From: Spirochaetota bacterium | Lineage (GTDB): Bacteria; Spirochaetota; UBA4802; UBA5368 | Reading direction: 5' to 3' | Length of the DNA stretch: 64,000 nt | Assembly: GCA_004297825.1 (NCBI GenBank) | Contig: SCSX01000093.1 | Span: 62,001 to 126,000, forward strand | Part shown: one piece after another, positions 1-64,000 of the stretch | Layout: every line of letters starts with the position of its first letter | Position numbering within the stretch: position 1 is the stretch's first letter | Made by a program: the position numbers and the translations under genes | Notes under the pieces: generated by a model | Seen by the model: the letters and a program-made list of their open reading frames with translations, nothing else | The model's database searches: none | Told to the model about the DNA's origin: nothing

Positions 1-245
1 CTGCGTGGCGTGAATTTTTGAAGCCACGATTTTTCATCATACGCTTTTTTCTGACCGTCGATCCAACCAAAGCAAAGAGCTTCATCCAATGCCTCATCAT
101 AGGTGATCGTTGCCTCGCCGGAATCTTTCTTGAAAATTCGAAGCCAAATACCATTATTGGATATGGCATAATTCATTGCAAGCCATTCCTTCCATTGCTT
201 TGAGGATGCAAACGATTTTATGGGGGTTTCAGTATTTTTATTCAT
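1..245 (-). CDS. YdeI/OmpD-associated family protein, N-terminal part (runs off the window)
   Basis: Reading leftward from an ATG at 245, the frame stays open to the window edge and gives about 81 residues. It contains GIWLRIFKK, TYDEALDEALCFGWIDGQKK and SWLQKFTPR, the typical N-terminal signature of the YdeI/OmpD-associated (bacteriocin-protection) family, which is usually near 190 residues. The biochemical role of the family is poorly defined. A GGAGG lies about 12 bases upstream of the start, a little far. The gene lies just beyond an attC-like site on the same strand, so it may be an integron cassette. The family call is good; its function here is unknown. Confidence 0.85.
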   Translation of the reverse strand, partial: MNKNTETPIKSFASSKQWKEWLAMNYAISNNGIWLRIFKKDSGEATITYDEALDEALCFGWIDGQKKAYDEKSWLQKFTPR

Positions 246-303
246 AGGATTATAATGCCTCCATACTCATTTCTATTTATAAATCACATTAGCGCCAAAA
301 TAT

Positions 304-470
304 TGCACCTAACGGTGCGGCTATACGACGTTTGCTGGTCGCGTAGCGATTGGCACATCTTTTTGCCGTAGCAAAAACGTGTGCCAAAAGCAAATGTGCC
401 CGCAGGGCCGAGGAGCGCCCGGAACGCAGTGAGGACGCACAGGAGCGTATAGCCGCTGTTGTACGCTGGC
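304..470 (-). repeat. attC-like integron recombination site (candidate)
   Basis: Read on the minus strand, the site begins with GTACAAC (464-458), close to the R'' consensus RYYYAAC with one mismatch. It ends with GTTAGGT (313-307), an exact match to GTTRRRY. Next to these boxes lies an 11-bp inverted repeat, GCGGCTATACG at 317-327 pairing with 446-456, which fits the paired L boxes. A second hairpin sits inside: arms 350-366 and 371-387, 17 bases each with two mismatches, loop CGTA. It follows the SnoaL-like gene and precedes the YdeI-like gene on the same strand, as attC sites do. At about 165 bp it is longer than most attC sites. No covariance search was possible. Confidence 0.6.
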
Positions 471-605
471 CTGGCCGAAAATAGGCACTAAAAGCAAAGC
501 CACGGATGGCGTTGTTGTACAAATAATTCTAGATTCTCACCGATTAATATAATAACTGCAATAGACTAAAATTCTTTAATAATTTCTTTAGCACAAATTC
601 AGGCG

Positions 606-1067
606 CTATTTTGTTTCAAGTATCTGCTGAAATCCGACGCCCTGCCTCCAAACAATATCATTACGAACTGATAAAATACGCCAGCCATCGCTTGTTTTTG
701 TAACACTCCCTGTAACTACCCCTCCGGCGAGAAAATAATTATCTTGGCTTTTTACACTCGTGTCGCCCAAACCCTCCTTCCATAAATGCATAGCGATTAA
801 ATTTAATCGGAAGTTGGCATTTATTTCATCGGTTAAGTCAATAATAAATCCACTTGTAAGATGTTGTGTTGCTCTGAATCTTTTCATGCTATTTTCGTGG
901 TTTGAAGAAATATCTTCAGGTCCTTCAAGTTCCTGACCATGTGGACGTTCAACAGTAGCGTTGTTTGCAAAGATATTTCTAAATATCTCTATGTTAAAAG
1001 TGCGTTTATCGAGTGCAGCAAAATATCGATTAACGGTTTCTGCGATTTCCAATTTGTCAATTGTCAT
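606..1067 (-). CDS. SnoaL-like (NTF2-fold) protein
   Basis: The 153-residue protein starts MTIDKLEIAETVNRYFAALD and has the alpha-plus-beta layout of SnoaL_4-type NTF2-like domains. A short N-terminal helix pair is followed by strands with RATQHLTSGFIIDL, ending in GWRILSVRNDIVWRQG. Such domains are small cone-shaped pockets used by isomerases, dehydratases or binding proteins; I cannot assign a substrate. A GAGGT motif lies nine bases before the ATG and supports the start. It is AT-rich compared with the genes after 2,100. Its position between the truncated integrase and the attC-like site is typical of an integron cassette. Confidence 0.8.
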   Translation of the reverse strand: MTIDKLEIAETVNRYFAALDKRTFNIEIFRNIFANNATVERPHGQELEGPEDISSNHENSMKRFRATQHLTSGFIIDLTDEINANFRLNLIAMHLWKEGLGDTSVKSQDNYFLAGGVVTGSVTKTSDGWRILSVRNDIVWRQGVGFQQILETK

Positions 1068-1174
1068 AGTCTTTTACCTCACTTATAAATAAATTTGAAA
1101 ATTATTAAAATATTGGTTTTTAGCCCCCATATTTATTTTTAGGATTCATTATAACTTATTGCCTATCTTTTCAT

Positions 1175-1200
1175 TTCCGGCAAGGATGCCGGAATTATTT
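1175..1200 (+). terminator. Small hairpin followed by a T-rich run
   Basis: TTCCGGC (1175-1181) pairs with GCCGGAA (1188-1194) across a six-base loop, followed by TTATTT. It looks like a rho-independent terminator on the plus strand, but no plus-strand gene lies upstream. It could instead be part of the degenerate integration region. Confidence 0.3.
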
Positions 1201-1246
1201 TAATACAAAATCATCGGCCAGGCTTGCGTACAACTATAAATAGCCG

Positions 1247-1360
1247 AAATTCGTAATAACCATTAGAATATACGATTATCTGTCCAAAATAAAGTAAAAT
1301 ATCTTCGCATTAACTGAAAATGTTTAGCATTTCTGGACTCAAATTCGTATTAACCATTAG
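1247..1360. repeat. Pair of 20-bp direct repeats upstream of the integrase remnant (attI-like position)
   Basis: The 20-base sequence at 1247-1266 recurs at 1341-1360 with a single A/T difference; both end in AACCATTAG. The copies start 94 bases apart, between the SnoaL-like cassette and the recombinase gene. Known attI sites lie exactly there and carry direct repeats bound by the integrase. The copies contain no good GTTRRRY box, so the attI role is only suggested by position. The rest of 1068-1399 holds an AT-rich stretch and a TCGGCCAGGC..GCGTACAAC motif at 1214-1234 resembling the start of the attC-like site. Confidence 0.45.
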
Positions 1361-1399
1361 GAGAATGTGTTATCCTTTTAATGGAGGTACTGTGTCTTT

Positions 1400-1954
1400 A
1401 TGAAAATCGAATTACTTCGTGATTTGCTCGATACATACGCCCACAAGGGCAGCCCAAAGTATATTTCAAACCTGGATCTGATGGAGTATTTCAAATCGAA
1501 AAAAAGCGAAATCGATTTCCATGATTTCTCCAGGGTGCGCGATTATTTTCTAAACGAACTAAAAGTTACAAGGTATGCGTTCACGGAGATCTCAGCATGG
1601 TTCAAAGACAATTCACCGGGTTCCGATAAAGAGCGGGACGCGAATAGCATCGAACCTCCCGGCATGGAGCGCTTCAGGGAGGCGCTCGTCCTCAAGCGCT
1701 ATTCCCGCAAAACCGTCAAAGCCTACCTGGGAGCGCTGCGGCGCGCGAACGCCTGGTTCGTCAGAGAGAAGGGAATATCGGCCGACCGGATATGTACCGG
1801 CAACGCGCGGGAGTATTTTCTCTACCTCACGGCGGAAAAAGGAGTATCGGTATCGCTTGTGCGTATGCACCGCTTCGCGCTCGCCTCGTATTTTAAAATC
1901 GTCATGGACCGCGAGCTCGATGAAAGGCGCCCTCACGTTGCGCATCGTTTCTGA
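1400..1954 (+). pseudogene. Tyrosine recombinase / integron-type integrase, N-terminal part only
   Basis: Residues about 90-180 match the SAM-like N-terminal core-binding domain of XerC/IntI recombinases: ERFREALVLKRYSRKTVKAY, then EYFLYLTAEKGVSVSLVRMH. The C-terminal catalytic domain with the R-H-R-Y residues is absent. The frame stops at 1954, and no catalytic motif appears in the other frames before the next gene at 2116. Residues 1-85 are an extra N-terminal segment that I do not recognise. A GGAGG lies about 13 bases before the ATG. The gene diverges from the two minus-strand cassette-like genes, the usual intI arrangement. It is most likely a truncated, inactive integrase. Confidence 0.65.
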
Positions 1955-2115
1955 AAAATGGAAAGCCTCTTACCGGAACAGCGAGTTTGGCTGGAACGCA
2001 GGGGGTGGGGAGATGGAGATTGACCAGTTAATAGAAATATTTTAGTTGCTTACCCGGGGAAGAAGGATAAAATTCCTGTTTGGTATTATTTCATCCCGGA
2101 AAAAGAGGTCATTCA

Positions 2116-2541
2116 ATGCGTGAATTCAAAACGGGACGCGTGTTCGTGGGCCGTCTGCCGCACGGCGCCGATCTGCTGGAAAGCATAACCGCCTGCTGCC
2201 GCGCACGGGGAATCGCCATGGCCCGGATCGACGCTATCGGCGCCCTCTCCGAAGCTGCCGTGGCCTACTATGAGCAGAACGCAAAAATCTATCATGAGCT
2301 CCGGTTCCCCGGGCATTGCGAAATCCTCTCCCTCACGGGAACCGTCTCCATCCGGGACGGCGCGCCCGCGTGCCACGCCCACGTGACACTGGCCGACGAT
2401 ACGGGCCGGTCCTATGGGGGCCACCTCGTCGCCGGGTGCCGCATCTTCGCCTGCGAGCTGGTGGTCACGGAGTTGCAGGGCGAGCCCCTCGTGCGGGGAT
2501 TCGACGCGACGACGGGGCTCCCGCTATGGAGTGAGGAATGA
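2116..2541 (+). CDS. PPC/DUF296-domain protein
   Basis: The 141-residue protein fits the PPC (DUF296) domain end to end: FVGRLPHGADLLESI at the start, CHAHVTLADD with paired histidines, GGHLVAGC and a closing FDATTGLPLW. Bacterial PPC proteins are small trimeric proteins, some reported to bind DNA or a ligand between subunits; the role here is unknown. An in-frame ATG exists at 2080, but AGAGGT at 2102-2107 is well placed for the ATG at 2116. It is the first GC-rich gene after the decayed integron and appears to be single. Confidence 0.85.
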   Translation: MREFKTGRVFVGRLPHGADLLESITACCRARGIAMARIDAIGALSEAAVAYYEQNAKIYHELRFPGHCEILSLTGTVSIRDGAPACHAHVTLADDTGRSYGGHLVAGCRIFACELVVTELQGEPLVRGFDATTGLPLWSEE

Positions 2542-2658
2542 ATCGGGAGTGCCGGCCTTCACGGGAAGTATGCCTTCGATGCGCCGTTTCCGGCGGGGGA
2601 GTTTCTTCTTGATGGCGAATGGAATATTCACTATAATGATAACCTAATGGAGCATCCA

Positions 2659-5139
2659 ATGCACAGACTCCGCGCGATTCTTTACATAGCGGTTCCATTG
2701 CTGGTGACGTTCAATGTCGCCGCGGTATTCCATTCTTCGAGCGGATCGATGTTCGCCCAGGACGAAGCGGATTCATGGGAAAACCATTACGGGTCCGATG
2801 AATCGGGCGCTTTCAAAAAATCCCCCCTCAATCCTAAAAGCTCATGCGAGACCGCCGCGTCGAACATAGAGCGCGCCGCGCAGGCGATCCTTGGAGAAAA
2901 AAAAGCTCTCACAAGGAATCCTCGGGTTGCCTGGGATCATGCATCCGATCCGAAATATTTCAAACAGGTCAATGACCGGCTGTTGCTGAAGAAAAAGGAA
3001 AGGGCGATCCTGTATAAAAACGGGTTCGTCGTACTGCCCAAGACCGAAATGGATAACTACGGATACGCGTATCACGAAATATATCAGTCCGAGATACCCG
3101 TGTACGTGACGATCGATTCGATCATGCACGCGATTTACATATCGAACGATGAAATACTGAAAGACCTGGAAGTAAAGATCCTTGAGCCCTCGTTGAACAA
3201 AGCAATCGAGGCTATGCGGACACGGCTGGCTTCCCCGGGTGCGACCCTGCCCGCGGACACGCTTCACGACCTTGACGTATATCTGACCCTTGCCGCGTCG
3301 CTCCTCAAGGGCTCGGTACTTCCGTCGCAGTTCCGGACCGACGACCAGGTGAAGGCGTTGTACGCGATGGCGATGGAGGCGAAGGACATAAAAACCGTTT
3401 CCCTTTTCGGAAGGATGAGAAAGGTCGATTGGAGCCAGTACGCGCCGCGCGGGCATTACGCGGATGAAGATTTCCAGAGGTACTTTCGCGGCGCGATGTG
3501 GCTTTCCCGGACGGAGTTCAACCTCTCCTCGCGTTCCTGCATGAGCTCGTGCCCGGGGGAAGTTCCCGATCCGTCGGAGACGCCGCGGGAGGTGCTCGCC
3601 GCGCTCGCCCTGTCCGCGCTCGCGGAATCTTCCGGGGCCGCCGGCGAAATTGCGCTGGTCGAGCGCAGTTGGGACCTTCTTGCCGGGATGCGTGAGGATC
3701 TCTCCCTGCGGGACGTGGCGGAAATAAAAAAGAGCGCGGGCATCGTGAATCTCGACGGCGATGCGGCCGGCCGCTTTATAAAGGCGCTTGGGGGCCGATT
3801 CGCGAGAACCGTCAACACGCACCCCATGCCGAACGGAACCAAAGAGCTTCCCGCCATCTGCACCATGCTCGGGCCGCGCATAACGTCCGATACGGGGGCG
3901 CTCCGGTTTGTCCACGACCCCGCGGTGAAGGAGCGCAAGGTGGTAAGCGTCTGCGATATGGGGTATGCGCTGGGAAGCGACCGCGCGAAGAATTACCTCA
4001 AGGCGGAATTGGCGCGCTACCCGGAGCTTTCCCCCGCGCTGGAAAATGCACGCAAGGCGGCGAACACCGCGAAGGACCCGGGCGATCTCTACTCGGCGTG
4101 GATGTCGGCCATCCGGAAAATGGGACCAAAGGCCGACGGCGTTCTTCCCTCCGTAATGGAGCACCGGGCGTACGAAGACCTTCGCCTGAACGGAATCGTC
4201 GCGGCCTACGGCCAGGTAAAGCACAATTACGTTCTCATGGCCGCCCAGGATTATTTTTTCGGCGGGTGCCGGATCCCGGACGGGTTCGTGGAACCGCTGC
4301 CGGCCGTCTACGCCGCGCTCATGGACTACGCCGCGCGAGGGACGAAGGTGCTTTCGGTAATTGATCCGGAAGGCCGGACGAAATCGCTCGCGTATTTCCA
4401 AAGAACGTTAAAAACGCTCTCGGTGCTCAAGGCGATCTCGGAACGGGAACTCGCGAATGTTCCCCTGTCGGACGAAATGAAAAATTTCCTGTACATGATC
4501 GCGGAGCTCGAGCCGGGAACGACCGGCGGGCCCCCGGTGTATTCGGGATGGTACTTCGATCTCTTTTACACCCGGGCGGACGGCATGAGCGGCGCGGCAT
4601 TCATCGCGGATTACTTCACCTCGCCCGAAGCGGGCAAGATCGGGTATGCCGGGGTTTCGGGCGTAAATTTCGGCGTGTTCGTCGTAGACACGTGCGGGGC
4701 GCCGCGGCTGTTCGTGGGACCGGTCCCCCGCGCCTTCGAGTTTATCGGACCTATCGATTCAAGGCTGACCGACGCCGCGGCCCCGACCCTCACCGGCGTG
4801 AAGAACCCGTGGGCGGAAAGCTACACCGCCCCGGCGTATAAGGCCCCGTCCCTGAGGGTTTCCTTCAATCCGGCCGGGGAAGGAAAGACCGAATGCGACG
4901 TCGAAACGACGGAATCCTCGGGTCTTCTCCGGATCGTGCTGCTCGATCACCACCGCAAACCCATATGCCAGAAGAACGTGAAGCTGAAGCCCGGCAACCG
5001 GCACCTTGCCATTGTCGTGCCCCCGAAATCGAAAAACCCTGAGGCCGTCTACCTGGGCTTCGGCCGCTGGGAGTACTGGAGCGAATTGAATTTCATGGGC
5101 ACGTATCTCGAGTTCGGGAGCATGAAGACACAGGAATGA
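2659..5139 (+). CDS. DUF3160 family exported protein
   Basis: About 826 residues with an N-terminal signal segment (MHRLRAILYIAVPLLVTFNV) and then a long mostly helical region. The block GFVVLPKTEMDNYGYAYHEI followed by YVTIDSIMHAIYISND is typical of DUF3160 proteins, as are ELEPGTTGGPPVYSGWYFDL and the region around YFTSPEAGKIG. The function of the family is not known; it is predicted to act outside the cytoplasm. The frame also has an ATG at 2647, but GGAG at 2649-2652 sits correctly for the ATG at 2659. It is convergent with the TlpA-like gene and separated from it by a shared palindrome. Confidence 0.85.
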   Translation: MHRLRAILYIAVPLLVTFNVAAVFHSSSGSMFAQDEADSWENHYGSDESGAFKKSPLNPKSSCETAASNIERAAQAILGEKKALTRNPRVAWDHASDPKYFKQVNDRLLLKKKERAILYKNGFVVLPKTEMDNYGYAYHEIYQSEIPVYVTIDSIMHAIYISNDEILKDLEVKILEPSLNKAIEAMRTRLASPGATLPADTLHDLDVYLTLAASLLKGSVLPSQFRTDDQVKALYAMAMEAKDIKTVSLFGRMRKVDWSQYAPRGHYADEDFQRYFRGAMWLSRTEFNLSSRSCMSSCPGEVPDPSETPREVLAALALSALAESSGAAGEIALVERSWDLLAGMREDLSLRDVAEIKKSAGIVNLDGDAAGRFIKALGGRFARTVNTHPMPNGTKELPAICTMLGPRITSDTGALRFVHDPAVKERKVVSVCDMGYALGSDRAKNYLKAELARYPELSPALENARKAANTAKDPGDLYSAWMSAIRKMGPKADGVLPSVMEHRAYEDLRLNGIVAAYGQVKHNYVLMAAQDYFFGGCRIPDGFVEPLPAVYAALMDYAARGTKVLSVIDPEGRTKSLAYFQRTLKTLSVLKAISERELANVPLSDEMKNFLYMIAELEPGTTGGPPVYSGWYFDLFYTRADGMSGAAFIADYFTSPEAGKIGYAGVSGVNFGVFVVDTCGAPRLFVGPVPRAFEFIGPIDSRLTDAAAPTLTGVKNPWAESYTAPAYKAPSLRVSFNPAGEGKTECDVETTESSGLLRIVLLDHHRKPICQKNVKLKPGNRHLAIVVPPKSKNPEAVYLGFGRWEYWSELNFMGTYLEFGSMKTQE

Positions 5140-5150
5140 AATTTTGAGTG

Positions 5151-5178
5151 GAAGGCGCGGATTCGAATCCGCGCCTTC
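5151..5178. terminator. Perfect 28-bp palindrome between convergent genes
   Basis: GAAGGCGCGGATTC is followed directly by its reverse complement, ending in the stop codon of the minus-strand gene. It can form a very stable hairpin in both directions. There is no clear T-run on either side, so it may be a bidirectional mRNA-end structure rather than a classic terminator. Confidence 0.45.
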
Positions 5179-5678
5179 TACGGCAACGCGCCTATCGCCT
5201 GCTCAAGCCGCGTCATCGTATCCTCGCGGAAACCTATCTCCTGGAAGGGCATGTTCCCATTCTGGTCCACCAGGAAGGTGGAGGGGAGGCTTTTCTGGGG
5301 ATTATACTTGCTGATCGCGACGTGGTACACGTCCAGCAGGAAGTCGTGGCTCACACCGATCTTCTTCATGAATCCCGCTGCCTTGTCCCTCGCCTTGCCC
5401 TCGCCGTCGTTCAGGTCCGCGGTGATGAGGATGAGCGTGAGGTTCTTCGTCTTGCCGTATTTCTTTTCAAGCTCCACCAGCAGCGGTACGTCTTTTTCGC
5501 AGGGCTTGCAGTAGCTCGCGAAGAAGGAGATGATGAGGTTGCCCTTGAGCGAGGACCTGAAAACCATGGTCCCCTTGTCATTTTCCAGCGCGAAGCCGGG
5601 GGCCGTCTGTGCGTCCGCGAGTCCCGTCCACAGCGCGATGGCCGCGATCATGAAAAATGCCGTGAGTCTATTCCTCAT
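5178..5678 (-). CDS. TlpA-type thiol-disulfide oxidoreductase, exported
   Basis: The 166-residue protein has a signal peptide (MRNRLTAFFMIAAIALWTGL, cleavage near ADAQ) and one thioredoxin fold. The active site is SYCKPCEKD (CKPC). The cis-proline motif is LPSTFLVD, followed by the short strand NMPFQEIGF. TlpA/ResA proteins reduce or exchange disulfides in exported proteins, often for cytochrome c maturation. No cytochrome gene is nearby, so the partner is unknown. AAGGAG lies eight bases before the ATG. It is transcribed away from the barrel/RND operon. Confidence 0.88.
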   Translation of the reverse strand: MRNRLTAFFMIAAIALWTGLADAQTAPGFALENDKGTMVFRSSLKGNLIISFFASYCKPCEKDVPLLVELEKKYGKTKNLTLILITADLNDGEGKARDKAAGFMKKIGVSHDFLLDVYHVAISKYNPQKSLPSTFLVDQNGNMPFQEIGFREDTMTRLEQAIGALP

Positions 5679-5892
5679 AGGTGATGCTCCTTTTCGGGGC
5701 GGTGTCGATCACGCAATGCCCGTGCGCGAAACTCACGGGAACCGGGTGGAGCATATCGCGCCCGGCTTAAAAAGCAATAACTTTATGCCGTTCCTTGACG
5801 CGCTCCATGATAAACCTGGACAATGCATTCATCCGCGGGCGCCTTTCCAGTTGGCGTCCATGCGGAAAATTCCGTTTTTTTCGCATTTTTTC

Positions 5893-5966
5893 TTGACGAA
5901 TCCGGCGGGGGGATTTATTTGAAACACTGGTATAAAACAGATGTTTAAAACTAACGAATTAAACGC
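5893..5966 (+). promoter_or_regulatory. Promoter/operator region of the barrel-RND-TolC operon
   Basis: This AT-richer end of the 327-bp gap 5679-6005 has TTGACG at 5893 and TATAAA at 5931, although their spacing is too long for one promoter. TAAAACAGATGTTTAA at 5933-5948 is a near-palindrome that recurs with small changes at 40904-40919, before the ABC export operon. A wider dyad GTTTAA..TTAAAC follows at 5943-5964. The shared motif is a candidate TetR operator. The rest of the gap holds nothing I recognise. Confidence 0.4.
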
Positions 5967-6005
5967 CCGATCGACTGCCGGCGCCGATACCGCCGGAGGG
6001 AGGAA

Positions 6006-7166
6006 ATGATGATGACCGCTCAACGCCGCACATTCCTGTACGCAGCCTTCCTGGGCGCGTATCTGTTCACCGCACCTTTTTACCGCACCCCCGCCGTCGC
6101 CGACGCGGAACCCGCTGAGAAAACCGAAGCGGCCAAACCCGCCGGGGACGCCGCTGAGAAAAAAGAGTGGGGCTATCTCCCGTTCGCGATCCCCTTCTAC
6201 CTGCCCGAGACGAGTGTAGGGATTGGCTGGGCGTTCCTCGTGTTCCACAATCCCGATTTATCGGACCCCTCGCTCAAGCCCGACGAGTACTCGCTGTATG
6301 GCGCGGTCACGATAAAAAACCAGCAGACGGTGGGCGTCTCCGCGGACCGGTATTTCGACAGGAACAAGTACCGGCTCTCGACGCGGCTCGATTTCAGCCG
6401 CTTCCCCAACGTCTTCTGGGGCCTGGGGCCCGATACTCACGGCGATGACGACGAGGACTTCACCGATATCATGACGAACTTCCAGGGGAGCTTCGCCGTG
6501 AGGCTCGCGAAAAATCTCTACGCGGGGCCGGCCGTGAATCTCCTCTACGACGACATGATGAAGACCGAGAAGGGCGGGCTCCTCGACTCCGGAAAAATTC
6601 CGGGGGGTGACGGAACCCACGCCTCGGGAATGGGCGCGGTCGTCACGTGGGATTCGCGCGACAGCGTGTTCTATCCGTACCGCGGCGTGTACCTCGACGT
6701 GAAGGCGCTCGCGCACCTGGACGAGGCAGGAAGCGAGTACGACTTCCGCAAGCTCGAGGCGGACGCCCGCGCATTCCTGCGAATCTACGGCGAGATGGTG
6801 CTCGCCCTGCAGTCCGTCGCGAAGCTCTCGTGGGGAACGGTGCCCTTCCAGTCCATGCCGCGCCTTGGCGGGGATCAGATCATGCGCGGCTACTTCGACG
6901 GGCGGTTTCGCGATCGCGACCTGGTGGCGGCGCAGGCAGAGATCCGCTACCCGATATTCTGGAGGTTCGCGGGGACCGCCTTCATGAGCGCCGGGCAGGT
7001 CGCGCCCTCGCTGCATGAGATGAGCGCGCACAACGTGAAATACGCCGGCGGCGCGGGACTGCGCTTCATAGCCGAGAAGTCCGAGCACATCGCGCTCAGG
7101 TTCGATGCGGGCGTGGACGGCGACGGCAACGTGAACTTCTACGTGATCATCAAGGAAGCGTTCTAG
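6006..7166 (+). CDS. BamA/TamA-like outer-membrane barrel protein
   Basis: The 386-residue protein has a signal peptide and a short charged linker (about residues 35-52), then a 16-strand-type barrel like the C-terminal domain of BamA/TamA (surface antigen D15). The MRGYFDGRFRDR motif matches the lid-loop RGF/RGY motif of the superfamily, and the last residue is Phe as in many barrels. There are no POTRA domains, unlike BamA (about 800 residues), so it is probably not the essential insertase. GGAGG precedes three consecutive ATG codons; I use the first. It is followed after 15 bp by the RND gene and probably works with that export system. Confidence 0.82.
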   Translation: MMMTAQRRTFLYAAFLGAYLFTAPFYRTPAVADAEPAEKTEAAKPAGDAAEKKEWGYLPFAIPFYLPETSVGIGWAFLVFHNPDLSDPSLKPDEYSLYGAVTIKNQQTVGVSADRYFDRNKYRLSTRLDFSRFPNVFWGLGPDTHGDDDEDFTDIMTNFQGSFAVRLAKNLYAGPAVNLLYDDMMKTEKGGLLDSGKIPGGDGTHASGMGAVVTWDSRDSVFYPYRGVYLDVKALAHLDEAGSEYDFRKLEADARAFLRIYGEMVLALQSVAKLSWGTVPFQSMPRLGGDQIMRGYFDGRFRDRDLVAAQAEIRYPIFWRFAGTAFMSAGQVAPSLHEMSAHNVKYAGGAGLRFIAEKSEHIALRFDAGVDGDGNVNFYVIIKEAF

Positions 7167-7181
7167 GCGGGGAGGGGCGTC

Positions 7182-10100
7182 ATGATGAAACTCGTGGAAT
7201 TTTTTGTCGAGAACCACCGGATCACCAACATGATCGTGGCGCTCGTCTTCATGGCCGGGGTATTCTCGATGCTCACGCTCACCCGCGAGGAAATGCCGCA
7301 CATGAGCATGTACATGATGCGGGTGACCACGGTCTATCCCGGCGCGTCGCCCGGGGACGTGGAGGTCAACGTAACGGGCAGGATAGAGGACGAGCTTCGG
7401 GGCGTCCGCAACGTCCGCGCGCTCACGAGCGTGTCGATGGAAGGGATGTCCGTCATCGCGGTGCGCATCGACGAGGAGGCGAAAAATCCCGAGGCGGTCA
7501 AGGCCGACGTGCGCGAGGCCGTCGCGCGCGTCACGGGGCTTCCCGAGCAGGTGAGCGCGCGCCCGCGCATCGAGGAGGTCACGAACGAGTACCCGATTTT
7601 CGAGCTCGCCGTCCAGGGGGACGCGTCGGAGCTCGAGCTCAGGGCGCACGCGCGGGCGCTCGAGGCGAAACTCCGCGAGGTGCCGGGCGTGGGTACGATC
7701 GAAAAAATCGGCTACCGGAAGCGCGAGGTGAAGGTGGATGTGCGCCCCGCCGATCTCAAGCGGGACCGCATCGCCGTCGCCGACGTGGTGAACGCCATCC
7801 GCGCGCGCAACGTCCGCGAGAGCGGTGGCTCGCTCGACTCCTACACGGACGACCGCACCGTGGTCACCCTGGCCGAGTACGAGCGCCCCTCGCAGGTGGG
7901 CGAGGTGATCGTGAGCGCGAACTTCGAGGGATACCGCGTGCGGCTTTCGGACATCGCCGTGATCCGCGACGGCTTCGAGGAGCCCGCCGTGCTGTACCGC
8001 GGCAACGGGAAGCCCGCGATCGCGCTCATGGTCACGCGGCAAGAGGGGGCCGATATACTCACGCTGAGCGAAAATATCCGGGAGGCGGTCGACGCGTCCA
8101 GGAAGACGCTCCCGTCCAATGTCCGTATCGAGGAGATGTACGACTTCTCCGTCCTCACGCGCAGCATGCTCGACAGCATGGCGGCTAACGCCCTTATAGG
8201 CTTCGCGCTCGTGTACCTGGTCATGTTCTTCATGCTCGACCGCGTGAGCGGCTTCTGGGCGGCGTTCGGGATACCGTTTTCCATATTCGGGACCATGGGC
8301 CTCATGGCGCTTTTCGGCATGACCATGAACATGGTCTCGCTCGCGTCCATGATCATCGTGCTGGGGCTCCTCGTGGACGACGCGGTCGTGATCTCGGAGA
8401 AGATTTACCTCTACAAGCAGCGCGGCATGCCCCCCGTGCGGGCGACCATCGAGGCGGTGCGGCGCATGGCGCTTCCCGTGGCCGCGGCGGGCCTCACCAT
8501 CATCGTATCCTTCTTGCCCATCCTCTTCATCCCCGGGATCATGGGCCGCTTCATGCACCAGATCCCCGTGGTGATCGCGATGATGTTCGTCACCTCGCTC
8601 ATCGAGGGATTCTTCTTCCTGCCGGCCCACGTGTGCCGTGCGCAGGCGCGCCTCGTGGAGCCGCGCCGGCTCCGCTGGCTCGATGATTTGAAAAAGGCCT
8701 ACGCGCGCCGCCTCGAATGGGCGATCCGGAACAGGAAAAAGTTTATCGGCGCCTCGCTCGCCTTTCTCGCCGCCGCCTTCGCGGCAGCGGCGCTCTTCCT
8801 GGACTTCAAGCTCGACGAGGACCAGGACCCCGACATCATCGCCATCGTCGCGGAGACGCCCGGCGGCACCTCGCTTGCCGCGACCTCGGACCTCATGGCG
8901 CACGTCGAGGGCGCGGTGCTCGCCGCCGTGCCGAAGGAATGCCTGAAGAACATGGTCACCCAGGCGGGCCACCACACCATGAGCGCGGACTACCTCGCGG
9001 TGGGCGGCATGCGGCAGAATTACGCGATCACCATCGTCTACCTGCTGCCCTCGGCCGACCGCGCGGTGCGCTCCGAGAAAATGATGGACGCGCTGCGGCC
9101 CCTGCTCGCGGACATCAAGAAGCAGCGCGGCTTCCCGCGGCTCGATATCGAGCAGTACGGGTTCGCGGTGGGGCGCGCGGTCGAGCTCACCTTCATCACC
9201 GACGACGACGCCGCGCGCGCAAAGCTGGAGGCGGACACGCTCGCGTTCCTGCGCGGGACGGACGGCGTCTACGGGATCGAAACCGACAGCGCACCCGGCA
9301 AGCCCGAGATGCGCGTCGGCCTGGACCACGACGCCATGGCGCGGTCGGGCCTTACGGCGGCCGACGTCGCGCGTACCCTGCGCGCGGCCTTCGACGGAAT
9401 CGTCGCGACTTCTATTCGCCTCCAGGGGGAGGAAATCGATTTCCGCGTGCGGGTGAGGGACGGGAGGCAGGACGCGGGCCGCATACTCGCCCTCCCGGTC
9501 TCGAACGCGGAAGGGAGGCTCGTTCCGCTCTCGCTCGTCGCGCGCCTCGAGGAACACGAGGGCGCCCCCGTGCGCTATCACCTTGCGGGAAGGCGCGCCG
9601 TCACCATCCGGGCGAGCGTCGATGAGACGAAGAACACGCCCTCCGCGGTGAACGCGCTCCTGAAAGACCATGTCGCGGCGTCGGCGGCGGGGGTGCCGGG
9701 TCTCACGGTGAAGTTCGGCGGGCAGGAGGAGGAGGCGGCGCTCAGTATGAGGGGTTTCTTTCTGGCGATGGGCGTGGCGCTCGCGGCGATGTACGTGCTG
9801 CTCGTGATACTCTTCCGTTCCTACCTGCAGCCCGTGCTCACGATGACCGTGATCCCCTTCGCGCTCGCGGCGGTTTTTCTTACGCTCCTCATCCACGGCA
9901 TGCCCCTCCTTTTCGTCTCGCTCGTCGCGATGATAGGCCTGCTCGGCGTGGTGCTGAACGACGCGATCGTGATGATCGACCAGCTCAACCAGGAGTGCGC
10001 CTCGCGCGAGCCCGCGGCGATCGCTGCCGCGGCGACCGACCGCGTGCGGCCTATCCTTCTCATCTCGCTCACCTCGTTCGTGGGGCTCGTCCCCACCTCG

Positions 10101-10331
10101 TACGGCATCGGCGGCGACCTTCCGCTCATGCGGCCGCTGGTGCTGTGCATGGGATGGGGCGTGCTCTTCTGCACCGCGGTGACGCTCTTCTTCATACCGG
10201 TGCTCTATTCCTTCGTGAAGGAGCGCGGTCCGGGCGAACCTGAAATATCTGCGCCCGAAAATGCCGCTGCCGTTGCCGTGGCGTCACGGGTTACGCGCGT
10301 GAAAAAAATGCGTGCGGGGAGGAAGTCATGA
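7182..10331 (+). CDS. RND family efflux transporter, inner-membrane pump
   Basis: At 1,049 residues it has the full length and duplicated layout of AcrB-type pumps: a helix at residues 14-32, a large periplasmic part, six helices, then the second half. The proton-relay pair Asp399-Asp400 is present in GLLVDDAVVISEK, and the second-half helix has GVVLNDAIVMID. The AYARRLEW linker between the halves is normal. No adaptor gene lies in the operon, although RND pumps usually need one. GGGGAGGGG precedes ATGATG. The stop overlaps the tolC-like start (ATGA), indicating translational coupling. The substrate cannot be told. Confidence 0.93.
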   Translation: MMKLVEFFVENHRITNMIVALVFMAGVFSMLTLTREEMPHMSMYMMRVTTVYPGASPGDVEVNVTGRIEDELRGVRNVRALTSVSMEGMSVIAVRIDEEAKNPEAVKADVREAVARVTGLPEQVSARPRIEEVTNEYPIFELAVQGDASELELRAHARALEAKLREVPGVGTIEKIGYRKREVKVDVRPADLKRDRIAVADVVNAIRARNVRESGGSLDSYTDDRTVVTLAEYERPSQVGEVIVSANFEGYRVRLSDIAVIRDGFEEPAVLYRGNGKPAIALMVTRQEGADILTLSENIREAVDASRKTLPSNVRIEEMYDFSVLTRSMLDSMAANALIGFALVYLVMFFMLDRVSGFWAAFGIPFSIFGTMGLMALFGMTMNMVSLASMIIVLGLLVDDAVVISEKIYLYKQRGMPPVRATIEAVRRMALPVAAAGLTIIVSFLPILFIPGIMGRFMHQIPVVIAMMFVTSLIEGFFFLPAHVCRAQARLVEPRRLRWLDDLKKAYARRLEWAIRNRKKFIGASLAFLAAAFAAAALFLDFKLDEDQDPDIIAIVAETPGGTSLAATSDLMAHVEGAVLAAVPKECLKNMVTQAGHHTMSADYLAVGGMRQNYAITIVYLLPSADRAVRSEKMMDALRPLLADIKKQRGFPRLDIEQYGFAVGRAVELTFITDDDAARAKLEADTLAFLRGTDGVYGIETDSAPGKPEMRVGLDHDAMARSGLTAADVARTLRAAFDGIVATSIRLQGEEIDFRVRVRDGRQDAGRILALPVSNAEGRLVPLSLVARLEEHEGAPVRYHLAGRRAVTIRASVDETKNTPSAVNALLKDHVAASAAGVPGLTVKFGGQEEEAALSMRGFFLAMGVALAAMYVLLVILFRSYLQPVLTMTVIPFALAAVFLTLLIHGMPLLFVSLVAMIGLLGVVLNDAIVMIDQLNQECASREPAAIAAAATDRVRPILLISLTSFVGLVPTSYGIGGDLPLMRPLVLCMGWGVLFCTAVTLFFIPVLYSFVKERGPGEPEISAPENAAAVAVASRVTRVKKMRAGRKS

Positions 10332-11908
10332 CCGGAACATTGAAAAGATTCGGGGGGCCGATACTCTTCCTGGCGATAGTGATGCTTTTCCAGGCACATG
10401 TTTTCGCGGAGGACCGTGCGATCGCGCCCGCGGTAAAAAATATCGAAGCCGACGCCGTGAGCGACCGGGAAACACAGGCGAGGCCCGCGCGCATCGATCT
10501 TCGCGGGGCGATACAAAGGCTCCTGGCCGGCAACAGCGATGTGAAGACCCTGCTCATCGAATACGAAGGCGCCGGTGACGCGCTGCTCAGGAACGGGGCG
10601 AAGTACGATCCGTTGCTCATCGCCGGGGCGGAGGGGGGACGGAGCGTGAGCTACAACATGTTCACCCGGTCCACCGACGGCGTGTCGACCGCGCGCGGAT
10701 ACGGCGGAATCGAGCAGCGCCTGGGCACCGGCACGACGCTGCGGGCGACCCTGGACAGCTCCCTGGCGATGATGCCCGAAACCCGTCTCCTCGTGGGCGG
10801 GGAGAGGTTCGATTTCGGCGGGGACGTGTATAACACCCGTGTGCGTCTCGAGATCGCGCAAGATCTATTTAAAAACGCGTTCGGGAGCGCCGACCGGCTG
10901 GAAAAGAAAAGGGCCGGGACCCAGGCAGATATCCAGAAGGCCGTCGTGCGGGCCCGCCTGGCCGTCCTTATCGCCGCGGCAGTGGCATCGTTCTACGACG
11001 TTGCGGACGCCCGCGCGGAACTGGCGACCGCACGCGCCGATATTCAGAGCACGACGGGGATACGGGACATGCTGGCGCTCAAGCTGACCCAGGGACTCGC
11101 CGCGCCCGAGGAGGCGTACGAGTGGAACTGCAGGCTCTCGCAGGCGCGCATGGCGGCGGCGGCGTCGGAAAGGAGGCTTGACGAATGCATGAGCGCCTTG
11201 CTGCGCGCGCTCGACATTCCGCCGGGGGGCGCGATTGAGATCGAGGAGGCCTTCACCGTGAACGCCCCCGATGTTCCGTTCGATTCCGCGCTCCGCGACG
11301 CGTTCGCGAAACGCCCGGACTGGCGCGCGCGGAAGCTCGCTGTAGAACGGGCCGGCCTGGAACTTGAGATGGCGTCTAACGGCGCGCGCCCCTCGCTTAT
11401 GCTGAAGCTGGGCGCCGGGGGGAACGGGTACGACCCGGACTCGTACCCGGGAACGCTGGGGCAGGGGCGGCAGGCCGTCGAGTATTACGCGGGTATGGAA
11501 ATGCGCTACCCGTTAGGGGATTCCGGTGCCGCGGCCGACGAGGCGGAGGCCGGGAGGAACGCCGCCGTAGAGCGGGAGAATCTGAGGAAGATCGAGCGCG
11601 AGATTCGCGACGAGGTCGCCGCGCGCATAAAGGACTGCGCATCGGCGCATGCCGTGTACCGCGAGGCCGGGGAGGCCAGGGAATTCGCGCGGGCGTATTA
11701 CGCGGAGGTGCTCATGCAGTTCCAGCGGGGAAGGGTCCAGTCGACGAACCTCAAGACGGCGCTCGATACGTATACGCGCGCGGAACACGTCGCGGCGCGC
11801 GCGCTGCTCGGATATAACATTGCGCTTCTCCGCAGGGACCTCGCGCGCAACACCTTCATCGAGGGACTTGGCGTGGATATCGAGGCCCTCTTGAGGAAGG
11901 TTGAATAG
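10328..11908 (+). CDS. TolC family outer-membrane channel protein
   Basis: The 526-residue protein has a signal peptide (hydrophobic run GGPILFLAIVMLFQAHVFAE) and two OEP repeats made of long helices and paired strands. The first begins RIDLRGAIQRLLAGNSDVKT and the second DALRDAFAKRPDWRARKLAV-like. TolC proteins form trimeric channels that span the outer membrane and periplasm. It overlaps the RND gene by four bases, so the two are translated together. It probably completes an export path with the RND pump. A weak hairpin at 12108 may end the transcript. Confidence 0.9.
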   Translation: MTGTLKRFGGPILFLAIVMLFQAHVFAEDRAIAPAVKNIEADAVSDRETQARPARIDLRGAIQRLLAGNSDVKTLLIEYEGAGDALLRNGAKYDPLLIAGAEGGRSVSYNMFTRSTDGVSTARGYGGIEQRLGTGTTLRATLDSSLAMMPETRLLVGGERFDFGGDVYNTRVRLEIAQDLFKNAFGSADRLEKKRAGTQADIQKAVVRARLAVLIAAAVASFYDVADARAELATARADIQSTTGIRDMLALKLTQGLAAPEEAYEWNCRLSQARMAAAASERRLDECMSALLRALDIPPGGAIEIEEAFTVNAPDVPFDSALRDAFAKRPDWRARKLAVERAGLELEMASNGARPSLMLKLGAGGNGYDPDSYPGTLGQGRQAVEYYAGMEMRYPLGDSGAAADEAEAGRNAAVERENLRKIEREIRDEVAARIKDCASAHAVYREAGEAREFARAYYAEVLMQFQRGRVQSTNLKTALDTYTRAEHVAARALLGYNIALLRRDLARNTFIEGLGVDIEALLRKVE

Positions 11909-11940
11909 CGACGGCGAAACAGGGAATCCGGAAAGACCAC

Positions 11941-12078
11941 ATGACCGGGTTCGAATACATCGAGTGCCTCCGCGGCTGTTCCGGGGTGTGCGATCCGTGC
12001 CCTTTTATGGAAGAAATAAATATCCTGCCGGGTGGGGAGGGTTTCGCCGCGAAACTCCGGCCCGCCATGCCCCGATAG
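11941..12078 (+). CDS. Possible 45-residue cysteine-rich protein
   Basis: ATG at 11941 opens a 45-codon frame, MTGFEYIECLRGCSGVCDPC and on to MPR, stopping at 12078. Four cysteines form a C-x3-C-x3-C-x2-C cluster that could bind a metal or cluster. It starts 32 bp after the tolC-like gene on the same strand. The ribosome site is weak (GGAAAG nine bases before). Coding is uncertain: there is no homologue I recognise and the frame is short. Confidence 0.3.
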   Translation: MTGFEYIECLRGCSGVCDPCPFMEEINILPGGEGFAAKLRPAMPR

Positions 12079-12107
12079 TACGGCGCCGCATGGACGGTCC
12101 GCCCCGG

Positions 12108-12132
12108 GGCCTCCTCGCCGGGGGGCCTTCTC
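12108..12132 (+). terminator. Possible terminator of the RND-TolC operon
   Basis: GGCCTCC (12108-12114) can pair with GGGGGCC (12121-12127, one G-U pair), followed by a weak T-rich tail TTCTCT. Confidence 0.3.
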
Positions 12133-12192
12133 TGACCCCTAATAAAACCTGCTCAATTACCCCGATTGCGTACATGAATGGATTAATTACTC

Positions 12193-12220
12193 TTGACAGG
12201 AAAAGTCCCCCCGGTACCAT
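12193..12220 (+). promoter_or_regulatory. Candidate sigma-70-type promoter of etfBA
   Basis: TTGACA at 12193-12198 is a perfect -35 box. Sixteen bases on, TACCAT at 12215-12220 matches four of six -10 positions. It leaves a leader of about 60 bases before etfB. Confidence 0.45.
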
Positions 12221-12288
12221 TGCCGGAAGGTGTGTCAGCCTTTTAGCCATGTGCATTTTCATAAATTTTATCTAAGGGGAGTGGGACA

Positions 12289-13077
12289 ATGAAGATAGTT
12301 GTCTTAGTGAAAGAGGTTCCAGATATGGAATCCAAATTCAAGATCGTTGGCGACGCCAAGATCGATGAATCCCAGATTGCCTTTAAGATGAATGCTTTCG
12401 ACGAGTATGCGGTTGAGGCAGGTCTCCAGCTCAAGGAAAAGTTCGGCGGCGAGGTCATCATCATTTCCTCCGGCCCCGAGCGCGTATCCAAGGAAATTCG
12501 CCAGGCATTCGCCATGGGCGCCGACTGGGGCATCCAGGTCATGGATTCCCAGGTTGACGAAGGTGACAACTACGTTGTCTCCGCGGCCATCAAGAAGGCT
12601 ATCGACAGCCTTGGCGGCGTCGACCTCGTGCTCTCCGGCGTTCAGGCCGAAGACGACCAGTCCGCGGTGACGGGCGTCATGATAGCCGACCTCATGGGTC
12701 TTCCGCATTGCACGAACGTTGTGAAGATCGAAGTGGGCGGCGACGGCAAGACGATGAAGGTGAACCGCGAGCTCGAGGGCGGCTTCAACGAGGTTGCCGA
12801 GATCGCGATGCCCGCGCTTCTCACCATCCAGTCCGGCATCAACCAGCCGCGGTATCCCACCCTTCCCGGCATCATGAAGGCGAAGAAGAAGAGACTCGAT
12901 ATCAAGAAAGCCGGCGAAATCGGCGCGGCGGAGCTGGGCGAAGCCGGTTCCAAGACGAAGTTCGTGAAGATGTTCTTCCCGGTCTCCGAACACAAAGCCG
13001 AAATCCTCACCGGGGATGCGAAGACGGCGGCGAAGACGCTCGTCGATAAACTGAAAAACGAAGCCAAGGTGCTATAA
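12289..13077 (+). CDS. etfB: Electron transfer flavoprotein, beta subunit
   Basis: The 262-residue product matches EtfB across its length (usual size about 250-260). It begins MKIVVLVKEVPDMESKFKI, contains VLSGVQAEDDQSAVTGVMIA for AMP binding, and has LEGGFNEVAEIAMPALLTIQ, the family signature region. EtfB pairs with EtfA to carry electrons from acyl-CoA and other dehydrogenases to the quinone pool through ETF:quinone oxidoreductase. No dehydrogenase gene is adjacent, so the pair probably serves several enzymes. AAGGGGAG precedes the start. etfA follows after 12 bp. Confidence 0.96.
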   Translation: MKIVVLVKEVPDMESKFKIVGDAKIDESQIAFKMNAFDEYAVEAGLQLKEKFGGEVIIISSGPERVSKEIRQAFAMGADWGIQVMDSQVDEGDNYVVSAAIKKAIDSLGGVDLVLSGVQAEDDQSAVTGVMIADLMGLPHCTNVVKIEVGGDGKTMKVNRELEGGFNEVAEIAMPALLTIQSGINQPRYPTLPGIMKAKKKRLDIKKAGEIGAAELGEAGSKTKFVKMFFPVSEHKAEILTGDAKTAAKTLVDKLKNEAKVL

Positions 13078-13089
13078 GGGGGTTTTGAA

Positions 13090-14043
13090 ATGGCCAGAAT
13101 TTTAGTAGTCGCGGAACAGAGAAGCGGCAAACTGAGCGATGCGACCCTGGAGCTTTGCAAGGCCGCCAAGGCTATTGCCTCCGCCATGGGCGCAGCTCCC
13201 GCAGCCGCGGTATTTTACAAGGACGACAGCCTCGCCAAAGAGGTTGCCAAGTATATTCCCGAGGTGTTTTCCGTAGTTGACGCGAAGCTCGAAGCCTACA
13301 ACGCGGACACGTACACCGAAGCCGTGAAGGCAGTGGTCGCCGCCCAGGACGTAAAGGGCGTGCTCATTCCCCACAGCTACGACGGTGTCGACTATGCCGC
13401 GAAGGCCGCGCTCGCGATCGGCGCCGGTATCGTATCGAACTGCAACAAGTTCGAAATGCAGGGCGGGACACTGGTGCTTAACCGCAACACCTACAACGGA
13501 AAGATCCAGGAACAGCGTTCGATCAAGACCGACAAGTTTGTCGTCACCTTCGAGAAAGGCGCGTTTGATAAGGAAGCCGCGGGCGGCGCAGGCAGCGTCA
13601 CCGCCGTCGCGGCGGCCATTTCCGCACCCAGGCGCACGACGAAGGAAATCGTCGCTATGATGGCCGGCTCGGTCGACATCAGCCAGGCGAAGATCATCGT
13701 CGCCGGGGGCCGCGGGACCAAGGAAAAAGACAAGTATAACGACATCATCGTGAACCTCGCGAAGAAGCTGGGCGGCGAATACGCAGCGTCCCGTCCCGTC
13801 GTCGACGCAGGGTGGACCGATGCCGCCCGCCAGGTGGGCCAGTCCGGCAAGACCGTCGCCCCCGTGCTTTACATCGCGGCCGGCATCTCCGGCGCGATCC
13901 AGCACGTGGCCGGTATGAAGGGCTCGCAGTGCATCGTCGCGATCAACAAGGACCCGGAAGCACCGGTCTTCAACATCGCCACCTATGGTATCGTGGGCGA
14001 CCTGTTCGAAGTCATCCCGGCCATCATGGCGGAGCTGGGCTAG
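13090..14043 (+). CDS. etfA: Electron transfer flavoprotein, alpha subunit
   Basis: The 317-residue protein has the N-terminal ETF domain ([15 protein letters not shown]) and the C-terminal FAD-binding domain. That domain holds [56 protein letters not shown] and [17 protein letters not shown], the standard EtfA FAD motif. It is the FAD-carrying half of the heterodimer encoded with etfB, and AAGGGGG precedes its start. A hairpin with a T-run follows the stop, so etfBA seems to be a two-gene operon. Confidence 0.96.
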
Positions 14044-14072
14044 TCTCTAAGCATTCAATTATAAAGAATCAG

Positions 14073-14106
14073 AAAAGGGCTGTCCCGTAAGGGGCGGCCT
14101 TTTTTC
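14073..14106 (+). terminator. Rho-independent terminator of etfBA
   Basis: AAGG(G)CTGTCCC pairs with GGGGCGGCCTT through a GTAA loop, with one bulged G and two G-U pairs, and is followed directly by six T. It lies about 30 bases after the etfA stop. Confidence 0.75.
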
Positions 14107-14130
14107 ATTGTTGTTGGATGGATTGGACGG

Positions 14131-15399
14131 CTAGAAAAGCCGGAAGTTGAGTCCGCCTTGAATGTAATATTCCGGCGGGTAGTTTCCCTTATAGTTATTC
14201 TTTATCGATTTCCAGCTTTGAGGTGGAGAGCCAGTCGAACTGGTTCCATCATTGCGGAGTTTAATATCGGTGACCAATTCAGATGCAAAATGATAATTTA
14301 TTCCTACTGCAAATGCAATTTCTACAAATCTTGACATATATACTGCCACACCTGTTTCGGCTTTACAAAAAGGCTTATAGCCATAGCTTGAATATTTCTG
14401 ATATCCATTTTGAGAATATATAGAAGTTGAACCAATACGGTGATCAAATGAATAATACGGAGCATATTCATCGATTATTATATAATCCAAACCCATGCCT
14501 GTAGACAGGTGAAAAGAAAAACCACTTAAATTATAGAAAATAATCGGATTAATACAAACTCCATACCCTTTGGATGCAATTCTTCCTCTGTGTTGAAAAT
14601 ATACAAAAATCTGTTCACTTCCTACAGTTTTGTTTTGATAAATGGAGGAAGCCATCTTGGGATCTATGCTGAATAAGTATTTAAAATCTAACGCGATACC
14701 AAAAATATTTGAAATCTGGAAAGCAGGTGAAACTACCAGGGAAAGCGATGAAACATCAGAAGCTTTTGTTGCTTTTTTTGTTACCATTCCATCATTGCTA
14801 ATTTCCAAAGACGGTAATTTAACATTATGCATCATGCCGTATCTCAATGCCATATTTATTGAGAATCGATTTCGTTCCTCATCCTGTTGATAGGTTCTTG
14901 ATGGAATAGAATAATTTTTTCCTGAAATCTGGTTTATTAGTTTCACCGCGAGAATTCGCGATGCGAGCTCAAGATCCTCCTCCTTGAGACACTTTTCTGA
15001 TTCCGCAAAGTCTATCTTTGACGTAGTGACATCCACAACCTTGGCGGAGACTACGCGCGCATTCCCCGTTTTTGTGAGCGAGCCGATTAGGATTTTCTGC
15101 GCAGAGAGAAGCTTTCCCAATTTTACCGCACATGCCTGGTCGGTACATCCTGTTTGCTGGAAACCCTGCTCATCGAGAATAGCCTTCATTTGGGCCCGCT
15201 CAATAACGGTGATATCTTGCTTCTTGGCCATTTCGATGCTGATAAATTCCGATATTGCTTTTGCGGCGAAAATGGAAACGTCGTTGGCTTCAAAATCAAG
15301 AATGGCAATCGACATTTTATCCTGTGCATTCACGGGGCGGCCGTTGCTTGCGATCATAACGGCGAGTAGCGTAAAAAGAAGGACGCGACTAGTAATCAT
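14131..15399 (-). CDS. CsgG-like domain protein with a C-terminal beta-barrel
   Basis: The 422-residue protein has a signal peptide (MITSRVLLFTLLAVMIASNG). Residues 30-160 resemble CsgG/LpoB-type domains: MSIAILDFEANDVS, ISEFISIEMAK, ITVIERAQMKAILDEQGFQQ, then a GSLTKTGN-type strand. The remaining 250 residues alternate polar and hydrophobic residues like an outer-membrane barrel and end in NFRLF. Proteins of this layout are common in spirochaetes, but their role is not established. It is AT-richer than etfBA. GAGGGGAATTAA precedes the ATG. It may help assemble or secrete surface material; that is inference from the CsgG domain only. Confidence 0.75.
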   Translation of the reverse strand: MITSRVLLFTLLAVMIASNGRPVNAQDKMSIAILDFEANDVSIFAAKAISEFISIEMAKKQDITVIERAQMKAILDEQGFQQTGCTDQACAVKLGKLLSAQKILIGSLTKTGNARVVSAKVVDVTTSKIDFAESEKCLKEEDLELASRILAVKLINQISGKNYSIPSRTYQQDEERNRFSINMALRYGMMHNVKLPSLEISNDGMVTKKATKASDVSSLSLVVSPAFQISNIFGIALDFKYLFSIDPKMASSIYQNKTVGSEQIFVYFQHRGRIASKGYGVCINPIIFYNLSGFSFHLSTGMGLDYIIIDEYAPYYSFDHRIGSTSIYSQNGYQKYSSYGYKPFCKAETGVAVYMSRFVEIAFAVGINYHFASELVTDIKLRNDGTSSTGSPPQSWKSIKNNYKGNYPPEYYIQGGLNFRLF

Positions 15400-15570
15400 T
15401 TAATTCCCCTCAAAATTATTTGTATTTTTAGGAATAATCATAGATAGAATGAGTAATTCAAGAAGAAAATAAAATGTATTTTTAAGGGTATAAATTTAAT
15501 GCATGACCATTCTCAGGGTAACTGGTTTGAAACTCGGGATAATATTAAATTTTAAAAATACCAAACTCGA

Positions 15571-15786
15571 GTGGGAGAGAATTGTTCTTTAAATCATTTT
15601 CGTGTCTATTCGTGTTCATTGGTGGTTAATTCGTTCGAGAACAATCCGAAACAATGCCCCGATTGCGGCGCGCGGATGTTTCCTTCCGTGGTGTTCGCGA
15701 ATTTCGCGGAGAAAACATGGTACAGGATCTGGCGGGAGTGCTCGCTTTACAAGGGGTATTTCCGATCCATGAAGAGGGGGCCGTAG
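15571..15786 (+). CDS. Doubtful 71-residue ORF with a CPDCG zinc-ribbon-like motif
   Basis: The frame contains NPKQCPDCGARMFPS and then an aromatic-rich tail. The upstream half reads through a repeat-like stretch (TTCGTGTCTATTCGTG) with no ribosome site, so only the second half, if any, may derive from a real gene. There is a single CxxC rather than a pair. It lies in an 880-bp gap rich in repeats (15400-16278). Confidence 0.2.
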   Translation: MGENCSLNHFRVYSCSLVVNSFENNPKQCPDCGARMFPSVVFANFAEKTWYRIWRECSLYKGYFRSMKRGP

Positions 15787-15819
15787 ACAATACCGGCTTC
15801 CCTGTTGCTTCGTTTATAC

Positions 15820-16041
15820 GTTGACATTTCATCACCGTTATTCACAATTTGGGGAATGGTCGGGGGCCGTTTTGTCCGGATTTCAAGAAAAAGCGCGATT
15901 TGGGGGCCGGCGAAAATTTTAAGCCCTCCGCCGGGGGCTTTCTGTCGGGGAGGGGTGATCTTTTTTGAGGAGCACACTTCCGAAAAACATGGTTATGTTA
16001 GGGGGCTTTCACCTTGGCGAGGACGCAATTTCCTAGATATT
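15820..16041. repeat. Interspersed repeat, copy 1
   Basis: The right part, 15914-16041, is about 94% identical by eye to 17388-17515 (eight substitutions, no gaps). The left part, 15820-15926, aligns without gaps but more weakly to 25633-25739. It contains a hairpin-forming core: GCCCTCC pairs with GGAGGGG around the GGGGGCTTTCTGTC segment. TTATTCACA inside the left part resembles a DnaA box, but one box alone is not an origin. Confidence 0.75.
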
Positions 16042-16107
16042 TATATTATTAAAACATGAGGCTTGTAGTGAAATGAAATGCAACCAATCTAAATCAAACA
16101 AACAGCA

Positions 16108-16185
16108 GCGAACGGAGCATTTCGACAGTTCGACGAGCCTGTGCTGAGCCTGCCGAAGCGCCCACGGCGAGTAAGTGCAATGAGT
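16108..16185. repeat. Dispersed GTTCGAC..CTGAGCCTG-type repeat
   Basis: The stretch holds GTTCGACGAGCCTGTGCTGA and GCCTGCCGAAGC, imperfect copies of a palindromic element widespread in bacteria (forms like TTCGACAGGCTCAGCACGAAC). Further copies occur at 16930-17110. Confidence 0.5.
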
Positions 16186-16278
16186 GGATGAGGATGAGAC
16201 GGAGAAAAAGAATGAGAGTGAAGAGTTAATGAGATGCTGCTGAGTAATTTGAGCAAATATAAATTACAGGAGAATTCA

Positions 16279-16857
16279 ATGAAAAGAAGAATGATGTTTC
16301 TGATTATGTGTCTTGTTCCGGTGTTATTTTTTTCATCATGTGTTTCTTTGTTCCTCGGACCAAACATCAGCAGGTTTCCGGTAGAAAAGGACTCGTCGAG
16401 ACAAAGTGACAAGTACGGAAAGGCCGAGGTCTATGCAGGAATATTGAACCAGTACGGATTTGATGAGTTCAAACGCTATGGCCGACGTATGCTTGTTGAA
16501 AACAGCGATTTGAAAGAGGAGGAGAAGATAAAAATCGCCGATTCTCTTGACAAGATGCAGTATGAGGAATCGCGCTACCTTTATTTCTCCATTCTGTACA
16601 ACATGCCTTTTCTTTTCAGCGAACTCAAGATGAAGTTCATGCTTGTTGATGGAAAGGGGAATAATCTTTACGATGGGAATGTCTTTGTTCCCATAAAACA
16701 GACTATCTATGGATCATATGAAACCCAGGTGCATTACAACTATACTTTTTTTGTCAAATCTTCAAAAGCTTTAAACCAGGCGATCAAGGAGTCGGATGTA
16801 CGTTTGCACGCAACTTTTCCTGACGGAAGCGAGACGATTTTCAGGATTCAGCTGTAG
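16279..16857 (+). CDS. Lipoprotein of unknown function
   Basis: The 192-residue protein starts MKRRMMFLIMCLVPVLFFSS followed by Cys, a clear lipobox (FSSC). The mature part is mixed alpha/beta with LKMKFMLVDGKGNNLYDGNV and ends in ATFPDGSETIFRIQL, possibly a beta-sandwich. I do not recognise a family. CAGGAGA lies seven bases before the ATG; the longer upstream frame is not supported. The gene lies between two 128-bp direct repeats and is AT-rich, so it may be a recently moved segment. Confidence 0.7.
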   Translation: MKRRMMFLIMCLVPVLFFSSCVSLFLGPNISRFPVEKDSSRQSDKYGKAEVYAGILNQYGFDEFKRYGRRMLVENSDLKEEEKIKIADSLDKMQYEESRYLYFSILYNMPFLFSELKMKFMLVDGKGNNLYDGNVFVPIKQTIYGSYETQVHYNYTFFVKSSKALNQAIKESDVRLHATFPDGSETIFRIQL

Positions 16858-16924
16858 TTAAGGTTTTCAACCTGTCGGTGTGAGGCAGAAGATAGTGTGC
16901 ACGCACCGACAGGATCAAGAGACT

Positions 16925-17115
16925 ATCCGCTTCCTGAACCTGCCGAAGCCGCTCACGGCGAAACGGTGACAGTAGTCAGTTCGTTCTGAGCCCCTCGACA
17001 GGCTTGTCGAAGAATGAGATTGAAGGCAAGAGCCGTTCATGGTTCGACACTTCGATGGGCTCAGTGCAGGCACGCTCAACGCGAACGGACAATGAGCACA
17101 GGCTGACTCAGTGCG
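16925..17115. repeat. Cluster of dispersed palindromic repeats
   Basis: Several degenerate copies of the TTCGACAGGCTC / GAGCCTGTCGAA element follow one another: CCTCGACAGGCTTGTCGAAG, GGTTCGACACTTCGATGGGC, and CAACGCGAACGGACAATGAG. No gene reads through here. Confidence 0.5.
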
Positions 17116-17157
17116 AACGGCCTATATGAATGTTTGAGATCATAGCAGGAGAACACA

Positions 17158-17396
17158 ATGTCGCTGATATCGTTGATTGAAACGATAAAAAAACACAAAG
17201 CTGTTCATTGTCGCCGGTGATGGGAAAGATCACCCGTGTGATCAACAGTAATGAAAGCGCCGATAGTGTGCTGATGGTTTCCTGTCTTGATAAAGATGGT
17301 ACGACTGTACTGAAAACAACGGACATCGTATCGAAGCGTTATGCGGACTTCTGGTATGATGGCAGCGGTTGGCATAGCGACGAGCGTAAATTTTAA
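17158..17396 (+). pseudogene. Small gene interrupted by a -1 frameshift at an A7 run
   Basis: CAGGAG precedes an ATG at 17158 that encodes MSLISLIETIKK and then stops at 17218-17220. The adjacent frame continues as SPVMGKITRVINSNESADSV and ends DGSGWHSDERKF at 17396. Adding one A to the run of seven (17187-17193), or a -1 slip there, joins the parts into a protein of about 79 residues. It could be a decayed gene, a sequencing error or programmed frameshifting. The stop codon lies inside the first bases of repeat copy 2. The family is unknown. Confidence 0.4.
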
Positions 17397-17515
17397 GCCC
17401 TCCGACGGGGGCTTTCTGTCGGGGAGGGGTGATCATTTTTGAGGAGCACACTTCCGAAAAACATGGTTATGTCAGGGGGTTTTCACCTTAACGAGAACGC
17501 AAATTCCTAGATATT
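17388..17515. repeat. Interspersed repeat, copy 2
   Basis: This is the near-identical partner of 15914-16041, in the same orientation and without gaps. The pair encloses about 1.35 kb with the lipoprotein gene and the frameshifted small gene. The homology begins abruptly at AAATTTTAAG, where the preceding gene ends. Confidence 0.8.
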
Positions 17516-17524
17516 AATCCTATC

Positions 17525-18634
17525 CTACTCAATCATCCCGGCCAGATACGCCGGGACGATGTGCGTTACGCAATCCTTCACCATGAGCCGTGACGACGGG
17601 CCCGTGGAAAGCACGTAGCCGCGTTCCGGTGCGTAGCGGTCCACGAAGGCGCGGTACGAGCGCGAAACACCCTTGACCGGGGTTGCCTTCACCTCGACCG
17701 GCAGGCGCTCGTCCAGGATGAAGTCGACCTCGGCCTGGGACTTGCTGCGGTAATACTTAACCTGCCGGCCGTTTTTCAAGAGCTCCGTGAGCACGAAATT
17801 CTCCACGAGCGCTCCCCGGTCCGCGCGTTCGTCCGCTCCCCGGAAATCGTTCATGACGGCGTTGCGCAAACCGATGTCAAGATAGTAAATCTTGGGGTTC
17901 TTTACGATCTCGGTGCGCGGATTGGAGAAGAAGGGGTACACCTGCCGCAGCACGAAGGTCTTCTCGATCGCGGCGAGGTGCTCGCGGACGCGCCGGTCCC
18001 TGAGGCCCGATGCGTTCGCGAGCTCCGTGTACGAGGCCATGCTTCCCGTCTGGAAGGCCAGGAGCCGCAGCAGCTTGTAAAGCACGGTCTCGTCCGCGAT
18101 GCCCGACACGTCGCGTATATCCCGGAGCAACAGGACGTTCACCAGGTTCTTCAGCACTTCACGCTTTTCATCGTCGCTCGACGCGGTGATGACGTGGGGA
18201 TAACCGCCGTAGCGCAGGTAGTCGCGCATGACCGCGATGAGTTGTTTATGCACCGGCTCGGAGATGGGCGCGGATGGGGCCATCCCTTCGAAGAGCGCGT
18301 GCAGGTCAGGGTTCACGGCGCGCAGGAATTCGCCGTACGAGAAGGGCAGCAGCGTGAAAAGGAAGATGCGGCCTGCCAGGAATTTCACCGCTTCCACGGT
18401 GAGATCGGCCGCGGACGAACCGGAGATGATGATTTTTTTTCCAGGGTATGTGTCGTACAGGTATTTGAGCTGTTTCCCGCCCTCCCTCGCGTACTGGAAC
18501 TCGTCGATGAAAAGGTAAGCGTGGGGTTCGACATGGAGGCGTGCGAAGACCTTGATGTCCTCCTCGAAGAGAACCTTCAGATCGACATCCTCGAAGCTGA
18601 TGAAATGGCTGCGCTCAAGGGAACAGTATTTCAT
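17525..18634 (-). pseudogene. ATPase with DUF4143 domain, lacking the N-terminal P-loop
   Basis: The 369-residue frame has the second half of an AAA_14 ATPase, LFIDEFQYAREGGKQLKYLY (Walker B) and KIIISGSSAADLT (sensor 1). It then has a complete DUF4143 domain with YYLDIGLRNAVMNDFRG, GALVENFVLTELLK and AEVDFILDERLPVEVK, like a degenerate nuclease fold. Family members normally begin about 45 residues earlier with the Walker A motif (GxRQxGKT). Here a TAA lies directly before the first ATG and no Walker A exists upstream. It is therefore probably a 5'-truncated gene. Its promoter side faces the TrmB operator. Confidence 0.75.
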
Positions 18635-18645
18635 TTAAAAACCGG

Positions 18646-18695
18646 TTGACAGAATATATACCCTGGAAGAATATTAACTACCATGGTAGTTAATA
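18646..18695 (+). promoter_or_regulatory. Promoter and perfect 24-bp palindrome over the trmB-type start codon
   Basis: TTGACA at 18646-18651 is followed by AATATT at 18670-18675. TATTAACTACCA (18672-18683) continues directly into its exact reverse complement, ending at 18695, with the ATG at its centre. A regulator bound here would block both the -10 box and translation start. The start would be about 12 bases from the -10, so the mRNA may be leaderless. Confidence 0.6.
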
Positions 18696-19495
18696 AAACA
18701 CTCGAGCGCCTCCAGGAGATCGGGTTCACAGAATACGAGGCGCGCGCCTACATGGCGCTCATCCAGTCGAACCCCGCGACCGCGTACGAGGTCGCGCGCG
18801 TATCGGGCATCCCCAGCTCGAAGGTATACGAAGTGCTGGCCAGGCTCCTGGATCGGGACGCGGTATCGGTGACCGATGAGGGCGGAAAGCGGCGCTATGT
18901 GCCCAGGGGGGCGGATGATCTGGTCGAGGGTGCGCGGGCGCGCATGGGCGCGACCCTGGACGGACTGAAGCGCGAGCTTTCAAGGCTTAACCCGGCGGGA
19001 GAGGTATCATTCATCTGGAATCTCAAGGACGTCGACTCCCTCGCAGTGCGAGCGCTTCGCCTCACGACCGGAGCGCGGCACACACTCCTCGTATCGGGCT
19101 GGCCCGGCGAGATCGCCATTATCGCCCCCGCATTAGGTGAGCGGGAACGGGAGGGGGTGAAAATCGCGGTAGTTCACTTCGGGCACCCCCCCGGGGGAAC
19201 TGGAATGTTCTTCGAGCATCCCATCGAGGACACGATTCAACAGGAGAAAGGCGGGCGCACGCTGGTCGTGGTGGCCGATTCCCGGGAGGCCCTCATGGCG
19301 ACCATTTTCGACGACGGGAGGGTCGAGGGCGCATGGAGCCGGAACGTGGGATTCGTGACGCTCGCGGAGGATTACATCAAGCACGATATCTATATTATGA
19401 AGATCGTGCGCAGGTTCGATCGTGTCCTTAAAAAGCGATTCGGCGAGGGTTATGCTTTGCTTCGGGACGTCTATACGGACAGGGAGGTACTATGA
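18683..19495 (+). CDS. TrmB-type winged-helix transcriptional regulator
   Basis: The 270-residue protein starts with a TrmB winged helix: LERLQEIGFTEYEARAYMAL, YEVARVSGIPSSKVYEVLAR and a wing GGKRRYVPRG. The C-terminal part (about residues 105-235) resembles the phospholipase-D-like effector domain of TrmB proteins (TLLVSGWPGEIAIIAPALGE), which usually binds a sugar or another small ligand. The start codon lies inside a perfect palindrome, which suggests autoregulation. The stop overlaps the aminotransferase start by four bases, so the two are made together and the regulator may control amino-acid metabolism. Confidence 0.85.
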   Translation: MVVNKTLERLQEIGFTEYEARAYMALIQSNPATAYEVARVSGIPSSKVYEVLARLLDRDAVSVTDEGGKRRYVPRGADDLVEGARARMGATLDGLKRELSRLNPAGEVSFIWNLKDVDSLAVRALRLTTGARHTLLVSGWPGEIAIIAPALGEREREGVKIAVVHFGHPPGGTGMFFEHPIEDTIQQEKGGRTLVVVADSREALMATIFDDGRVEGAWSRNVGFVTLAEDYIKHDIYIMKIVRRFDRVLKKRFGEGYALLRDVYTDREVL

Positions 19496-20346
19496 AAGTT
19501 TATATTGACGGCGCGTATTATGAAAGGGAAGACGCGAAGATATCGGTCTTCGATCACGGTCTTCTCTATGGTGACGGTGTGTTCGAGGGAATCCGCATCT
19601 ATCATGGCAGGGTCTTCCGGCTCGCGGAGCACCTTGAGCGCCTGTACCGGAGCGCCGCGGCAATCGCGCTCGAAATTCCCCTGACCCCGGCGGAGATGGA
19701 ATCCGCGGTCCGCGCTGCCGTAGCGGCGAACGCGCGGGGGGAGGGCTATATCCGGCTCGTGGTCACACGGGGGGAGGGAAACCTGGGCCTCAACCCGCTC
19801 CAGTGCCCGCGTGCGAGCGTGATCATCATCGTTGACGATATCCAGCTGTACCCGGAGGAGAATTACCACAGGGGGATTGCCATTATAATAGCTTCGCTCA
19901 GGCGGGTGCCGGCGGATTCACTGGACCCGCGCATCAAATCCCTCAATTATCTCAACAACATACTCGCGAAGACCGAGGCCTTGCGCGCCGGCTGCCTGGA
20001 GGCCGTGCTCCTGAATCACGACGGAATGGTCGCCGAATGCACCGGCGACAACATATTCATTGTCCGCAACGGCGAACTCCTCACGCCGTCACCGGCGCAC
20101 GGCGCGCTTGAGGGGATTACGCGCAACGCGGTCCTTGAACTTGCCCGGGGGCGTGCCGTTCCCGCACGGGAGGCAGCGCTCACCCCGTACGATCTCTATA
20201 CCGCCGACGAGTGTTTCCTCACGGGCACCGGCGCGGAGATAATGCCGGTGGTGAAGATCGACGGACGAGCGGTCGGGACCGGCACGCCCGGCGTTTTTAC
20301 GGGGAGAATGCTGTCCGCGTTCCACGAGTTGATCGCAAGGGGCTGA
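19492..20346 (+). CDS. ilvE: Class IV aminotransferase, branched-chain type
   Basis: The 284-residue protein is a fold-type IV PLP enzyme. FDHGLLYGDGVFEGIR is the N-terminal signature. The PLP lysine is Lys149 in RIKSLNYLNNILAK, and EGITRNAVLELA and CFLTGTGAEIMPV are the other conserved blocks. Branched-chain transaminases make Val, Leu and Ile from their 2-oxo acids with glutamate; D-amino-acid or aminodeoxychorismate relatives share the fold, so the exact substrate is likely but not certain. GGGAGG precedes the ATG. It is translationally coupled to the TrmB-type regulator. Confidence 0.85.
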   Translation: MKVYIDGAYYEREDAKISVFDHGLLYGDGVFEGIRIYHGRVFRLAEHLERLYRSAAAIALEIPLTPAEMESAVRAAVAANARGEGYIRLVVTRGEGNLGLNPLQCPRASVIIIVDDIQLYPEENYHRGIAIIIASLRRVPADSLDPRIKSLNYLNNILAKTEALRAGCLEAVLLNHDGMVAECTGDNIFIVRNGELLTPSPAHGALEGITRNAVLELARGRAVPAREAALTPYDLYTADECFLTGTGAEIMPVVKIDGRAVGTGTPGVFTGRMLSAFHELIARG

Positions 20347-20398
20347 TACAGGCCTTCGCGCAGGGGCCGCGGCCGGTGCACCGTCCGGTATTAATGAC

Positions 20399-20426
20399 TT
20401 GCGCCCGAATAAAATCCTGCTATCAT
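20399..20426 (+). promoter_or_regulatory. Candidate promoter of the first hybrid kinase
   Basis: TTGCGC (20399-20404), 16 bases, TATCAT (20421-20426). The 127-bp gap holds no other recognisable feature. Confidence 0.3.
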
Positions 20427-20473
20427 TATCCACGTTACAGGCTGCACCCGCAGGGTGATACGGCGTTATATTA

Positions 20474-23400
20474 ATGAAACGGATACAGGAAACCTGGAAC
20501 AGGCTTACCCGGCCGTCATCGGAAAATCCGGATGACGCGCGCCGTGAATACATGACAAGGGCAGTGCTTTTGGTCATGGGGGCGATATCCGTGGTGTTCG
20601 TCCTCATCTCGCTTTCAGGATTTCTTGTCTCATCCATCCCGCTCGATACGCTCCTGTGGTTCGCCCTGATCTCGGTCCTTTGTCTCGAAGGGATGATTCT
20701 CGCGGTACGAAACGGCCGCTGGCGTATCGGCCGCTTCGTACCCGTCGTCCTCATACTCACGGCCGCCGTGTACGGGAATTACGTAGGCGGTATGGGCGCG
20801 CCGGCGATGATATTATACGTGCTCGCAATTCTCCTGGCGGCAATGCTCATGCGGCGCGGGACGGGACCATTCGTGGTAGCCGGACTTTCGCTTTGTTCAT
20901 ACCTTATTCTCGCGTTTTTGCAGCGCGCTGCCATAATAAAGACCGTGCGATCTGACGATGAGTTCTTTTTCAACCGGATCATCATAACGCTGGCGACGAT
21001 CGCGGCGATTACCGTGCTCCTGCGCTTCTTTATCAACCTCCTTCACGACGCACTGGAGAAGACGCGGGCGCGCGAAAAGGAACTTGCCGATCTTGTGCTC
21101 GTCAACCGGGAGCTTTACGAGCGCGCGCGCGAGGAAATTGTCGAGCGTCGAAAGGCCCAGGAAATCTTGAATCGCACCAACGAGGAGCTCGAGGGTACGA
21201 ACGAGGAGATCCAGGCGGCAATGGAGGAGCTCGAAGCCTCCAACGCCGAGCTCATCACGACCCACGCGCTGCTCGTGGACAGCGAGGCGAAGTTCCGCAC
21301 GCTCATCGAATCCTCACCGGTGCCCGTAGTGCTCGCGCGGGAGGGGATTGTTCTGTACGTTAACAAGGCGTTCATTAAAATGACCGGGATGCCCCCGGCA
21401 GAAAGCGTAGCGAACCGGAGCCTGCTGGAATTCATAGCCCCCGAAAACCGGGATGAAGCGAGGCGTTATATCAGGGACCGGCTGGCCGGGAAGGCCATCC
21501 CCACGATCTATGAAATGACGGGTCTTCGCGCCGACGGCAGCCGCTTCCCGTACGAAATCAATATCGCCCAGGTGATGTTTCCCGACGGTCCCGTGACACT
21601 CGCCTTCGTAACCGATATCACCGAGCGCAGGCTGGCCGGCGAGGCGCTGCGGCGGAGCGAGGAAAAGTACCGGACGCTGGTCGAGAGCATCGACGAGGTG
21701 ATATTCTCGACCGATGAAGCGGGCACTCTTACATACGTGAGTCCCGCTATTCGCGGCATCACCGGCTACGAGGCCGATTACTACACCGGCAGGAACTTTG
21801 CGGACTTCATCCTTCCCCAGGATCTCCCCCTCATCGCCCAGAGCTTCGCCGAACTTTCCCGGGGAATCATGAAGCCCGACGACTACCGGTTAGTGACGGC
21901 CTCGGGGGAAGCCAGGTGGGTTCGAAGCTTCAGCAGGCCTATTCTTGAGGAAGGTATTTTTCGCGGCATAAGGGGAGTGCTCACGAACATACACGAGCTC
22001 AAGCTCGCGGAAATTCGGCTCCATTTGAACAACAAGGCGCTCCAGGAGGCCCTGGAGGAGCTCGAAGCGACCAACGAGGAGCTCCTCGCCTCCAACGTCG
22101 AGCTCGAGCTGAGCGAGGCAAAGTACCGCAACGTGATCGAGAACATCCAGGACGTGGTGTACCAAAGCGATCCTGACGGCTTGCTCACCATGCTCAGTCC
22201 CAGCTTCGCCCACGTCCTGGGGTACGATTCGGTCGAGGACTGCCTGGGGAAGAGCATCGCGGAGGATTTCTATTATCATCCCCATGAAAGGCAGGTGTTC
22301 CTTGACGCGCTTCGGGAAAAGGGATCGGTGACCGATTACGAAATCACGCTGCGCCGGAAAGACGGATCGCCCGTCCTCATTTCCACAAGCAGTCATTTTT
22401 ACCATGATTTGTCGGGACGGGTCGCGGGGGTGGAGGGAATTTTTCGCGACATCTCCGTGCGCAGGCGCGCCGAGGAGGAGCGGGACCGCATCCAGTCGCA
22501 GCTCGTTCACTCGCAGAAGATGGAGGCTATCGGTACCCTGACGAGCGGGCTGGCCCATGATTTCAACAACATGCTGGGCGGGGTCATGGGGAGCCTGAGT
22601 CTCCTGGAAATTCTGCTGGCAAAGGAAACCCTTGGACAGCGCGAAGCGGTCAGCGAGTACCTTGCGACCGCCTCCGAGGCCTCGACGCGCGCCGCCGATC
22701 TCGTCCGCCAGCTCCTCTCCATCTCCCGCAAGCAGGAGCTGGTGCTCGTCCCGGTGGACATCGCGCTTTCGATCGAGCACGTCACGAAGATGTGCCGCAA
22801 CAGTTTTCCCAAAAGCGTGGCGTTCGAATTCGAGAAACCGGCGCATCCGCGCCGCGTAATGGCCGATCCCACCCGGGTCGAGCAGGTTTTCCTGAACCTT
22901 TGCGTGAACGCCTCCCACTCGATGACCATCATGCGCCCCCGTGACCAGAAGGAAGGGGGTACGCTCACAGTCCGCCTGGGGGAAGTCGTCGCAGGGGATA
23001 TCCTCGTCCTGATGCATCCCGGGGCCGTAAGGGACAGGACCTACTATAAGATCGACATCAGGGACACGGGAGTGGGCATGGATGAGAACACGGTGGCGCG
23101 GGTGTTCGAGCCCTTCTTCAGCACCAAGAAAAAGGAGGAGGGAACGGGACTGGGGCTTTCCGTCGCGTACGGGATAGTCCAGCATCTGGGCGGGTTCATG
23201 AGCGCGTATTCCGAGAAGGGGAAGGGATCGGTCTTTTCCGTTTTCCTGCCCGCCCTCGCGGGGGAGGACCGCACCGAAACGGGCCGGGGCCCCATGCTCG
23301 CGTCCGGCCCGGCAGAGGCGTGCATACTCGTTATCGATGATGAGAAGCCCCTATTGCGCGTCGCCCAGGGAATCCTGAAGTCGTGCGGATACAGTGTGTA

Positions 23401-23722
23401 TACCGCATCGAGCGGACACGCGGGGATTGACCTGTACCGGGAAAACCGCGGCATAATCGACGCCGTGTTGCTCGATGTTTCCCTTCCCGGGATGTCCGGC
23501 TTCGAGATTTTCGCGGAGCTGCAGCGCATCGATCCCCGCGTGTGCGTGATCCTGTGTTCCGGGTTCGCGGAAGACGAGCGGATCGCGGAGGCGCGCAGGG
23601 CGGGGGCGGCCGGCTTTTTACAGAAGCCGTACGGCGCATCGGTGCTCATCGACGCCATTAATGAATGCGTGCTGAAAAAGCGCCAGGACCCGCCGGGCGA
23701 GGCGCCCGCTGCCGCCGATTAA
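20474..23722 (+). CDS. Hybrid sensor histidine kinase with three PAS domains
   Basis: The 1,082-residue protein has about six transmembrane helices (residues 30-190), a coiled coil with NEELEGTNEEIQAAMEELEA, PAS domains at about 272-390, 395-515 and 546-665, a HisKA domain with His695 in GLAHDFNNML, a HATPase domain with DTGVGMDENTVARVFEPFFS and GTGLGLSVAYGI, and a receiver domain with Asp1001 in VLLDVSLPGMSG and a K in FLQKPYG. It senses a signal through the membrane or PAS modules and passes phosphate internally. No output regulator lies next to it. The ribosome site is weak. A larger paralogue is at 49366. Confidence 0.93.
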   Translation: MKRIQETWNRLTRPSSENPDDARREYMTRAVLLVMGAISVVFVLISLSGFLVSSIPLDTLLWFALISVLCLEGMILAVRNGRWRIGRFVPVVLILTAAVYGNYVGGMGAPAMILYVLAILLAAMLMRRGTGPFVVAGLSLCSYLILAFLQRAAIIKTVRSDDEFFFNRIIITLATIAAITVLLRFFINLLHDALEKTRAREKELADLVLVNRELYERAREEIVERRKAQEILNRTNEELEGTNEEIQAAMEELEASNAELITTHALLVDSEAKFRTLIESSPVPVVLAREGIVLYVNKAFIKMTGMPPAESVANRSLLEFIAPENRDEARRYIRDRLAGKAIPTIYEMTGLRADGSRFPYEINIAQVMFPDGPVTLAFVTDITERRLAGEALRRSEEKYRTLVESIDEVIFSTDEAGTLTYVSPAIRGITGYEADYYTGRNFADFILPQDLPLIAQSFAELSRGIMKPDDYRLVTASGEARWVRSFSRPILEEGIFRGIRGVLTNIHELKLAEIRLHLNNKALQEALEELEATNEELLASNVELELSEAKYRNVIENIQDVVYQSDPDGLLTMLSPSFAHVLGYDSVEDCLGKSIAEDFYYHPHERQVFLDALREKGSVTDYEITLRRKDGSPVLISTSSHFYHDLSGRVAGVEGIFRDISVRRRAEEERDRIQSQLVHSQKMEAIGTLTSGLAHDFNNMLGGVMGSLSLLEILLAKETLGQREAVSEYLATASEASTRAADLVRQLLSISRKQELVLVPVDIALSIEHVTKMCRNSFPKSVAFEFEKPAHPRRVMADPTRVEQVFLNLCVNASHSMTIMRPRDQKEGGTLTVRLGEVVAGDILVLMHPGAVRDRTYYKIDIRDTGVGMDENTVARVFEPFFSTKKKEEGTGLGLSVAYGIVQHLGGFMSAYSEKGKGSVFSVFLPALAGEDRTETGRGPMLASGPAEACILVIDDEKPLLRVAQGILKSCGYSVYTASSGHAGIDLYRENRGIIDAVLLDVSLPGMSGFEIFAELQRIDPRVCVILCSGFAEDERIAEARRAGAAGFLQKPYGASVLIDAINECVLKKRQDPPGEAPAAAD

Positions 23723-23751
23723 GAAGACGCAACTCTCCGATTCAATACAGG

Positions 23752-24429
23752 TCAGAAAATGTGGTAGGTGCGGAACATGACGCCGGTGCGGATGACGTAC
23801 CCGTACAGGCGATCGGCGCCGCCCGAGGGATCGTTCGAAAACGTGGTCATGAAATATTCGCCCGTGCCGGATACGAAGAAGTCGACGAAGCGGAACACGG
23901 CGATACGTATATCGATGCCCGCGGCGATCGCGAGCTGCTGGTAGTTTATGAATTTCAGGGCGTCGAAACTCTCGGTCTTTCCTCCCCCGGAGATCGAGTA
24001 CCTGTTCGAGGTCATGAGAAAAAACTCGATCCCCGCGAGGAATCCGAAGGTGAAGCGCCATGCGTGAAAAGGAAATATCGCGAGCATCGGTATGGTGAAC
24101 CCCGTCGAGTAATCGCGTACCTTCGTCCCCTCCATGGAAGGAAACTTCATCTCCTCGTGAAAGTACCAGAGGCTTCCCTGAAGCCCCATGTGTTCGGAAA
24201 TCATGCCTTCGAAAACGAACCCTCCGGTGAACTGTTCGCTGCCGGTGGGTTTGCCGGCTCCGTTGGAACTCGCATTTTGGAGGTCATGCCACCCGTATCC
24301 GCCCCCGAGCCCGAAGCCGATCCGGGGGACATTCCCCTGTCCGGATACCTCCGCAAATGCCGGCAGCGCGGCCGCCCCGATAAGCAGTCCGGCGGTCAGG
24401 ATCGGGATCGTTAATCGACGAAGGCGCAT
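23752..24429 (-). CDS. Outer-membrane beta-barrel protein
   Basis: The 225-residue protein has a signal peptide (MRLRRLTIPILTAGLLIGAA, cleavage after FAEV-type site) and alternating strands rich in Gly and aromatic residues, ending RTGVMFRTYHIF with a terminal Phe. It resembles small eight-strand barrels. It lies seven bp after the bactofilin stop on the same strand, so the two are cotranscribed. The function is unknown; a cell-surface role linked to the cytoskeletal partner is only a guess from position. Confidence 0.75.
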   Translation of the reverse strand: MRLRRLTIPILTAGLLIGAAALPAFAEVSGQGNVPRIGFGLGGGYGWHDLQNASSNGAGKPTGSEQFTGGFVFEGMISEHMGLQGSLWYFHEEMKFPSMEGTKVRDYSTGFTIPMLAIFPFHAWRFTFGFLAGIEFFLMTSNRYSISGGGKTESFDALKFINYQQLAIAAGIDIRIAVFRFVDFFVSGTGEYFMTTFSNDPSGGADRLYGYVIRTGVMFRTYHIF

Positions 24430-24436
24430 GGACGCC

Positions 24437-24790
24437 TCACTTATCCGACATGACGCAGGTGCCGTTAAAAACCGCCCCCTTGTCTATGGTGAGCTCCGGC
24501 GTGACCAAGTCCGCGTTCGTCACGCTCTTGCTGAAAAGCTCGATCCGCTGCGCCGCCTTGATCTTTCCGTTCGCGCGTCCATTGACCGAGACGACCCCGG
24601 CCCGTATCTCAGCGCTCACGGTGGCCTCCTGCCCTATGATCAGGTGCCCCTTGGATTCGATCTTGCCCTCGAAAAAGCCCTTCAGCTTGAGGGAATTCTT
24701 GAACACGAGCCTGCCCCGCAGCTCTATATCGTCGCCCACGACGGTGCTAATTTTGTTTTCGTCCTCGAGCACTTCCTTGATCTCGGCCAT
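24437..24790 (-). CDS. Bactofilin (polymer-forming cytoskeletal protein)
   Basis: The 117-residue protein matches the bactofilin right-handed beta-helix: STVVGDDIELRGRLVFKNSL, LKGFFEGKIESKGHLIIGQE, then repeated short strands VSAEIRAGVVSVNGRANGKI and a closing LTIDKGAVFNGTCVMS. Bactofilins polymerise without nucleotide at the membrane and guide cell shape or wall enzymes. The open frame reaches further upstream, but the ATG at 24790 follows GAGGACGGGGAACG and gives the usual length. The barrel gene follows closely. Confidence 0.9.
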   Translation of the reverse strand: MAEIKEVLEDENKISTVVGDDIELRGRLVFKNSLKLKGFFEGKIESKGHLIIGQEATVSAEIRAGVVSVNGRANGKIKAAQRIELFSKSVTNADLVTPELTIDKGAVFNGTCVMSDK

Positions 24791-24998
24791 CGTTCCCCGT
24801 CCTCGCATTTTAGTCTGCGCTGATAATGAAACAGCAAAAGCCACCCCCTGTCAATATTTTTTCCGCGCCGCGGAGGGGGCCGGGGGCCGATACTCTTACG
24901 GGCGGAGGGGAAAAATCGTTGCCATCCGGGCGCCCTTGTGCGTAATTGACAAATCCGCGTCGCCGTTCCGGATACCGATTTTCACAGGGGGCGTCTCA

Positions 24999-25391
24999 AT
25001 GGAAGACATACTAAGGGCCGCAAACGACCTGGGCCTGCTCATAAAGGGAACCGAGCTCTACCGCCGCTACGAAGAGGTCAGCCTCAAGCTGGACGCCGAT
25101 GCGCCCGCGCGGGAGCTGCTCGAGGAATACGCCGGCTTCAGCGAAACGATGTACGAAAAGGAGTCGCGGGGCGCGCCCATCGAGCCCGACGAGAAGAAGC
25201 GACTCCAGGAGCTCACCGAAAAGGTCACCGCGAATCCGCTTCTAAAAGAGTATATCGCCACCCAGACCTACTTCATGAACCTGATGATGCAGGTCCAGCA
25301 GGCGATCAGCAACCCGAAAGGCGAGCCCCGGACGAAGTCGGGGATCGTCACCCCCGGCAGTGGCGGCGGCAAGATCATCACCGGGTTTTAA
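24999..25391 (+). CDS. YlbF/YmcA family protein
   Basis: The 130-residue protein starts MEDILRAANDLGLLIKGTEL and is almost wholly helical, with LLEEYAGFSETMYEKES and ANPLLKEYIATQTYFMNLMM, as in the Com_YlbF (DUF964) family. In Bacillus, YlbF and YmcA are part of a complex affecting RNA processing and competence; in other phyla the role is unclear. The Gly/Ser-rich tail PGSGGGKIITGF is unusual. The ATG at 24999 follows CAGGGGG. A much longer frame covering the bactofilin region on the other strand is not coding. Confidence 0.82.
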   Translation: MEDILRAANDLGLLIKGTELYRRYEEVSLKLDADAPARELLEEYAGFSETMYEKESRGAPIEPDEKKRLQELTEKVTANPLLKEYIATQTYFMNLMMQVQQAISNPKGEPRTKSGIVTPGSGGGKIITGF

Positions 25392-25539
25392 CGCCCGCCA
25401 AACCACCCCCGGGATACTTACGTTTCAGTACGTTCTTTTCTTGAACACATCGTGTAAATAGCCGGAAAACTGCGGGCCAGTCCCCCGGAAAACCGGAATG
25501 ATGCCGAATAGACACCCCACAAAGGCGGCGGAATCCCTG

Positions 25540-25610
25540 ATTCTTCACGATAATTTCGTCCAACAAGCGGAAAACTCCAGGGGGAAGCGTGGGCCACAGG
25601 AATCCCGGAC
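25540..25610 (-). pseudogene. Fragment similar to the C-terminus of the TetR regulator at 35679
   Basis: Minus-strand codons read PTLPPGVFRLLDEIIVKN and match PALPPELFRLLDEIIARN, the end of the TetR protein encoded at 35679-36392, at 12 of 18 positions by eye. There is no stop at the equivalent place and no upstream TetR body, so it is a small remnant. Confidence 0.35.
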
Positions 25611-25632
25611 CTCCTGATCGCCTTAATTCTTC

Positions 25633-25800
25633 GTTGACTTTTCATCACCGTTATGCACAATCTGTTGAACAGCAGGGAGGCCGTGTTGCCGGGGCTTTTG
25701 AAAAAAGTGCGGATTAGGATATCCGCAAATTTTAAGCCCTTTGTCTGGAGCTTTTTGACGGTGAAGGGCAGCTGCTTTGAAGAGTACACTGCCGAGTAGC
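25633..25800. repeat. Interspersed repeat, copy 3 (diverged)
   Basis: Bases 25633-25739 align without gaps to 15820-15926. The adjoining hairpin core is kept in altered form: GCCCTT pairs with AAGGGC here, where copies 1 and 2 have GCCCTCC and GGAGGGG. It fills the 510-bp gap between the YlbF-like gene and the LuxR-type gene. TTATGCACA at the left resembles a DnaA box. Confidence 0.55.
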
Positions 25801-25902
25801 TGGTTTATGGCGGGGGAGTCCGGCTGGAAAGAAGACGCGGTATGCTGCATCATAATAATTGACACCGCCGGACACGGGTGGTACTACATACCGGCGAAAG
25901 CG

Positions 25903-27147
25903 ATGAATATAATTGTTACCGCATATCTGATCACCGCCTTCATATGCCTTGAAAGCGCCGTGAGCATCTACCGCATGAACCCTCAGTCGCGGCTAAACCG
26001 GATATACACCCTGCTTGCCGCTTCCTTTACCGTATACTCGGCGGTGATGATCCAGTTCCTCATATCGTCCGACGAGTCCGCCTGCATGGTATGGTATCGG
26101 GTATTCGCGTTCATGGCCTGCTTATTCACCATGCTCGGCGTTCGATACTTCCTGGAGCTTACCGGAGCAGTGTCGATTACCGGGAATCGCTCCGTGATTG
26201 CTTCTCTCTACCTGCTTCCGTGTGTCTTCGCGCTTCCTGCGATGTCCTTCGCGCCCGTCGTTTCGGGATTCACCAGGACGACATGGGGCTGGGAAATCAT
26301 TATGAAGGATTCCGTTTGGGCGAAATGCTTCTTTTCCTACCTGCTGGGCTGTTACGGCGTGTGCGTGGCGCTCGCGATACGCTGGCGCCTGGTTGCCGAA
26401 AAGGATCACATTAAAAAACAAGCGACGGTGATCGTCCTCTCCGGCCTTGCCGGCGCGGCGGGGATGCTGCACCTGTTTTTCTCTTCACTCCATTCGGGAG
26501 CGTTGAATTCCGACGCCGGGATCCATTTCTATAACCTGTTTTGCCTGCTGACCTTCGTGCTTGGTATCCGCTTCGCCATCATCAGGTATAGGCTCATGAC
26601 GCTCGTTCCCGCCAATCCCGCCGTGGAGCTTTTCGCCGGCATGCACGACGCGATATTCGTCACGGACGCCACGGGGGAAATCGTTTTCACGAACGATAAC
26701 GCGGGATGCAGCGGGAAGCCGGGACCGGGCTCCACGATCTACGATTTTTTCTCCCCCGGGGAGACGTTGAAAAATCAGGCCGAGGAGCTGATCGCGGGAC
26801 GCCCCCTGCTCCAGCCGGTTTCCGTCGCGCCATACGGTCAAAGCCGCGGCAATACAGCGGCGGACGTCTTCCTGCACGGCATAAAAAACGAAATTGGCGA
26901 GTTGATAGGCTTCATGTTCATCGCGCGCGAGAACAGGGGGCTGGGTGACATCCAGGAGCGCTTCCAGCTGACAAACCGGGAGCTCGAGATCGCACTTCTA
27001 TTAAACGACGGCCTCTCGGCCCGGGAAATATCCGCGGAGTGCGATATAGCTCTCCCCACCGCGAAGACCCACATCCACAACATCTACCGGAAGACCGGGC
27101 TGCGCAACCGGGTCGAGATATCAAACCTGCTGAATAAAAATACGTGA
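25903..27147 (+). CDS. Membrane-bound LuxR-family transcriptional regulator
   Basis: From the ATG at 25903 the protein has 414 residues: about seven transmembrane helices (MNIIVTAYLITAFICLESAV onward to about residue 235), a PAS-like part (AVELFAGMHDAIFVTDATGE) and a C-terminal LuxR helix-turn-helix, LTNRELEIALLLNDGLSARE with IALPTAKTHIHNIYRKTGLR. It may sense a membrane signal and bind DNA directly from the membrane. The frame is open back to 25777, but that part overlaps the repeat and looks non-coding. The target genes are unknown. Confidence 0.8.
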   Translation: MNIIVTAYLITAFICLESAVSIYRMNPQSRLNRIYTLLAASFTVYSAVMIQFLISSDESACMVWYRVFAFMACLFTMLGVRYFLELTGAVSITGNRSVIASLYLLPCVFALPAMSFAPVVSGFTRTTWGWEIIMKDSVWAKCFFSYLLGCYGVCVALAIRWRLVAEKDHIKKQATVIVLSGLAGAAGMLHLFFSSLHSGALNSDAGIHFYNLFCLLTFVLGIRFAIIRYRLMTLVPANPAVELFAGMHDAIFVTDATGEIVFTNDNAGCSGKPGPGSTIYDFFSPGETLKNQAEELIAGRPLLQPVSVAPYGQSRGNTAADVFLHGIKNEIGELIGFMFIARENRGLGDIQERFQLTNRELEIALLLNDGLSAREISAECDIALPTAKTHIHNIYRKTGLRNRVEISNLLNKNT

Positions 27148-27294
27148 AGGACAACCTGCTCCTTCGATCAATCTACTACGCTGGTTCGCTCGTTTCCTCT
27201 CACTACACCGTTCGATGTATTGCCCAAAGCCCCCCGATTTGGTTATTATGCCCGCCATATAACCGCCCCAGAGGCGATTTACACGGAGTGTACA

Positions 27295-27876
27295 ATGAAA
27301 AAACGGACTAGCGCGCTATTACTGTTGCCGATCGTATTGTTTTTCATGGGCTGCAGCGGCGGAAGTGATGATCCCGCCGTCGATTATACATTGAATTATG
27401 ACGGAGATCCGCATCAACCAAATGGCATGGGAGGGATGGGTGACGACATTGAGTGCCTGGTTTATTTCAACGCCGCCAAATTGGCTTCCTGCGAGGGAGG
27501 TGATCTTTCGGCGATTAAAATCTGTTACTGCGATTTCAGCGGCAATCCGGATACTAAATTGCATAATGTGAGGATATATGGTACCGGAACCACTATCAAT
27601 CCAGGGACAATCCTTTATCAACATGATCATACACTGGTCAAAGGGTGGAATACCATAACCCTGGCGTCTCCCGTTCCGATCACCGCACTGACGGAAATCT
27701 GGGCAGGGTTTTCGGTGTTTTGCAGCGACGGAGTGGGCCCAAACCCGCCCGCAGACTGGCCCGTGTCCCGCGATAACGAGGCGAATGTTCCCGGTATTAA
27801 TTTCTTCAATATGGGAGGACCGTATTCTGAGCTTACGGACTACAACTTCAATGTGCGGATTGTAGTAACCAAATAA
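27295..27876 (+). CDS. Lipoprotein of unknown function
   Basis: The 193-residue protein has a lipoprotein signal MKKRTSALLLLPIVLFFMGC followed by SGGSDD, which favours membrane attachment. The mature part looks like one beta-sandwich (VRIYGTGTTINPGTILYQHD, LTEIWAGFSVFCSDGVGPNP) with five cysteines. Similar jelly-roll modules occur in secreted proteins, but I cannot name the family. GGAG precedes the ATG at 27295; the earlier ATG at 27220 would hide the lipobox. It is convergent with the next gene. Confidence 0.7.
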   Translation: MKKRTSALLLLPIVLFFMGCSGGSDDPAVDYTLNYDGDPHQPNGMGGMGDDIECLVYFNAAKLASCEGGDLSAIKICYCDFSGNPDTKLHNVRIYGTGTTINPGTILYQHDHTLVKGWNTITLASPVPITALTEIWAGFSVFCSDGVGPNPPADWPVSRDNEANVPGINFFNMGGPYSELTDYNFNVRIVVTK

Positions 27877-27902
27877 GCGCGGAGTTTCAGGCCCGGTACT
27901 GC

Positions 27903-29459
27903 TTACCGCCGCGGAATATAGACAGCACCGGCCTTCATTCCGGAGCTCAGAAGGCCGGGAAGCTGCCTATAATCATCACATATCGCTATCAATACGCCGA
28001 AATAGGTGATGAGCGCCCTGTCGACCTCCGCGTTCCCCTTTACAAGGTAATACAGTCGGCAAAGGTTCTGCAAATTTTTCGCGGAGGGATTCACCCGTTC
28101 CGGGGGCGGAACGGAGATAAACGTCGAATCAATGAAATCAAGAAATGCCTTTCTGGGCAGGAGGAGGATCGTTTTCGTTTTACTGATGGCGGATTGCAAT
28201 TCCGAGATGGCGCCAAACCGGACATCGTCGTAGAGCCGGACCGGAATAAACCGGGCGCCGTACTCTCTGGACAGCTGACCGCAAAGCGCCCGTATCATGG
28301 TCTCCCGATTCCTCCGTATATCCCCGTCCGCCAGAAACACCTCCCCACTGATCCCGCGCAGAAAATCGCCGATCCCGGTTTCCGGTGAGTATACGGCTTT
28401 TTCCGCGTCAGAGTCCATATACCCGGAATAAATTTTCAGGGCTTTTTCAGTGAAATCGTAATAATTGGCGGACGCGGAATATGCCGCGTCAAAGCTGCCA
28501 TACAGGTCTCCCATGAAATGCTTGGAAAGGTAGGGCGTAAAACTGTTATAAAAGAGCTGAAGATACGGCGCGCTAATGGATACTTTCACGTCCTCCCGAC
28601 GGCACATTATTAATGCAAGGTAATTATCGATCAGTTCGAAGGGGCTGTAGGGAAACAGCACCACGTCCATTTTCCGGTTGAAATTGAGCCAGAACCTGTC
28701 CGCCGCCAGCGCATTATATCGTTTATCATACTGGATCAGGTCGAATGAAAAGGCGTGCAGGAATTCGTTGACGAATACGGGATAGTCGGTGATGTCGGGA
28801 ATCGTTATGGTACGGTTCCTGCTGGTGTACAATCCACCCGTTTCGCCGAAGGAAGCGGCGCTATAGTGTATCGTGACCTTCCTGAAAGGTTCATGGGACC
28901 GTCCGTCGATCCCGAGTTCCCTGATGAGCCTGTTCACTCTCTCTCCATACACCGGCAGTATGGCCGTCCCGATGTATTTCTCCAACTCCCCGAGCAGGGC
29001 GGTTACGGCCGGATCGTTCAGCAGTTCCCTGATGATGAACAGATAGGTATCGGCGGGGGCCACGCCGTCGGGATACATCAGGGAACCGAAGAGGTCTATT
29101 CCGCCGGGGCTCATACTTCTCTGGTAATTCGAATACGGGTTGCCGGCATAGCGGGATGATCGCTCGTGCCGGGCGAATACCGTGAAGTAATCGTCGGTGC
29201 CGTATTCCCGTGCTATATGCTCCCGGAGCCGCGCGACAATTTTTCCCGCGTGATCGTCCCGTGTAGTGACCAGCGAAACCGAGTACTCCTTCTGGAACTC
29301 AACCGCCTTGCACAGGGAGTAGAGCAGGTAGCCGCGGTTGAAGACATACTCTGTCTCGATGCCGGCGTGCAGCGGCGCCGGTGTCCATAGTGCCAGAACA
29401 ACCAGCGCACACCCGTAGATCGTGTGAAATCTTTCGCGCGCAGTTTTCATTATCACCAT
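27903..29459 (-). CDS. Exported protein of unknown function with a degenerate metalloprotease-like motif
   Basis: The 518-residue protein has a signal peptide (CALVVLALWTPAPLHAG). About residue 235 it has FVNEFLHAFSFDL, which resembles HExxH with the first His replaced by Asn. GGLYTSRNRTITIPDI just before it is like the strand that precedes such helices. The rest is helical. It may be an inactive relative of zinc peptidases (DUF4932-like proteins look similar), but I am not sure of the family. A second ATG three codons in (29450) is an equally good start. It lies downstream of the MCP gene on the same strand. Confidence 0.65.
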   Translation of the reverse strand: MVIMKTARERFHTIYGCALVVLALWTPAPLHAGIETEYVFNRGYLLYSLCKAVEFQKEYSVSLVTTRDDHAGKIVARLREHIAREYGTDDYFTVFARHERSSRYAGNPYSNYQRSMSPGGIDLFGSLMYPDGVAPADTYLFIIRELLNDPAVTALLGELEKYIGTAILPVYGERVNRLIRELGIDGRSHEPFRKVTIHYSAASFGETGGLYTSRNRTITIPDITDYPVFVNEFLHAFSFDLIQYDKRYNALAADRFWLNFNRKMDVVLFPYSPFELIDNYLALIMCRREDVKVSISAPYLQLFYNSFTPYLSKHFMGDLYGSFDAAYSASANYYDFTEKALKIYSGYMDSDAEKAVYSPETGIGDFLRGISGEVFLADGDIRRNRETMIRALCGQLSREYGARFIPVRLYDDVRFGAISELQSAISKTKTILLLPRKAFLDFIDSTFISVPPPERVNPSAKNLQNLCRLYYLVKGNAEVDRALITYFGVLIAICDDYRQLPGLLSSGMKAGAVYIPRR

Positions 29460-29528
29460 CTTTCGTATCGGAACCGGCCGTCCATCCGTAGACTGTAGAC
29501 CCCATCCCTGAAAGGCGGCGCCCGCTCC

Positions 29529-31106
29529 TCACTCGCCCGCGCCGGATGACGCCCGCTCGTCATGGTACGAGGTTATTTTATCCCTGAGGTCCCTGGACAT
29601 GGCGGCGATATCCTTCGCGTGTCCCGTGATGTCCTCGGCGCGGGAGGCATTGGCCTGGGAAAGCTGGTTGATATCGGTGAGCGTGTTCATGACCTCGATG
29701 GCCGCCGTCTTCTGTTCGATCGACGCGGTCGCGATCTCCCCGGCCCTCTCTTTCACGGTCTTCACCGCGTCGTGCGCCTTTCCCGTCGAATCGATCGAGG
29801 TCTCCATTGCCTCGTTGACGGCGGCGATCATGCTGTTAGATTCCTCGACCCCCGCCAGAATCTCGCGCATGACCTTCACGGTGTCCTGCACGCCCGACAT
29901 GCTCTTGACGACCTCGGTCTCGTTCTTGGCGAGGAGGCCAGCGATTTCCTTGACGCTCGCCGAGGTCTGGTCGGCGAGCTTCGCGATCTCGTCGGCGACG
30001 ACGGCGAAGCCGCGGCCGTACTCGCCCGCGCGGGCCGCTTCTATCGAGGCGTTCAGGGAGAGGAGGTTGATGCGGTCCGATATGTCGTTGATGATGCCGA
30101 GTATTCCTGTCATCTCCTTGGAGGTGGAACCGATCTCGCCCATGCTCGCGTCCATCCTTCCGATGGAGACCTCGCCCGCACGGGCCTTTTCGGCGATCAC
30201 GTCGGTTCGCGTGCGGGCGGCGGCGATCCGGGATTCCATGTCCCGCGCCAGTCCAACCAGGTCGTTCATGCGCTTCATGAGCGCGTCCATGAGCTCGGAC
30301 TGGCGCTGGGCGCCGGTGCTCACCTGCTCGGCACCGGAGGAAATCTCCTCCATCGTGGCCGAGATCTCTTCTATGGAAGAGGCCTGCCCCTGGATGTTGT
30401 CGGCGAACTGCAGGGCGCCCCCGGAGAGGTCCCGCGATGAATCGTCGAGCCGTGCGGATACGCCCCGCATTGACTGCATGAGGCCCGCGTTTATGCTGCG
30501 CTGCGCTCCCTGTTCGCGCTCCGCATCCTCGGCCCTGAGCCGCTTGGATGTCTGGTTGATGCGATTCATCATGAGGGCGATGATCACCGAGATGATGAGG
30601 GTGATGCTCATCGAAGCGATGATGACGTTTCGCATGGCAGGGTCGACGATCGCCGACGTCGTGACCGAGTAAACGACGAAGACCTCCGCGATTACGGAGA
30701 CGACGATCAGCACCCACTGCCGGCAGAACAGCAGGGAAAACAGTATGGGCATCATGAATGAAAACTCGCTGACCAGGAAGCGCTGCGCCGAACCGGATGC
30801 TTCGTTCACCCTGGCATTTACGACCAGGCAGCCCAGCACGCCAAAGGCCAGGATGGCCGCCGCAACATTATAAAAACCCCGCGCGACGAGGAACAGGCTG
30901 ACGAGCAGTATCATGATTATCGAGAAAATAATCAGGTTCAGCAACTGAAACAATCCCTGGGGAACGAGAATGTTCATGACGGCGACGAACACGACCAGGA
31001 TCGGGATAATAATCATGAAGAAATACCATATCACCCGCACCCTCCCTCGGAGATCATACGATTTCGGATCATATCTCTCGAGTATGGCGCTAGCTCCGAA
31101 CTTCAT
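29529..31106 (-). CDS. Methyl-accepting chemotaxis protein
   Basis: The 525-residue protein has about six transmembrane helices in residues 25-190 and no large periplasmic domain. A coiled signalling domain (about 200-510) follows, with the CheA/CheW-binding tip IEAARAGEYGRGFAVVADEI and AKLADQTSASVKEIAGLLAK. The helical membrane part resembles those of the two hybrid kinases here (pattern IIIPILVVFVAV and VARGFYNVAAAI). It likely reads a membrane-linked signal to steer swimming. GGAGGTGACTC precedes the ATG. No other chemotaxis gene is present in the window. Confidence 0.92.
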   Translation of the reverse strand: MKFGASAILERYDPKSYDLRGRVRVIWYFFMIIIPILVVFVAVMNILVPQGLFQLLNLIIFSIIMILLVSLFLVARGFYNVAAAILAFGVLGCLVVNARVNEASGSAQRFLVSEFSFMMPILFSLLFCRQWVLIVVSVIAEVFVVYSVTTSAIVDPAMRNVIIASMSITLIISVIIALMMNRINQTSKRLRAEDAEREQGAQRSINAGLMQSMRGVSARLDDSSRDLSGGALQFADNIQGQASSIEEISATMEEISSGAEQVSTGAQRQSELMDALMKRMNDLVGLARDMESRIAAARTRTDVIAEKARAGEVSIGRMDASMGEIGSTSKEMTGILGIINDISDRINLLSLNASIEAARAGEYGRGFAVVADEIAKLADQTSASVKEIAGLLAKNETEVVKSMSGVQDTVKVMREILAGVEESNSMIAAVNEAMETSIDSTGKAHDAVKTVKERAGEIATASIEQKTAAIEVMNTLTDINQLSQANASRAEDITGHAKDIAAMSRDLRDKITSYHDERASSGAGE

Positions 31107-31252
31107 GAGTCACCTCCAGGAAAGTGAAAAAAGGGAGTTGCCAAATAGACTATCAAACGCTATCATATTGTCAAAATAAAATCAACCTTTAATACCCGGC
31201 GCGTGTAAACAATGTGCACCGGCAGGAGCACGGATGCAGAGCTCATCAGAAA

Positions 31253-31290
31253 AACTTCGGGGGCTTTTTGCCGGGGAGGGCAGCGTCATT
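31253..31290. repeat. Fragment of the interspersed repeat core (copy 4)
   Basis: CGGGGGCTTTTTGCCGGGGA followed by GGGCAGCG matches the 3' half of the hairpin core of copies 1-3. It touches the stop codon of the ankyrin gene at 31286. Confidence 0.35.
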
Positions 31291-32149
31291 CAAGGATTCG
31301 TTCAATCTCTTTGCGTTTTTGTTTCTTCGCGAGTCCAAGCGCCGTTTCGCCATCGTTGTTCTTGATATTCATATCAGCGCCGTTATCGACAAGCAGTTTT
31401 ACAAGGCCGGGATTCCCCTGGCCGACCGCAAGCATAAGGGCCGTCATGCCATCATATTTTCTGCGCACATTCAGGTCGGCCTTGTGCCCGATGAGAAGTT
31501 CGACGATTTTGCTTTTGCCGTCGTTCACGGCGAGCATTAAAGCGGTCATACCCTCGCTGTAAAGCTCGGACCCGGTCGTTCCGTCGCCCGTGATCCTTGC
31601 CGATGTGTCTGCCCCGTGTTTCAGGAGCTCCTCGGCGATATCGGCCCGCCCGTTTTCACAGGCGTATATGAGAGCGGTTTTCCCGTTCGGCGAAACACGC
31701 ATATTCACATCGGCCTTATTCTCCAGAAGGTACTGCGCGATGCCGAGATATCCATGGTTCGAGGCGAGCATAAGCGGGGTCAGTCCTTTGCCCCGGAACA
31801 TAGGACCACGCGCATTTACGTTCGCTCCCTTTTCCACGAACAGTTTCACCATTTCAAGCATTCCCCTGGAAGACGCGTAGAGAAGGGGCGTCATTTCACT
31901 TTTGCCGACACCCCGTCGTTTCGGGAACCTGTCGTCCGCGTCAAACCCGGCATTCAGGAAAAGCTCTACTGTTTTCCTGTCTCCCTTGTCGATGCGATCG
32001 AAGAGTTCGTAGGCGTCAAAGTCGATTCCCATCAGCCGAATTTCTTCACGATACTTTTTCTGCTCGGCCGTTCCGCCGCAGGCAACGCAGAGCGAGAGCA
32101 TGGCGATAATAATGAGACGCGTTAATGATCGAAAAAGCGCACGGTCCAT
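31286..32149 (-). CDS. Ankyrin-repeat lipoprotein
   Basis: The 287-residue protein begins MDRALFRSLTRLIIIAMLSL followed by CVACGG, a lipoprotein signal. Six or so ankyrin repeats follow with the usual GxTPLhxA pattern: MTPLLYASSRGMLEMVKLFV, GLTPLMLASNHGYLGIAQYL, KTALIYACENGRADIAEELL, MTALMLAVNDGKSKIVELLI, MTALMLAVGQGNPGLVKLLV. Ankyrin repeats bind proteins; the target is unknown. GGAGG sits before the ATG at 32149, so the earlier ATG at 32179 is unlikely. It is probably anchored to a membrane facing the periplasm. Confidence 0.85.
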   Translation of the reverse strand: MDRALFRSLTRLIIIAMLSLCVACGGTAEQKKYREEIRLMGIDFDAYELFDRIDKGDRKTVELFLNAGFDADDRFPKRRGVGKSEMTPLLYASSRGMLEMVKLFVEKGANVNARGPMFRGKGLTPLMLASNHGYLGIAQYLLENKADVNMRVSPNGKTALIYACENGRADIAEELLKHGADTSARITGDGTTGSELYSEGMTALMLAVNDGKSKIVELLIGHKADLNVRRKYDGMTALMLAVGQGNPGLVKLLVDNGADMNIKNNDGETALGLAKKQKRKEIERILE

Positions 32150-32227
32150 ACGAAACCTCCGGTTTAACTCAATCAGCAACGGAATATAGTATGCCCATTA
32201 TGAGATAAAATGCGTGGGTCACGATGA

Positions 32228-32746
32228 TTAAGGAGAGAGCCGCCATTCCCGATATGTTGCTTTTATGAAACGGGACTTTTTGATAAATCCTCGGATTTTT
32301 ATCCGGGGGCGGGTCCCGCCTCTCTTTTGGCGGTATGAGAAGGTAAGCTCCGGCAGGTCGGTTCCCGCTGTTTTTTTAAGGCAATACCCGCACAGGATGG
32401 CCCCTGCAATCGGTAGCAGCATCGCGGGCACCGGAAGATATACCAGAAAATATGACACGTGGCTCCACCTTGCCCCGGTGCGCGCCATTATCGTTAAAGA
32501 AGAAAAAATGAGGGCCAGCGTCATTAAAAGAATATATAGAATAAACGGCAATTTATTAAATGCGTTTTCCCGGGCAATCTGATCTTTTACCAAAAGTATC
32601 CATAAGACGATGGCGGCTAAAAGAAACAGCCACGAAAAAGCCATGAAAACGAAATAAAAGCTTTTCAGGCGTGTTACCGGGTTATGGAGTATATGTTTTG
32701 CCCCCATTCCTTGAATGGGAGGGATCGAACGACCCGAGTCAATCAT
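32228..32746 (-). CDS. Hypothetical membrane protein
   Basis: The 172-residue frame has three or so hydrophobic segments (FVFMAFSWLFLLAAIVLWIL, FILYILLMTLALIFSSLTIM, FLVYLPVPAMLLPIAGAILC) and a basic C-terminal tail (YRQKRGGTRPRIKIRGF). I recognise no family. There is no clear ribosome site at the first ATG; the Met at codon 14 is an alternative. It is AT-rich like its neighbours. Confidence 0.55.
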   Translation of the reverse strand: MIDSGRSIPPIQGMGAKHILHNPVTRLKSFYFVFMAFSWLFLLAAIVLWILLVKDQIARENAFNKLPFILYILLMTLALIFSSLTIMARTGARWSHVSYFLVYLPVPAMLLPIAGAILCGYCLKKTAGTDLPELTFSYRQKRGGTRPRIKIRGFIKKSRFIKATYREWRLSP

Positions 32747-32868
32747 GTTTTAAGGGAGAAGCTGAAGCCGGATTTTTTTTCTTCATTTATACAAGAAAAT
32801 GCATTATTTATTTAATAAAGGAATGACCGGAGACCTGGCGGGCTGCATCACATAAAGGAGTATTCGAC

Positions 32869-33525
32869 ATGCTGCATATAATCCTTGTCCTCACGCTTTT
32901 TTCACTGGTGGCCGCATATTTCTACTACATGGATTTCCGTTATCTACTAAACAGGCGGACCGCCCGGAAGGACCTTGCTATCACCGCAAAGATGCTGGGC
33001 CTTAAAAGAAAAGGCGGCGGCGACCTGGGGACCTACGAGGGAAGAATCGACGGCTATTTTGTGAAAATAACGGCCGACGAACGTACGAAGATCACGATCA
33101 TGCTGAAATCAAAGTGCGATGTGTGGCTGTTTCGCACTAGCTGGATGGAAAAGATTATCAACAGGAGCTCCATGAAGGATCCCTTTCCGGGCAGCGTACC
33201 TTTTATGTTCGGCAACGGGGACGCAAACGGGATATTCCATTACCAGTACGCGTCGAAACGCGTCGCGGAGGCCCTGTGCCGCGCCGACGCCTCGCTGCGG
33301 CTTCTCGGCGGGCTGGCGCGACAATGGCGATGGACCATGGGGCCGATGTCCCTCATATACGGGCAGATTTCGGCGAGCCCCTCGCGAGGCATGGGCCATA
33401 AATGCCACTCCATCACGGGCCGTCAGCTGAAGGAATACCTTCCCGGTCTTATCGCCCTGGCTAAGGTGTGGGATTCGCTTCCCGAACTGATCGGGGAGCG
33501 GCAACGGTTAGAAAACAACGTGTGA
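32869..33525 (+). CDS. Hypothetical protein with one N-terminal membrane helix
   Basis: The 218-residue protein begins MLHIILVLTLFSLVAAYFYY, a single membrane anchor, then a soluble mixed domain with KMLGLKRKGGGDLGTYEGRI and GYFVKITADERTKITIMLKS. This resembles small envelope proteins of unknown role. AAAGGAG lies eight bases before the ATG, so the start is well supported. No family was recognised. Confidence 0.7.
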   Translation: MLHIILVLTLFSLVAAYFYYMDFRYLLNRRTARKDLAITAKMLGLKRKGGGDLGTYEGRIDGYFVKITADERTKITIMLKSKCDVWLFRTSWMEKIINRSSMKDPFPGSVPFMFGNGDANGIFHYQYASKRVAEALCRADASLRLLGGLARQWRWTMGPMSLIYGQISASPSRGMGHKCHSITGRQLKEYLPGLIALAKVWDSLPELIGERQRLENNV

Positions 33526-33582
33526 AGATTGATGGAACATTTGGGTTCCCAATAGAGGACTATTGGAAAGAATCGGCATCTA

Positions 33583-34125
33583 TCAAGGCTGAATAGTTAA
33601 GTATTTTTTCTTTTCACGCAATTTTTGAATCAGTGTTACGACTAAAGAAATGATTCCCAAAACCAAAGGAACAATGCTTATAAGTTTCAACGTAAATATA
33701 AAGCCCGTAGTTACATCCGATGATTTTATTCGTGATCGCTCGGGGTTGTCGCCATCCACTGCAATGAGAATGGTATCTCCCTTATTAACTTTATCCGCAA
33801 GCCGCTGATTAACGATATTACTGCCCGTGTATTCTCTAAAATAATAATTGAAGCGGTAGTGCAACATGTGTTCGTAGAAATAACCGTCTTTGCCTTTGTT
33901 CGCTGTTTTCATTTTTGTTATCTTATCCGTTATAACACCCCGGACGGCAACGCCTTCATTGAGTAATTTCTCATCAGCGTTTTTTAGGTATACATGAACA
34001 GAAAAAATAATCGCGGCGGCCAGGAACATGCATACCTCAAATGAAAAGAAAGAAAATATTTTCGAACGCTGCGGTACTGCATTAGCAGAAGACCTGGCAG
34101 CATCACTTTCCGCTTTTATGTCCAT
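33583..34125 (-). CDS. DUF3592-like membrane protein
   Basis: The 180-residue protein has two membrane helices (FEVCMFLAAAIIFSVHVYLK and ISIVPLVLGIISLVVTLI) around a beta-rich middle with AVRGVITDKI, HYRFNYYFREYTGSN and GDTILIAVDGDNPERSR. That is the DUF3592 pattern: two helices and a small extracytoplasmic beta domain ending in a DP/DN-P motif. The function is unknown. A second DUF3592-type protein is encoded at 34808, so the area may hold a family expansion. It is AT-rich. Confidence 0.65.
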   Translation of the reverse strand: MDIKAESDAARSSANAVPQRSKIFSFFSFEVCMFLAAAIIFSVHVYLKNADEKLLNEGVAVRGVITDKITKMKTANKGKDGYFYEHMLHYRFNYYFREYTGSNIVNQRLADKVNKGDTILIAVDGDNPERSRIKSSDVTTGFIFTLKLISIVPLVLGIISLVVTLIQKLREKKKYLTIQP

Positions 34126-34543
34126 GAAGAATATCCCGCATCCTGAATTTTTATAATTACTGATAAACGCACGCTACAGAAAAATCCACTCCTCGCTCGA
34201 ATTCTCCCTTCATCGATCCGGGAAATTCCCTCAGCCGCGTAAACAGGTCAAAATTGCAGAAGTTACTTATCAGATGGTTTACACTATGCCCAGTATTTAT
34301 CCATTTAAAAACACAGTATCGCTTAATATCGATAGTGGATTTTTATACAACAACACTTTCCCGGGAATACTATCAAGAATGCCAATTGCTGTCGAACAGA
34401 AATTAATCCTTAAATGTCTGTCATCATTCTTCTCAGTCTTGGGATGATGCTTCTGATAGGGGGAATCAATATACTGGCGTTTCCAGGCGTCGTTTCAGGA
34501 CACATGAGGATGTTCTGAGTCTATTCATGACGGAATGATGAAT
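34126..34543. other. Gene-poor 418-bp stretch
   Basis: The stretch is AT-rich. It holds two short plus-strand frames, 34286-34447 (53 codons) and 34414-34518 (34 codons, one hydrophobic segment), neither with a ribosome site or recognisable family. I see no hairpin or RNA gene. Confidence 0.4.
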
Positions 34544-34786
34544 TCAATCTCCAACGATTCGATGCTTTACTTTTTCCAGCAGACCTCCCTTGGCGAAAAA
34601 AGTCGTGGCGCCGCACCCCGCGCACACCCGTGCGGTGTACATGAATTTAATTGTGCTGCCTGAATCGTTTTCCGATTGGGAAACCATTTCCATCCAGAGA
34701 TCTTCAATGATGCCAAATCTGGATGATCCGCAATCGCGACAGAGGGGTGTCGGAATGCCGGTACTCTTTTCGATGGTTATTGTCAC
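34544..34786 (-). CDS. Small zinc-ribbon protein
   Basis: The 80-residue protein has CRDCGSSRFGI near residue 16 and CAGCGATTFF near residue 56, two CxxC pairs that should form one zinc ribbon. Between them is a short beta-strand hairpin (KFMYTARV). Proteins of this kind are often unassigned nucleic-acid or protein binders. GGAGGG precedes the ATG. It stands between two DUF3592-type genes. Confidence 0.65.
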   Translation of the reverse strand: MTITIEKSTGIPTPLCRDCGSSRFGIIEDLWMEMVSQSENDSGSTIKFMYTARVCAGCGATTFFAKGGLLEKVKHRIVGD

Positions 34787-34807
34787 TGTATCCCTCCAAA
34801 TCGATCT

Positions 34808-35668
34808 TTAGAAAAATTGGAATTTGACGATCCGTGCCGTATAAAACAATCCGATACCCAGGAATGCCAATCCCATGACGATAAATATATAGTTCCTTTC
34901 ATACACGCCGGTTTCGAGCACCGCGCTTTCGGGATTCCCGGGATCGTAATGGACATTCACCCGGGAACCGGCTTCATAAAGCCCTGCTTTCGCTTCCCAA
35001 TACGAGCGGTCCCCGGTGAATGGTTCGAAGGAGAACCGTTTACCCAGGTACGATGTGCCGCCGACACGGTAATCGTATTCAGCATCGATTCCATAGGTCA
35101 GGGTTTCTATCCGCGTTCCCATGTGGCCGGCGGATGAAGAGCTTCGTCGTTCACTCAGGCTGATCTTCGACAAACGGCCCTCTATGGATGGCCAGTCGGC
35201 GCTTTCACCTGCTGAGGCGATATGGCCGCCGATATACACGAGCATGATAATGCCGCCGATCAGGAACATCAATGCAAGGGCGGCGAGCGGAATATTCACT
35301 TTTATTGCGTTCCGGAATAACGATTCCAGCCGGATAATTCGCTTTTTTATGTCAGCGAGCGCTTCGCGTTCTATCCTGGCAATTTCCCGAAGGTCGGCCT
35401 CGTTTTTTGCGGGGATATACAAATCCACAGCGAGCATTTCCTTCATCATCCCGGCGAGCGGCATGGTTTTTTTCGATTGCTTGCAAAGCGGGACTGCTTT
35501 TGCCAGGAACGAATCTTTCGCCCTTTTGTATTCGGTGAGGTTGTCAATTCGATTGAGGACCTTCAATTCATCGATCATACCTTGAATTAAATTACGTGTC
35601 ATTGCGTCATGCTCCTTCGGCGTGTATTGTTCCGGATTAATCGGTTTCTCAGGCCTTGAAATATCCAT
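34808..35668 (-). CDS. DUF3592 domain membrane protein
   Basis: From the ATG at 35668 the product has 286 residues: a helical N-terminal half (about 1-125, with EYKRAKDSFLAKAVPLCKQS), a membrane helix (LAALALMFLIGGIIMLVYIG), a DUF3592 domain (DWPSIEGRLSKISLSERRSS, AEYDYRVGGTSYLGKRFSFE, VNVHYDPGNPESAVLETG) and a final helix. The function is unknown. It begins ten bp after the TetR stop on the same strand, so it may be the last gene of the export operon. The open frame runs back to 35833 but overlaps TetR and is unlikely there. Confidence 0.7.
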   Translation of the reverse strand: MDISRPEKPINPEQYTPKEHDAMTRNLIQGMIDELKVLNRIDNLTEYKRAKDSFLAKAVPLCKQSKKTMPLAGMMKEMLAVDLYIPAKNEADLREIARIEREALADIKKRIIRLESLFRNAIKVNIPLAALALMFLIGGIIMLVYIGGHIASAGESADWPSIEGRLSKISLSERRSSSSAGHMGTRIETLTYGIDAEYDYRVGGTSYLGKRFSFEPFTGDRSYWEAKAGLYEAGSRVNVHYDPGNPESAVLETGVYERNYIFIVMGLAFLGIGLFYTARIVKFQFF

Positions 35669-35678
35669 CGTGCGCGCT

Positions 35679-36392
35679 TCAGTTTCGTGCGATGATCTCA
35701 TCCAGCAGGCGGAATAATTCCGGGGGCAGCGCGGGTCTCGTTGGCGCGGGTTTACCGGGCATGAGCTCGCGGAACACGAAATCGACGGTGTAGTCGAGTG
35801 CCTTCGCGGCCGTATCCTCCGAGGCAAGGTCATCGCGCCAGACCGTGTCCTCGTTGATCTGGCGGAAGAGCACCAGGTTCGTCACGAAAGAAAAAATACT
35901 GTAGACCACGAAGAGCGGGTAACGCGTCTCGAAAAATCCCCCGCGTATTCCCTCGAGTATGATGTCGAGCACGATCTCACGGCGGCGGGAGAAGAGCTGT
36001 TCCTGTTCGATCTTCCGGAGATAACGGCCGCCGTCCGAAAGCTCCCTGAAAATGATCTTGTACACATACTCGTCGCGCTTTTTCAGGAACAGGTTCACCA
36101 CGAGGTAGATCGCGATGAAGAGCCGTTCGGGCGGCGCGAGATCGAAGGCCTTGAGCGTCTCCAGGAGCTGTTCCTTTTCGATGTCCCCGAATATCTGCCG
36201 GATCACGAGGAGGTAGAGGTCCTCCTTGCTTCCGAAGTGATAAATCACCAACGCCGGGTTTACGTGCGCGAGGCGGGCGATCGATTTGACCCGCGCGCCG
36301 GAGAGGCCCCGCTCCGCGAATTCATGGCAGGCGGCGGCGTATATCCGGTCCCGTAAGACGCCTTTCGTTTTATCTGTCTTTCTTGATTTCAT
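35679..36392 (-). CDS. TetR/AcrR family regulator
   Basis: The 237-residue protein has the N-terminal TetR helix-turn-helix: FAERGLSGARVKSIARLAHV and NPALVIYHFGSKEDLYLLVI. Its ligand-binding C-terminus is less conserved. It overlaps the upstream tolC-like gene by 23 bp and is the fifth gene of the ABC export operon, so it is most likely the repressor of that operon and possibly of the RND operon. Candidate operator motifs lie at 40890-40919 and 5933-5948. Confidence 0.88.
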   Translation of the reverse strand: MKSRKTDKTKGVLRDRIYAAACHEFAERGLSGARVKSIARLAHVNPALVIYHFGSKEDLYLLVIRQIFGDIEKEQLLETLKAFDLAPPERLFIAIYLVVNLFLKKRDEYVYKIIFRELSDGGRYLRKIEQEQLFSRRREIVLDIILEGIRGGFFETRYPLFVVYSIFSFVTNLVLFRQINEDTVWRDDLASEDTAAKALDYTVDFVFRELMPGKPAPTRPALPPELFRLLDEIIARN

Positions 36393-37842
36393 CCATGAGT
36401 CCCAGGAGCTGCACGAGAATGCGCCGCGCGTCCACGCGGTCGGTGATGCGGATAAGCTCGTAGTTCAGGAGGGCGTTGCGGTCCTGGATAACGAAGTAGA
36501 GGTCGCTCTGGCCCTGGAGATATTTTCTCTCGTCGGCCGCGAGTTGAACGCCCGCCTGGGCGATGAGCTCCTCGTCCTGCCTGATCACGGTTTCGTAGGC
36601 GCGCACGGTATCGCGAAGCTCGTCCACGCTCTGTGAGTAATTGCGCTCGAAGGCGCGCAGGTCCTGCTCCCAGCGCTTCAGTATCGCCCGGGTTTCCTCC
36701 ACGCGTCCTTCCCCCAGGCTGTTTTGGAGAGGGTAGGAGAGGGCCGCCCCCGCGCTGTACACGGGATAGGGAAACCGGTCGAGAGAGTCCTTCCCGTCCA
36801 GGGCATAGTTGCGCGCGCGGTACGAGAGTGAGAGATTGAGATCGGGAAGGAGCGCGTTCCTGTCGCGCTCCAGGGTGCGCGCGAGCACTTCGCGCGACAG
36901 GTTCAGTATCTTCATCTGGCGTGTCGAATAAATTGAAAAATTCTCAGGGACGCGCGCGGGCAGTACGAGCTCTTTCTCGGGTTCGATAATCTCTCCGGGC
37001 TGGGCGGGCCTGTTGTAGCACCACCGGTACACTTTTTGCGAAAGGTAGCCCAGCCTGGTCGCCGCGAGGTCGCGCGCCTTCGCGTACTCGACGGCGACGA
37101 TGCGCGCCCGGGCCACGTCCCCGACGTCCGAGAGGCCGTTCGCGAACTTGTTGGCCACGGTCGCGACGAGGTCCTCGCCGTTCTTCACGTTCTTGGCGTA
37201 GATATCCTGCTGATGCCATGCGAGGTACCAGCTGAAGTAGAGATTGTACAGGTCCGCGATCACCGTCTCTATGCTCTCGTCGACGGTCTCCCTCATGATG
37301 AGCCGGTTCAGCTCCGCCTGGCGCACGGGAAAGCGGTCGAGCATCCCCAGCCAGTTTTTAAGCAGTGGCTGTTGAACCTCGATATAGGCCTCTGGATTGT
37401 AGAGCTTCGCATCGATTATGTCGGGTACGGGAGTCAAGCTCCGGTTGACCCGAAGCGCACTGCGGTTGTAGTCCACGCCCCCGCGCACCCGTGTGCCGGT
37501 CCACGGGGAAATCCACGAAAAGCCCGCCCCCGCGTTGTCCGTGTCCTGTTCCTGGATTCGCGACGAAGAGTACTTCGTGTAGGGGGTCTCGTGGAGCTTG
37601 TTGTAATGAAGGTCGAAGACGATGTCGTTCACGGCCTTCGCCTGGAGCTCGGCGCTTTCGGCCTCGCGGATGCGGGCGAGCTCGCGGAATATCTCGGGCG
37701 TGTGCAGGATTGCCCCGTCGATGAATTCCCTGAGCGTGAGGACGGAAGGGGCGGTATCGGCGCCCCGCGCCATGGCCGGAAGGCACAGCGCGCACATGGC
37801 GATAATGAACGGCATCATGCGTGTGAGGAAATTTATTTTCAT
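36370..37842 (-). CDS. TolC family outer-membrane channel protein
   Basis: The 490-residue protein has a signal peptide (FIIAMCALCLPAMARGAD) and two OEP repeats, starting LTLREFIDGAILHTPEIFRE and, in the second, NLSREVLARTLERDRNALLP. The C-terminal half has LPDLNLSLSYRARNYALDGK. It is the outer-membrane channel of the export system with the preceding ABC ATPase. It overlaps the ATPase by four bases and the TetR gene by 23, so translation is coupled along the operon. Confidence 0.9.
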   Translation of the reverse strand: MKINFLTRMMPFIIAMCALCLPAMARGADTAPSVLTLREFIDGAILHTPEIFRELARIREAESAELQAKAVNDIVFDLHYNKLHETPYTKYSSSRIQEQDTDNAGAGFSWISPWTGTRVRGGVDYNRSALRVNRSLTPVPDIIDAKLYNPEAYIEVQQPLLKNWLGMLDRFPVRQAELNRLIMRETVDESIETVIADLYNLYFSWYLAWHQQDIYAKNVKNGEDLVATVANKFANGLSDVGDVARARIVAVEYAKARDLAATRLGYLSQKVYRWCYNRPAQPGEIIEPEKELVLPARVPENFSIYSTRQMKILNLSREVLARTLERDRNALLPDLNLSLSYRARNYALDGKDSLDRFPYPVYSAGAALSYPLQNSLGEGRVEETRAILKRWEQDLRAFERNYSQSVDELRDTVRAYETVIRQDEELIAQAGVQLAADERKYLQGQSDLYFVIQDRNALLNYELIRITDRVDARRILVQLLGLMDEIKKDR

Positions 37843-38537
37843 CGCTTCTTCCGCCCCTTCTCCTTCCGCGTATCGGAGGTGATCATGCCGTCGACAAGGT
37901 GTATCTGCCTTCCGGCGCGCGCGGCGAAATCCATCTCGTGCGTGACGAGGAGAATGGTCGTCCCGTGGTTCCGGTTTATTTCCTCGAAGATCCGCAGCAC
38001 CCGTTCGCCGTTGATCGAATCCAGGTTCCCCGTGGGCTCGTCGGCGAAGAGGAAATCCGGGTCCATGATGAGCGCGCGGGCGATCGCCACGCGCTGCTGT
38101 TCGCCGCCCGACATCTGCATGGGAAATTTATTGATGCAATGGTCGAGCTCAAAATCGTGAAGGAAGCGGAGCGCCTTCGATTTCTTTTCCTTTTCGTTCC
38201 GGAACTTGCGCGCGGGCATGAGGATGTTCTCGATCGCGGTGAGCTCGGGGAGCAGGTAGTGGAACTGGAAGACGAAACCTATGTGCCCGTTGCGGAAATC
38301 GTGAAGGGAGGCGCTGTCCATGCGATGCACGTTCTTCCCCGCGATGTAGACCTCCCCGGCGGTGGGATCGTCCAGCCCGCTGGTCACATAGAGCAGCGTG
38401 GATTTCCCGGAGCCCGAGCGGCCGGTGATCGCGACGAATTCGCCGCGCTCCACGGTGAACGAGATGTTCCGCAAAACCTCCGTGGGTGGGTCGCCGAAGT
38501 TCTTGACGAGCGACTGGCAGAGCACGCCGCTGTTCAT
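37839..38537 (-). CDS. ABC transporter ATPase, MacB/LolD type
   Basis: The 232-residue protein has the full ABC set: Walker A GRSGSGKST, signature MSGGEQQRVA, Walker B FLFADEPTGNLD and H-loop LVTHEMDFA. The MacB/LolD family powers export of macrolides, lipoproteins or peptides with an FtsX-type permease. The permease gene is upstream, separated by a foldback element, and the tolC-like gene follows with a four-base overlap. The substrate is unknown. Confidence 0.92.
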   Translation of the reverse strand: MNSGVLCQSLVKNFGDPPTEVLRNISFTVERGEFVAITGRSGSGKSTLLYVTSGLDDPTAGEVYIAGKNVHRMDSASLHDFRNGHIGFVFQFHYLLPELTAIENILMPARKFRNEKEKKSKALRFLHDFELDHCINKFPMQMSGGEQQRVAIARALIMDPDFLFADEPTGNLDSINGERVLRIFEEINRNHGTTILLVTHEMDFAARAGRQIHLVDGMITSDTRKEKGRKKR

Positions 38538-38584
38538 GATTTAATCTTCGTGTTCATATTTTGTTTATATCCAGTGTCATGCAT

Positions 38585-38856
38585 TAAATCCCCGGCCCTC
38601 CGGGGCAGGCTAACGGCGCGACATCCTGTCGCAACGCCTGCATTTGGACATCCTGTCCATCACCGCCCCCTTTAATAAAGGGGGCTCTATTGATAATGCT
38701 TCGTGACGATATTTTGACTCCCGCCATTCAAAATTCAACAAGCGACCCCTGATGGCTCCCCTTTATCAAAGGGGAGCTGTGACGCACAGGATGTGCTAAT
38801 CCCGGCGTTGCGACACGATGTCGCACCTCTAGCCGGGCCGGAGGCTTGGGGGATTT
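38585..38856. mobile_element. MITE-like foldback element between ABC genes
   Basis: Bases 38585-38685 are an imperfect inverted copy of 38754-38856. Each arm holds small nested palindromes: GCGACATCCTGTCGC and GGACATCCTGTCC on the left, GCACAGGATGTGC and TGCGACACGATGTCGCA on the right, and CCCCCTTTAATAAAGGGGG against CTCCCCTTTATCAAAGGGGA. It carries no gene and separates the permease from the ATPase, which otherwise would be a typical close pair. No target duplication was confirmed. Confidence 0.6.
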
Positions 38857-38872
38857 TTAACAGCAATGTCCA

Positions 38873-40102
38873 TCACGAGTTCCTGATAATATCGATAGGC
38901 GAAAGCTTGCCCGCGTTGCGCGCGGGGATGATACTCGCGAACACCGAGCTCGCCAGCACGATAAGAAACGCCTTCAGGTAAATGGCCGCGTCCCATGACA
39001 TGGGCATGTGTCCCTGTCCCACGCTGATCTTTATCGTTTCGATGCGCGAACAGGCGTACGCGCCCAGGCCCATTCCCGTGAGCGCGCCTATGAGCCCCAG
39101 GATGACGCCCTGCACCAGGAAGAGGAATATCGTATCCATCTGGTCGTAGCCCACGCTCCTGAGTATCGCGATCTCGCGCTTCTTCTGATTTACGACCATG
39201 TTGAGAATGTTGTAGATGCCAAAGGCGACGATGAGCATGATGGTGAAGGTAGTCACGTTGCGGACGATGCCCTGCGTCTTCAGGGTCACGCGCACGTCCT
39301 CCTTCGCCTGGTCCCAGCTTTCCACGCGGTCGGCGGTGGTGCGCTGCCATTCGATCGCGGTATCGGCCGAAGAATGAACGTCCACGAGGCGCACCACGAG
39401 GTCCGATATTTCTCCCGGCGACTGCGTGAGCTTCTGCACGGTGGAGATCGACGAATAGGCGATGCGGTTGTCGATCTGCTTCACGCCGGTACTGTAGACC
39501 GCGACGATCTTCACCGGGAACACGACGCCGTGGGCGTTCACCACGTTCAGGGAGCCGTTTACGGAACAGCCCAGGCGCTTCATCATCTCTTCGCCCACGA
39601 GCACCAGGGAATCGCCGCGGGACACGTCGCCGAGCTTTCCCGTGATGATGTCGCGCTCCATGTTCGTCACGCGCGCCTGGGCCTCGGTGTTGACGCCCAC
39701 GAGGCGCACCGGCATGGAAAACTTGCCGTGCGTGAACATCACCTCGCGTATCAGCTGCGGGGCGTGTGCCACGACGCGGGGGTCGGCGGCGAGGCGCTCG
39801 TACCATCCCTGGATATTGGAAAGGTAGGTGTTGTTTATCCGGCCGGAGGGCGGGGTGATCCACTTCACGAACGTATCCGGGAAGAACACGTTGCGGAAGG
39901 TCTCCTGGCTTATAATCTCGTCGCGCGGGGAGATGCGTATGTAGGCGTCCACGTTCACCAGCCGGTCGATGACGTAGTCCTGGTAGCCGAGCTGCATGCC
40001 GGAAAAGACTATGTAGCCCGCGCAGCCTATGGTGATTCCCAGGAAGGTGAGTATAGTCTGCTGCGGGCGGTTGATAAGGTGCCGGATCGCGAGGAAGAAC
40101 AT
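38873..40102 (-). CDS. ABC transporter permease, MacB/FtsX type
   Basis: The 409-residue protein has a first membrane helix in RPQQTILTFLGITIGCAGYI, a large periplasmic MacB_PCD domain, then three C-terminal helices (TTFTIMLIVAFGIYNILNMV, FLVQGVILGLIGALTGMGLG, AFLIVLASSVFASIIPARNA), the FtsX layout. NQKKREIAILRSVGYDQMD is the conserved cytoplasmic coupling helix. It follows the adaptor by three bp and precedes the ATPase after the foldback element. It makes a mechanotransmission-type export pump with them. Confidence 0.9.
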   Translation of the reverse strand: MFFLAIRHLINRPQQTILTFLGITIGCAGYIVFSGMQLGYQDYVIDRLVNVDAYIRISPRDEIISQETFRNVFFPDTFVKWITPPSGRINNTYLSNIQGWYERLAADPRVVAHAPQLIREVMFTHGKFSMPVRLVGVNTEAQARVTNMERDIITGKLGDVSRGDSLVLVGEEMMKRLGCSVNGSLNVVNAHGVVFPVKIVAVYSTGVKQIDNRIAYSSISTVQKLTQSPGEISDLVVRLVDVHSSADTAIEWQRTTADRVESWDQAKEDVRVTLKTQGIVRNVTTFTIMLIVAFGIYNILNMVVNQKKREIAILRSVGYDQMDTIFLFLVQGVILGLIGALTGMGLGAYACSRIETIKISVGQGHMPMSWDAAIYLKAFLIVLASSVFASIIPARNAGKLSPIDIIRNS

Positions 40103-40105
40103 GGG

Positions 40106-40879
40106 CTACTCCCGGGGCATGACGATCTCGTCCGAGGCCTTCACCGAGCCGTCGGTGACCTCGGCCCAGGCGCCGTCAATCGCGCCTAACGCGGGCGTCG
40201 CGGACGCGGCCTTCCCCTCGCGGCGCAGGGCCACCACGCCGTCCTTGACGGCAATCACGGGGATCATGAGCGCCTCGTCCCTGCGGGCGACCTCGATCGC
40301 GACGTCGGCCGTCATATCGGGAAGCACCTCCGCGGGCATTTTCGCGACGCCTATGCGCGCGAGGAACTGTCCCCCGGACGGGTAGATGCTCTCCACCGTG
40401 CCGGACAGCCGCGCGCCGCGCATGGTTTCAACGGAGAGCTCGGCCTTCTGGCCCCGCCGCACGCGTAGTGCCGCGTTCTGGTCCAGCGAGACCTGTATGT
40501 AGGTCCGGCCCAGGTCCATCATCGTGAGGACCGGTTGCCCGGTGATGACCACCTCGCCCTCCTCGCAGTGGAGGCGGGTCACGGTGCCGGCGAAGGGCGC
40601 GAAGAACGCCGCCCCGGATTCGGTGACGGCAAGCTGCATCCCCTTCGCGACGGGCTGGCCCTCGCTCACGGAGAGGCGGCGGATCGTCGCGGGGATTCCC
40701 ATCTTGAGCGTATACACGCTGTCCGATTTCACCGTGCCCAGCGCGTAGATCGCCTCGACAATGGGACCGGTGCGCGGCTTCACCCGGGTGGCGCCGTTGC
40801 CGGCGACGAGGCGGATTACAACGACGAGCACCACGAGTCCGCCCGCGGCGTACAGAATCAGTTTCTTGTGTTTTTTCAT
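40106..40879 (-). CDS. Periplasmic adaptor (membrane fusion protein) of the ABC export system
   Basis: The 257-residue protein has an N-terminal membrane helix (LILYAAGGLVVLVVVIRLVA), a barrel-sandwich (lipoyl-like) domain made of VKSDSVYTLKMGIPATIRRL and APFAGTVTRLHCEEGEVVIT, then a beta-barrel and a final domain with VIAVKDGVVALRREGK. It lacks a long coiled hairpin. Such adaptors bridge MacB-type permeases and TolC. It opens the operon. No Shine-Dalgarno is visible before the ATG, only the AT-rich operator-like region. Confidence 0.88.
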   Translation of the reverse strand: MKKHKKLILYAAGGLVVLVVVIRLVAGNGATRVKPRTGPIVEAIYALGTVKSDSVYTLKMGIPATIRRLSVSEGQPVAKGMQLAVTESGAAFFAPFAGTVTRLHCEEGEVVITGQPVLTMMDLGRTYIQVSLDQNAALRVRRGQKAELSVETMRGARLSGTVESIYPSGGQFLARIGVAKMPAEVLPDMTADVAIEVARRDEALMIPVIAVKDGVVALRREGKAASATPALGAIDGAWAEVTDGSVKASDEIVMPRE

Positions 40880-40883
40880 ATGT

Positions 40884-40920
40884 TAAACGTTCGGTTAAAT
40901 AAATTAAATAGATGTTTAAT
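40884..40920 (-). promoter_or_regulatory. Operator-like region before the ABC export operon
   Basis: TTAAATAGATGTTTAA at 40904-40919 is close to the motif TAAAACAGATGTTTAA before the barrel-RND operon. GTTAAACGTTCGGTTAAA lies next to it, with two GTTAAA copies 12 bp apart. AT-rich repeats of this sort are typical TetR targets, and a TetR gene is in the same operon. Confidence 0.4.
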
Positions 40921-41059
40921 ATGTGCCCGGGCGGGGCATTTTTGTCAAGCAGGAAATAGAATTCATCTCCTGGGTGGTTAGAGTGTGACATTTTCCGGGA
41001 AGATGGGCGTAAATGGGCATACCTCGCCTCTGGTTTGGTGTGCGGGGAAGCTGGGATGT

Positions 41060-41539
41060 TTAATGCGAGGCGGTGCGGCGGAGTATTTTTGTGGGTGAGG
41101 CTCTTGTAGGGTGGTTTTCGGTGTCTCCCCAGTAGAATTCCCAGCACAGAATGCCCCCTGCGCTCCTTTGGCCGATGGCATAATGGGGGAACCGAACATA
41201 ATTATGCCTTCCGGCTGAATCGTGCAGCAGCTCGTGCAGGTAGCGCTTCGTCGCGATGGCTACCAGATGCGAGACCGAGAACCTGCTCAACTTACGGAAA
41301 TCCGACGCAAACTCATTCTCGTTCTTCCTGAAGCAAATAGGAAAACAATGCCATCGTTTCCAGGGATCACGGGGCTGATACTTTACCAAAGTAAACCCTC
41401 CCTGAAACCGGTCAATATCGCGCAGAACGCGCTTCAGGAGCATGATGACGACAGCCTGGCGGCTTGTTTTGAGCTTTGCCGCGGCAAGGGCGATATTCAC
41501 GAAGACGATGTGGCTCATATTTAAAGAAGTGCGAAGCAT
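41060..41539 (-). CDS. Hypothetical protein, possibly spirochaete-specific
   Basis: The 159-residue protein begins MLRTSLNMSHIVFVNIALAA. The middle is basic and helical (KTSRQAVVIMLLKRVLRDID, SDFRKLSRFSVSHLVAIATK, RYLHELLHDS), with features of a small DNA-binding-like protein; it ends IGQRSAGGILCWEFYWGD and a polar tail. I recall similar proteins in spirochaetes but cannot name a family. The ATG at 41539 has GGAGG seven bases upstream, much better than the ATG at 41647. Confidence 0.6.
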   Translation of the reverse strand: MLRTSLNMSHIVFVNIALAAAKLKTSRQAVVIMLLKRVLRDIDRFQGGFTLVKYQPRDPWKRWHCFPICFRKNENEFASDFRKLSRFSVSHLVAIATKRYLHELLHDSAGRHNYVRFPHYAIGQRSAGGILCWEFYWGDTENHPTRASPTKILRRTASH

Positions 41540-41792
41540 TCCGTATCCTCCGGGACAAGACCGAGCGTCCAGAGTGAATACGAATGGGGCATGGAAAATA
41601 TGGACGGTTTTCCCGGCTATGATTCGGGTGCCCGAAAAATAATTCACACCCGGTGGTTATTTTTATGGGAGAAAATCATCTGAAATAAAAAAATGATTGA
41701 TAATCGGACGAATGATTTCGTATTTATTTGTGAGGCAGGACGCACCACCATACGTATACTCAACTATAAGATATATCTGACAGGAGTAAAAA

Positions 41793-42290
41793 ATGAAACG
41801 TGGAATACTTGTGCTTTTCGTGCCGATTATGGCTTTTGCTGTTATCGGATGCTCAACCGGCGGCCAGCCCGTCGTGTGGAATAAATCCAGCGAAGTCGAT
41901 TTTTCAAAGCCGGTTAATGTGAAATTGGTCTATGATGCAAGCATACCAAAAGAAGAAATGGAGTTCATGCAAAAGGACATCGAGGGAAAGCTGGGGGGGA
42001 TTTTTAACATCACCGGCGAAACCGCGAATTCCTATACATTAACGGTGAAAGTAACAAAATATGATGAAGGCAGCGCCTGCGCCCGTTTCATGCTGATCGG
42101 CTTGGGACAAATGTATCTGGATGGCGAGGTGGAACTGTCCAATGGCAATCCGCCCGTGATTGTCCGTCAAGGCGAGTTTAAGAAGAATTACTGCGTCGGC
42201 GGATTTGTGGGCGGAACCGCGAAAATGAGGAATGAGATGACCGCAAAAGTCGGACAGGCCATCGCAGAGGCATTAAAAATTAAAAAATAG
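41793..42290 (+). CDS. DUF4410-like lipoprotein
   Basis: The 165-residue protein has a lipobox (FAVIGCSTGG). The mature part has a short beta-strand and helix pattern with GETANSYTLTVKVTKYDEGS and FMLIGLGQMYLDGEVELSNG, as in DUF4410-type lipoproteins, and ends in KVGQAIAEALKIKK. The role is unknown; an envelope location is likely. GACAGGAG precedes the ATG. Confidence 0.7.
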   Translation: MKRGILVLFVPIMAFAVIGCSTGGQPVVWNKSSEVDFSKPVNVKLVYDASIPKEEMEFMQKDIEGKLGGIFNITGETANSYTLTVKVTKYDEGSACARFMLIGLGQMYLDGEVELSNGNPPVIVRQGEFKKNYCVGGFVGGTAKMRNEMTAKVGQAIAEALKIKK

Positions 42291-42528
42291 GTTTTGCACC
42301 TGGTGTAATCGCTGTAAATCCTGCCTTGCTGCGGCACTTTTATGGGTGCCGCACAAATACTCCCCCTGATTATCGATTAATCCGAATAATAGTACCTGGA
42401 TTCGAGATGTTCCGGCACAAGTCGTACCCCCAGGGCAAAGGCCGGGGAAGGGGTCCGATATCGCTTACACTGGCGCGATGCCCGCCGCGGGGAAACGTCA
42501 ATCGTGACAAGTGCCGTGTCCCTGAACC

Positions 42529-44223
42529 TCAGGCGGACGCCGGCGCCGGTCTGCCTTTCTTGAGCACCAGGATTCTGAATGCCTCGATGATGATGAGGAT
42601 GCACAAGACGAATATTACGATGGATGCGATCCCGACGATTATAATGTCGCGCTTCACCGCGGTTCCGGAAAGCAGCGAGGGCATCGCGTTGAGGAAGGGC
42701 ACTATCTGCGTCACCAGTGAAGTCACGGTCACCGCGAGCATGAATCCCATGGGAACGAGGACATAGACCGCCTTCCGGCCCTCATGGATCATCCAGACGC
42801 CGACCGCGAGCAGGGTAAGGCTCGCCAGGAGCTGGTTGCTGGTTCCGAAGATGGGCCAGGCGACCAGGTATCCCTTTTCCTCGGTGAGCAGCAGGAAGGC
42901 AAGGGGAATGAGAAGGGTGATGAAGGTCGCCGCGGCACCTCCTGCAAGCGATTGCCACCCGAGAAGCTCTTGAAGTATGTAGCGCGCCAGGCGGGTGCAC
43001 ACGTCGAGCGTGTCATAGACAAAGGTTGAAAAAGCAAGCAGGGCGAAGGCGAGCGCCATGTTGTAGTCGATGCCGATCATGCCCATGTACTGCGCGAGGC
43101 CGTTTGCGTATATCAGGTTCGGGTCGGTCTTGAGTATCTCATCATTTTTCGAAAGCATCATGACCGTCGCGAGCGCCAGGATGGCGACCACTCCTTCCAG
43201 TATCATTGTGCCGTAGCCGATCACGCGCGTGTCCGATTCCTTGCAGATCTGCTTCGAGGTCGTGCCGGAACTGACGATCCCATGGAACCCTGAACACGCG
43301 CCGCATGCCACGGTAATGAACAGGATGGGAAACAGCCACTTACCGTTCGCCAGGCTCGAAAGACCCTCGATATTCAGCGCCGGGTACTTGATCTCGTACC
43401 CCCCGAAGAGGGCGCCCACCAGGGCGATGGCGATCGTAAGGTAGAGAAACCAGCCGCCAAGGTAGCCCCGCGGCTGCAGGAGGAGCCACATTGGGATCAT
43501 CGAGGCGACAAAGCAATAGACGAGCAGGACGACCTCCCACTGCTTGACCGATATGCCGCTGAGAAAATCGATAACCGGCACCGGGAGCATCGTGCCGAGC
43601 CAGATGACCGCGATGACGAGGGGCATGAAAATGGCCGTCAGCAGGGTGAGGTTCATCTTTAATTTATACAAGAGAATCCCCATGGCGACGCCGAGCAGCA
43701 GGTACAGGAACGAACTGAAGGCGACACCGGGGCCGAAAGCCGTATCGGCGGCCACGGCCTTGAAGGTCTGGGCGGTGATATCCGTGAACGCGATGATGAC
43801 GTAAATGAGGGTCAGCCAGATGAATATCAGGAATAATACATATGAAAGCGGCGTCATGTAGCGCTTAACGAGCTCGGCCACGGAGCTCGCGTTGTGCCGG
43901 ACCGAGGCGATGAGCGAGCCGAAATCATGGATACCCCCGATGAAGATTGCCCCGATTATGATCCACAGGAACGCGGGGAGCCATCCGAACCAGATGCCGG
44001 CGAGTATGGGGCCCACGATGGGCCCAGCCGCGGCGATCGCGGAAAAGTGCTGTCCCAGCAGAAGGCTCGCCTTGGCGGGAACGTAATCCACGCCGTCGTT
44101 GATCGCGCAGGAAGGCGTCTGTTTCGAATCGTCAAGGTTGAAGGATTTCGTTATGAATCGACCGTACGTAAAGTAACCGAGGGCGAGGGCTGCGATTGAT
44201 ATAATCACTGCAATAGCTACCAT
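42529..44223 (-). CDS. cstA: Carbon starvation protein CstA, peptide/pyruvate-type transporter
   Basis: From the ATG at 44223 the product has 564 residues with about 16 membrane helices. KSFNLDDSKQTPSCAINDGV near the start, GQHFSAIAAAGPIVGPILAG, and ACGACSGFHGIVSSGTTSKQ are hallmarks of CstA. The family imports peptides or pyruvate under carbon limitation. The first ATG (44232) directly follows GGGAG without spacing, while the second ATG is nine bases from it, so I use the second. It lies alone, divergent from the ArsR-type gene. Confidence 0.93.
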   Translation of the reverse strand: MVAIAVIISIAALALGYFTYGRFITKSFNLDDSKQTPSCAINDGVDYVPAKASLLLGQHFSAIAAAGPIVGPILAGIWFGWLPAFLWIIIGAIFIGGIHDFGSLIASVRHNASSVAELVKRYMTPLSYVLFLIFIWLTLIYVIIAFTDITAQTFKAVAADTAFGPGVAFSSFLYLLLGVAMGILLYKLKMNLTLLTAIFMPLVIAVIWLGTMLPVPVIDFLSGISVKQWEVVLLVYCFVASMIPMWLLLQPRGYLGGWFLYLTIAIALVGALFGGYEIKYPALNIEGLSSLANGKWLFPILFITVACGACSGFHGIVSSGTTSKQICKESDTRVIGYGTMILEGVVAILALATVMMLSKNDEILKTDPNLIYANGLAQYMGMIGIDYNMALAFALLAFSTFVYDTLDVCTRLARYILQELLGWQSLAGGAAATFITLLIPLAFLLLTEEKGYLVAWPIFGTSNQLLASLTLLAVGVWMIHEGRKAVYVLVPMGFMLAVTVTSLVTQIVPFLNAMPSLLSGTAVKRDIIIVGIASIVIFVLCILIIIEAFRILVLKKGRPAPASA

Positions 44224-44438
44224 GACAGGCATCTCCCGTGATTAATGAGGTTGTAATGACCGTTGGGGGGATGGTCGTCGAAAGGGGCCAAAACACAAGC
44301 GATTTTTTTGCCCTCGGGAAGCCCTTTCCGGTGAGCCGGGATTACGGGCACCGTTCCCGGGACAGCCGGCTCGCGGGATGCTATAGGACCTGTCCGGGGA
44401 CGGGAAACGAAAAAAAAACGGGCCAGGACGATTTACCC

Positions 44439-44480
44439 TTGACAAAAAGCCATGATTTCATATTTCGATATGTATCGAAA
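44439..44480 (+). promoter_or_regulatory. Promoter and perfect 18-bp palindrome before the ArsR-type gene
   Basis: TTGACA at 44439-44444 is a perfect -35. TTTCGATATGTATCGAAA at 44463-44480 is a perfect palindrome two bases before the ATG. It is typical of an ArsR self-operator. No Shine-Dalgarno is present. Confidence 0.65.
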
Positions 44481-44482
44481 CA

Positions 44483-44788
44483 ATGGATACGAAACGACTC
44501 GCGAAAATCATGAAGGCCCTGTCCCACCCAAACCGGCTGGAGCTATACCTGGAGATCATGAAGGCCAGCGAAAAGGGGTACCGGGCGGAAGGCCAGGAAT
44601 GCTATGTCTCGGACATCATGAGCTGTCTAAACGTAGGGGCGCCCACGGTGTCTCATCACCTTAAAGAGCTGATCAACGCGGACCTGGTCACTACGGAGCG
44701 GAGGGGGAAATTCCTGGTGGCGTTCGCCAACCGCGACACGCTCGAAGATGTCCAGAAGCTTCTGTCGGGGAAACCGCGGAAGAAATGA
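44483..44788 (+). CDS. ArsR-family transcriptional regulator
   Basis: The 101-residue protein has a winged helix with KIMKALSHPNRLELYLEIMK, SCLNVGAPTVSHHLKELINA and LVTTERRGKFLVAFANRDT. The metal-binding ELCVCDL site of ArsR/SmtB is replaced by ECYVSDIMSC, with cysteines in a similar place (GQECYVSDIMSCLN). It probably controls itself and the nitroreductase and ferredoxin genes that follow on the same strand, whose redox enzymes fit a thiol- or metal-sensing regulator. That is inference from context. Confidence 0.88.
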   Translation: MDTKRLAKIMKALSHPNRLELYLEIMKASEKGYRAEGQECYVSDIMSCLNVGAPTVSHHLKELINADLVTTERRGKFLVAFANRDTLEDVQKLLSGKPRKK

Positions 44789-44848
44789 AAATTTTTTCAT
44801 CAACAGTTCGATAGTTGTATAATTAACAAATTAAAAGAGAGGGGAATC

Positions 44849-45715
44849 ATGGAATCAGGGGCACAGGTCGGGGAAATCATCAGGAAACGATATTCATGCA
44901 GGAATTACCGCGAGGAAGGCCTTCCGCAGGAGTCGGCGGAAAAACTGGAGCGCTACGTGCGCGAAAGCGGCCCGGCGCCCCTTGGTTCGGAAATCCGCTT
45001 TTCCCTGGCGGCTGCCAACGGTGGCGATTCCGCGGCGCTTAAGGGTCTGGGCACCTACGGCGTTATTAAAAACCCGGCGGCATTCATTATCGGCGCGTTG
45101 AAGGAGTCGCGGTTTGCTCTCGAGGACTACGGCTACCTGATGGAGAAGAATATCCTCTTCGCGACATCCCTGGGCCTGGGCAGCTGCTGGCTGGGCGGAA
45201 GCTACACGAGGAGCTCATTCGCGGAACGGATCGGCTGCGGCGCGGATGAACGGGTCCCCGCGGTCGCCTCCGTGGGGCTCGTATCGGACAGGAAAACGGT
45301 CGTTGATTCATTTTTTAGAGCCACCGCCGGGTCGAGAAAGAGGAAGCCGTGGGAAGAAATATTTTTCCAGGGGAATTTTCAGACCCCCCTGGGTCCCGAA
45401 GGCGCGCAGGCTTACCGCGATGCCCTGGAGATGCTCAGGATCGCCCCCTCGGCCTCGAACAAACAGCCCTGGAGAATCGTGAAGGAAGCGAAATCCGATA
45501 CCTATCATTTTTTCCTGTGCCGGTCGAAGGCCTATGGCATGAGTATGAGGCTCATCGGGATGGACGACCTGCAGCGTGTCGACATGGGCATAGCGATGAG
45601 CCACTTCGAGCTTGCCGCGCGCGCTGCCGGCCGCACCGGGGAATGGGAGGCCGTGAAAGACGGTATTCCCGCGGGAGGGGGATGTGAATACGTGACGAGC
45701 TGGACGGGTGCATAG
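44849..45715 (+). CDS. Nitroreductase family protein
   Basis: The 288-residue protein is a two-domain TM1586-type nitroreductase. RKRYSCRNYREEGLPQESAE is the N-terminal FMN-binding motif; LFATSLGLGSCWLGGSYTRS and MLRIAPSASNKQPWRIVKEA are the other cofactor-contact blocks. It should reduce a quinone, nitro or other electrophile with FMN. AGAGGGG precedes the ATG. It lies 60 bp after the ArsR gene and is followed by a flavodoxin-ferredoxin gene, making a compact redox cluster. Confidence 0.88.
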   Translation: MESGAQVGEIIRKRYSCRNYREEGLPQESAEKLERYVRESGPAPLGSEIRFSLAAANGGDSAALKGLGTYGVIKNPAAFIIGALKESRFALEDYGYLMEKNILFATSLGLGSCWLGGSYTRSSFAERIGCGADERVPAVASVGLVSDRKTVVDSFFRATAGSRKRKPWEEIFFQGNFQTPLGPEGAQAYRDALEMLRIAPSASNKQPWRIVKEAKSDTYHFFLCRSKAYGMSMRLIGMDDLQRVDMGIAMSHFELAARAAGRTGEWEAVKDGIPAGGGCEYVTSWTGA

Positions 45716-45752
45716 ATTCGATTCGAAGATCATTTTAAAAGGGGACGCATTA

Positions 45753-46538
45753 ATGAAAACAGTAATTTATTATTTTACCGGGACGGGAAATTCACTGTGG
45801 ACGGCGCGCAGGCTTGCCGCGGAGATCGGCGGCGCGGACCTGGTTCCCATGGCCGGTTTCAACGGCGGAGGCACGGAAAGTAACTACGAGTCCGTGGGTT
45901 TCGTATTTCCCGTGCACATGTGGGGCGTCCCGCGACTCGTGATCGATTTCCTTAAAAAGCTGGATACAAATCCCGGGGTTTACTATTTCGCGGCGGCCGT
46001 GAACGCGGGACAGGTTTCACGAACGCTCATCCAGTTGAGGAATCTAATGAAGTCGTACGGGAGCACGCTTTCCGCGGGAATCGACGTCGTGCTTCCGAGC
46101 AACTACATTCCCTGGGGCGGCCCGGGTCCGGCAGAAACCGTTCGCAGGCGGATCGACGAGGCCGGGGAAACGCTGAGGTGCAGGGCGGCCGCGATAGCAA
46201 AAAGGGAATCGGCGCCGGTCGACCGCGGCCCGCTGTGGCAGCGGATCGTATTCACCGCGCTCTACAGGCTGACCTTCCCGCGTATCAGCGCGATGGATAA
46301 GGGCTTCCTTGCGGATGATAAATGCAATTCCTGCGGAATCTGCGCCAGGGTGTGCCCGGTCGGCAACGTCGCCATCCGGGAGGGAAGGCCCGCCTGGGGC
46401 GGGGGATGCGTGCAGTGCCTGTCGTGCATCCAGTGGTGCCCCAAAGCGGCGATCCAGTACGGGAAAAAAACCTCCGCCTACGAGCGCTATCACCACCCGG
46501 AGGTGAGGCTTGTCGATATCATTCGCGCCGCTGAATGA
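45753..46538 (+). CDS. Flavodoxin plus two [4Fe-4S] ferredoxin domain protein (EFR1 type)
   Basis: The 261-residue protein has a flavodoxin-like N-terminus (TVIYYFTGTGNSLWTARRLA) and two clusters at the C-terminus: CNSCGICARVCPVGN and CVQCLSCIQWCPKAA. This arrangement is known as EFR1-family ferrodoxin. It would pass electrons between flavin and iron-sulfur partners, perhaps to the nitroreductase next door. GGGGACGC precedes the ATG at 45753; an upstream frame at 45708 is not supported. Confidence 0.9.
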   Translation: MKTVIYYFTGTGNSLWTARRLAAEIGGADLVPMAGFNGGGTESNYESVGFVFPVHMWGVPRLVIDFLKKLDTNPGVYYFAAAVNAGQVSRTLIQLRNLMKSYGSTLSAGIDVVLPSNYIPWGGPGPAETVRRRIDEAGETLRCRAAAIAKRESAPVDRGPLWQRIVFTALYRLTFPRISAMDKGFLADDKCNSCGICARVCPVGNVAIREGRPAWGGGCVQCLSCIQWCPKAAIQYGKKTSAYERYHHPEVRLVDIIRAAE

Positions 46539-46571
46539 CGACAGGCGTATCGGCCCCCGCGCCCTGCCGCG

Positions 46572-47870
46572 TCAGCCTTTGAGCTTTTTCATGTCGCGCT
46601 CGTGGTACCGGGACGAAAGGTAGAACAGGAGCGCCCCGAGAAACGCGACCGGCGGCACGAACATGAACGCGGCCGCGAGATCGGGATTGCCGGGCGTTCC
46701 CAGCACGTCCGAAAGCCATCCCACCGCGACCGGGGCGTAGGCCGCGAGGGTGCCGTAGGTGACCAGCACCAGTATGCCCATGCTGATGCTCCGCATCCCC
46801 TCCGGCACCAGGTCCTGGCTCACGGAATAGGCGGGCGCGGTATACGCGAACATGAGTATTCCCACCAGCACGAAAATGACATACGCGAAGGTTTTCATGT
46901 CGGTGGAATCCACCAGGAAGCCCGCGAAGAGAAAGATGCCGCAGAGGAGCGCTATGATTGCGGCGGTAAGAGGCCGGGCGTTGCCCCTTTTTTTCTTCCA
47001 GCGGTCCGCGATTATTCCTCCGGCGACGGGCCCGATCACCGCGAAGATGATGATACCGCCCATGAGGAGCGACGCCTGCGCCACGTCGATGCCGCGGCTG
47101 CGCGCGAAATACGTGGGGAGCCAGTGGCCCACCGCGCCGCCCACGAAGCTCATCGCCCCCACGCCGACGAAGGTGAGGAGCAGGGTGGGCGTCTTGATCA
47201 CCGCAAGCAGCCCTTCGCCCACGGTAAGGGGCCTCTTCCCCTCACCGTACACGATCCCGGTCGTCGGGTAATCCCTGGTGAAGAGTACCAGGACGCCCAG
47301 GATGATCCCCGGAATCGCGAACAGGTAAAAGGGCGCCCTCCAGCCCATGCCGAAAAGATCCGCCTTGGCAAGGGCGCCGGCGAGCACGATCCCGAGTATG
47401 GAGCCCAGGGGCTGCCCCAGGTTGAACACGCCCAGCACCTTCGCGCGCACCGACTCCCGGAACGAGCCCGCAACATAGGCGATGCCGCCGGGCGCGAACC
47501 CGGCCTCGCCCACGCCCACGCCGCCGCGCGCCAGGAAGAGATGGAAGAAACCGGAGCCGGCGCCCGTGAGAAACGTCGCGGCGCTCCAGAGCGCCGCCAT
47601 GAGCGAGAGCGATTTCTTCCTGCTCCAGCGGTCGCACAGGATCGAGGCCGGCAGCGTGAGCACGGCGACGATCACGAAGTAGATCGTGCCCAGCCATCCG
47701 CACTGGGTGTCGGTGAGGTTCAGGTCGGCCTTGATGAGGGGCAGGGTCGCCGAGAGCACCATGCGGTCCATATAGTTAATGACGTACAGCAGCGTGACGA
47801 CCGTGAGCGTGAATGCGGCTGCGGATTTCGCCACGGGGGGCGCGGCTTCGCGTGGGTCCAGTAGTGCCAT
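46572..47870 (-). CDS. MFS transporter
   Basis: The 432-residue protein has 12 membrane helices. The N-terminal half has LPASILCDRWSRKKSLSLMA, the RxxRR-type loop 2-3 motif of the family, and LARGGVGVGEAGFAPGGIAY near helix 4-5, like spinster/anion-type MFS carriers. The substrate cannot be told. It is separated by 30 bp from the M24 gene on the same strand (47901), so the two may be in one operon that takes up and handles the same compound. Confidence 0.9.
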   Translation of the reverse strand: MALLDPREAAPPVAKSAAAFTLTVVTLLYVINYMDRMVLSATLPLIKADLNLTDTQCGWLGTIYFVIVAVLTLPASILCDRWSRKKSLSLMAALWSAATFLTGAGSGFFHLFLARGGVGVGEAGFAPGGIAYVAGSFRESVRAKVLGVFNLGQPLGSILGIVLAGALAKADLFGMGWRAPFYLFAIPGIILGVLVLFTRDYPTTGIVYGEGKRPLTVGEGLLAVIKTPTLLLTFVGVGAMSFVGGAVGHWLPTYFARSRGIDVAQASLLMGGIIIFAVIGPVAGGIIADRWKKKRGNARPLTAAIIALLCGIFLFAGFLVDSTDMKTFAYVIFVLVGILMFAYTAPAYSVSQDLVPEGMRSISMGILVLVTYGTLAAYAPVAVGWLSDVLGTPGNPDLAAAFMFVPPVAFLGALLFYLSSRYHERDMKKLKG

Positions 47871-47900
47871 GGGAACCTCTTTCCGGAAATTATTGCGCGC

Positions 47901-49067
47901 TTAAACCGCGATGGTCAGCGCCTCCAGCGTATCGGGCGCATCGGTGAGGCGGACGTACCCGGTTTCCGTTATCAGCACCGTGTCGGAGTGACGGTATCCG
48001 CCCTCGCCGGGGATGTAGATGCCCGGTTCGATGCTGATGAGCATTCCCGGAACGAGCGTTCTCGTATCGCCCAGCGCCACGTACGGCGCCTCGTGCCCGG
48101 TTATGCCCAGTCCATGTCCCGTCCGGTGAAGGATGCGTTTTTCGTATCCCGCGCCGATAAGCACGCGGCGCGTCTGTTCGTCGATCTCCGCCAAAACGGT
48201 GCCGGGTTTCAGCATCGCGTAGGCGCGGGAGCGCGCTTCCATCATCACGTCGAAAGGCTTCCGGGCGGCTTCTGGTACCTTGCCGAGAAAGAAGGTACGC
48301 TCCACCTCGACCCCGTATCCGTCCACCTGCGCCGTGACGATGGATACGTGCGGTCCCCCCTCCTCCATGGCGGTCACGGGGGTGGGGACTATATGCGGAT
48401 CGTGCGAAAGCGAGGGAGGCCATACCGCGCCGATAAACTTGGACACCAGGAGATTCGTGGTGGGAATTTCCATGAGCGTTTTTCCCATCATCGCGCGTAC
48501 GACCTCGCCGTAGATGAGCACCTCGACCCCGCCGGGCCGCGTGACCTCGAGGAGCTTCCTGTGGCCCTCGTTTATTATCGAACACGCGTGTACCGAGCGC
48601 CCGATTTCATACGCGGTCTTCACAAGCCGGACGTCGTCGATACAATCTTCCACGATATGGGTGCCCGGCGTCGCATTCGCGATGCCCACCGGCATCGCCG
48701 ACTCTATGCCCACCCGCGCATTCTTATCGATAAGCGTTGTGTATATGTCGAACCAGTTCTGCCCCTTGGGCGAGGGCACCTCGTAATAGGTGACGTATTC
48801 GAGATCGCAGCGCGCCCGCGTCTTCACGTGGCTGGCTTCGAGGAGCGGGCAGAGCATGGTGGGCGTGCCCTTCCGCGGGATGATCAGTATGAAGGGGCGC
48901 TCGTGCACGTTATTCGCGAAGTTTGTAAGGTAGTATATATTGACCGGATCGAACGAGACATAGCAGTCGAGCTTCTTTTCCTCCATGAGCGCGCGAACCT
49001 TCGCAAGCCTGCCGGCAAGTTCATCTTTGTCAGGCGGCGTGGTGATCGGTTTTGGGATTTCGGGCAT
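47901..49067 (-). CDS. M24-family (creatinase/aminopeptidase P fold) protein with altered metal ligands
   Basis: The 388-residue protein has a creatinase N-terminal domain (VSFDPVNIYYLTNFANNVHE) and a pita-bread C-terminal domain. The His motif HRTGHGLGITGHEAP and the Glu motif SIEPGIYIPG are kept. The usual DxG..Y..D..RT block reads IVTAQVDGYGVEVERTFF, so by my alignment the first Asp is lost and the second is Glu, and the final Glu is Asp in YRHSDTVLITE. It could be a metal-independent hydrolase like creatinase or a modified peptidase. GGAGG is well spaced for the ATG at 49067. The MFS gene follows. Confidence 0.82.
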   Translation of the reverse strand: MPEIPKPITTPPDKDELAGRLAKVRALMEEKKLDCYVSFDPVNIYYLTNFANNVHERPFILIIPRKGTPTMLCPLLEASHVKTRARCDLEYVTYYEVPSPKGQNWFDIYTTLIDKNARVGIESAMPVGIANATPGTHIVEDCIDDVRLVKTAYEIGRSVHACSIINEGHRKLLEVTRPGGVEVLIYGEVVRAMMGKTLMEIPTTNLLVSKFIGAVWPPSLSHDPHIVPTPVTAMEEGGPHVSIVTAQVDGYGVEVERTFFLGKVPEAARKPFDVMMEARSRAYAMLKPGTVLAEIDEQTRRVLIGAGYEKRILHRTGHGLGITGHEAPYVALGDTRTLVPGMLISIEPGIYIPGEGGYRHSDTVLITETGYVRLTDAPDTLEALTIAV

Positions 49068-49365
49068 TGCGGGGCCTCCAATGGGCAATAAGACATTGAC
49101 GGCGTATATCGGAAACCCTAGGCGAGTATTTCACGAATGTCAAACAGATTAGGGGCTGATACATCATTGCTTCGACGCGTACTCCCTGGCGGTCCCGGAG
49201 CGATTGAACCGGTGAAGGCTTTTCTATGAAGACGGATATATCGGCCCATCACCCTCCGTGGCCGCACTCCGGGTCCGTTCAAATTTCCCTTGTATTTTAA
49301 CGTCGTTCGTGAAAAAGTGCGATTTAGCCCCGACAGGGGTCGCCACCGGTCCAGTACGATGCAGT

Positions 49366-52300
49366 ATGAATCGCCTGATAAATAGATTACTAAAGAAATA
49401 CGACGAAGCGGAATATATTACCGCCCTCAAGGCGCGGTTGCTGCTGTACCTGTGCGTATTCGGTCTCATCATCATCCCCGTAATTGTCGTATACACGGCA
49501 TTTCTTCACCTGGATATGCCTTTTTCGAACGGCACGATCAGCTATGTCGTGCTCGCCCCGACAAGCCTGCTTTTCCTCGTAGTGATCCTGGCCATGGTGC
49601 TCCTGGTCAAAGGTTACTTCACCGTGTCCGCCCATATTATCTTCAGCATGACCCAGTCCGCGGTCTGGATGGTAATGTATTTTGACCAGTCGCCCGCGCT
49701 CTCACGGCTGAATTCCGTTGTGCTGACGGTGGCGATCATGGCGATGGCACCCCTCGTCATTTCGCGGCGCGGCTATGTCATAGCCGTGTATGCCGCCCTT
49801 AATATTGCCATTCTCTACTTTTTCATGAACTACCAGGCCGTACAGCTCGGGCTCAGCGACGCCGCGGTCCTGGAGCATTTCGCCGATACTACCGCGGCCA
49901 TTCTCCTCACGTCCTTCATTTCGTTCAGCCTGTTCAGGATTACGAGCCAGGCGCTCAATCAGGCCAGGGTAAGCGGGGAACACCTGGCGGTTTCCAATGC
50001 GGAGCTCACCACGACGAACGAGGAGCTCCAGGCCACCATGGAGGAGCTCGAAGCGGCAAATGAAGAGTTCGAGGCGCAGAACGAGGAGCTCACGCGGGTC
50101 TACCGCGAGCTCGAAGCCCGCGAGTCGCTGTTGAGCGGCATAGTGCAGACGGCGCCCGTCGCCATCGTGCTCGTAAAGCAATGGAAGATCGCATGGTGCA
50201 ACCAGGCGGTTCACGCCATTTCCGGCTATACCCAGGAGGAAACCCTGGGAAGGGATGCGCGATTCCTGTATTATGAGGAGGATGATTACAAGCGGGTCAA
50301 GGCGCTTTCCGCGCGCACGGCGGACGGCGCAATTATGAGCGTCGAAACACGCCTGCGTCACCGCGACGGAAGGGAAATCCACGTTCAAATGGCGGGAATG
50401 CAGCTCAATGCGGCAAGGCTCGATGCCGGGATCGTCGTTACCGTGCTCGATATCACCGAGCGGCGGCGCGCCGACGCCGATTTGCGCGCCTCCCGGGCGG
50501 AACTGCTGGCTATTTTTAATGGAAGCCATGATGCCTTTATAATCTATGGACCGGATGGACGCGTCCTGGACGTGAACGATCGCATGCTGATCATGTTCGG
50601 CCTGACCCGTGAACAGGCCCTCGCCTGTACGATTCAGTCCCTGTCCTCCCCCGATTCCGACATGGAGGGAGGGAAGCGCTCGATGCTCCAGGCGCTCGCG
50701 GGCCAGGGTATGGTGCTGGAATGGAAAGCGCGCCGTCCCCATGACGGTTCACTGTTCGACGCCGAGGTCTGGATCAAGCGCCTCGCGCGGCCCGGAGGGC
50801 ATGTGCTTCTCGCCAGCGTGCGCGATATCTCCGCGCGCAAGTGGGCGGAAAAGGCCCTGAAGGAAAGCGAGCGGTCGTATCGCATGATCGCCGAAAATGC
50901 GGTCGATATCATTTTCACGATGGACATGGATTTCAGGTTCACGTACATCAGCCCCTCGGTGGAGAGGGTACGCGGTTACACGGTGGAAGAGGCCATGGCC
51001 CAATCGATCGACCAGGCCCTCACCCCGGCCTCCCTGGAGGTCGCCGCCAAAGCCATGGCGGAGGCGCGGCTGCAGCTCGATCAGCAGGATACGAACCGCG
51101 CGGTAAATCTTGAGATGGAGGAGTACTGCAAGAACGGGACCACCATCTGGACGGAAAATGAATTCACTTTTTTGAAAGACGAGCGCGGTGTCCCGGTAGG
51201 AATCCTTGGCGTCACGCGGAATATCAGCGAACGCAGGAAAACCCAGGAGATGCTCCTGAGCCGCTCGCGCCGCGTCGAAAAGCAGATGAAGGCGATAGGG
51301 CGCATTGCATCCTCGGATGAAATCTGGGGAGGCGATTTCCCCGCCTCGATGCGAACGATCACCGAGATCGTATCCGATTGCTTCGAGGTCGAGCGAACCG
51401 GTATCTGGCTGCTGAACGACGAGGGTACCGTGCTCAGGTGCGAAGACCTGTTCGAACGTACTTCCCACCATCACTCATCCGGGCTGGTGCTCGACAGGGA
51501 CAGCTTCCGGGAGCAGATGGACTACCTGGTGGAAAATCCGTACATCGACGCCTATGACGCAATGCACGACCCCCGCACCCGCGGCTACCGTGAAACCTTC
51601 CTGGTCCCGAACGGCATAACATCGATGCTGGACGCCTCAATTAAACTCTCCGGAAAAAGCGCCGGGGTGCTCTGCCTGGAACAGGTGGGCCCCCAGCGCA
51701 GCTGGTTCGACGACGAAATCCTGTTCGCCTGCACGATCGCCGACCAGGTGGTGCAGGTGCTCCTCTACCGCGAACGCGCGCGGGCGGCGGAAGCGCTCAG
51801 GGAAAGCGAGAACAGCTACAGGATGCTCTCGGCGTATAACGAGCGGCTCAACGAAATATTCGTGGAACTGACCGAGGCTGAATCCATCGAGGGTATCTTC
51901 GAAAAAATATCCGCGTCGTTCCGGAGCCTCACGGGAGCGACTGCCGCGCTCTCGTCCCGGTACGACCCTGAAACCGCGACGCTGCGGGTCGTGTCGGTGT
52001 CCTCGGAAGGGGAACTGGCAAGGCGTATCGATGCGCTTCTCGGCCGGCCGGTGTTCGCCGTCGGGATTCCGGTGCCCGCGGAGACCATCCCGGAAATGCT
52101 TGCCCAGGATATCAGGTATTTCAACGGGCTGGAGGAATTCTCGTTTGGCGCAATCCCGGCGGAGATTTCCCGGCAGGCCATGGATATGATGGATTGCGGC
52201 CGGATCGTCACCCTCGTTCTCCGCTATGAATCGGAGCTCCTGGGAACCGCGGCGGCGTTTCTCCCGCGGGGCAGCGCCATTGTGCACACGGACGCGATGA

Positions 52301-53910
52301 GAACATTCTCGTACCTGGCCGGACTCTCGATCACGAGAAAAAACACGGAGCTCGCCCTGCGCCAGAGCACCGAGCGCCTCCAGACCGTGGTGGCGAGCGC
52401 GCCGCTCGTGCTGTTCGCCCTTAACGAACAGGGCGTGTTCACCCTCTCCGAGGGAGCGGGGCTGGGGAGGCTGGGCCTCGAGCCGGGAGGGCTGGTCCGG
52501 CAGTCGATCTATGACGTGTACCGCACCGTGCCGGAGTTACTCGAATCGGCGCGCATGGCACTGGGCGGAACGCGGCACCACAGGGAGGTCCGCGTGGGCG
52601 AGCTTCTCTTTGAGGCCTGGTTCAACCCGGTACGCGATTCATCGGGCCGCATCACCGGCTGCATGGGGGTCGCGATCGATATCACCGACCGTAAGAAGGC
52701 GGAGGAGGATCGCGAGCGCATGCGGGCACAGCTCATCCAGGCTCAGAAGATGGAGGCAATCGGGACGCTGGCGGGGGGAATCGCGCATGACTTCAACAAC
52801 ATGCTCGGCGGCATCATGGGCAGCCTGGACGTCGCGGGCCTCCTGCTCGGAAAAGAAACGCTCGCCCAGCGGGAGACCATAACCAACTACCTCGAGACCG
52901 CGCTGGAATCGTCGCGGCGCGCCGCCGACCTTACCCGGCAGATGCTCACCCTCTCGCGGAAAAAGGAAATCCAGCTCGTGCCGGTCGACATTACCCATTC
53001 CCTCGCCAACGTCCGTTCGCTGTGCGAGAACGGCTTTCCCAAATCGGTGGCGATTCGATTCGACGTGCCGCCGGGACCCCTGACCGTACGGGGGGACCCC
53101 ACCCATATCGAACAGGTTTTCCTCAACCTCTGCGTGAACGCGTCGCACGCGATGACGATAATGCGTTCCCCGGATGAAAAGCAGGGCGGTGCGCTCGTCG
53201 TCGATATCGAAACGGTACTGCCCGCCCGGGACCTGCAGCTCTTCCATCCCGAGGCCGACCCGAACGCATCGTACGCGCGTATCAGGGTGCGCGATACGGG
53301 CGTGGGTATGGATGAAGATGTCCAGCAGAGAATTTTCGAGCCGTTCTACTCGCACAAGAAGCGCGAGGAAGGAACGGGGCTCGGGCTTGCCATGGTGTAC
53401 AGCATCGTCAAACAGCATCGGGGCTTCATCGAGGTCGTGTCGGCCCCCGGAACCGGAACGCTGTTCATGGTCTATTTGCCCCTCGTGGTTGACGCCTCGA
53501 GCCTGGAGGGCAAGCCCCCCGGCCTGACCGGACTGGTCAGGGGAAGCGGCGTGCTTCTCGTCATCGACGATGAAAAATCGATCCTCCGGATAGCGAGGGG
53601 AATGCTCGAACATTGCGGATACGAGGTGCTCACCGCCGGCAGCGCTAAAGAGGGAATCGCGCTTTTTGAAAAAGAAGGCGATCGCATCGCCGCGGTGATC
53701 CTCGATCTTTCGATGCCCGGAATGTCCGGCATCGAGGCCTATGAAAAGCTGCGTGAGATGAACCCCGGGATAAGGGTCCTTCTCACCTCGGGGCTCATGG
53801 AAGAGGACAGCATGAAACGCGCCCGCGCCCTGGGCATCCGGGAGTTTTTACAGAAGCCGTATTCGGCCGAGGATCTCTCGGTGAAGGTGGCCGAGGTTCT
53901 GCGGCAATGA
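49366..53910 (+). CDS. Large hybrid sensor histidine kinase with PAS and GAF domains
   Basis: From the ATG at 49366 the product has 1,514 residues: six membrane helices (about 25-190), a coiled coil with NEELQATMEELEAANEEFEA, three PAS domains (about 260-620), GAF-like parts (about 660-1000, TEIVSDCFEVERTGIWLLND), a further PAS, HisKA with His1141 in GIAHDFNNML, HATPase with DTGVGMDEDVQQRIFEPFYS and GTGLGLAMVYSI, and a receiver domain with Asp1447 in VILDLSMPGMSG. It is a paralogue of the kinase at 20474. The frame extends to 49258, but no ribosome site supports that start. Confidence 0.92.
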   Translation: MNRLINRLLKKYDEAEYITALKARLLLYLCVFGLIIIPVIVVYTAFLHLDMPFSNGTISYVVLAPTSLLFLVVILAMVLLVKGYFTVSAHIIFSMTQSAVWMVMYFDQSPALSRLNSVVLTVAIMAMAPLVISRRGYVIAVYAALNIAILYFFMNYQAVQLGLSDAAVLEHFADTTAAILLTSFISFSLFRITSQALNQARVSGEHLAVSNAELTTTNEELQATMEELEAANEEFEAQNEELTRVYRELEARESLLSGIVQTAPVAIVLVKQWKIAWCNQAVHAISGYTQEETLGRDARFLYYEEDDYKRVKALSARTADGAIMSVETRLRHRDGREIHVQMAGMQLNAARLDAGIVVTVLDITERRRADADLRASRAELLAIFNGSHDAFIIYGPDGRVLDVNDRMLIMFGLTREQALACTIQSLSSPDSDMEGGKRSMLQALAGQGMVLEWKARRPHDGSLFDAEVWIKRLARPGGHVLLASVRDISARKWAEKALKESERSYRMIAENAVDIIFTMDMDFRFTYISPSVERVRGYTVEEAMAQSIDQALTPASLEVAAKAMAEARLQLDQQDTNRAVNLEMEEYCKNGTTIWTENEFTFLKDERGVPVGILGVTRNISERRKTQEMLLSRSRRVEKQMKAIGRIASSDEIWGGDFPASMRTITEIVSDCFEVERTGIWLLNDEGTVLRCEDLFERTSHHHSSGLVLDRDSFREQMDYLVENPYIDAYDAMHDPRTRGYRETFLVPNGITSMLDASIKLSGKSAGVLCLEQVGPQRSWFDDEILFACTIADQVVQVLLYRERARAAEALRESENSYRMLSAYNERLNEIFVELTEAESIEGIFEKISASFRSLTGATAALSSRYDPETATLRVVSVSSEGELARRIDALLGRPVFAVGIPVPAETIPEMLAQDIRYFNGLEEFSFGAIPAEISRQAMDMMDCGRIVTLVLRYESELLGTAAAFLPRGSAIVHTDAMRTFSYLAGLSITRKNTELALRQSTERLQTVVASAPLVLFALNEQGVFTLSEGAGLGRLGLEPGGLVRQSIYDVYRTVPELLESARMALGGTRHHREVRVGELLFEAWFNPVRDSSGRITGCMGVAIDITDRKKAEEDRERMRAQLIQAQKMEAIGTLAGGIAHDFNNMLGGIMGSLDVAGLLLGKETLAQRETITNYLETALESSRRAADLTRQMLTLSRKKEIQLVPVDITHSLANVRSLCENGFPKSVAIRFDVPPGPLTVRGDPTHIEQVFLNLCVNASHAMTIMRSPDEKQGGALVVDIETVLPARDLQLFHPEADPNASYARIRVRDTGVGMDEDVQQRIFEPFYSHKKREEGTGLGLAMVYSIVKQHRGFIEVVSAPGTGTLFMVYLPLVVDASSLEGKPPGLTGLVRGSGVLLVIDDEKSILRIARGMLEHCGYEVLTAGSAKEGIALFEKEGDRIAAVILDLSMPGMSGIEAYEKLREMNPGIRVLLTSGLMEEDSMKRARALGIREFLQKPYSAEDLSVKVAEVLRQ

Positions 53911-54056
53911 CCGGTCACATGCTGCCGCTTCTTTTAACGGCGGGATTCGGGCGCCGATTCGCATCGCTCCCGGCGACGCGCCGGCAGTTTTCACGACGCC
54001 GGGAAGGGGACGCCGCACCCCGCGTGCGCCGGTAAATTTATTGACGGGGTGGACCC

Positions 54057-55373
54057 ATGATCGAGTACCTTGTAGTGACGCTTCTGGCGATGCTCGCCGT
54101 GGTGCTGCTGTTGCAGATCGTGTCGCTTTCCCGTGCGCGCCCCGGCGGCGATTCCGAAACGCGCTTCCGGGCCCTGGAGGCCGCGCAGGAGCGCTTCGAG
54201 CGCGCGGTGAAGGAGGAGCTCACCCGCGCACGCGCCGAGTATGCCTCCGCGGGGAAACTTTCACGCGAGGAGATATCCGCCTCCTTCTCGAAGCTCGCCG
54301 ATTCCATGCTCGGCCGCATGACCGACATCGCCACTTTACAGAAGGGCCAGCTCGACACCTTCTCGAGGCAGATAGCGGCCCTTGCCGATTCGAACGAGTC
54401 CCGCATGGAGCGCATGCGCGCGACCATCGACGAGAGGATGAAGCTTCTCCAGCGGGACAACGCGGAAAAGCTTGAACAGATGCGCGCCACGGTGGACGAA
54501 AAGCTCCATTCCACGCTCGAGAAACGGCTGGGAGAGTCGTTCAAGCTCGTGAGCGACCGGCTCGAAATGGTGTACCGCGGGCTGGGCGAGATGCAGGTCC
54601 TCGCGGGAGACGTGGGCGATCTCAAAAAGGTGCTCACCAACGTGAAATCGCGCGGCACCTGGGGCGAGATACAGCTGGGGGCGCTCCTTGAACAGCTGCT
54701 CGTGCGCGAGCAGTACGACACGAACGTGGCGACAAGCCCCGGGAGCCGCGAGCGGGTCGAGTTCGCGATACGGCTCCCGGGGCGCGACGGCGGCGGGGAA
54801 GGGCAGGTGTGGCTCCCCATCGACGCGAAGTTTCCCCTGGAGGATTACCAGCGCATCCTGGAGGCGCAGGACGCCGGCAACGCGAAGGCGGCCGAGGACG
54901 CGGGCAGGGCACTCGAAGCGCGATTGAAGACGAGCGCGAAAGACATTCGCGACAAGTATATCGAACCCCCCCATACCACGGACTTCGGGATCATGTACCT
55001 CCCCACCGAGGGACTCTACGCCGAGGCGCTCCGCCGGCCGGGGCTCGCGGATTTTCTTCAGCGGGAATGCCGCGTGGTGGTTGCGGGACCCACCACCCTC
55101 GCGGCGCTCCTCAACAGCCTGCAGATGGGATTTCGCACCCTCGCGATCGAGAAGCGATCGAGCGAGGTATGGGCGCTCCTGGCCGCGGTGAAAAACGAGT
55201 TTGGAAAATTCGGGGAGGTGCTCGAGAAGACGCAGCAGAAGCTGCGCGAGGCGAGCACGACAATCGAGGACGCGGCCCGCAAGTCGCGCACCATAGAACG
55301 AAAATTGAGAAAGGTCGAAGAGCTCCCGGCGCCGGGCAGGGCCGCGCTCGTCGGCGAGGACACGGAGGAATGA
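54057..55373 (+). CDS. rmuC: RmuC-family DNA recombination protein
   Basis: The 438-residue protein has a membrane helix (LVVTLLAMLAVVLLLQIVSL), a long coiled coil (about 30-190) and the RmuC nuclease-like domain: LLVREQYDTNVATSPGSRER, VWLPIDAKFPLEDYQRILEA and DFGIMYLPTEGLYAEALRRP. RmuC limits inversions at short repeats and is thought to cut DNA. A GGGGTGG precedes the ATG. The stop lies two bases before thiD, suggesting coupled translation, although the two roles are unrelated. Confidence 0.93.
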   Translation: MIEYLVVTLLAMLAVVLLLQIVSLSRARPGGDSETRFRALEAAQERFERAVKEELTRARAEYASAGKLSREEISASFSKLADSMLGRMTDIATLQKGQLDTFSRQIAALADSNESRMERMRATIDERMKLLQRDNAEKLEQMRATVDEKLHSTLEKRLGESFKLVSDRLEMVYRGLGEMQVLAGDVGDLKKVLTNVKSRGTWGEIQLGALLEQLLVREQYDTNVATSPGSRERVEFAIRLPGRDGGGEGQVWLPIDAKFPLEDYQRILEAQDAGNAKAAEDAGRALEARLKTSAKDIRDKYIEPPHTTDFGIMYLPTEGLYAEALRRPGLADFLQRECRVVVAGPTTLAALLNSLQMGFRTLAIEKRSSEVWALLAAVKNEFGKFGEVLEKTQQKLREASTTIEDAARKSRTIERKLRKVEELPAPGRAALVGEDTEE

Positions 55374-55374
55374 A

Positions 55375-56169
55375 ATGACAATCGCGCGGGTGCTCACGAT
55401 CGCGGGCTCGGACTCGGGGGGAGGCGCGGGAATCCAGGCCGACCTGAAAACGATCACGGTCCTGGGGGGATTCGGGATGAGCGTCGTCACGGCGCTCACG
55501 GCCCAGAACACGCTCGGGGTGCAGGGGATATTCGAGGTGCCGGGGGAATTCATCGAGCGGCAGTTCGATTCGGTCGCGTCCGACATCGGGGTGGACGCGG
55601 CCAAGACGGGGATGCTCGCGTCGCCCGAGATAATCCGGACCGTTGTGCGAAAGATCGAGGAGTACGGGATCGAAAAGCTCGTGGTGGATCCGGTCATGGT
55701 GGCGAAGGGCGGGGCGTCGCTTCTTCAAGACAACGCGAAATCGGTGCTCATTGAAAAACTGCTCCCGCGCGCCTTCGTGGTCACGCCCAATATCCCCGAA
55801 GCAGAGGTCCTCGCGGGCATCGCCATCGCCGGCGAACAGGAGATGCGCCGCGCCGCCCAGATCATACGCGGACTGGGCGCGCAGAGCGTAGTCATTAAAG
55901 GGGGCCACCTGGAAGGTTCGGCGGTCGATCTGCTCTTCGACGGGAACGACTTCGTGCTCTTCGAGTCGCCGCGCCTCGCCACCGCCGATACGCACGGTAC
56001 CGGGTGTACCTTCTCGGCGGCGATCGCGACGGGTATCGCCCAGGGCATGAGTGTGAGGGACGCTGTCGCGCGTGCGAAGGAGTATATCGGCACCGCGATC
56101 GCCCATTCCCTCCGCCTGGGGGGCGGGCACGGGCCCACCGACCACGCCGCCTGGATACTGAAACGCTGA
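55375..56169 (+). CDS. thiD: Hydroxymethylpyrimidine/phosphomethylpyrimidine kinase
   Basis: The 264-residue protein has TIAGSDSGGGAGIQADLKTI at the start, KTGMLASPEIIRTVV, VVDPVMVAKGGASLL and the catalytic THGTGCTFSAAIATGIAQGM near the end, the ribokinase-like ThiD signature. It makes HMP pyrophosphate for thiamin synthesis. The length is typical (about 265). It is the second gene after rmuC. No other thiamin gene is in the window. Confidence 0.95.
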   Translation: MTIARVLTIAGSDSGGGAGIQADLKTITVLGGFGMSVVTALTAQNTLGVQGIFEVPGEFIERQFDSVASDIGVDAAKTGMLASPEIIRTVVRKIEEYGIEKLVVDPVMVAKGGASLLQDNAKSVLIEKLLPRAFVVTPNIPEAEVLAGIAIAGEQEMRRAAQIIRGLGAQSVVIKGGHLEGSAVDLLFDGNDFVLFESPRLATADTHGTGCTFSAAIATGIAQGMSVRDAVARAKEYIGTAIAHSLRLGGGHGPTDHAAWILKR

Positions 56170-56213
56170 CTTACGGTATAATCGGAAGGGGTTCGTATAT
56201 TACGCGTGTATAA

Positions 56214-57683
56214 CTATGTACGTCCCCCCCGCGCCTCTGCAAGGGCGAACTCGTACATGCGCTCATAGTCGGGCACCGCGTCGTCCCAGGTGCGCTTGAA
56301 GGCCATCGCATTCGCCTGGAGGACGCGCCACTGTGCGTTGTCCAGGTGGGTGCGCAGCGCCTGCCGGATCGCGTGGTAGAGCTCGCCCCGGGTGAGCCCT
56401 TTGAACTTGAAGCCGTTGCCCGACCCGGTGCGCGGGTCCCACTGCGAAACCGTGTCCTCGAGCCCGCCGGTCGCGCGCACCACGGGGACGGTCCCGTATC
56501 GTAAACTGTAAAGCTGGTTGAGGCCGCAGGGCTCGTAGCGCGAGGGCATCAGGTAGATGTCGCTCCCGGCCTCCATGAGGTGGGCGAGCTTTTCGTCGTA
56601 TCCCCAGTAGAGTCCCACGCGCTCGGGGAAAATCTTTCTCAGGCGCTCGAACTTCGCGATGATGCCGTCGTCGCCGCTGCCGAGCATCACGAACTGGAAG
56701 GGCGCGGCCACGAGCAGGAGCTCCATCGTGTCGGCAAGCACGTCCATGCCCTTCTGGCGGGTGACGCGCGTCACCGTGGCGAGGATGGGCGCGCCGTCCC
56801 CGCTCTCCAGTCCCATGCGCGCGCGCAGCGCGCCCGCGCATGTCCGCTTGCCCGCGAGGTCGCCCGGGCCGTAGCGCGCGGGAATGAAGGGATCGGTTTC
56901 CGGGTTCCACGTCCCGTAGTCGGCGCCGTTCGTGATGCCGAAAAAGCGGCCGGAGAGCTCCCGGAACACCCCGGCAAGCTCGTAGCCGTATTCCGGGGTC
57001 ATGAGCTCGTCGCGGTAGGTGCGGCTCACGGTGCTTATCGCCTCGCTGTAGACCAGTCCCGCCTTGAGGAAGCAGAGGCTCCCGTTGAGCGACGCGTTCT
57101 GGACCGCCCCCGGTTCGTCCGCGCACCCGGTGAGCGCAAGGTCCCCCAGGGGAAACACCCCCTGGAATCCCGCATTGTGAACGCTCGCCACCGTGGCGCT
57201 CCCGGAGAAGCCGGGATCCCTGCGGTACGCCGTCTTGTGGAAGAACGGAACCAGTCCCGACTGCCAGTCGTTGCAATGGATGATGTCGGGGATCCATCGA
57301 AGCACCTTCATGGCCTGCATCACCGCGCGGCAGAAGAAGGTGAATCGCTCCGCGTTGTCCCCGTACTCCCGGTAACCGTCGTCGTACAGGCCGTCGCGGC
57401 CGAAATACTGGTCGTGCTCGATGAAGTGGGTTTTCACGCCGGGAATCGCCGCCGATTCCAGGACGGCGGCCCATTTCTCCACCTTACCCACGGGCACGCC
57501 CAGCGGCTCCGGGAAGCGTATCAGCCCGAATCTTTCTTTATCCACCCGGTAGTACCGGGGCATGAAGATACGCACCTCGTGTCCGTGCGCCGCGAGCGAT
57601 CGCGGGAGAGAGAATGCTACGTCGGCAAGGCCCCCCGTTTTCGCGAACGGGTAGGCCTCGGAGGTCACGAATGCGATCTTCAT
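56214..57683 (-). CDS. glgA: Glycogen synthase, ADP-glucose type
   Basis: The 489-residue GT5 enzyme has AFVTSEAYPFAKTGGLADVA with the nucleotide-binding KTGGLADV motif (Lys15), FFCRAVMQAMKVLRWIPDII, ATVTRVTRQKGMDVLADTME, and the C-terminal PSRYEPCGLNQLYSLRYGTV. It transfers glucose from ADP-glucose to glycogen. It overlaps gpmI by four bases, an unusual pairing of glycogen synthesis with lower glycolysis. No other glg gene is near. Confidence 0.95.
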   Translation of the reverse strand: MKIAFVTSEAYPFAKTGGLADVAFSLPRSLAAHGHEVRIFMPRYYRVDKERFGLIRFPEPLGVPVGKVEKWAAVLESAAIPGVKTHFIEHDQYFGRDGLYDDGYREYGDNAERFTFFCRAVMQAMKVLRWIPDIIHCNDWQSGLVPFFHKTAYRRDPGFSGSATVASVHNAGFQGVFPLGDLALTGCADEPGAVQNASLNGSLCFLKAGLVYSEAISTVSRTYRDELMTPEYGYELAGVFRELSGRFFGITNGADYGTWNPETDPFIPARYGPGDLAGKRTCAGALRARMGLESGDGAPILATVTRVTRQKGMDVLADTMELLLVAAPFQFVMLGSGDDGIIAKFERLRKIFPERVGLYWGYDEKLAHLMEAGSDIYLMPSRYEPCGLNQLYSLRYGTVPVVRATGGLEDTVSQWDPRTGSGNGFKFKGLTRGELYHAIRQALRTHLDNAQWRVLQANAMAFKRTWDDAVPDYERMYEFALAEARGGRT

Positions 57684-59332
57684 ACGGGCAGGATCAGCGG
57701 GGGCAGATACTCTTCCGGGGCGTCATATCCCAGGAACATGAGCAGGGTCGCCGCCACGTTGGCGAGGCCGGGGGCGTGGGCGTTCGTATTGACGCGGTAA
57801 TCGTTCCTGAATTCAGGGTCGTAGATGATGAACGGCACCGGGTTCAGGGTATGCGCGGTCTTGGGGGCGGGTTTCCCGGTCTTCTTGTCGCGCTTGATGC
57901 TCCCGTCCGCGTTGATTTCCAGCATCTCTTCCAGGTTGCCGTGGTCCGCCGTCAGGAGCGCGATCCCGCCCGCCTCGTCGACCGCCTTGAGCAGGCGGAC
58001 CAGCGAGAGGTCGACGGTTTCGACCGCGACGATCGCGGCGTTCAGGTTTCCCGTGTGACCCACCATGTCCCCGTTCGGGTAGTTCAGGCGCAGGAATCGA
58101 TACTCGCCGCTGCGAATCGCCCGGATCATGCTGTCGGTGATCTCGGCGGCCTTCATCCAGGGGCGCTGGTCGAACTGCACCCTGTCCGACGGGATCTCCT
58201 CGTAGGTTTCAAGCTCCTCGTTGAACTTGCCGCTACGGTTGCCGTTCCAGAAATAGGTCACGTGCCCGAATTTCTGCGTCTCGGAGACCGCGTATTGACG
58301 CACGCCCGCGAGGGCGAGGTATTCGCTCACCGTTTCGTCGATCGCGGGCGGTGTCACCAGGTAATTCGCGGGGATGTGCAGGTCGCCGTCGTATTCCATC
58401 ATGCCCGCGAATGCGACGTCCGGGAAACGGACGCGCTCGAACATCGTGAAATCCTTTTCCTCGAACGCGCGGGAAAGCTCGATCGCGCGGTCGCCGCGAA
58501 AATTGAACAGCACCACGGAGTCCCCGTCCAGGACAGGTCCCACGGGACCCTGCGTGTCGGTCACGGTGAAGGAGGGGAGGTACTGGTCGATAATCCCCGG
58601 CTGCTCCTTCCGAAACGTTTCTATCGCTTCCCGGGCCGATACGAACGGCCGTGCCGTTGCGAGCACGTGGGCCTCCCAGCCGCGCTTCACGATCTCCCAG
58701 TCCGCCTCGTACCGGTCCATCGTGGTCACCATGCGTCCCCCGCCCGAGGCGATACGGTAATCCAGCCCCTTCGCGCCGAATTCCGCCAGGAACTGTTCCA
58801 ACTTGTCCACGTACGTGAGCGCAGAGGTTTCCGGCACGTCACGTCCGTCCAGGAGAACGTGCACCCGGACCCTCCGGGCGCCGTCGGCCGCCGCCCGGCG
58901 TAAAAGCTGGAAGAGATGATCGATATGCGAATGGACGTTCCCGTCCGAAAGGAGGCCTATAAAATGAAGCGTCCCCTTTCCCGAGGACGGTCCGGCGATG
59001 ATGCGCCCCCACCGCTCGCCGCTGAACAGCGAGTCGTTTTCGATAGCGCGGTTGACGAGCATGGCACCCTGGTCGAACACGCGTCCCGCGCCCAGCGCGT
59101 TGTGGCCCACCTCGGAATTGCCCATGTCGGCGTCGCTGGGAAGGCCCACGGCCGTACCGTGGGCGCGGAGCGACAGCGTCGTGCATTTCTCCATGAGGGA
59201 GCGGAGCACCGGCGAATTAGACCGGGCAAAGGCGTTCCCCTCGCTTTCGGGCCCAAGCCCGACGCCGTCCATGACGACGAGCACCAGGGGCCCCCGGCGA
59301 TTGATTTTACCGTTGAAGTGTAATTTTTTCAT
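57680..59332 (-). CDS. gpmI: Phosphoglycerate mutase, cofactor-independent
   Basis: The 550-residue protein has the alkaline-phosphatase-like iPGM layout: PLVLVVMDGVGLG (Asp22 metal), the catalytic Ser73 in DADMGNSEVGHNALGAGR, GRDVPETSALTYVDKLEQ, FFRGD-like FNFRGDRAIELSRAF, and the metal site LLTADHGNLEEM. It interconverts 3- and 2-phosphoglycerate with Mn or Co ions. It is about 40 residues longer than the common 510. The stop overlaps glgA, so the two enzymes share an mRNA. Confidence 0.94.
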   Translation of the reverse strand: MKKLHFNGKINRRGPLVLVVMDGVGLGPESEGNAFARSNSPVLRSLMEKCTTLSLRAHGTAVGLPSDADMGNSEVGHNALGAGRVFDQGAMLVNRAIENDSLFSGERWGRIIAGPSSGKGTLHFIGLLSDGNVHSHIDHLFQLLRRAAADGARRVRVHVLLDGRDVPETSALTYVDKLEQFLAEFGAKGLDYRIASGGGRMVTTMDRYEADWEIVKRGWEAHVLATARPFVSAREAIETFRKEQPGIIDQYLPSFTVTDTQGPVGPVLDGDSVVLFNFRGDRAIELSRAFEEKDFTMFERVRFPDVAFAGMMEYDGDLHIPANYLVTPPAIDETVSEYLALAGVRQYAVSETQKFGHVTYFWNGNRSGKFNEELETYEEIPSDRVQFDQRPWMKAAEITDSMIRAIRSGEYRFLRLNYPNGDMVGHTGNLNAAIVAVETVDLSLVRLLKAVDEAGGIALLTADHGNLEEMLEINADGSIKRDKKTGKPAPKTAHTLNPVPFIIYDPEFRNDYRVNTNAHAPGLANVAATLLMFLGYDAPEEYLPPLILPV

Positions 59333-59395
59333 TAAGGGTTGACCTGTCCTATAGAGCCGTAGTGCGGGCCGGCGTGTAACCGGGAGCGCAGCCCG

Positions 59396-59728
59396 TCACA
59401 GGTAGCGGGCCTTGAATTCCTCTTCGGTGAGGAGCGGAACGAAATCCCGCGCGAAGACCTTCTCGAGCAGGAGGAGCACCTTGGCGTTCATCCCGTAGAG
59501 CAGAAAATCGATCTTTGCCTCGTCCGCGAGCTTGAGCGTGGTGATCAGGGTCGCGATGCCCGACGAGTTGATGGTGTCGATCCTGAGCATGTCGATCCCG
59601 ATGGTGGACGGCGCGCTCTCGATGGTGGCCTGTACGGTATTGACCAGTTTCGCCTCGTCCGGGTATTCGAAAAGTCCCGAAAGGTGAATGATGCAAACCG
59701 TGCCTGCCCTGCTGGTACTGATATCCAT
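59396..59728 (-). CDS. STAS-domain anti-sigma factor antagonist
   Basis: The 110-residue protein has the STAS pattern VCIIHLSGLFEYPDEAKLVN and the phosphorylation motif DTINSSGIATLI, with Ser56 before Gly as the likely target. It ends in LLTEEEFKARYL. Such proteins release or bind an anti-sigma kinase depending on phosphorylation. The kinase-like partner is encoded 54 bp upstream on the same strand. A phosphatase and a sigma factor are missing nearby, so the target is unknown. Confidence 0.88.
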   Translation of the reverse strand: MDISTSRAGTVCIIHLSGLFEYPDEAKLVNTVQATIESAPSTIGIDMLRIDTINSSGIATLITTLKLADEAKIDFLLYGMNAKVLLLLEKVFARDFVPLLTEEEFKARYL

Positions 59729-59782
59729 GTATTTCTCCGTGCCCCGGTGCCGTTATGCGTTCATCACAACGTAACCGGATTT

Positions 59783-60205
59783 CTACTCCGTAAGTTGAAG
59801 ATGCAGGGTAATTCGGTTTCCCCTGGCGTTCCACGCCGGGGTGCAAAACTTTTTGATGATCTTGATTCCCCGCCCCCTGATGGAGAGGTTGCCCTCTTCG
59901 TCCTTGTATACCCTGGGTGCGGTGGTATCGAAGCCGCTGCCTTCGTCCTCGATGGAAATATCCATGTGCGAATCTTTGAGCGTGACCAGCACCTTGATCT
60001 TCTTGGCGGGATCCCACCTGTTGCCGTGTTCCATCGCATTGGTGATCGCTTCGTCGATAACGAGATAAAGCTCGCTTCTGTTGAGATTGAAGGTGAAGGG
60101 GTATTCCGAGATTGTATCGAGGATTAATTCGATAATCTCTTTTCGGGAGTCTTTTAAAGAAGGGAATGCTTTATTCAATATTTCTTGTGATTGCTTAAGA
60201 CCCAT
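59783..60205 (-). CDS. RsbW-type anti-sigma kinase (HATPase)
   Basis: The 140-residue protein is a short GHKL ATPase: N box VIDEAITNAMEHGNRWDP, G1 box SIEDEGSGFDTTAP, G2 box GNLSIRGRGIKIIKKFCTPA. The size and lack of a His-kinase domain fit RsbW/SpoIIAB-type anti-sigma factors. Paired with the STAS protein downstream it would form a partner-switch module. The start at 60205 is the only ATG before the N-terminal helix. Confidence 0.85.
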   Translation of the reverse strand: MGLKQSQEILNKAFPSLKDSRKEIIELILDTISEYPFTFNLNRSELYLVIDEAITNAMEHGNRWDPAKKIKVLVTLKDSHMDISIEDEGSGFDTTAPRVYKDEEGNLSIRGRGIKIIKKFCTPAWNARGNRITLHLQLTE

Positions 60206-60447
60206 ACCCGCTCATACACACGCTCAATATCCCCGATGAAAGGCCAGACTGCGTATCTGTACCACATGAGCGACAAAGTTACAAGCGAAAAACCGTGAAT
60301 TAGTCTTATCGTGATTCACGTGCAATTGCGGTTTTCCCTGAGAGTTTTCGGGCGGTACAAACAACGGGTGCATCTCTATATATGGGCAGACTCCCTCCGG
60401 CATCCTGCCGCGCGCGGCGCGGAATAATACCGCCAGGAATGAATATG

Positions 60448-60521
60448 TCGGGATGGGGAGATTTGAACTCCCGGCTTCTGCGTCCCGAACGCAGCGCGCT
60501 ACCGGACTGCGCTACATCCCG
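60448..60521 (-). tRNA. tRNA-Pro(CGG)
   Basis: The minus strand folds into a full cloverleaf: acceptor CGGGATG with CATCCCG, D stem GCGC with GCGC, anticodon stem CTGCG with CGCAG around TTCGGGA (anticodon CGG), T stem GGGAG with CTCCC around TTCAAAT, and an A discriminator. CCA is not encoded. Confidence 0.95.
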
Positions 60522-61042
60522 ATTACATGCTGCTTAATGTGGTAGGCAGGGGGTATTTATCAATCACTTTTTAGTATATCGGACCTGAATTTTCGAAATC
60601 GACTCCCGGAAAGGTAACAATAGCGAACGAAATTTTCCTGATCAATTAACTACTCGGGTATACTTATTTTTGTTGACGGAATGACCAGTCATTCGATAGT
60701 AACCATTTTGATCGGTTTACCAATGGATATCCCCCAGTGTCACGCGTTCAAAGATATTCATATAAATATTATTGTATAATCTAAATAAACAGGTCGGCAC
60801 GGTGAAAAGCCCTGAAAATTACTTGCCTATTTTCACGCACGCTGGCTCAATAGGGGCACATCTCGAAATTGACTGAATTCCTGCATCACGCATCCGTGGT
60901 GAGCGTTGCAAAACCCTGTTTTCCGCGGATTCGAGGGATGCACGGCCTGGAGGCGCCTTCCGAGCCTCCCGTAGACAGGGTGTCGCTGCGATCCGGGCCT
61001 CGATAATCACAATCCCAAACCTTTAAAGAAGGGAGCAGCTTA
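60522..61042. other. Gene-free 521-bp stretch and long leader before plsB
   Basis: The stretch is AT-rich up to about 60,790, with TATAAT at 60775-60780 as a possible -10 box but no good -35. The last 250 bases contain a small GGAGGC/GCCTCC hairpin and other inverted repeats, but no riboswitch fold I recognise. No gene could be supported. Confidence 0.4.
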
Positions 61043-63667
61043 ATGAAGGGGAAGAACGACACGGGGATAATCACCTCCACGGTGTACGGCGGAGAGATAT
61101 ACGAACGACTCAACCCCATAGTCCAGAAGATCACGAGGGTGCTGTTCCGCAACGTCGAATTCGACAAGGAAAGCATCGCCACACTCGAGGAATTCGCATC
61201 GGGGGGCAAGAACACGGTCTACGCCTCGTACCACAGCTCGAATTTCTCGCTCCTGATCCTTTACAACCTGCTCAGGCGCCACGGTTATAACCCTCCGGTA
61301 TTCGCCCTGGAGTACAACCCGTTCCTGCTCCAGACGGTGTCATTTCTCTGGAAACGGCTGGTGAAGGGCTTTTACCAACTGGTGCTCAGGCGCAAATACG
61401 AGCACGTGTTCGATACGAACTACGTGCAGGAGCTGTTCGCGGGGGGAAAATCCATCCTGCTTTCGCTCATGTCCAGGAAGTACTTCGTAAAGCGCTACAC
61501 GCAGTTCAAGTACGATTCCCTGCTCCAGCTCATCGAGGTTCAGAAGAAGATGGAGGAACCCATTTTCATCATTCCCCAGATGATCTTCTGGAACATGAAC
61601 CCGGAGCGGACGAGCTCCCGCGGTCTCGCGTGGACGAATCCGCGCGATATCATCACCTCCTCGGCCACCGGCGATAAAAGCATCATTGCGGCATGGCTCG
61701 CCGTCCTGAAAAGCATGACCCCGGCGTTCATCCGGCTGGATACGCCGCTTAACCTGAAGGATGTGATCGCAAATTCGAAATCCGACGACTCGCGCCAGAT
61801 CGCGCTGGAGCTCCGGAACCGCCTGCTCGAGGTATATCATCACAATAAAAGGACCATTCTTGGGCCGGTCATAAAGTCGACCCAGGACATGATGGAGCGG
61901 GTGCTCTATCACAAAAACGTCCTTGACGAGATCGCCGGCATATCCGCGGACGAGAAAAAATCGGAGTCCGTCGTGCGCAAGCGGGCATACAGGCATTACC
62001 GGGAGATCGCCGCAACATTCTCCATAGTCACCATTTATCTGTTTGCGAAGGCCCTCGAATACGTACTGAGACGCATCTACGACGGTATTTCGTACGACCA
62101 GGAAGCCTTCAGGGAGCTCCGGGAGGCGGCGGCTAAGGGTCCGCTGGTGCTCATGCCCTGCCACAAGAGCCACATGGATTATCTCCTTATTTCATACCTG
62201 ATGCACAGGAACAAGATGTTCCCGCCCCATATCGCCGCCGGGGTCAATCTCACCTTTTTCCCCATGGGGACGATCTTTCGCCATTCAGGGGCCTTTTTCC
62301 TCCGGCGGTCGTTCAGGGGACTCAAGCTCTATCCCGTCATCTTCAAGCAATATGTAAAGACCCTCGTCTCGGAAGGCTTCAGTATCGAGTTCTTCATCGA
62401 GGGGGGGCGCACGCGCACGGGGAAGATCGTGTTTCCCAAGCTCGGCTTCCTGAGCTATCTCACCGAGGCGATCCAGGAGGGATACCATCGCGATCTCATG
62501 TTCGTACCCATCGCGATCAACTACGACCGCATCCTCGAGGAGCAGAGCTATGCCAAGGAGCTCAAGGGCAAGGAGAAGGAGGGCGAATCGGCGGTAGCGA
62601 TGCTCGAGAGCCGCAAGCTCCTCCAGCGCAAATATGGGCGCGTCTACGTGACCTTCAACAAGCCTATCAGCATCCGCGAGTATATAGACCGGGGGGTTCC
62701 GTGGGAGGAGATGCCCACACAGATAGCGCACGACGTCGTGCGCCGTATCAACGAGGTGACGGTGGTCACGCCGTTCGCGCTGGTAACCGCGGCGATGCTC
62801 CTCTCCTCGGTACGGGGCTTCTCGCGGCACATGCTGGTGCGCCAGATACTGAGCATCCGGTCGTTCCTCGTGCATGCCGGGGTCAAGATGTCGGACTCCC
62901 TGATGGACGAGCACAACCTGGACGAGATCCTCGATTACGTGATGAGCTCCTACATGCACGACAAGATCATCGAGGAGATGAAGATGGGCGGCGGCAAGAA
63001 GAAGGAGGTGCTCGAGGAGTTCTTCGTGCTGCGCGAGGACAACCGGGGGCGCATCGTCTTCTATCGCAACAGCATCATACATTACCTCATGGCGCTCGTC
63101 CTCTCGTCGGTGGCGCTCCTGTCGGCGCGGAAAAAAGGCGATCCCTCGCACGGGACAGTACGCGCCCTGTACGCGGCACTGCATGAATTCTATTCCCGCG
63201 AGTTCATCTTCGCGGAGAGGGACCTCCCCGGTGAAGGCGTGCTTCCCGCCTACGTGCTCGATTTCCTGGTCCGCAATTCATTCGTGAAGGAAGAGGGCGG
63301 CACGCTCATCGTAAACGAGGAAAAGATCGAGGACCTGCGGTACTACGCGCGGCTGGCGCAGGACTCGTTCGAGTCCTACGTCGTCGTGCTCCACACGGTT
63401 CTCAACCAGAAGGTCCGCAAGCTCACCCGCAAGGAGCTCATGACCGACGTCAGGAGAAACGGCGTGCGCATGTACCATGTGGGGACCATAAGCCTGTCGG
63501 AATCCCTCTCGCAGCCCAATTACCAGGTGGCGCTCGACAAGTGCAAGGAGATCGGCGTCCTCACTGATTCACCGGTTGGGAAAAGCGTCGAGATATCGGC
63601 GGTGGACAAGGACAAGGCGCTGGAGCTCTACGAACAGGTTAAGGCCTACCTGGATGCGATGGTGTAG
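61043..63667 (+). CDS. plsB: Glycerol-3-phosphate acyltransferase (PlsB type) with extra N-terminal domain
   Basis: The 874-residue protein has the GPAT acyltransferase domain at about 365-560. HKSHMD (His374, Asp379) is the HX4D motif. GAFFLRRSF is block II, FFIEGGRTRTGKIVFPKLGF is block III, and VPIAINYDRI is block IV. The helical C-terminus fits PlsB. Residues 50-210 look like a second, degenerate acyltransferase fold (VYASYHSSNFSLLILYNLLR), with Ser in place of the catalytic Asp. PlsB makes 1-acyl-glycerol-3-phosphate for phospholipids. AGGGAGC precedes the ATG. A strong palindrome follows the gene. Confidence 0.93.
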   Translation: MKGKNDTGIITSTVYGGEIYERLNPIVQKITRVLFRNVEFDKESIATLEEFASGGKNTVYASYHSSNFSLLILYNLLRRHGYNPPVFALEYNPFLLQTVSFLWKRLVKGFYQLVLRRKYEHVFDTNYVQELFAGGKSILLSLMSRKYFVKRYTQFKYDSLLQLIEVQKKMEEPIFIIPQMIFWNMNPERTSSRGLAWTNPRDIITSSATGDKSIIAAWLAVLKSMTPAFIRLDTPLNLKDVIANSKSDDSRQIALELRNRLLEVYHHNKRTILGPVIKSTQDMMERVLYHKNVLDEIAGISADEKKSESVVRKRAYRHYREIAATFSIVTIYLFAKALEYVLRRIYDGISYDQEAFRELREAAAKGPLVLMPCHKSHMDYLLISYLMHRNKMFPPHIAAGVNLTFFPMGTIFRHSGAFFLRRSFRGLKLYPVIFKQYVKTLVSEGFSIEFFIEGGRTRTGKIVFPKLGFLSYLTEAIQEGYHRDLMFVPIAINYDRILEEQSYAKELKGKEKEGESAVAMLESRKLLQRKYGRVYVTFNKPISIREYIDRGVPWEEMPTQIAHDVVRRINEVTVVTPFALVTAAMLLSSVRGFSRHMLVRQILSIRSFLVHAGVKMSDSLMDEHNLDEILDYVMSSYMHDKIIEEMKMGGGKKKEVLEEFFVLREDNRGRIVFYRNSIIHYLMALVLSSVALLSARKKGDPSHGTVRALYAALHEFYSREFIFAERDLPGEGVLPAYVLDFLVRNSFVKEEGGTLIVNEEKIEDLRYYARLAQDSFESYVVVLHTVLNQKVRKLTRKELMTDVRRNGVRMYHVGTISLSESLSQPNYQVALDKCKEIGVLTDSPVGKSVEISAVDKDKALELYEQVKAYLDAMV

Positions 63668-63757
63668 AGGGCAGGGGTTCGATATCGCCACACGGCTGTA
63701 TCGGACCCCCTGTGCCTGATATCGCGGACCGGCAACCGCGCGCGTTAAAAACAAAAC

Positions 63758-63830
63758 GCCCAAAACGCAGACAACGCGCCCAAAACGCAGACAACGCGCC
63801 CAAAACGCAGATCGCGCGCCCAAAACGCAC
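63758..63830 (+). repeat. Tandem repeat of a 20-bp unit
   Basis: Three copies of a 20-base unit (CAAAACGCAG followed by ACAACGCGCC, the third varied to ATCGCGCGCC) lie at 63761-63820 and are followed by a half copy. The half copy leads directly into the 51-bp palindrome, which shares the CCAAAACGCA sequence. Confidence 0.8.
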
Positions 63831-63870
63831 GTAGAGACGTCCCGCCGGGACGTCTCTACGTGCGTTTTGG
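63820..63870. repeat. 51-bp palindrome downstream of plsB
   Basis: Two exact 25-base arms (63820-63844 and 63846-63870) around one base. The core GTAGAGACGTCCCG is like a dispersed foldback element seen in other bacterial genomes. It can act as a transcript end for plsB on one side and the barrel gene on the other. There is no T-run. Confidence 0.7.
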
Positions 63871-63896
63871 ATCGGTTCCTGTTTTACGAATCGAAT

Positions 63897-64000
63897 TTAA
63901 ATATTGAGACGTGCGCCCAGGTGAACGGCGTTGCCGCTCAGGGTGACATCCTTTTCCTGGTTTGCATAGTTATACATGTACTCGCCGAATATCTGTACGA
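63897..64000 (-). CDS. Outer-membrane barrel protein, C-terminal part (runs off the window)
   Basis: Read leftward, the last 34 codons give QIFGEYMYNYANQEKDVTLS followed by GNAVHLGARLNI and a stop at 63897. Alternating aromatic and polar residues and the closing beta-strand look like the end of an outer-membrane barrel. The rest of the gene lies past 64000. Confidence 0.55.
   Translation of the reverse strand, partial: VQIFGEYMYNYANQEKDVTLSGNAVHLGARLNI

Follow-up and report, generated by a model that had tools for sequence, protein, structure and literature searches.

A POTRA-less Omp85 barrel, an RND permease and a TolC-type channel share a spirochaete operon without an adaptor gene

According to the available parts of two accounts, the adaptor is a mandatory component of an active pump, and cryo-EM models of AcrAB-TolC exclude direct contact between the RND permease and the channel (PMC8277102, PMC4446572). 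An older set of AcrB-TolC cross-links, as given in the accessible part of its report, joins docking hairpin β2 (D795) to TolC helices H7/H8 and docking hairpin β1 (D256) to G147 on H3/H4 (PMC2292822). Among spirochaetes, the Borrelia BBJ23-29 export cluster includes the POTRA-less Omp85 protein BBJ25, which the available sections of the source report together with LolA-like and LolE/MacB-like, that is Lol-like, ABC genes (PMC13078400). A search confined to open-access papers, as opposed to subscription papers and preprints, turned up no account of RND-TolC clades that lack an adaptor.

The operon described here lies in a 64,000-nucleotide stretch of a Spirochaetota genome (GCA_004297825.1, contig SCSX01000093.1, positions 62,001 to 126,000), which we call the window. 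Three genes follow one another on its plus strand: a POTRA-less Omp85 β-barrel gene (6006..7166; 386 amino acids; PF01103), the gene of an RND permease with AcrB-type topology (7182..10331; 1049 amino acids; PF00873) and a TolC-type outer membrane channel gene (10328..11908; 526 amino acids; PF02321). Their order, the 15-bp gap between the barrel and RND genes and the 4-bp overlap of the RND and TolC genes are exactly as the initial annotation gave them. The neighbours of the operon are a thioredoxin-like gene on the minus strand (5178-5678) and an ETF gene (12289). The adaptor is indeed absent, as had been noted: reading from stop to stop, we found no frame resembling an adaptor in the 5 kb to either side of the window RND gene. 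The operon also holds no LolA-like or ABC gene, so it is not an export cluster of the BBJ25 type. A search of other genomes for the same three-gene order, which the initial annotation had proposed, found it in another genome of the genus (G001), again without an adaptor. Because the order recurs there amid different flanking genes, the arrangement is not due to chance.

The permease matches ACR_tran (PF00873) with 548.5 bits over residues 5-1012 in a profile search and scores under the cut-offs of NCBIfam's narrower subfamilies. MMPL (PF03176) reaches 22.9 bits in one segment, and the protein is not a permease of the HAE3/MMPL type. The nearest solved chain by sequence is MdtB (243.7 bits), and the G001 permease is 85% identical. 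A quickly built LG+G4 phylogeny of 111 RND proteins, in which long branches were flagged, puts the window permease in a large Spirochaetota clade. It has the aspartate pair of TM4 (D399 and D400) and carries N926 at the position of AcrB K940, where nearly all clade and adaptor-linked rows have N or S.

The absence of an adaptor at the window operon is no local loss; rather, it is common to the closest relatives in the phylum. An adaptor-like frame occurs within 5 kb of none of the 67 Spirochaetota RND genes of the clade, versus 34 of 34 adaptor-linked rows, which yield no frequency because they were partly picked from the list of adaptor matches. This count was made on stop-to-stop frames, with no overlap filter, in the 5 kb around each RND gene; the sequence on both sides extends for at least 1 kb in 57 of the 67 clade members and at least 2.5 kb in 47, and ten have less than 1 kb on one side. 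The survey does not include one of the higher-ranked RND matches, G042:C136. As controls, the adaptor HMM recovered AcrA (E 1e-76) as well as the adaptor next to each of three non-spirochaete RNDs that had been brought in by sequence alone. We found no close relative with an adaptor gene between barrel and RND, the pattern by which the initial annotation had proposed to recognise a simple loss; G001 and G043, a genome of another family, have none there. Since the adaptor is missing in the relatives too, the pumps of this clade may join their inner- and outer-membrane parts otherwise, perhaps directly. Outside Spirochaetota the clade is not wholly adaptor-free, because a Vibrio RND (L277) that falls inside it (SH-aLRT 97 with L091, on a long branch) is immediately preceded by an ordinary, hairpin-bearing adaptor.

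The channel scores 56.9 bits against OEP (PF02321) in a profile search, which places it among TolC-type outer membrane factors; a phmmer search of its sequence against PDB chains returned no match. Its AlphaFold2 model (mean pLDDT 66.9), for which the best PDB matches are TolC, has helices of ordinary length and positions R469 in the turn between helices 399-466 and 472-507. This residue (11732..11734, plus strand) sits at the tip of the channel's second helical hairpin and corresponds in the alignment to T366 of mature E. coli TolC. On the permease, N775-E777 (9504..9512, plus strand) form the tip of docking hairpin β2, with E777 aligned to AcrB D795, and N247-E249 (7920..7928, plus strand) form the tip of docking hairpin β1, with E249 aligned to AcrB D256. 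By alignment, N775 and R469 both map onto the AcrB and TolC elements that the cross-links place in contact. N775 is present in all 67 clade RNDs and 8 of 10 other adaptor-free RNDs, recurring in a second adaptor-free group, versus 3 of 33 adaptor-linked RNDs (L136 was omitted from the residue counts, hence 33 rows and not 34), and it ranks first of 1005 columns in telling adaptor-free from adaptor-linked RNDs. An asparagine at position 247 occurs in 82% of the 67 clade RNDs versus 21-24% of the 33 adaptor-linked ones, and 91% of the adaptor-linked RNDs have no residue in column 251. On the channel, R469 is found in 23 of 25 clade-linked channels (the others have one K and one gap) versus 0 of 26 adaptor-linked ones. 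The two residues are mostly co-inherited, with only three independent contrasts (sign test p 0.25-1).

The barrel protein scores 45.8 bits against Omp85 (PF01103, cut-off 24) over residues 113-378, a C-terminal Omp85 barrel, and 93.6 bits against Omp85_fam (NF047779), below the cut-off of 200. As the initial annotation had it, no POTRA domain was matched; ahead of the barrel domain stand only a signal peptide and a low-complexity linker of ~30 residues. Codons R294-G295-Y296 (6885..6893, plus strand, from the translation), identical in G001, encode what we take to be the Omp85 loop-6 type motif. A phmmer search against PDB chains gave no match for the barrel, and an AlphaFold2 model built from two sequences reached a pLDDT of 28.8. 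Copies of the barrel are 79-82% identical in G001, 49% in G043 and 44% in G017, and the gene adjoins an RND gene in three of the 67 clade members, namely the window genome, G001 and G043. The barrel gene of G043, identified by manual reading of the sequence, overlaps the RND gene by 4 bp, and no OEP gene stands beside the pair. The association of barrel with RND is genuine: the two are co-operonic in two families of the order.

The nearest other relative of the barrel, in G017 of this order, sits with a LolA_like gene, two FtsX permeases (LolCE-type) and an ATPase. In a tree of 29 barrels, from which the short barrels L200 and L201 were left out, a clade of four (99/99) includes all transporter-linked barrels; the lack of a transporter partner was judged by HMM scans of neighbouring genes, and L089 has an ABC ATPase gene ~6 kb off. 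Outside Spirochaetota, relatives of the barrel occur on plasmids; three such neighbourhoods that are annotated contain no RND gene, and a fourth is a Cupriavidus record that comes without a gene table. We also considered LolA-like genes as regular partners of the RND clade and rejected this lead; the sole LolA-like gene near a clade RND (L150) lies on the other strand with an MMPL-type protein, and at L145 and L152 the long gene that follows the RND encodes a TPR protein.

Our leading reading is the differently built export machine that the initial annotation had raised, working through RND-channel docking rather than through a bridging barrel. We tentatively favour, as plausible though short of probable, direct docking of permease and channel, with the barrel as an outer-membrane acceptor or insertase for hydrophobic cargo. 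The channel would dock with its hairpin tips onto the funnel, or docking, domain of the trimeric RND, as in the older AcrB-TolC cross-linking model, and the contact would use the conserved asparagine of RND hairpin β2 and the conserved arginine at the channel's H7/H8 tip. The barrel would accept or insert a lipid, lipoprotein or glycolipid at the outer membrane, and elsewhere a LolCDE/LolA-like ABC route may serve barrels of this type; the cargo is a guess from the neighbouring genes. Counting against direct docking are the Vibrio clade member L277, which has an adaptor and lacks Asn775, the small number of independent contrasts for N775/R469, the absence of R/K469 in three of five channels of the second adaptor-free group together with the presence of R469 in two of another 20 adaptor-linked channels (each at an ABC-type locus), and the small share of clade RNDs with an OEP gene close by (25 of 67, same strand, within 200 bp). 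On the last figure, many clade RNDs may rely on a channel encoded elsewhere or do without one. More broadly, and on the doubtful side, Spirochaetota might have a class of bipartite RND pumps with matched Asn/Arg tips and no adaptor, joined in one lineage to a POTRA-less barrel as a proton-driven counterpart of the ATP-driven Lol-like route.

An ordinary tripartite exporter could instead borrow the adaptor of another operon, as AcrD borrows AcrA (AcrAD-TolC is named as a pump assembly in the available part of PMC8277102). The window genome does hold six recognisable adaptors, and the channel tips retain G256-L257 and G468, as in TolC. However, each of the six adaptors has its own unit, which includes RND genes in two cases (C12, C36) and ABC genes in four, and the tip signatures of the operon differ from those of adaptor-linked pairs. 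The nearest adaptor gene, which the initial annotation had offered as a possible supplier, lies 28 kb off at 40106 on the minus strand (257 amino acids; lipoyl domain PF00364 at 66-120, contiguous) and heads an ABC unit with an FtsX-type permease (38873), an ATPase (37839), an OEP (36370) and a gene read as TetR-type (35679), all on the minus strand. Given its length and contiguous lipoyl domain, it appears to lack an α-hairpin, and we rejected it as a dedicated partner of the operon. Other genomes also speak against borrowing: G014 (96% complete) has one RND among the matches listed, a member of the window clade with an OEP gene next to it, and the genome encodes adaptors only in ABC operons, none of them linked to an RND; G018 has at least six RND genes among the matches listed versus one adaptor above the cut-off, in an ABC operon. 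We therefore regard a borrowed adaptor as somewhat unlikely. That the RND, alone or with the barrel only, moves lipid-like cargo inside the inner membrane or away from it, leaving the TolC a passenger or a separate entity, would suit the G043 pair, the 42 clade RNDs without a close OEP gene, and the barrel relative found among LolA_like and LolCE-type genes. Yet the window RND and TolC genes overlap, their pairing is kept in G001, and OEP-RND pairs recur across the clade, and we judge this account unlikely.

Two further roles for the barrel fit the distribution of the genes less well. Omp85 proteins assemble outer membrane proteins. The barrel could thus serve specifically to assemble the TolC of this operon, or some other protein of the outer membrane, a role suggested for POTRA-less members too in the accessible part of PMC4104836; but G043 pairs the barrel with an RND and has no TolC in that unit, and the TolC-RND pairs of other clade members have no adjoining barrel gene, which makes this role very unlikely. 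The co-operonic barrel and RND genes of three genomes are also what would be seen if the barrel replaced the adaptor and bridged RND and TolC, the place in which the initial annotation had put it. This we hold to be extremely improbable: an outer-membrane barrel domain with a short linker cannot span the periplasm, and the 64 further clade RNDs lack an adaptor as well, with no barrel found beside them. Many naturally occurring RND-channel pairs that have no adaptor gene would allow the old question of direct docking to be tested in a system where it is the sole option. The pairing also bears on the delivery of lipids and lipoproteins to the spirochaete outer membrane, where one barrel type is found next to a Lol-like ABC engine as well as next to an RND engine.

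Set against described systems, the window permease resembles that of AcrAB-TolC (HAE-1) in its AcrB length, TM4 aspartate pair and docking domain, and the channel is TolC-type with ordinary helix length; by contrast, the operon has no adaptor gene, N926 replaces K940, and the hairpin tips are distinct on both partners. The available part of the 2014 survey by Heinz and Lithgow (PMC4104836) describes 'noNterm' Omp85 proteins that, like this barrel, have no N-terminal domains, and it mentions none in an RND operon. AmeABCD of the HAE3 type (PMC6394551) also combines an RND exporter with an outer membrane protein, no classical adaptor being named in the accessible text; unlike the window RND, which is an ACR_tran protein (548.5 versus 22.9 bits for MMPL), it belongs to the HAE3 family and comes with two periplasmic proteins. 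Borrelia BesABC, as far as its source is available (PMC3807786), is likewise a spirochaete RND-TolC pump in which recruitment of the channel must differ from the hairpin model, although BesA is an adaptor without a hairpin, whereas the operon here has no adaptor gene. The BBJ23-29 cluster, as described in the available sections of PMC13078400, resembles the window operon in that a POTRA-less barrel of similar size shares a spirochaete operon with an exporter of the inner membrane, and in G017 the barrel stands with LolA_like, two FtsX permeases and an ATPase; the barrels are likened by description and context, and in place of LolA-like and ABC genes the window operon has an RND engine.

The operon lies on the forward strand and comprises genes for a barrel (6006-7166), an RND permease (7182-10331) and a TolC-type channel (10328-11908), with 15 bp between the first two and a 4-bp overlap between the last. 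Gene calls and profile matches confirmed the reading frames, spacing and families reported in the initial annotation: the 386-aa barrel belongs to Omp85 (PF01103, 45.8 bits, residues 113-378; no POTRA match), the 1049-aa permease to PF00873 (548.5 bits), and the 526-aa channel to the OEP/TolC type (56.9 bits). The identical three-gene order, which that annotation proposed to look for elsewhere, is present in a genome of the same genus (G001), also with no adaptor; its RND is 85% and its barrel 79-82% identical to the window's, and the flanking genes differ. A 1212-aa ORF antisense to barrel and RND (6258-9896, reverse strand) was rejected as a gene and attributed to the GC-richness of the strand that codes for them. 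Just 5' of the operon region, an 830-aa DUF3160 protein (296.7 bits) is encoded at 2647-5139 (forward strand). Further upstream, at 1400-1954 (forward strand), a 184-aa ORF matches a phage integrase in its N-terminal SAM-like domain alone and has the look of a truncated recombinase gene.

Lack of an adaptor characterises the RND lineage. We sampled 59 genomes of the phylum, taking the neighbourhoods of RND genes ranked by similarity to the window RND, and used a contrast set of adaptor-bearing loci partly picked via an adaptor search. A tree of 111 RND proteins places the window RND inside an adaptor-free clade of 67 (SH-aLRT 98); the remaining rows are 34 RNDs with an adaptor and 10 others without. 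Among stop-to-stop frames, taken with no overlap filter, none within 5 kb of the RND was adaptor-like for the 67 clade members or the 10 others, whereas the same test found one for all 34 adaptor-linked RNDs. Because 27 of those 34 adaptors are no more than 50 bp away from their RND, and sequence on both sides of the clade RNDs reaches at least 1 kb in 57 cases and at least 2.5 kb in 47, a normal adaptor would have shown up at most clade loci. The detection is reliable: it recovered E. coli AcrA at E 1e-76 and found adaptors at 3/3 non-spirochaete RND loci retrieved by sequence similarity alone. We consider it very likely that in Spirochaetota this clade has no adaptor gene of its own. The window's own genome (4.9 Mb, 96 contigs, 95% complete) carries five more RNDs with no adaptor within 5 kb (C68:27649, L129; C68:100228, L130; C60:88643, L131; C71:8945, L133; C27:1158, L135), four of which adjoin an OEP gene. 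In several genomes (loci L145:2695-5397, L151:1817-4522 and L152:7927-10675), clade RNDs are followed 3' by a TPR protein, assigned as such at L145 and L152, and a 267-274 aa protein, which at these same two loci had no Pfam match.

The clade pumps may borrow an adaptor from an ABC operon. Apart from a weak match of 105 bases on C27, two family searches of the window's genome returned six adaptors. RND genes accompany two of them (C12, C36), and ABC-type genes the other four (C33, C66, C58 and window gene 40106, which the initial annotation had proposed as a possible source). In G014 (96% complete), the one RND among the matches listed is an OEP-RND pair of the clade and the adaptors are located in ABC operons, a third family match being weak and in an unrelated frame; G018 has several clade RNDs among the matches listed and one adaptor above cut-off, in an ABC operon. 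What speaks against a supply in trans is that no RND-type adaptor for the clade pumps was found in these three genomes. Gene 40106 is part of a MacAB-like unit (35679-40879, reverse strand) with an FtsX/LolE-like permease, an ATPase, an OEP and a TetR-like gene. Judged from its sequence, the 257-aa adaptor appears to lack the alpha-hairpin; short adaptors of this type, which also accompany an FtsX permease at L264 and L263 (genomes G014 and G026), are reminiscent of the hairpin-less BesA.

Upon comparison of adaptor-free with adaptor-linked RNDs, N775 emerged as the most discriminating of 1005 columns, with asparagine in 67/67 clade members, 8/10 other adaptor-free and 3/33 adaptor-linked RNDs. 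It lies two residues before the AcrB D795 position in docking hairpin beta-2. Position 247, two residues before that of AcrB D256 in hairpin beta-1, is asparagine in 82% of the clade versus 21-24% of adaptor-linked RNDs. At the tip of the channel's second helical hairpin, R469 is shared by 23 of the 25 channels linked to clade RNDs (the other two have a lysine and a gap) and by none of 26 adaptor-linked ones; arginine occurs in 2 of 20 further adaptor-linked channels, mostly from ABC-type loci and sharing one member with the 26. R469 aligns with TolC T366, the neighbour of G365, and sits in the predicted model at the turn joining two long helices. A passage of Bavro et al. (PMC2292822), citing cross-links of Tamura et al., places AcrB beta-2/D795 near TolC H7/H8 and beta-1/D256 near G147 of H3/H4. 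The signature residues map to those hairpins and tips, so what sets adaptor-free pairs apart lies on the surfaces that meet in the direct-docking model.

Whether the channel docks directly on the RND seems to us finely poised, leaning slightly against. For AcrAB-TolC, a passage of PMC4446572 describes direct docking as ruled out by later EM work. An RND from Vibrio (L277) also branches within the clade, and directly upstream of it lies a 272-aa adaptor (HlyD_D23 over 37-248, with a helical hairpin region). Freedom from an adaptor thus holds for the clade members sampled in Spirochaetota and does not extend to the whole clade. The Vibrio RND retains clade residues D291, P462, H905 and Y974, yet carries T at position 775 and L at position 247, which would be expected of positions that mark adaptor absence; this is a single case on a long branch. 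Adaptor absence and signature gave no significant association over three independent contrasts (sign test p 0.25-1), R/K at 469 is missing from 3/5 channels of the second adaptor-free group, and a same-strand OEP gene lies within 200 bp of only 25/67 clade RNDs. Export by the RND would be proton-driven, as D399 and D400 suggest; the K940 position is N926.

The initial annotation had raised the possibility of a differently built machine with the barrel in the adaptor's place. Rather, a whole RND lineage is without an adaptor gene, and one branch of it has teamed with a POTRA-less barrel; the operon observation was correct and merits follow-up, for this different reason. In G043, from another family of the same order, RND and barrel (47% and 49% identical to the window's) follow each other in the order RND-barrel with a 4-bp overlap and no adjoining OEP gene. 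The barrel-RND link has thus survived a rearrangement of the genes, and TolC is not a constant member of the unit. At this locus (L082:8226-12002), the pair is followed by genes for a MarR-type regulator and another RND of the clade. Barrels of such similarity are uncommon (25/392 phylum genomes at E 1e-20 or better), and a 29-barrel tree joins those that are transporter-linked, four in all (window, G001, G043 and G017), in a single clade (99/99). The barrel would be an acceptor for hydrophobic cargo, and passage of such cargo through it is a tentative proposal that we hold somewhat doubtful.

In G017, the genes after the barrel encode a LolA_like protein (164.5 bits), two FtsX-type permeases and an ABC ATPase. 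Such a set, barrel included and extended by a 514-aa protein (weak DUF3187 match), makes up the cluster at L088:7473-14372, whose genome belongs to a different family within the window's order; by its gene content this cluster resembles the BBJ25 export cluster. A passage of PMC13078400 describes the BBJ25 cluster as found only in Borrelia; the G017 operon, likened to it by gene content, is a comparable set that this description does not cover. The window operon shares the barrel clade of G017 but pairs its barrel with an RND engine.
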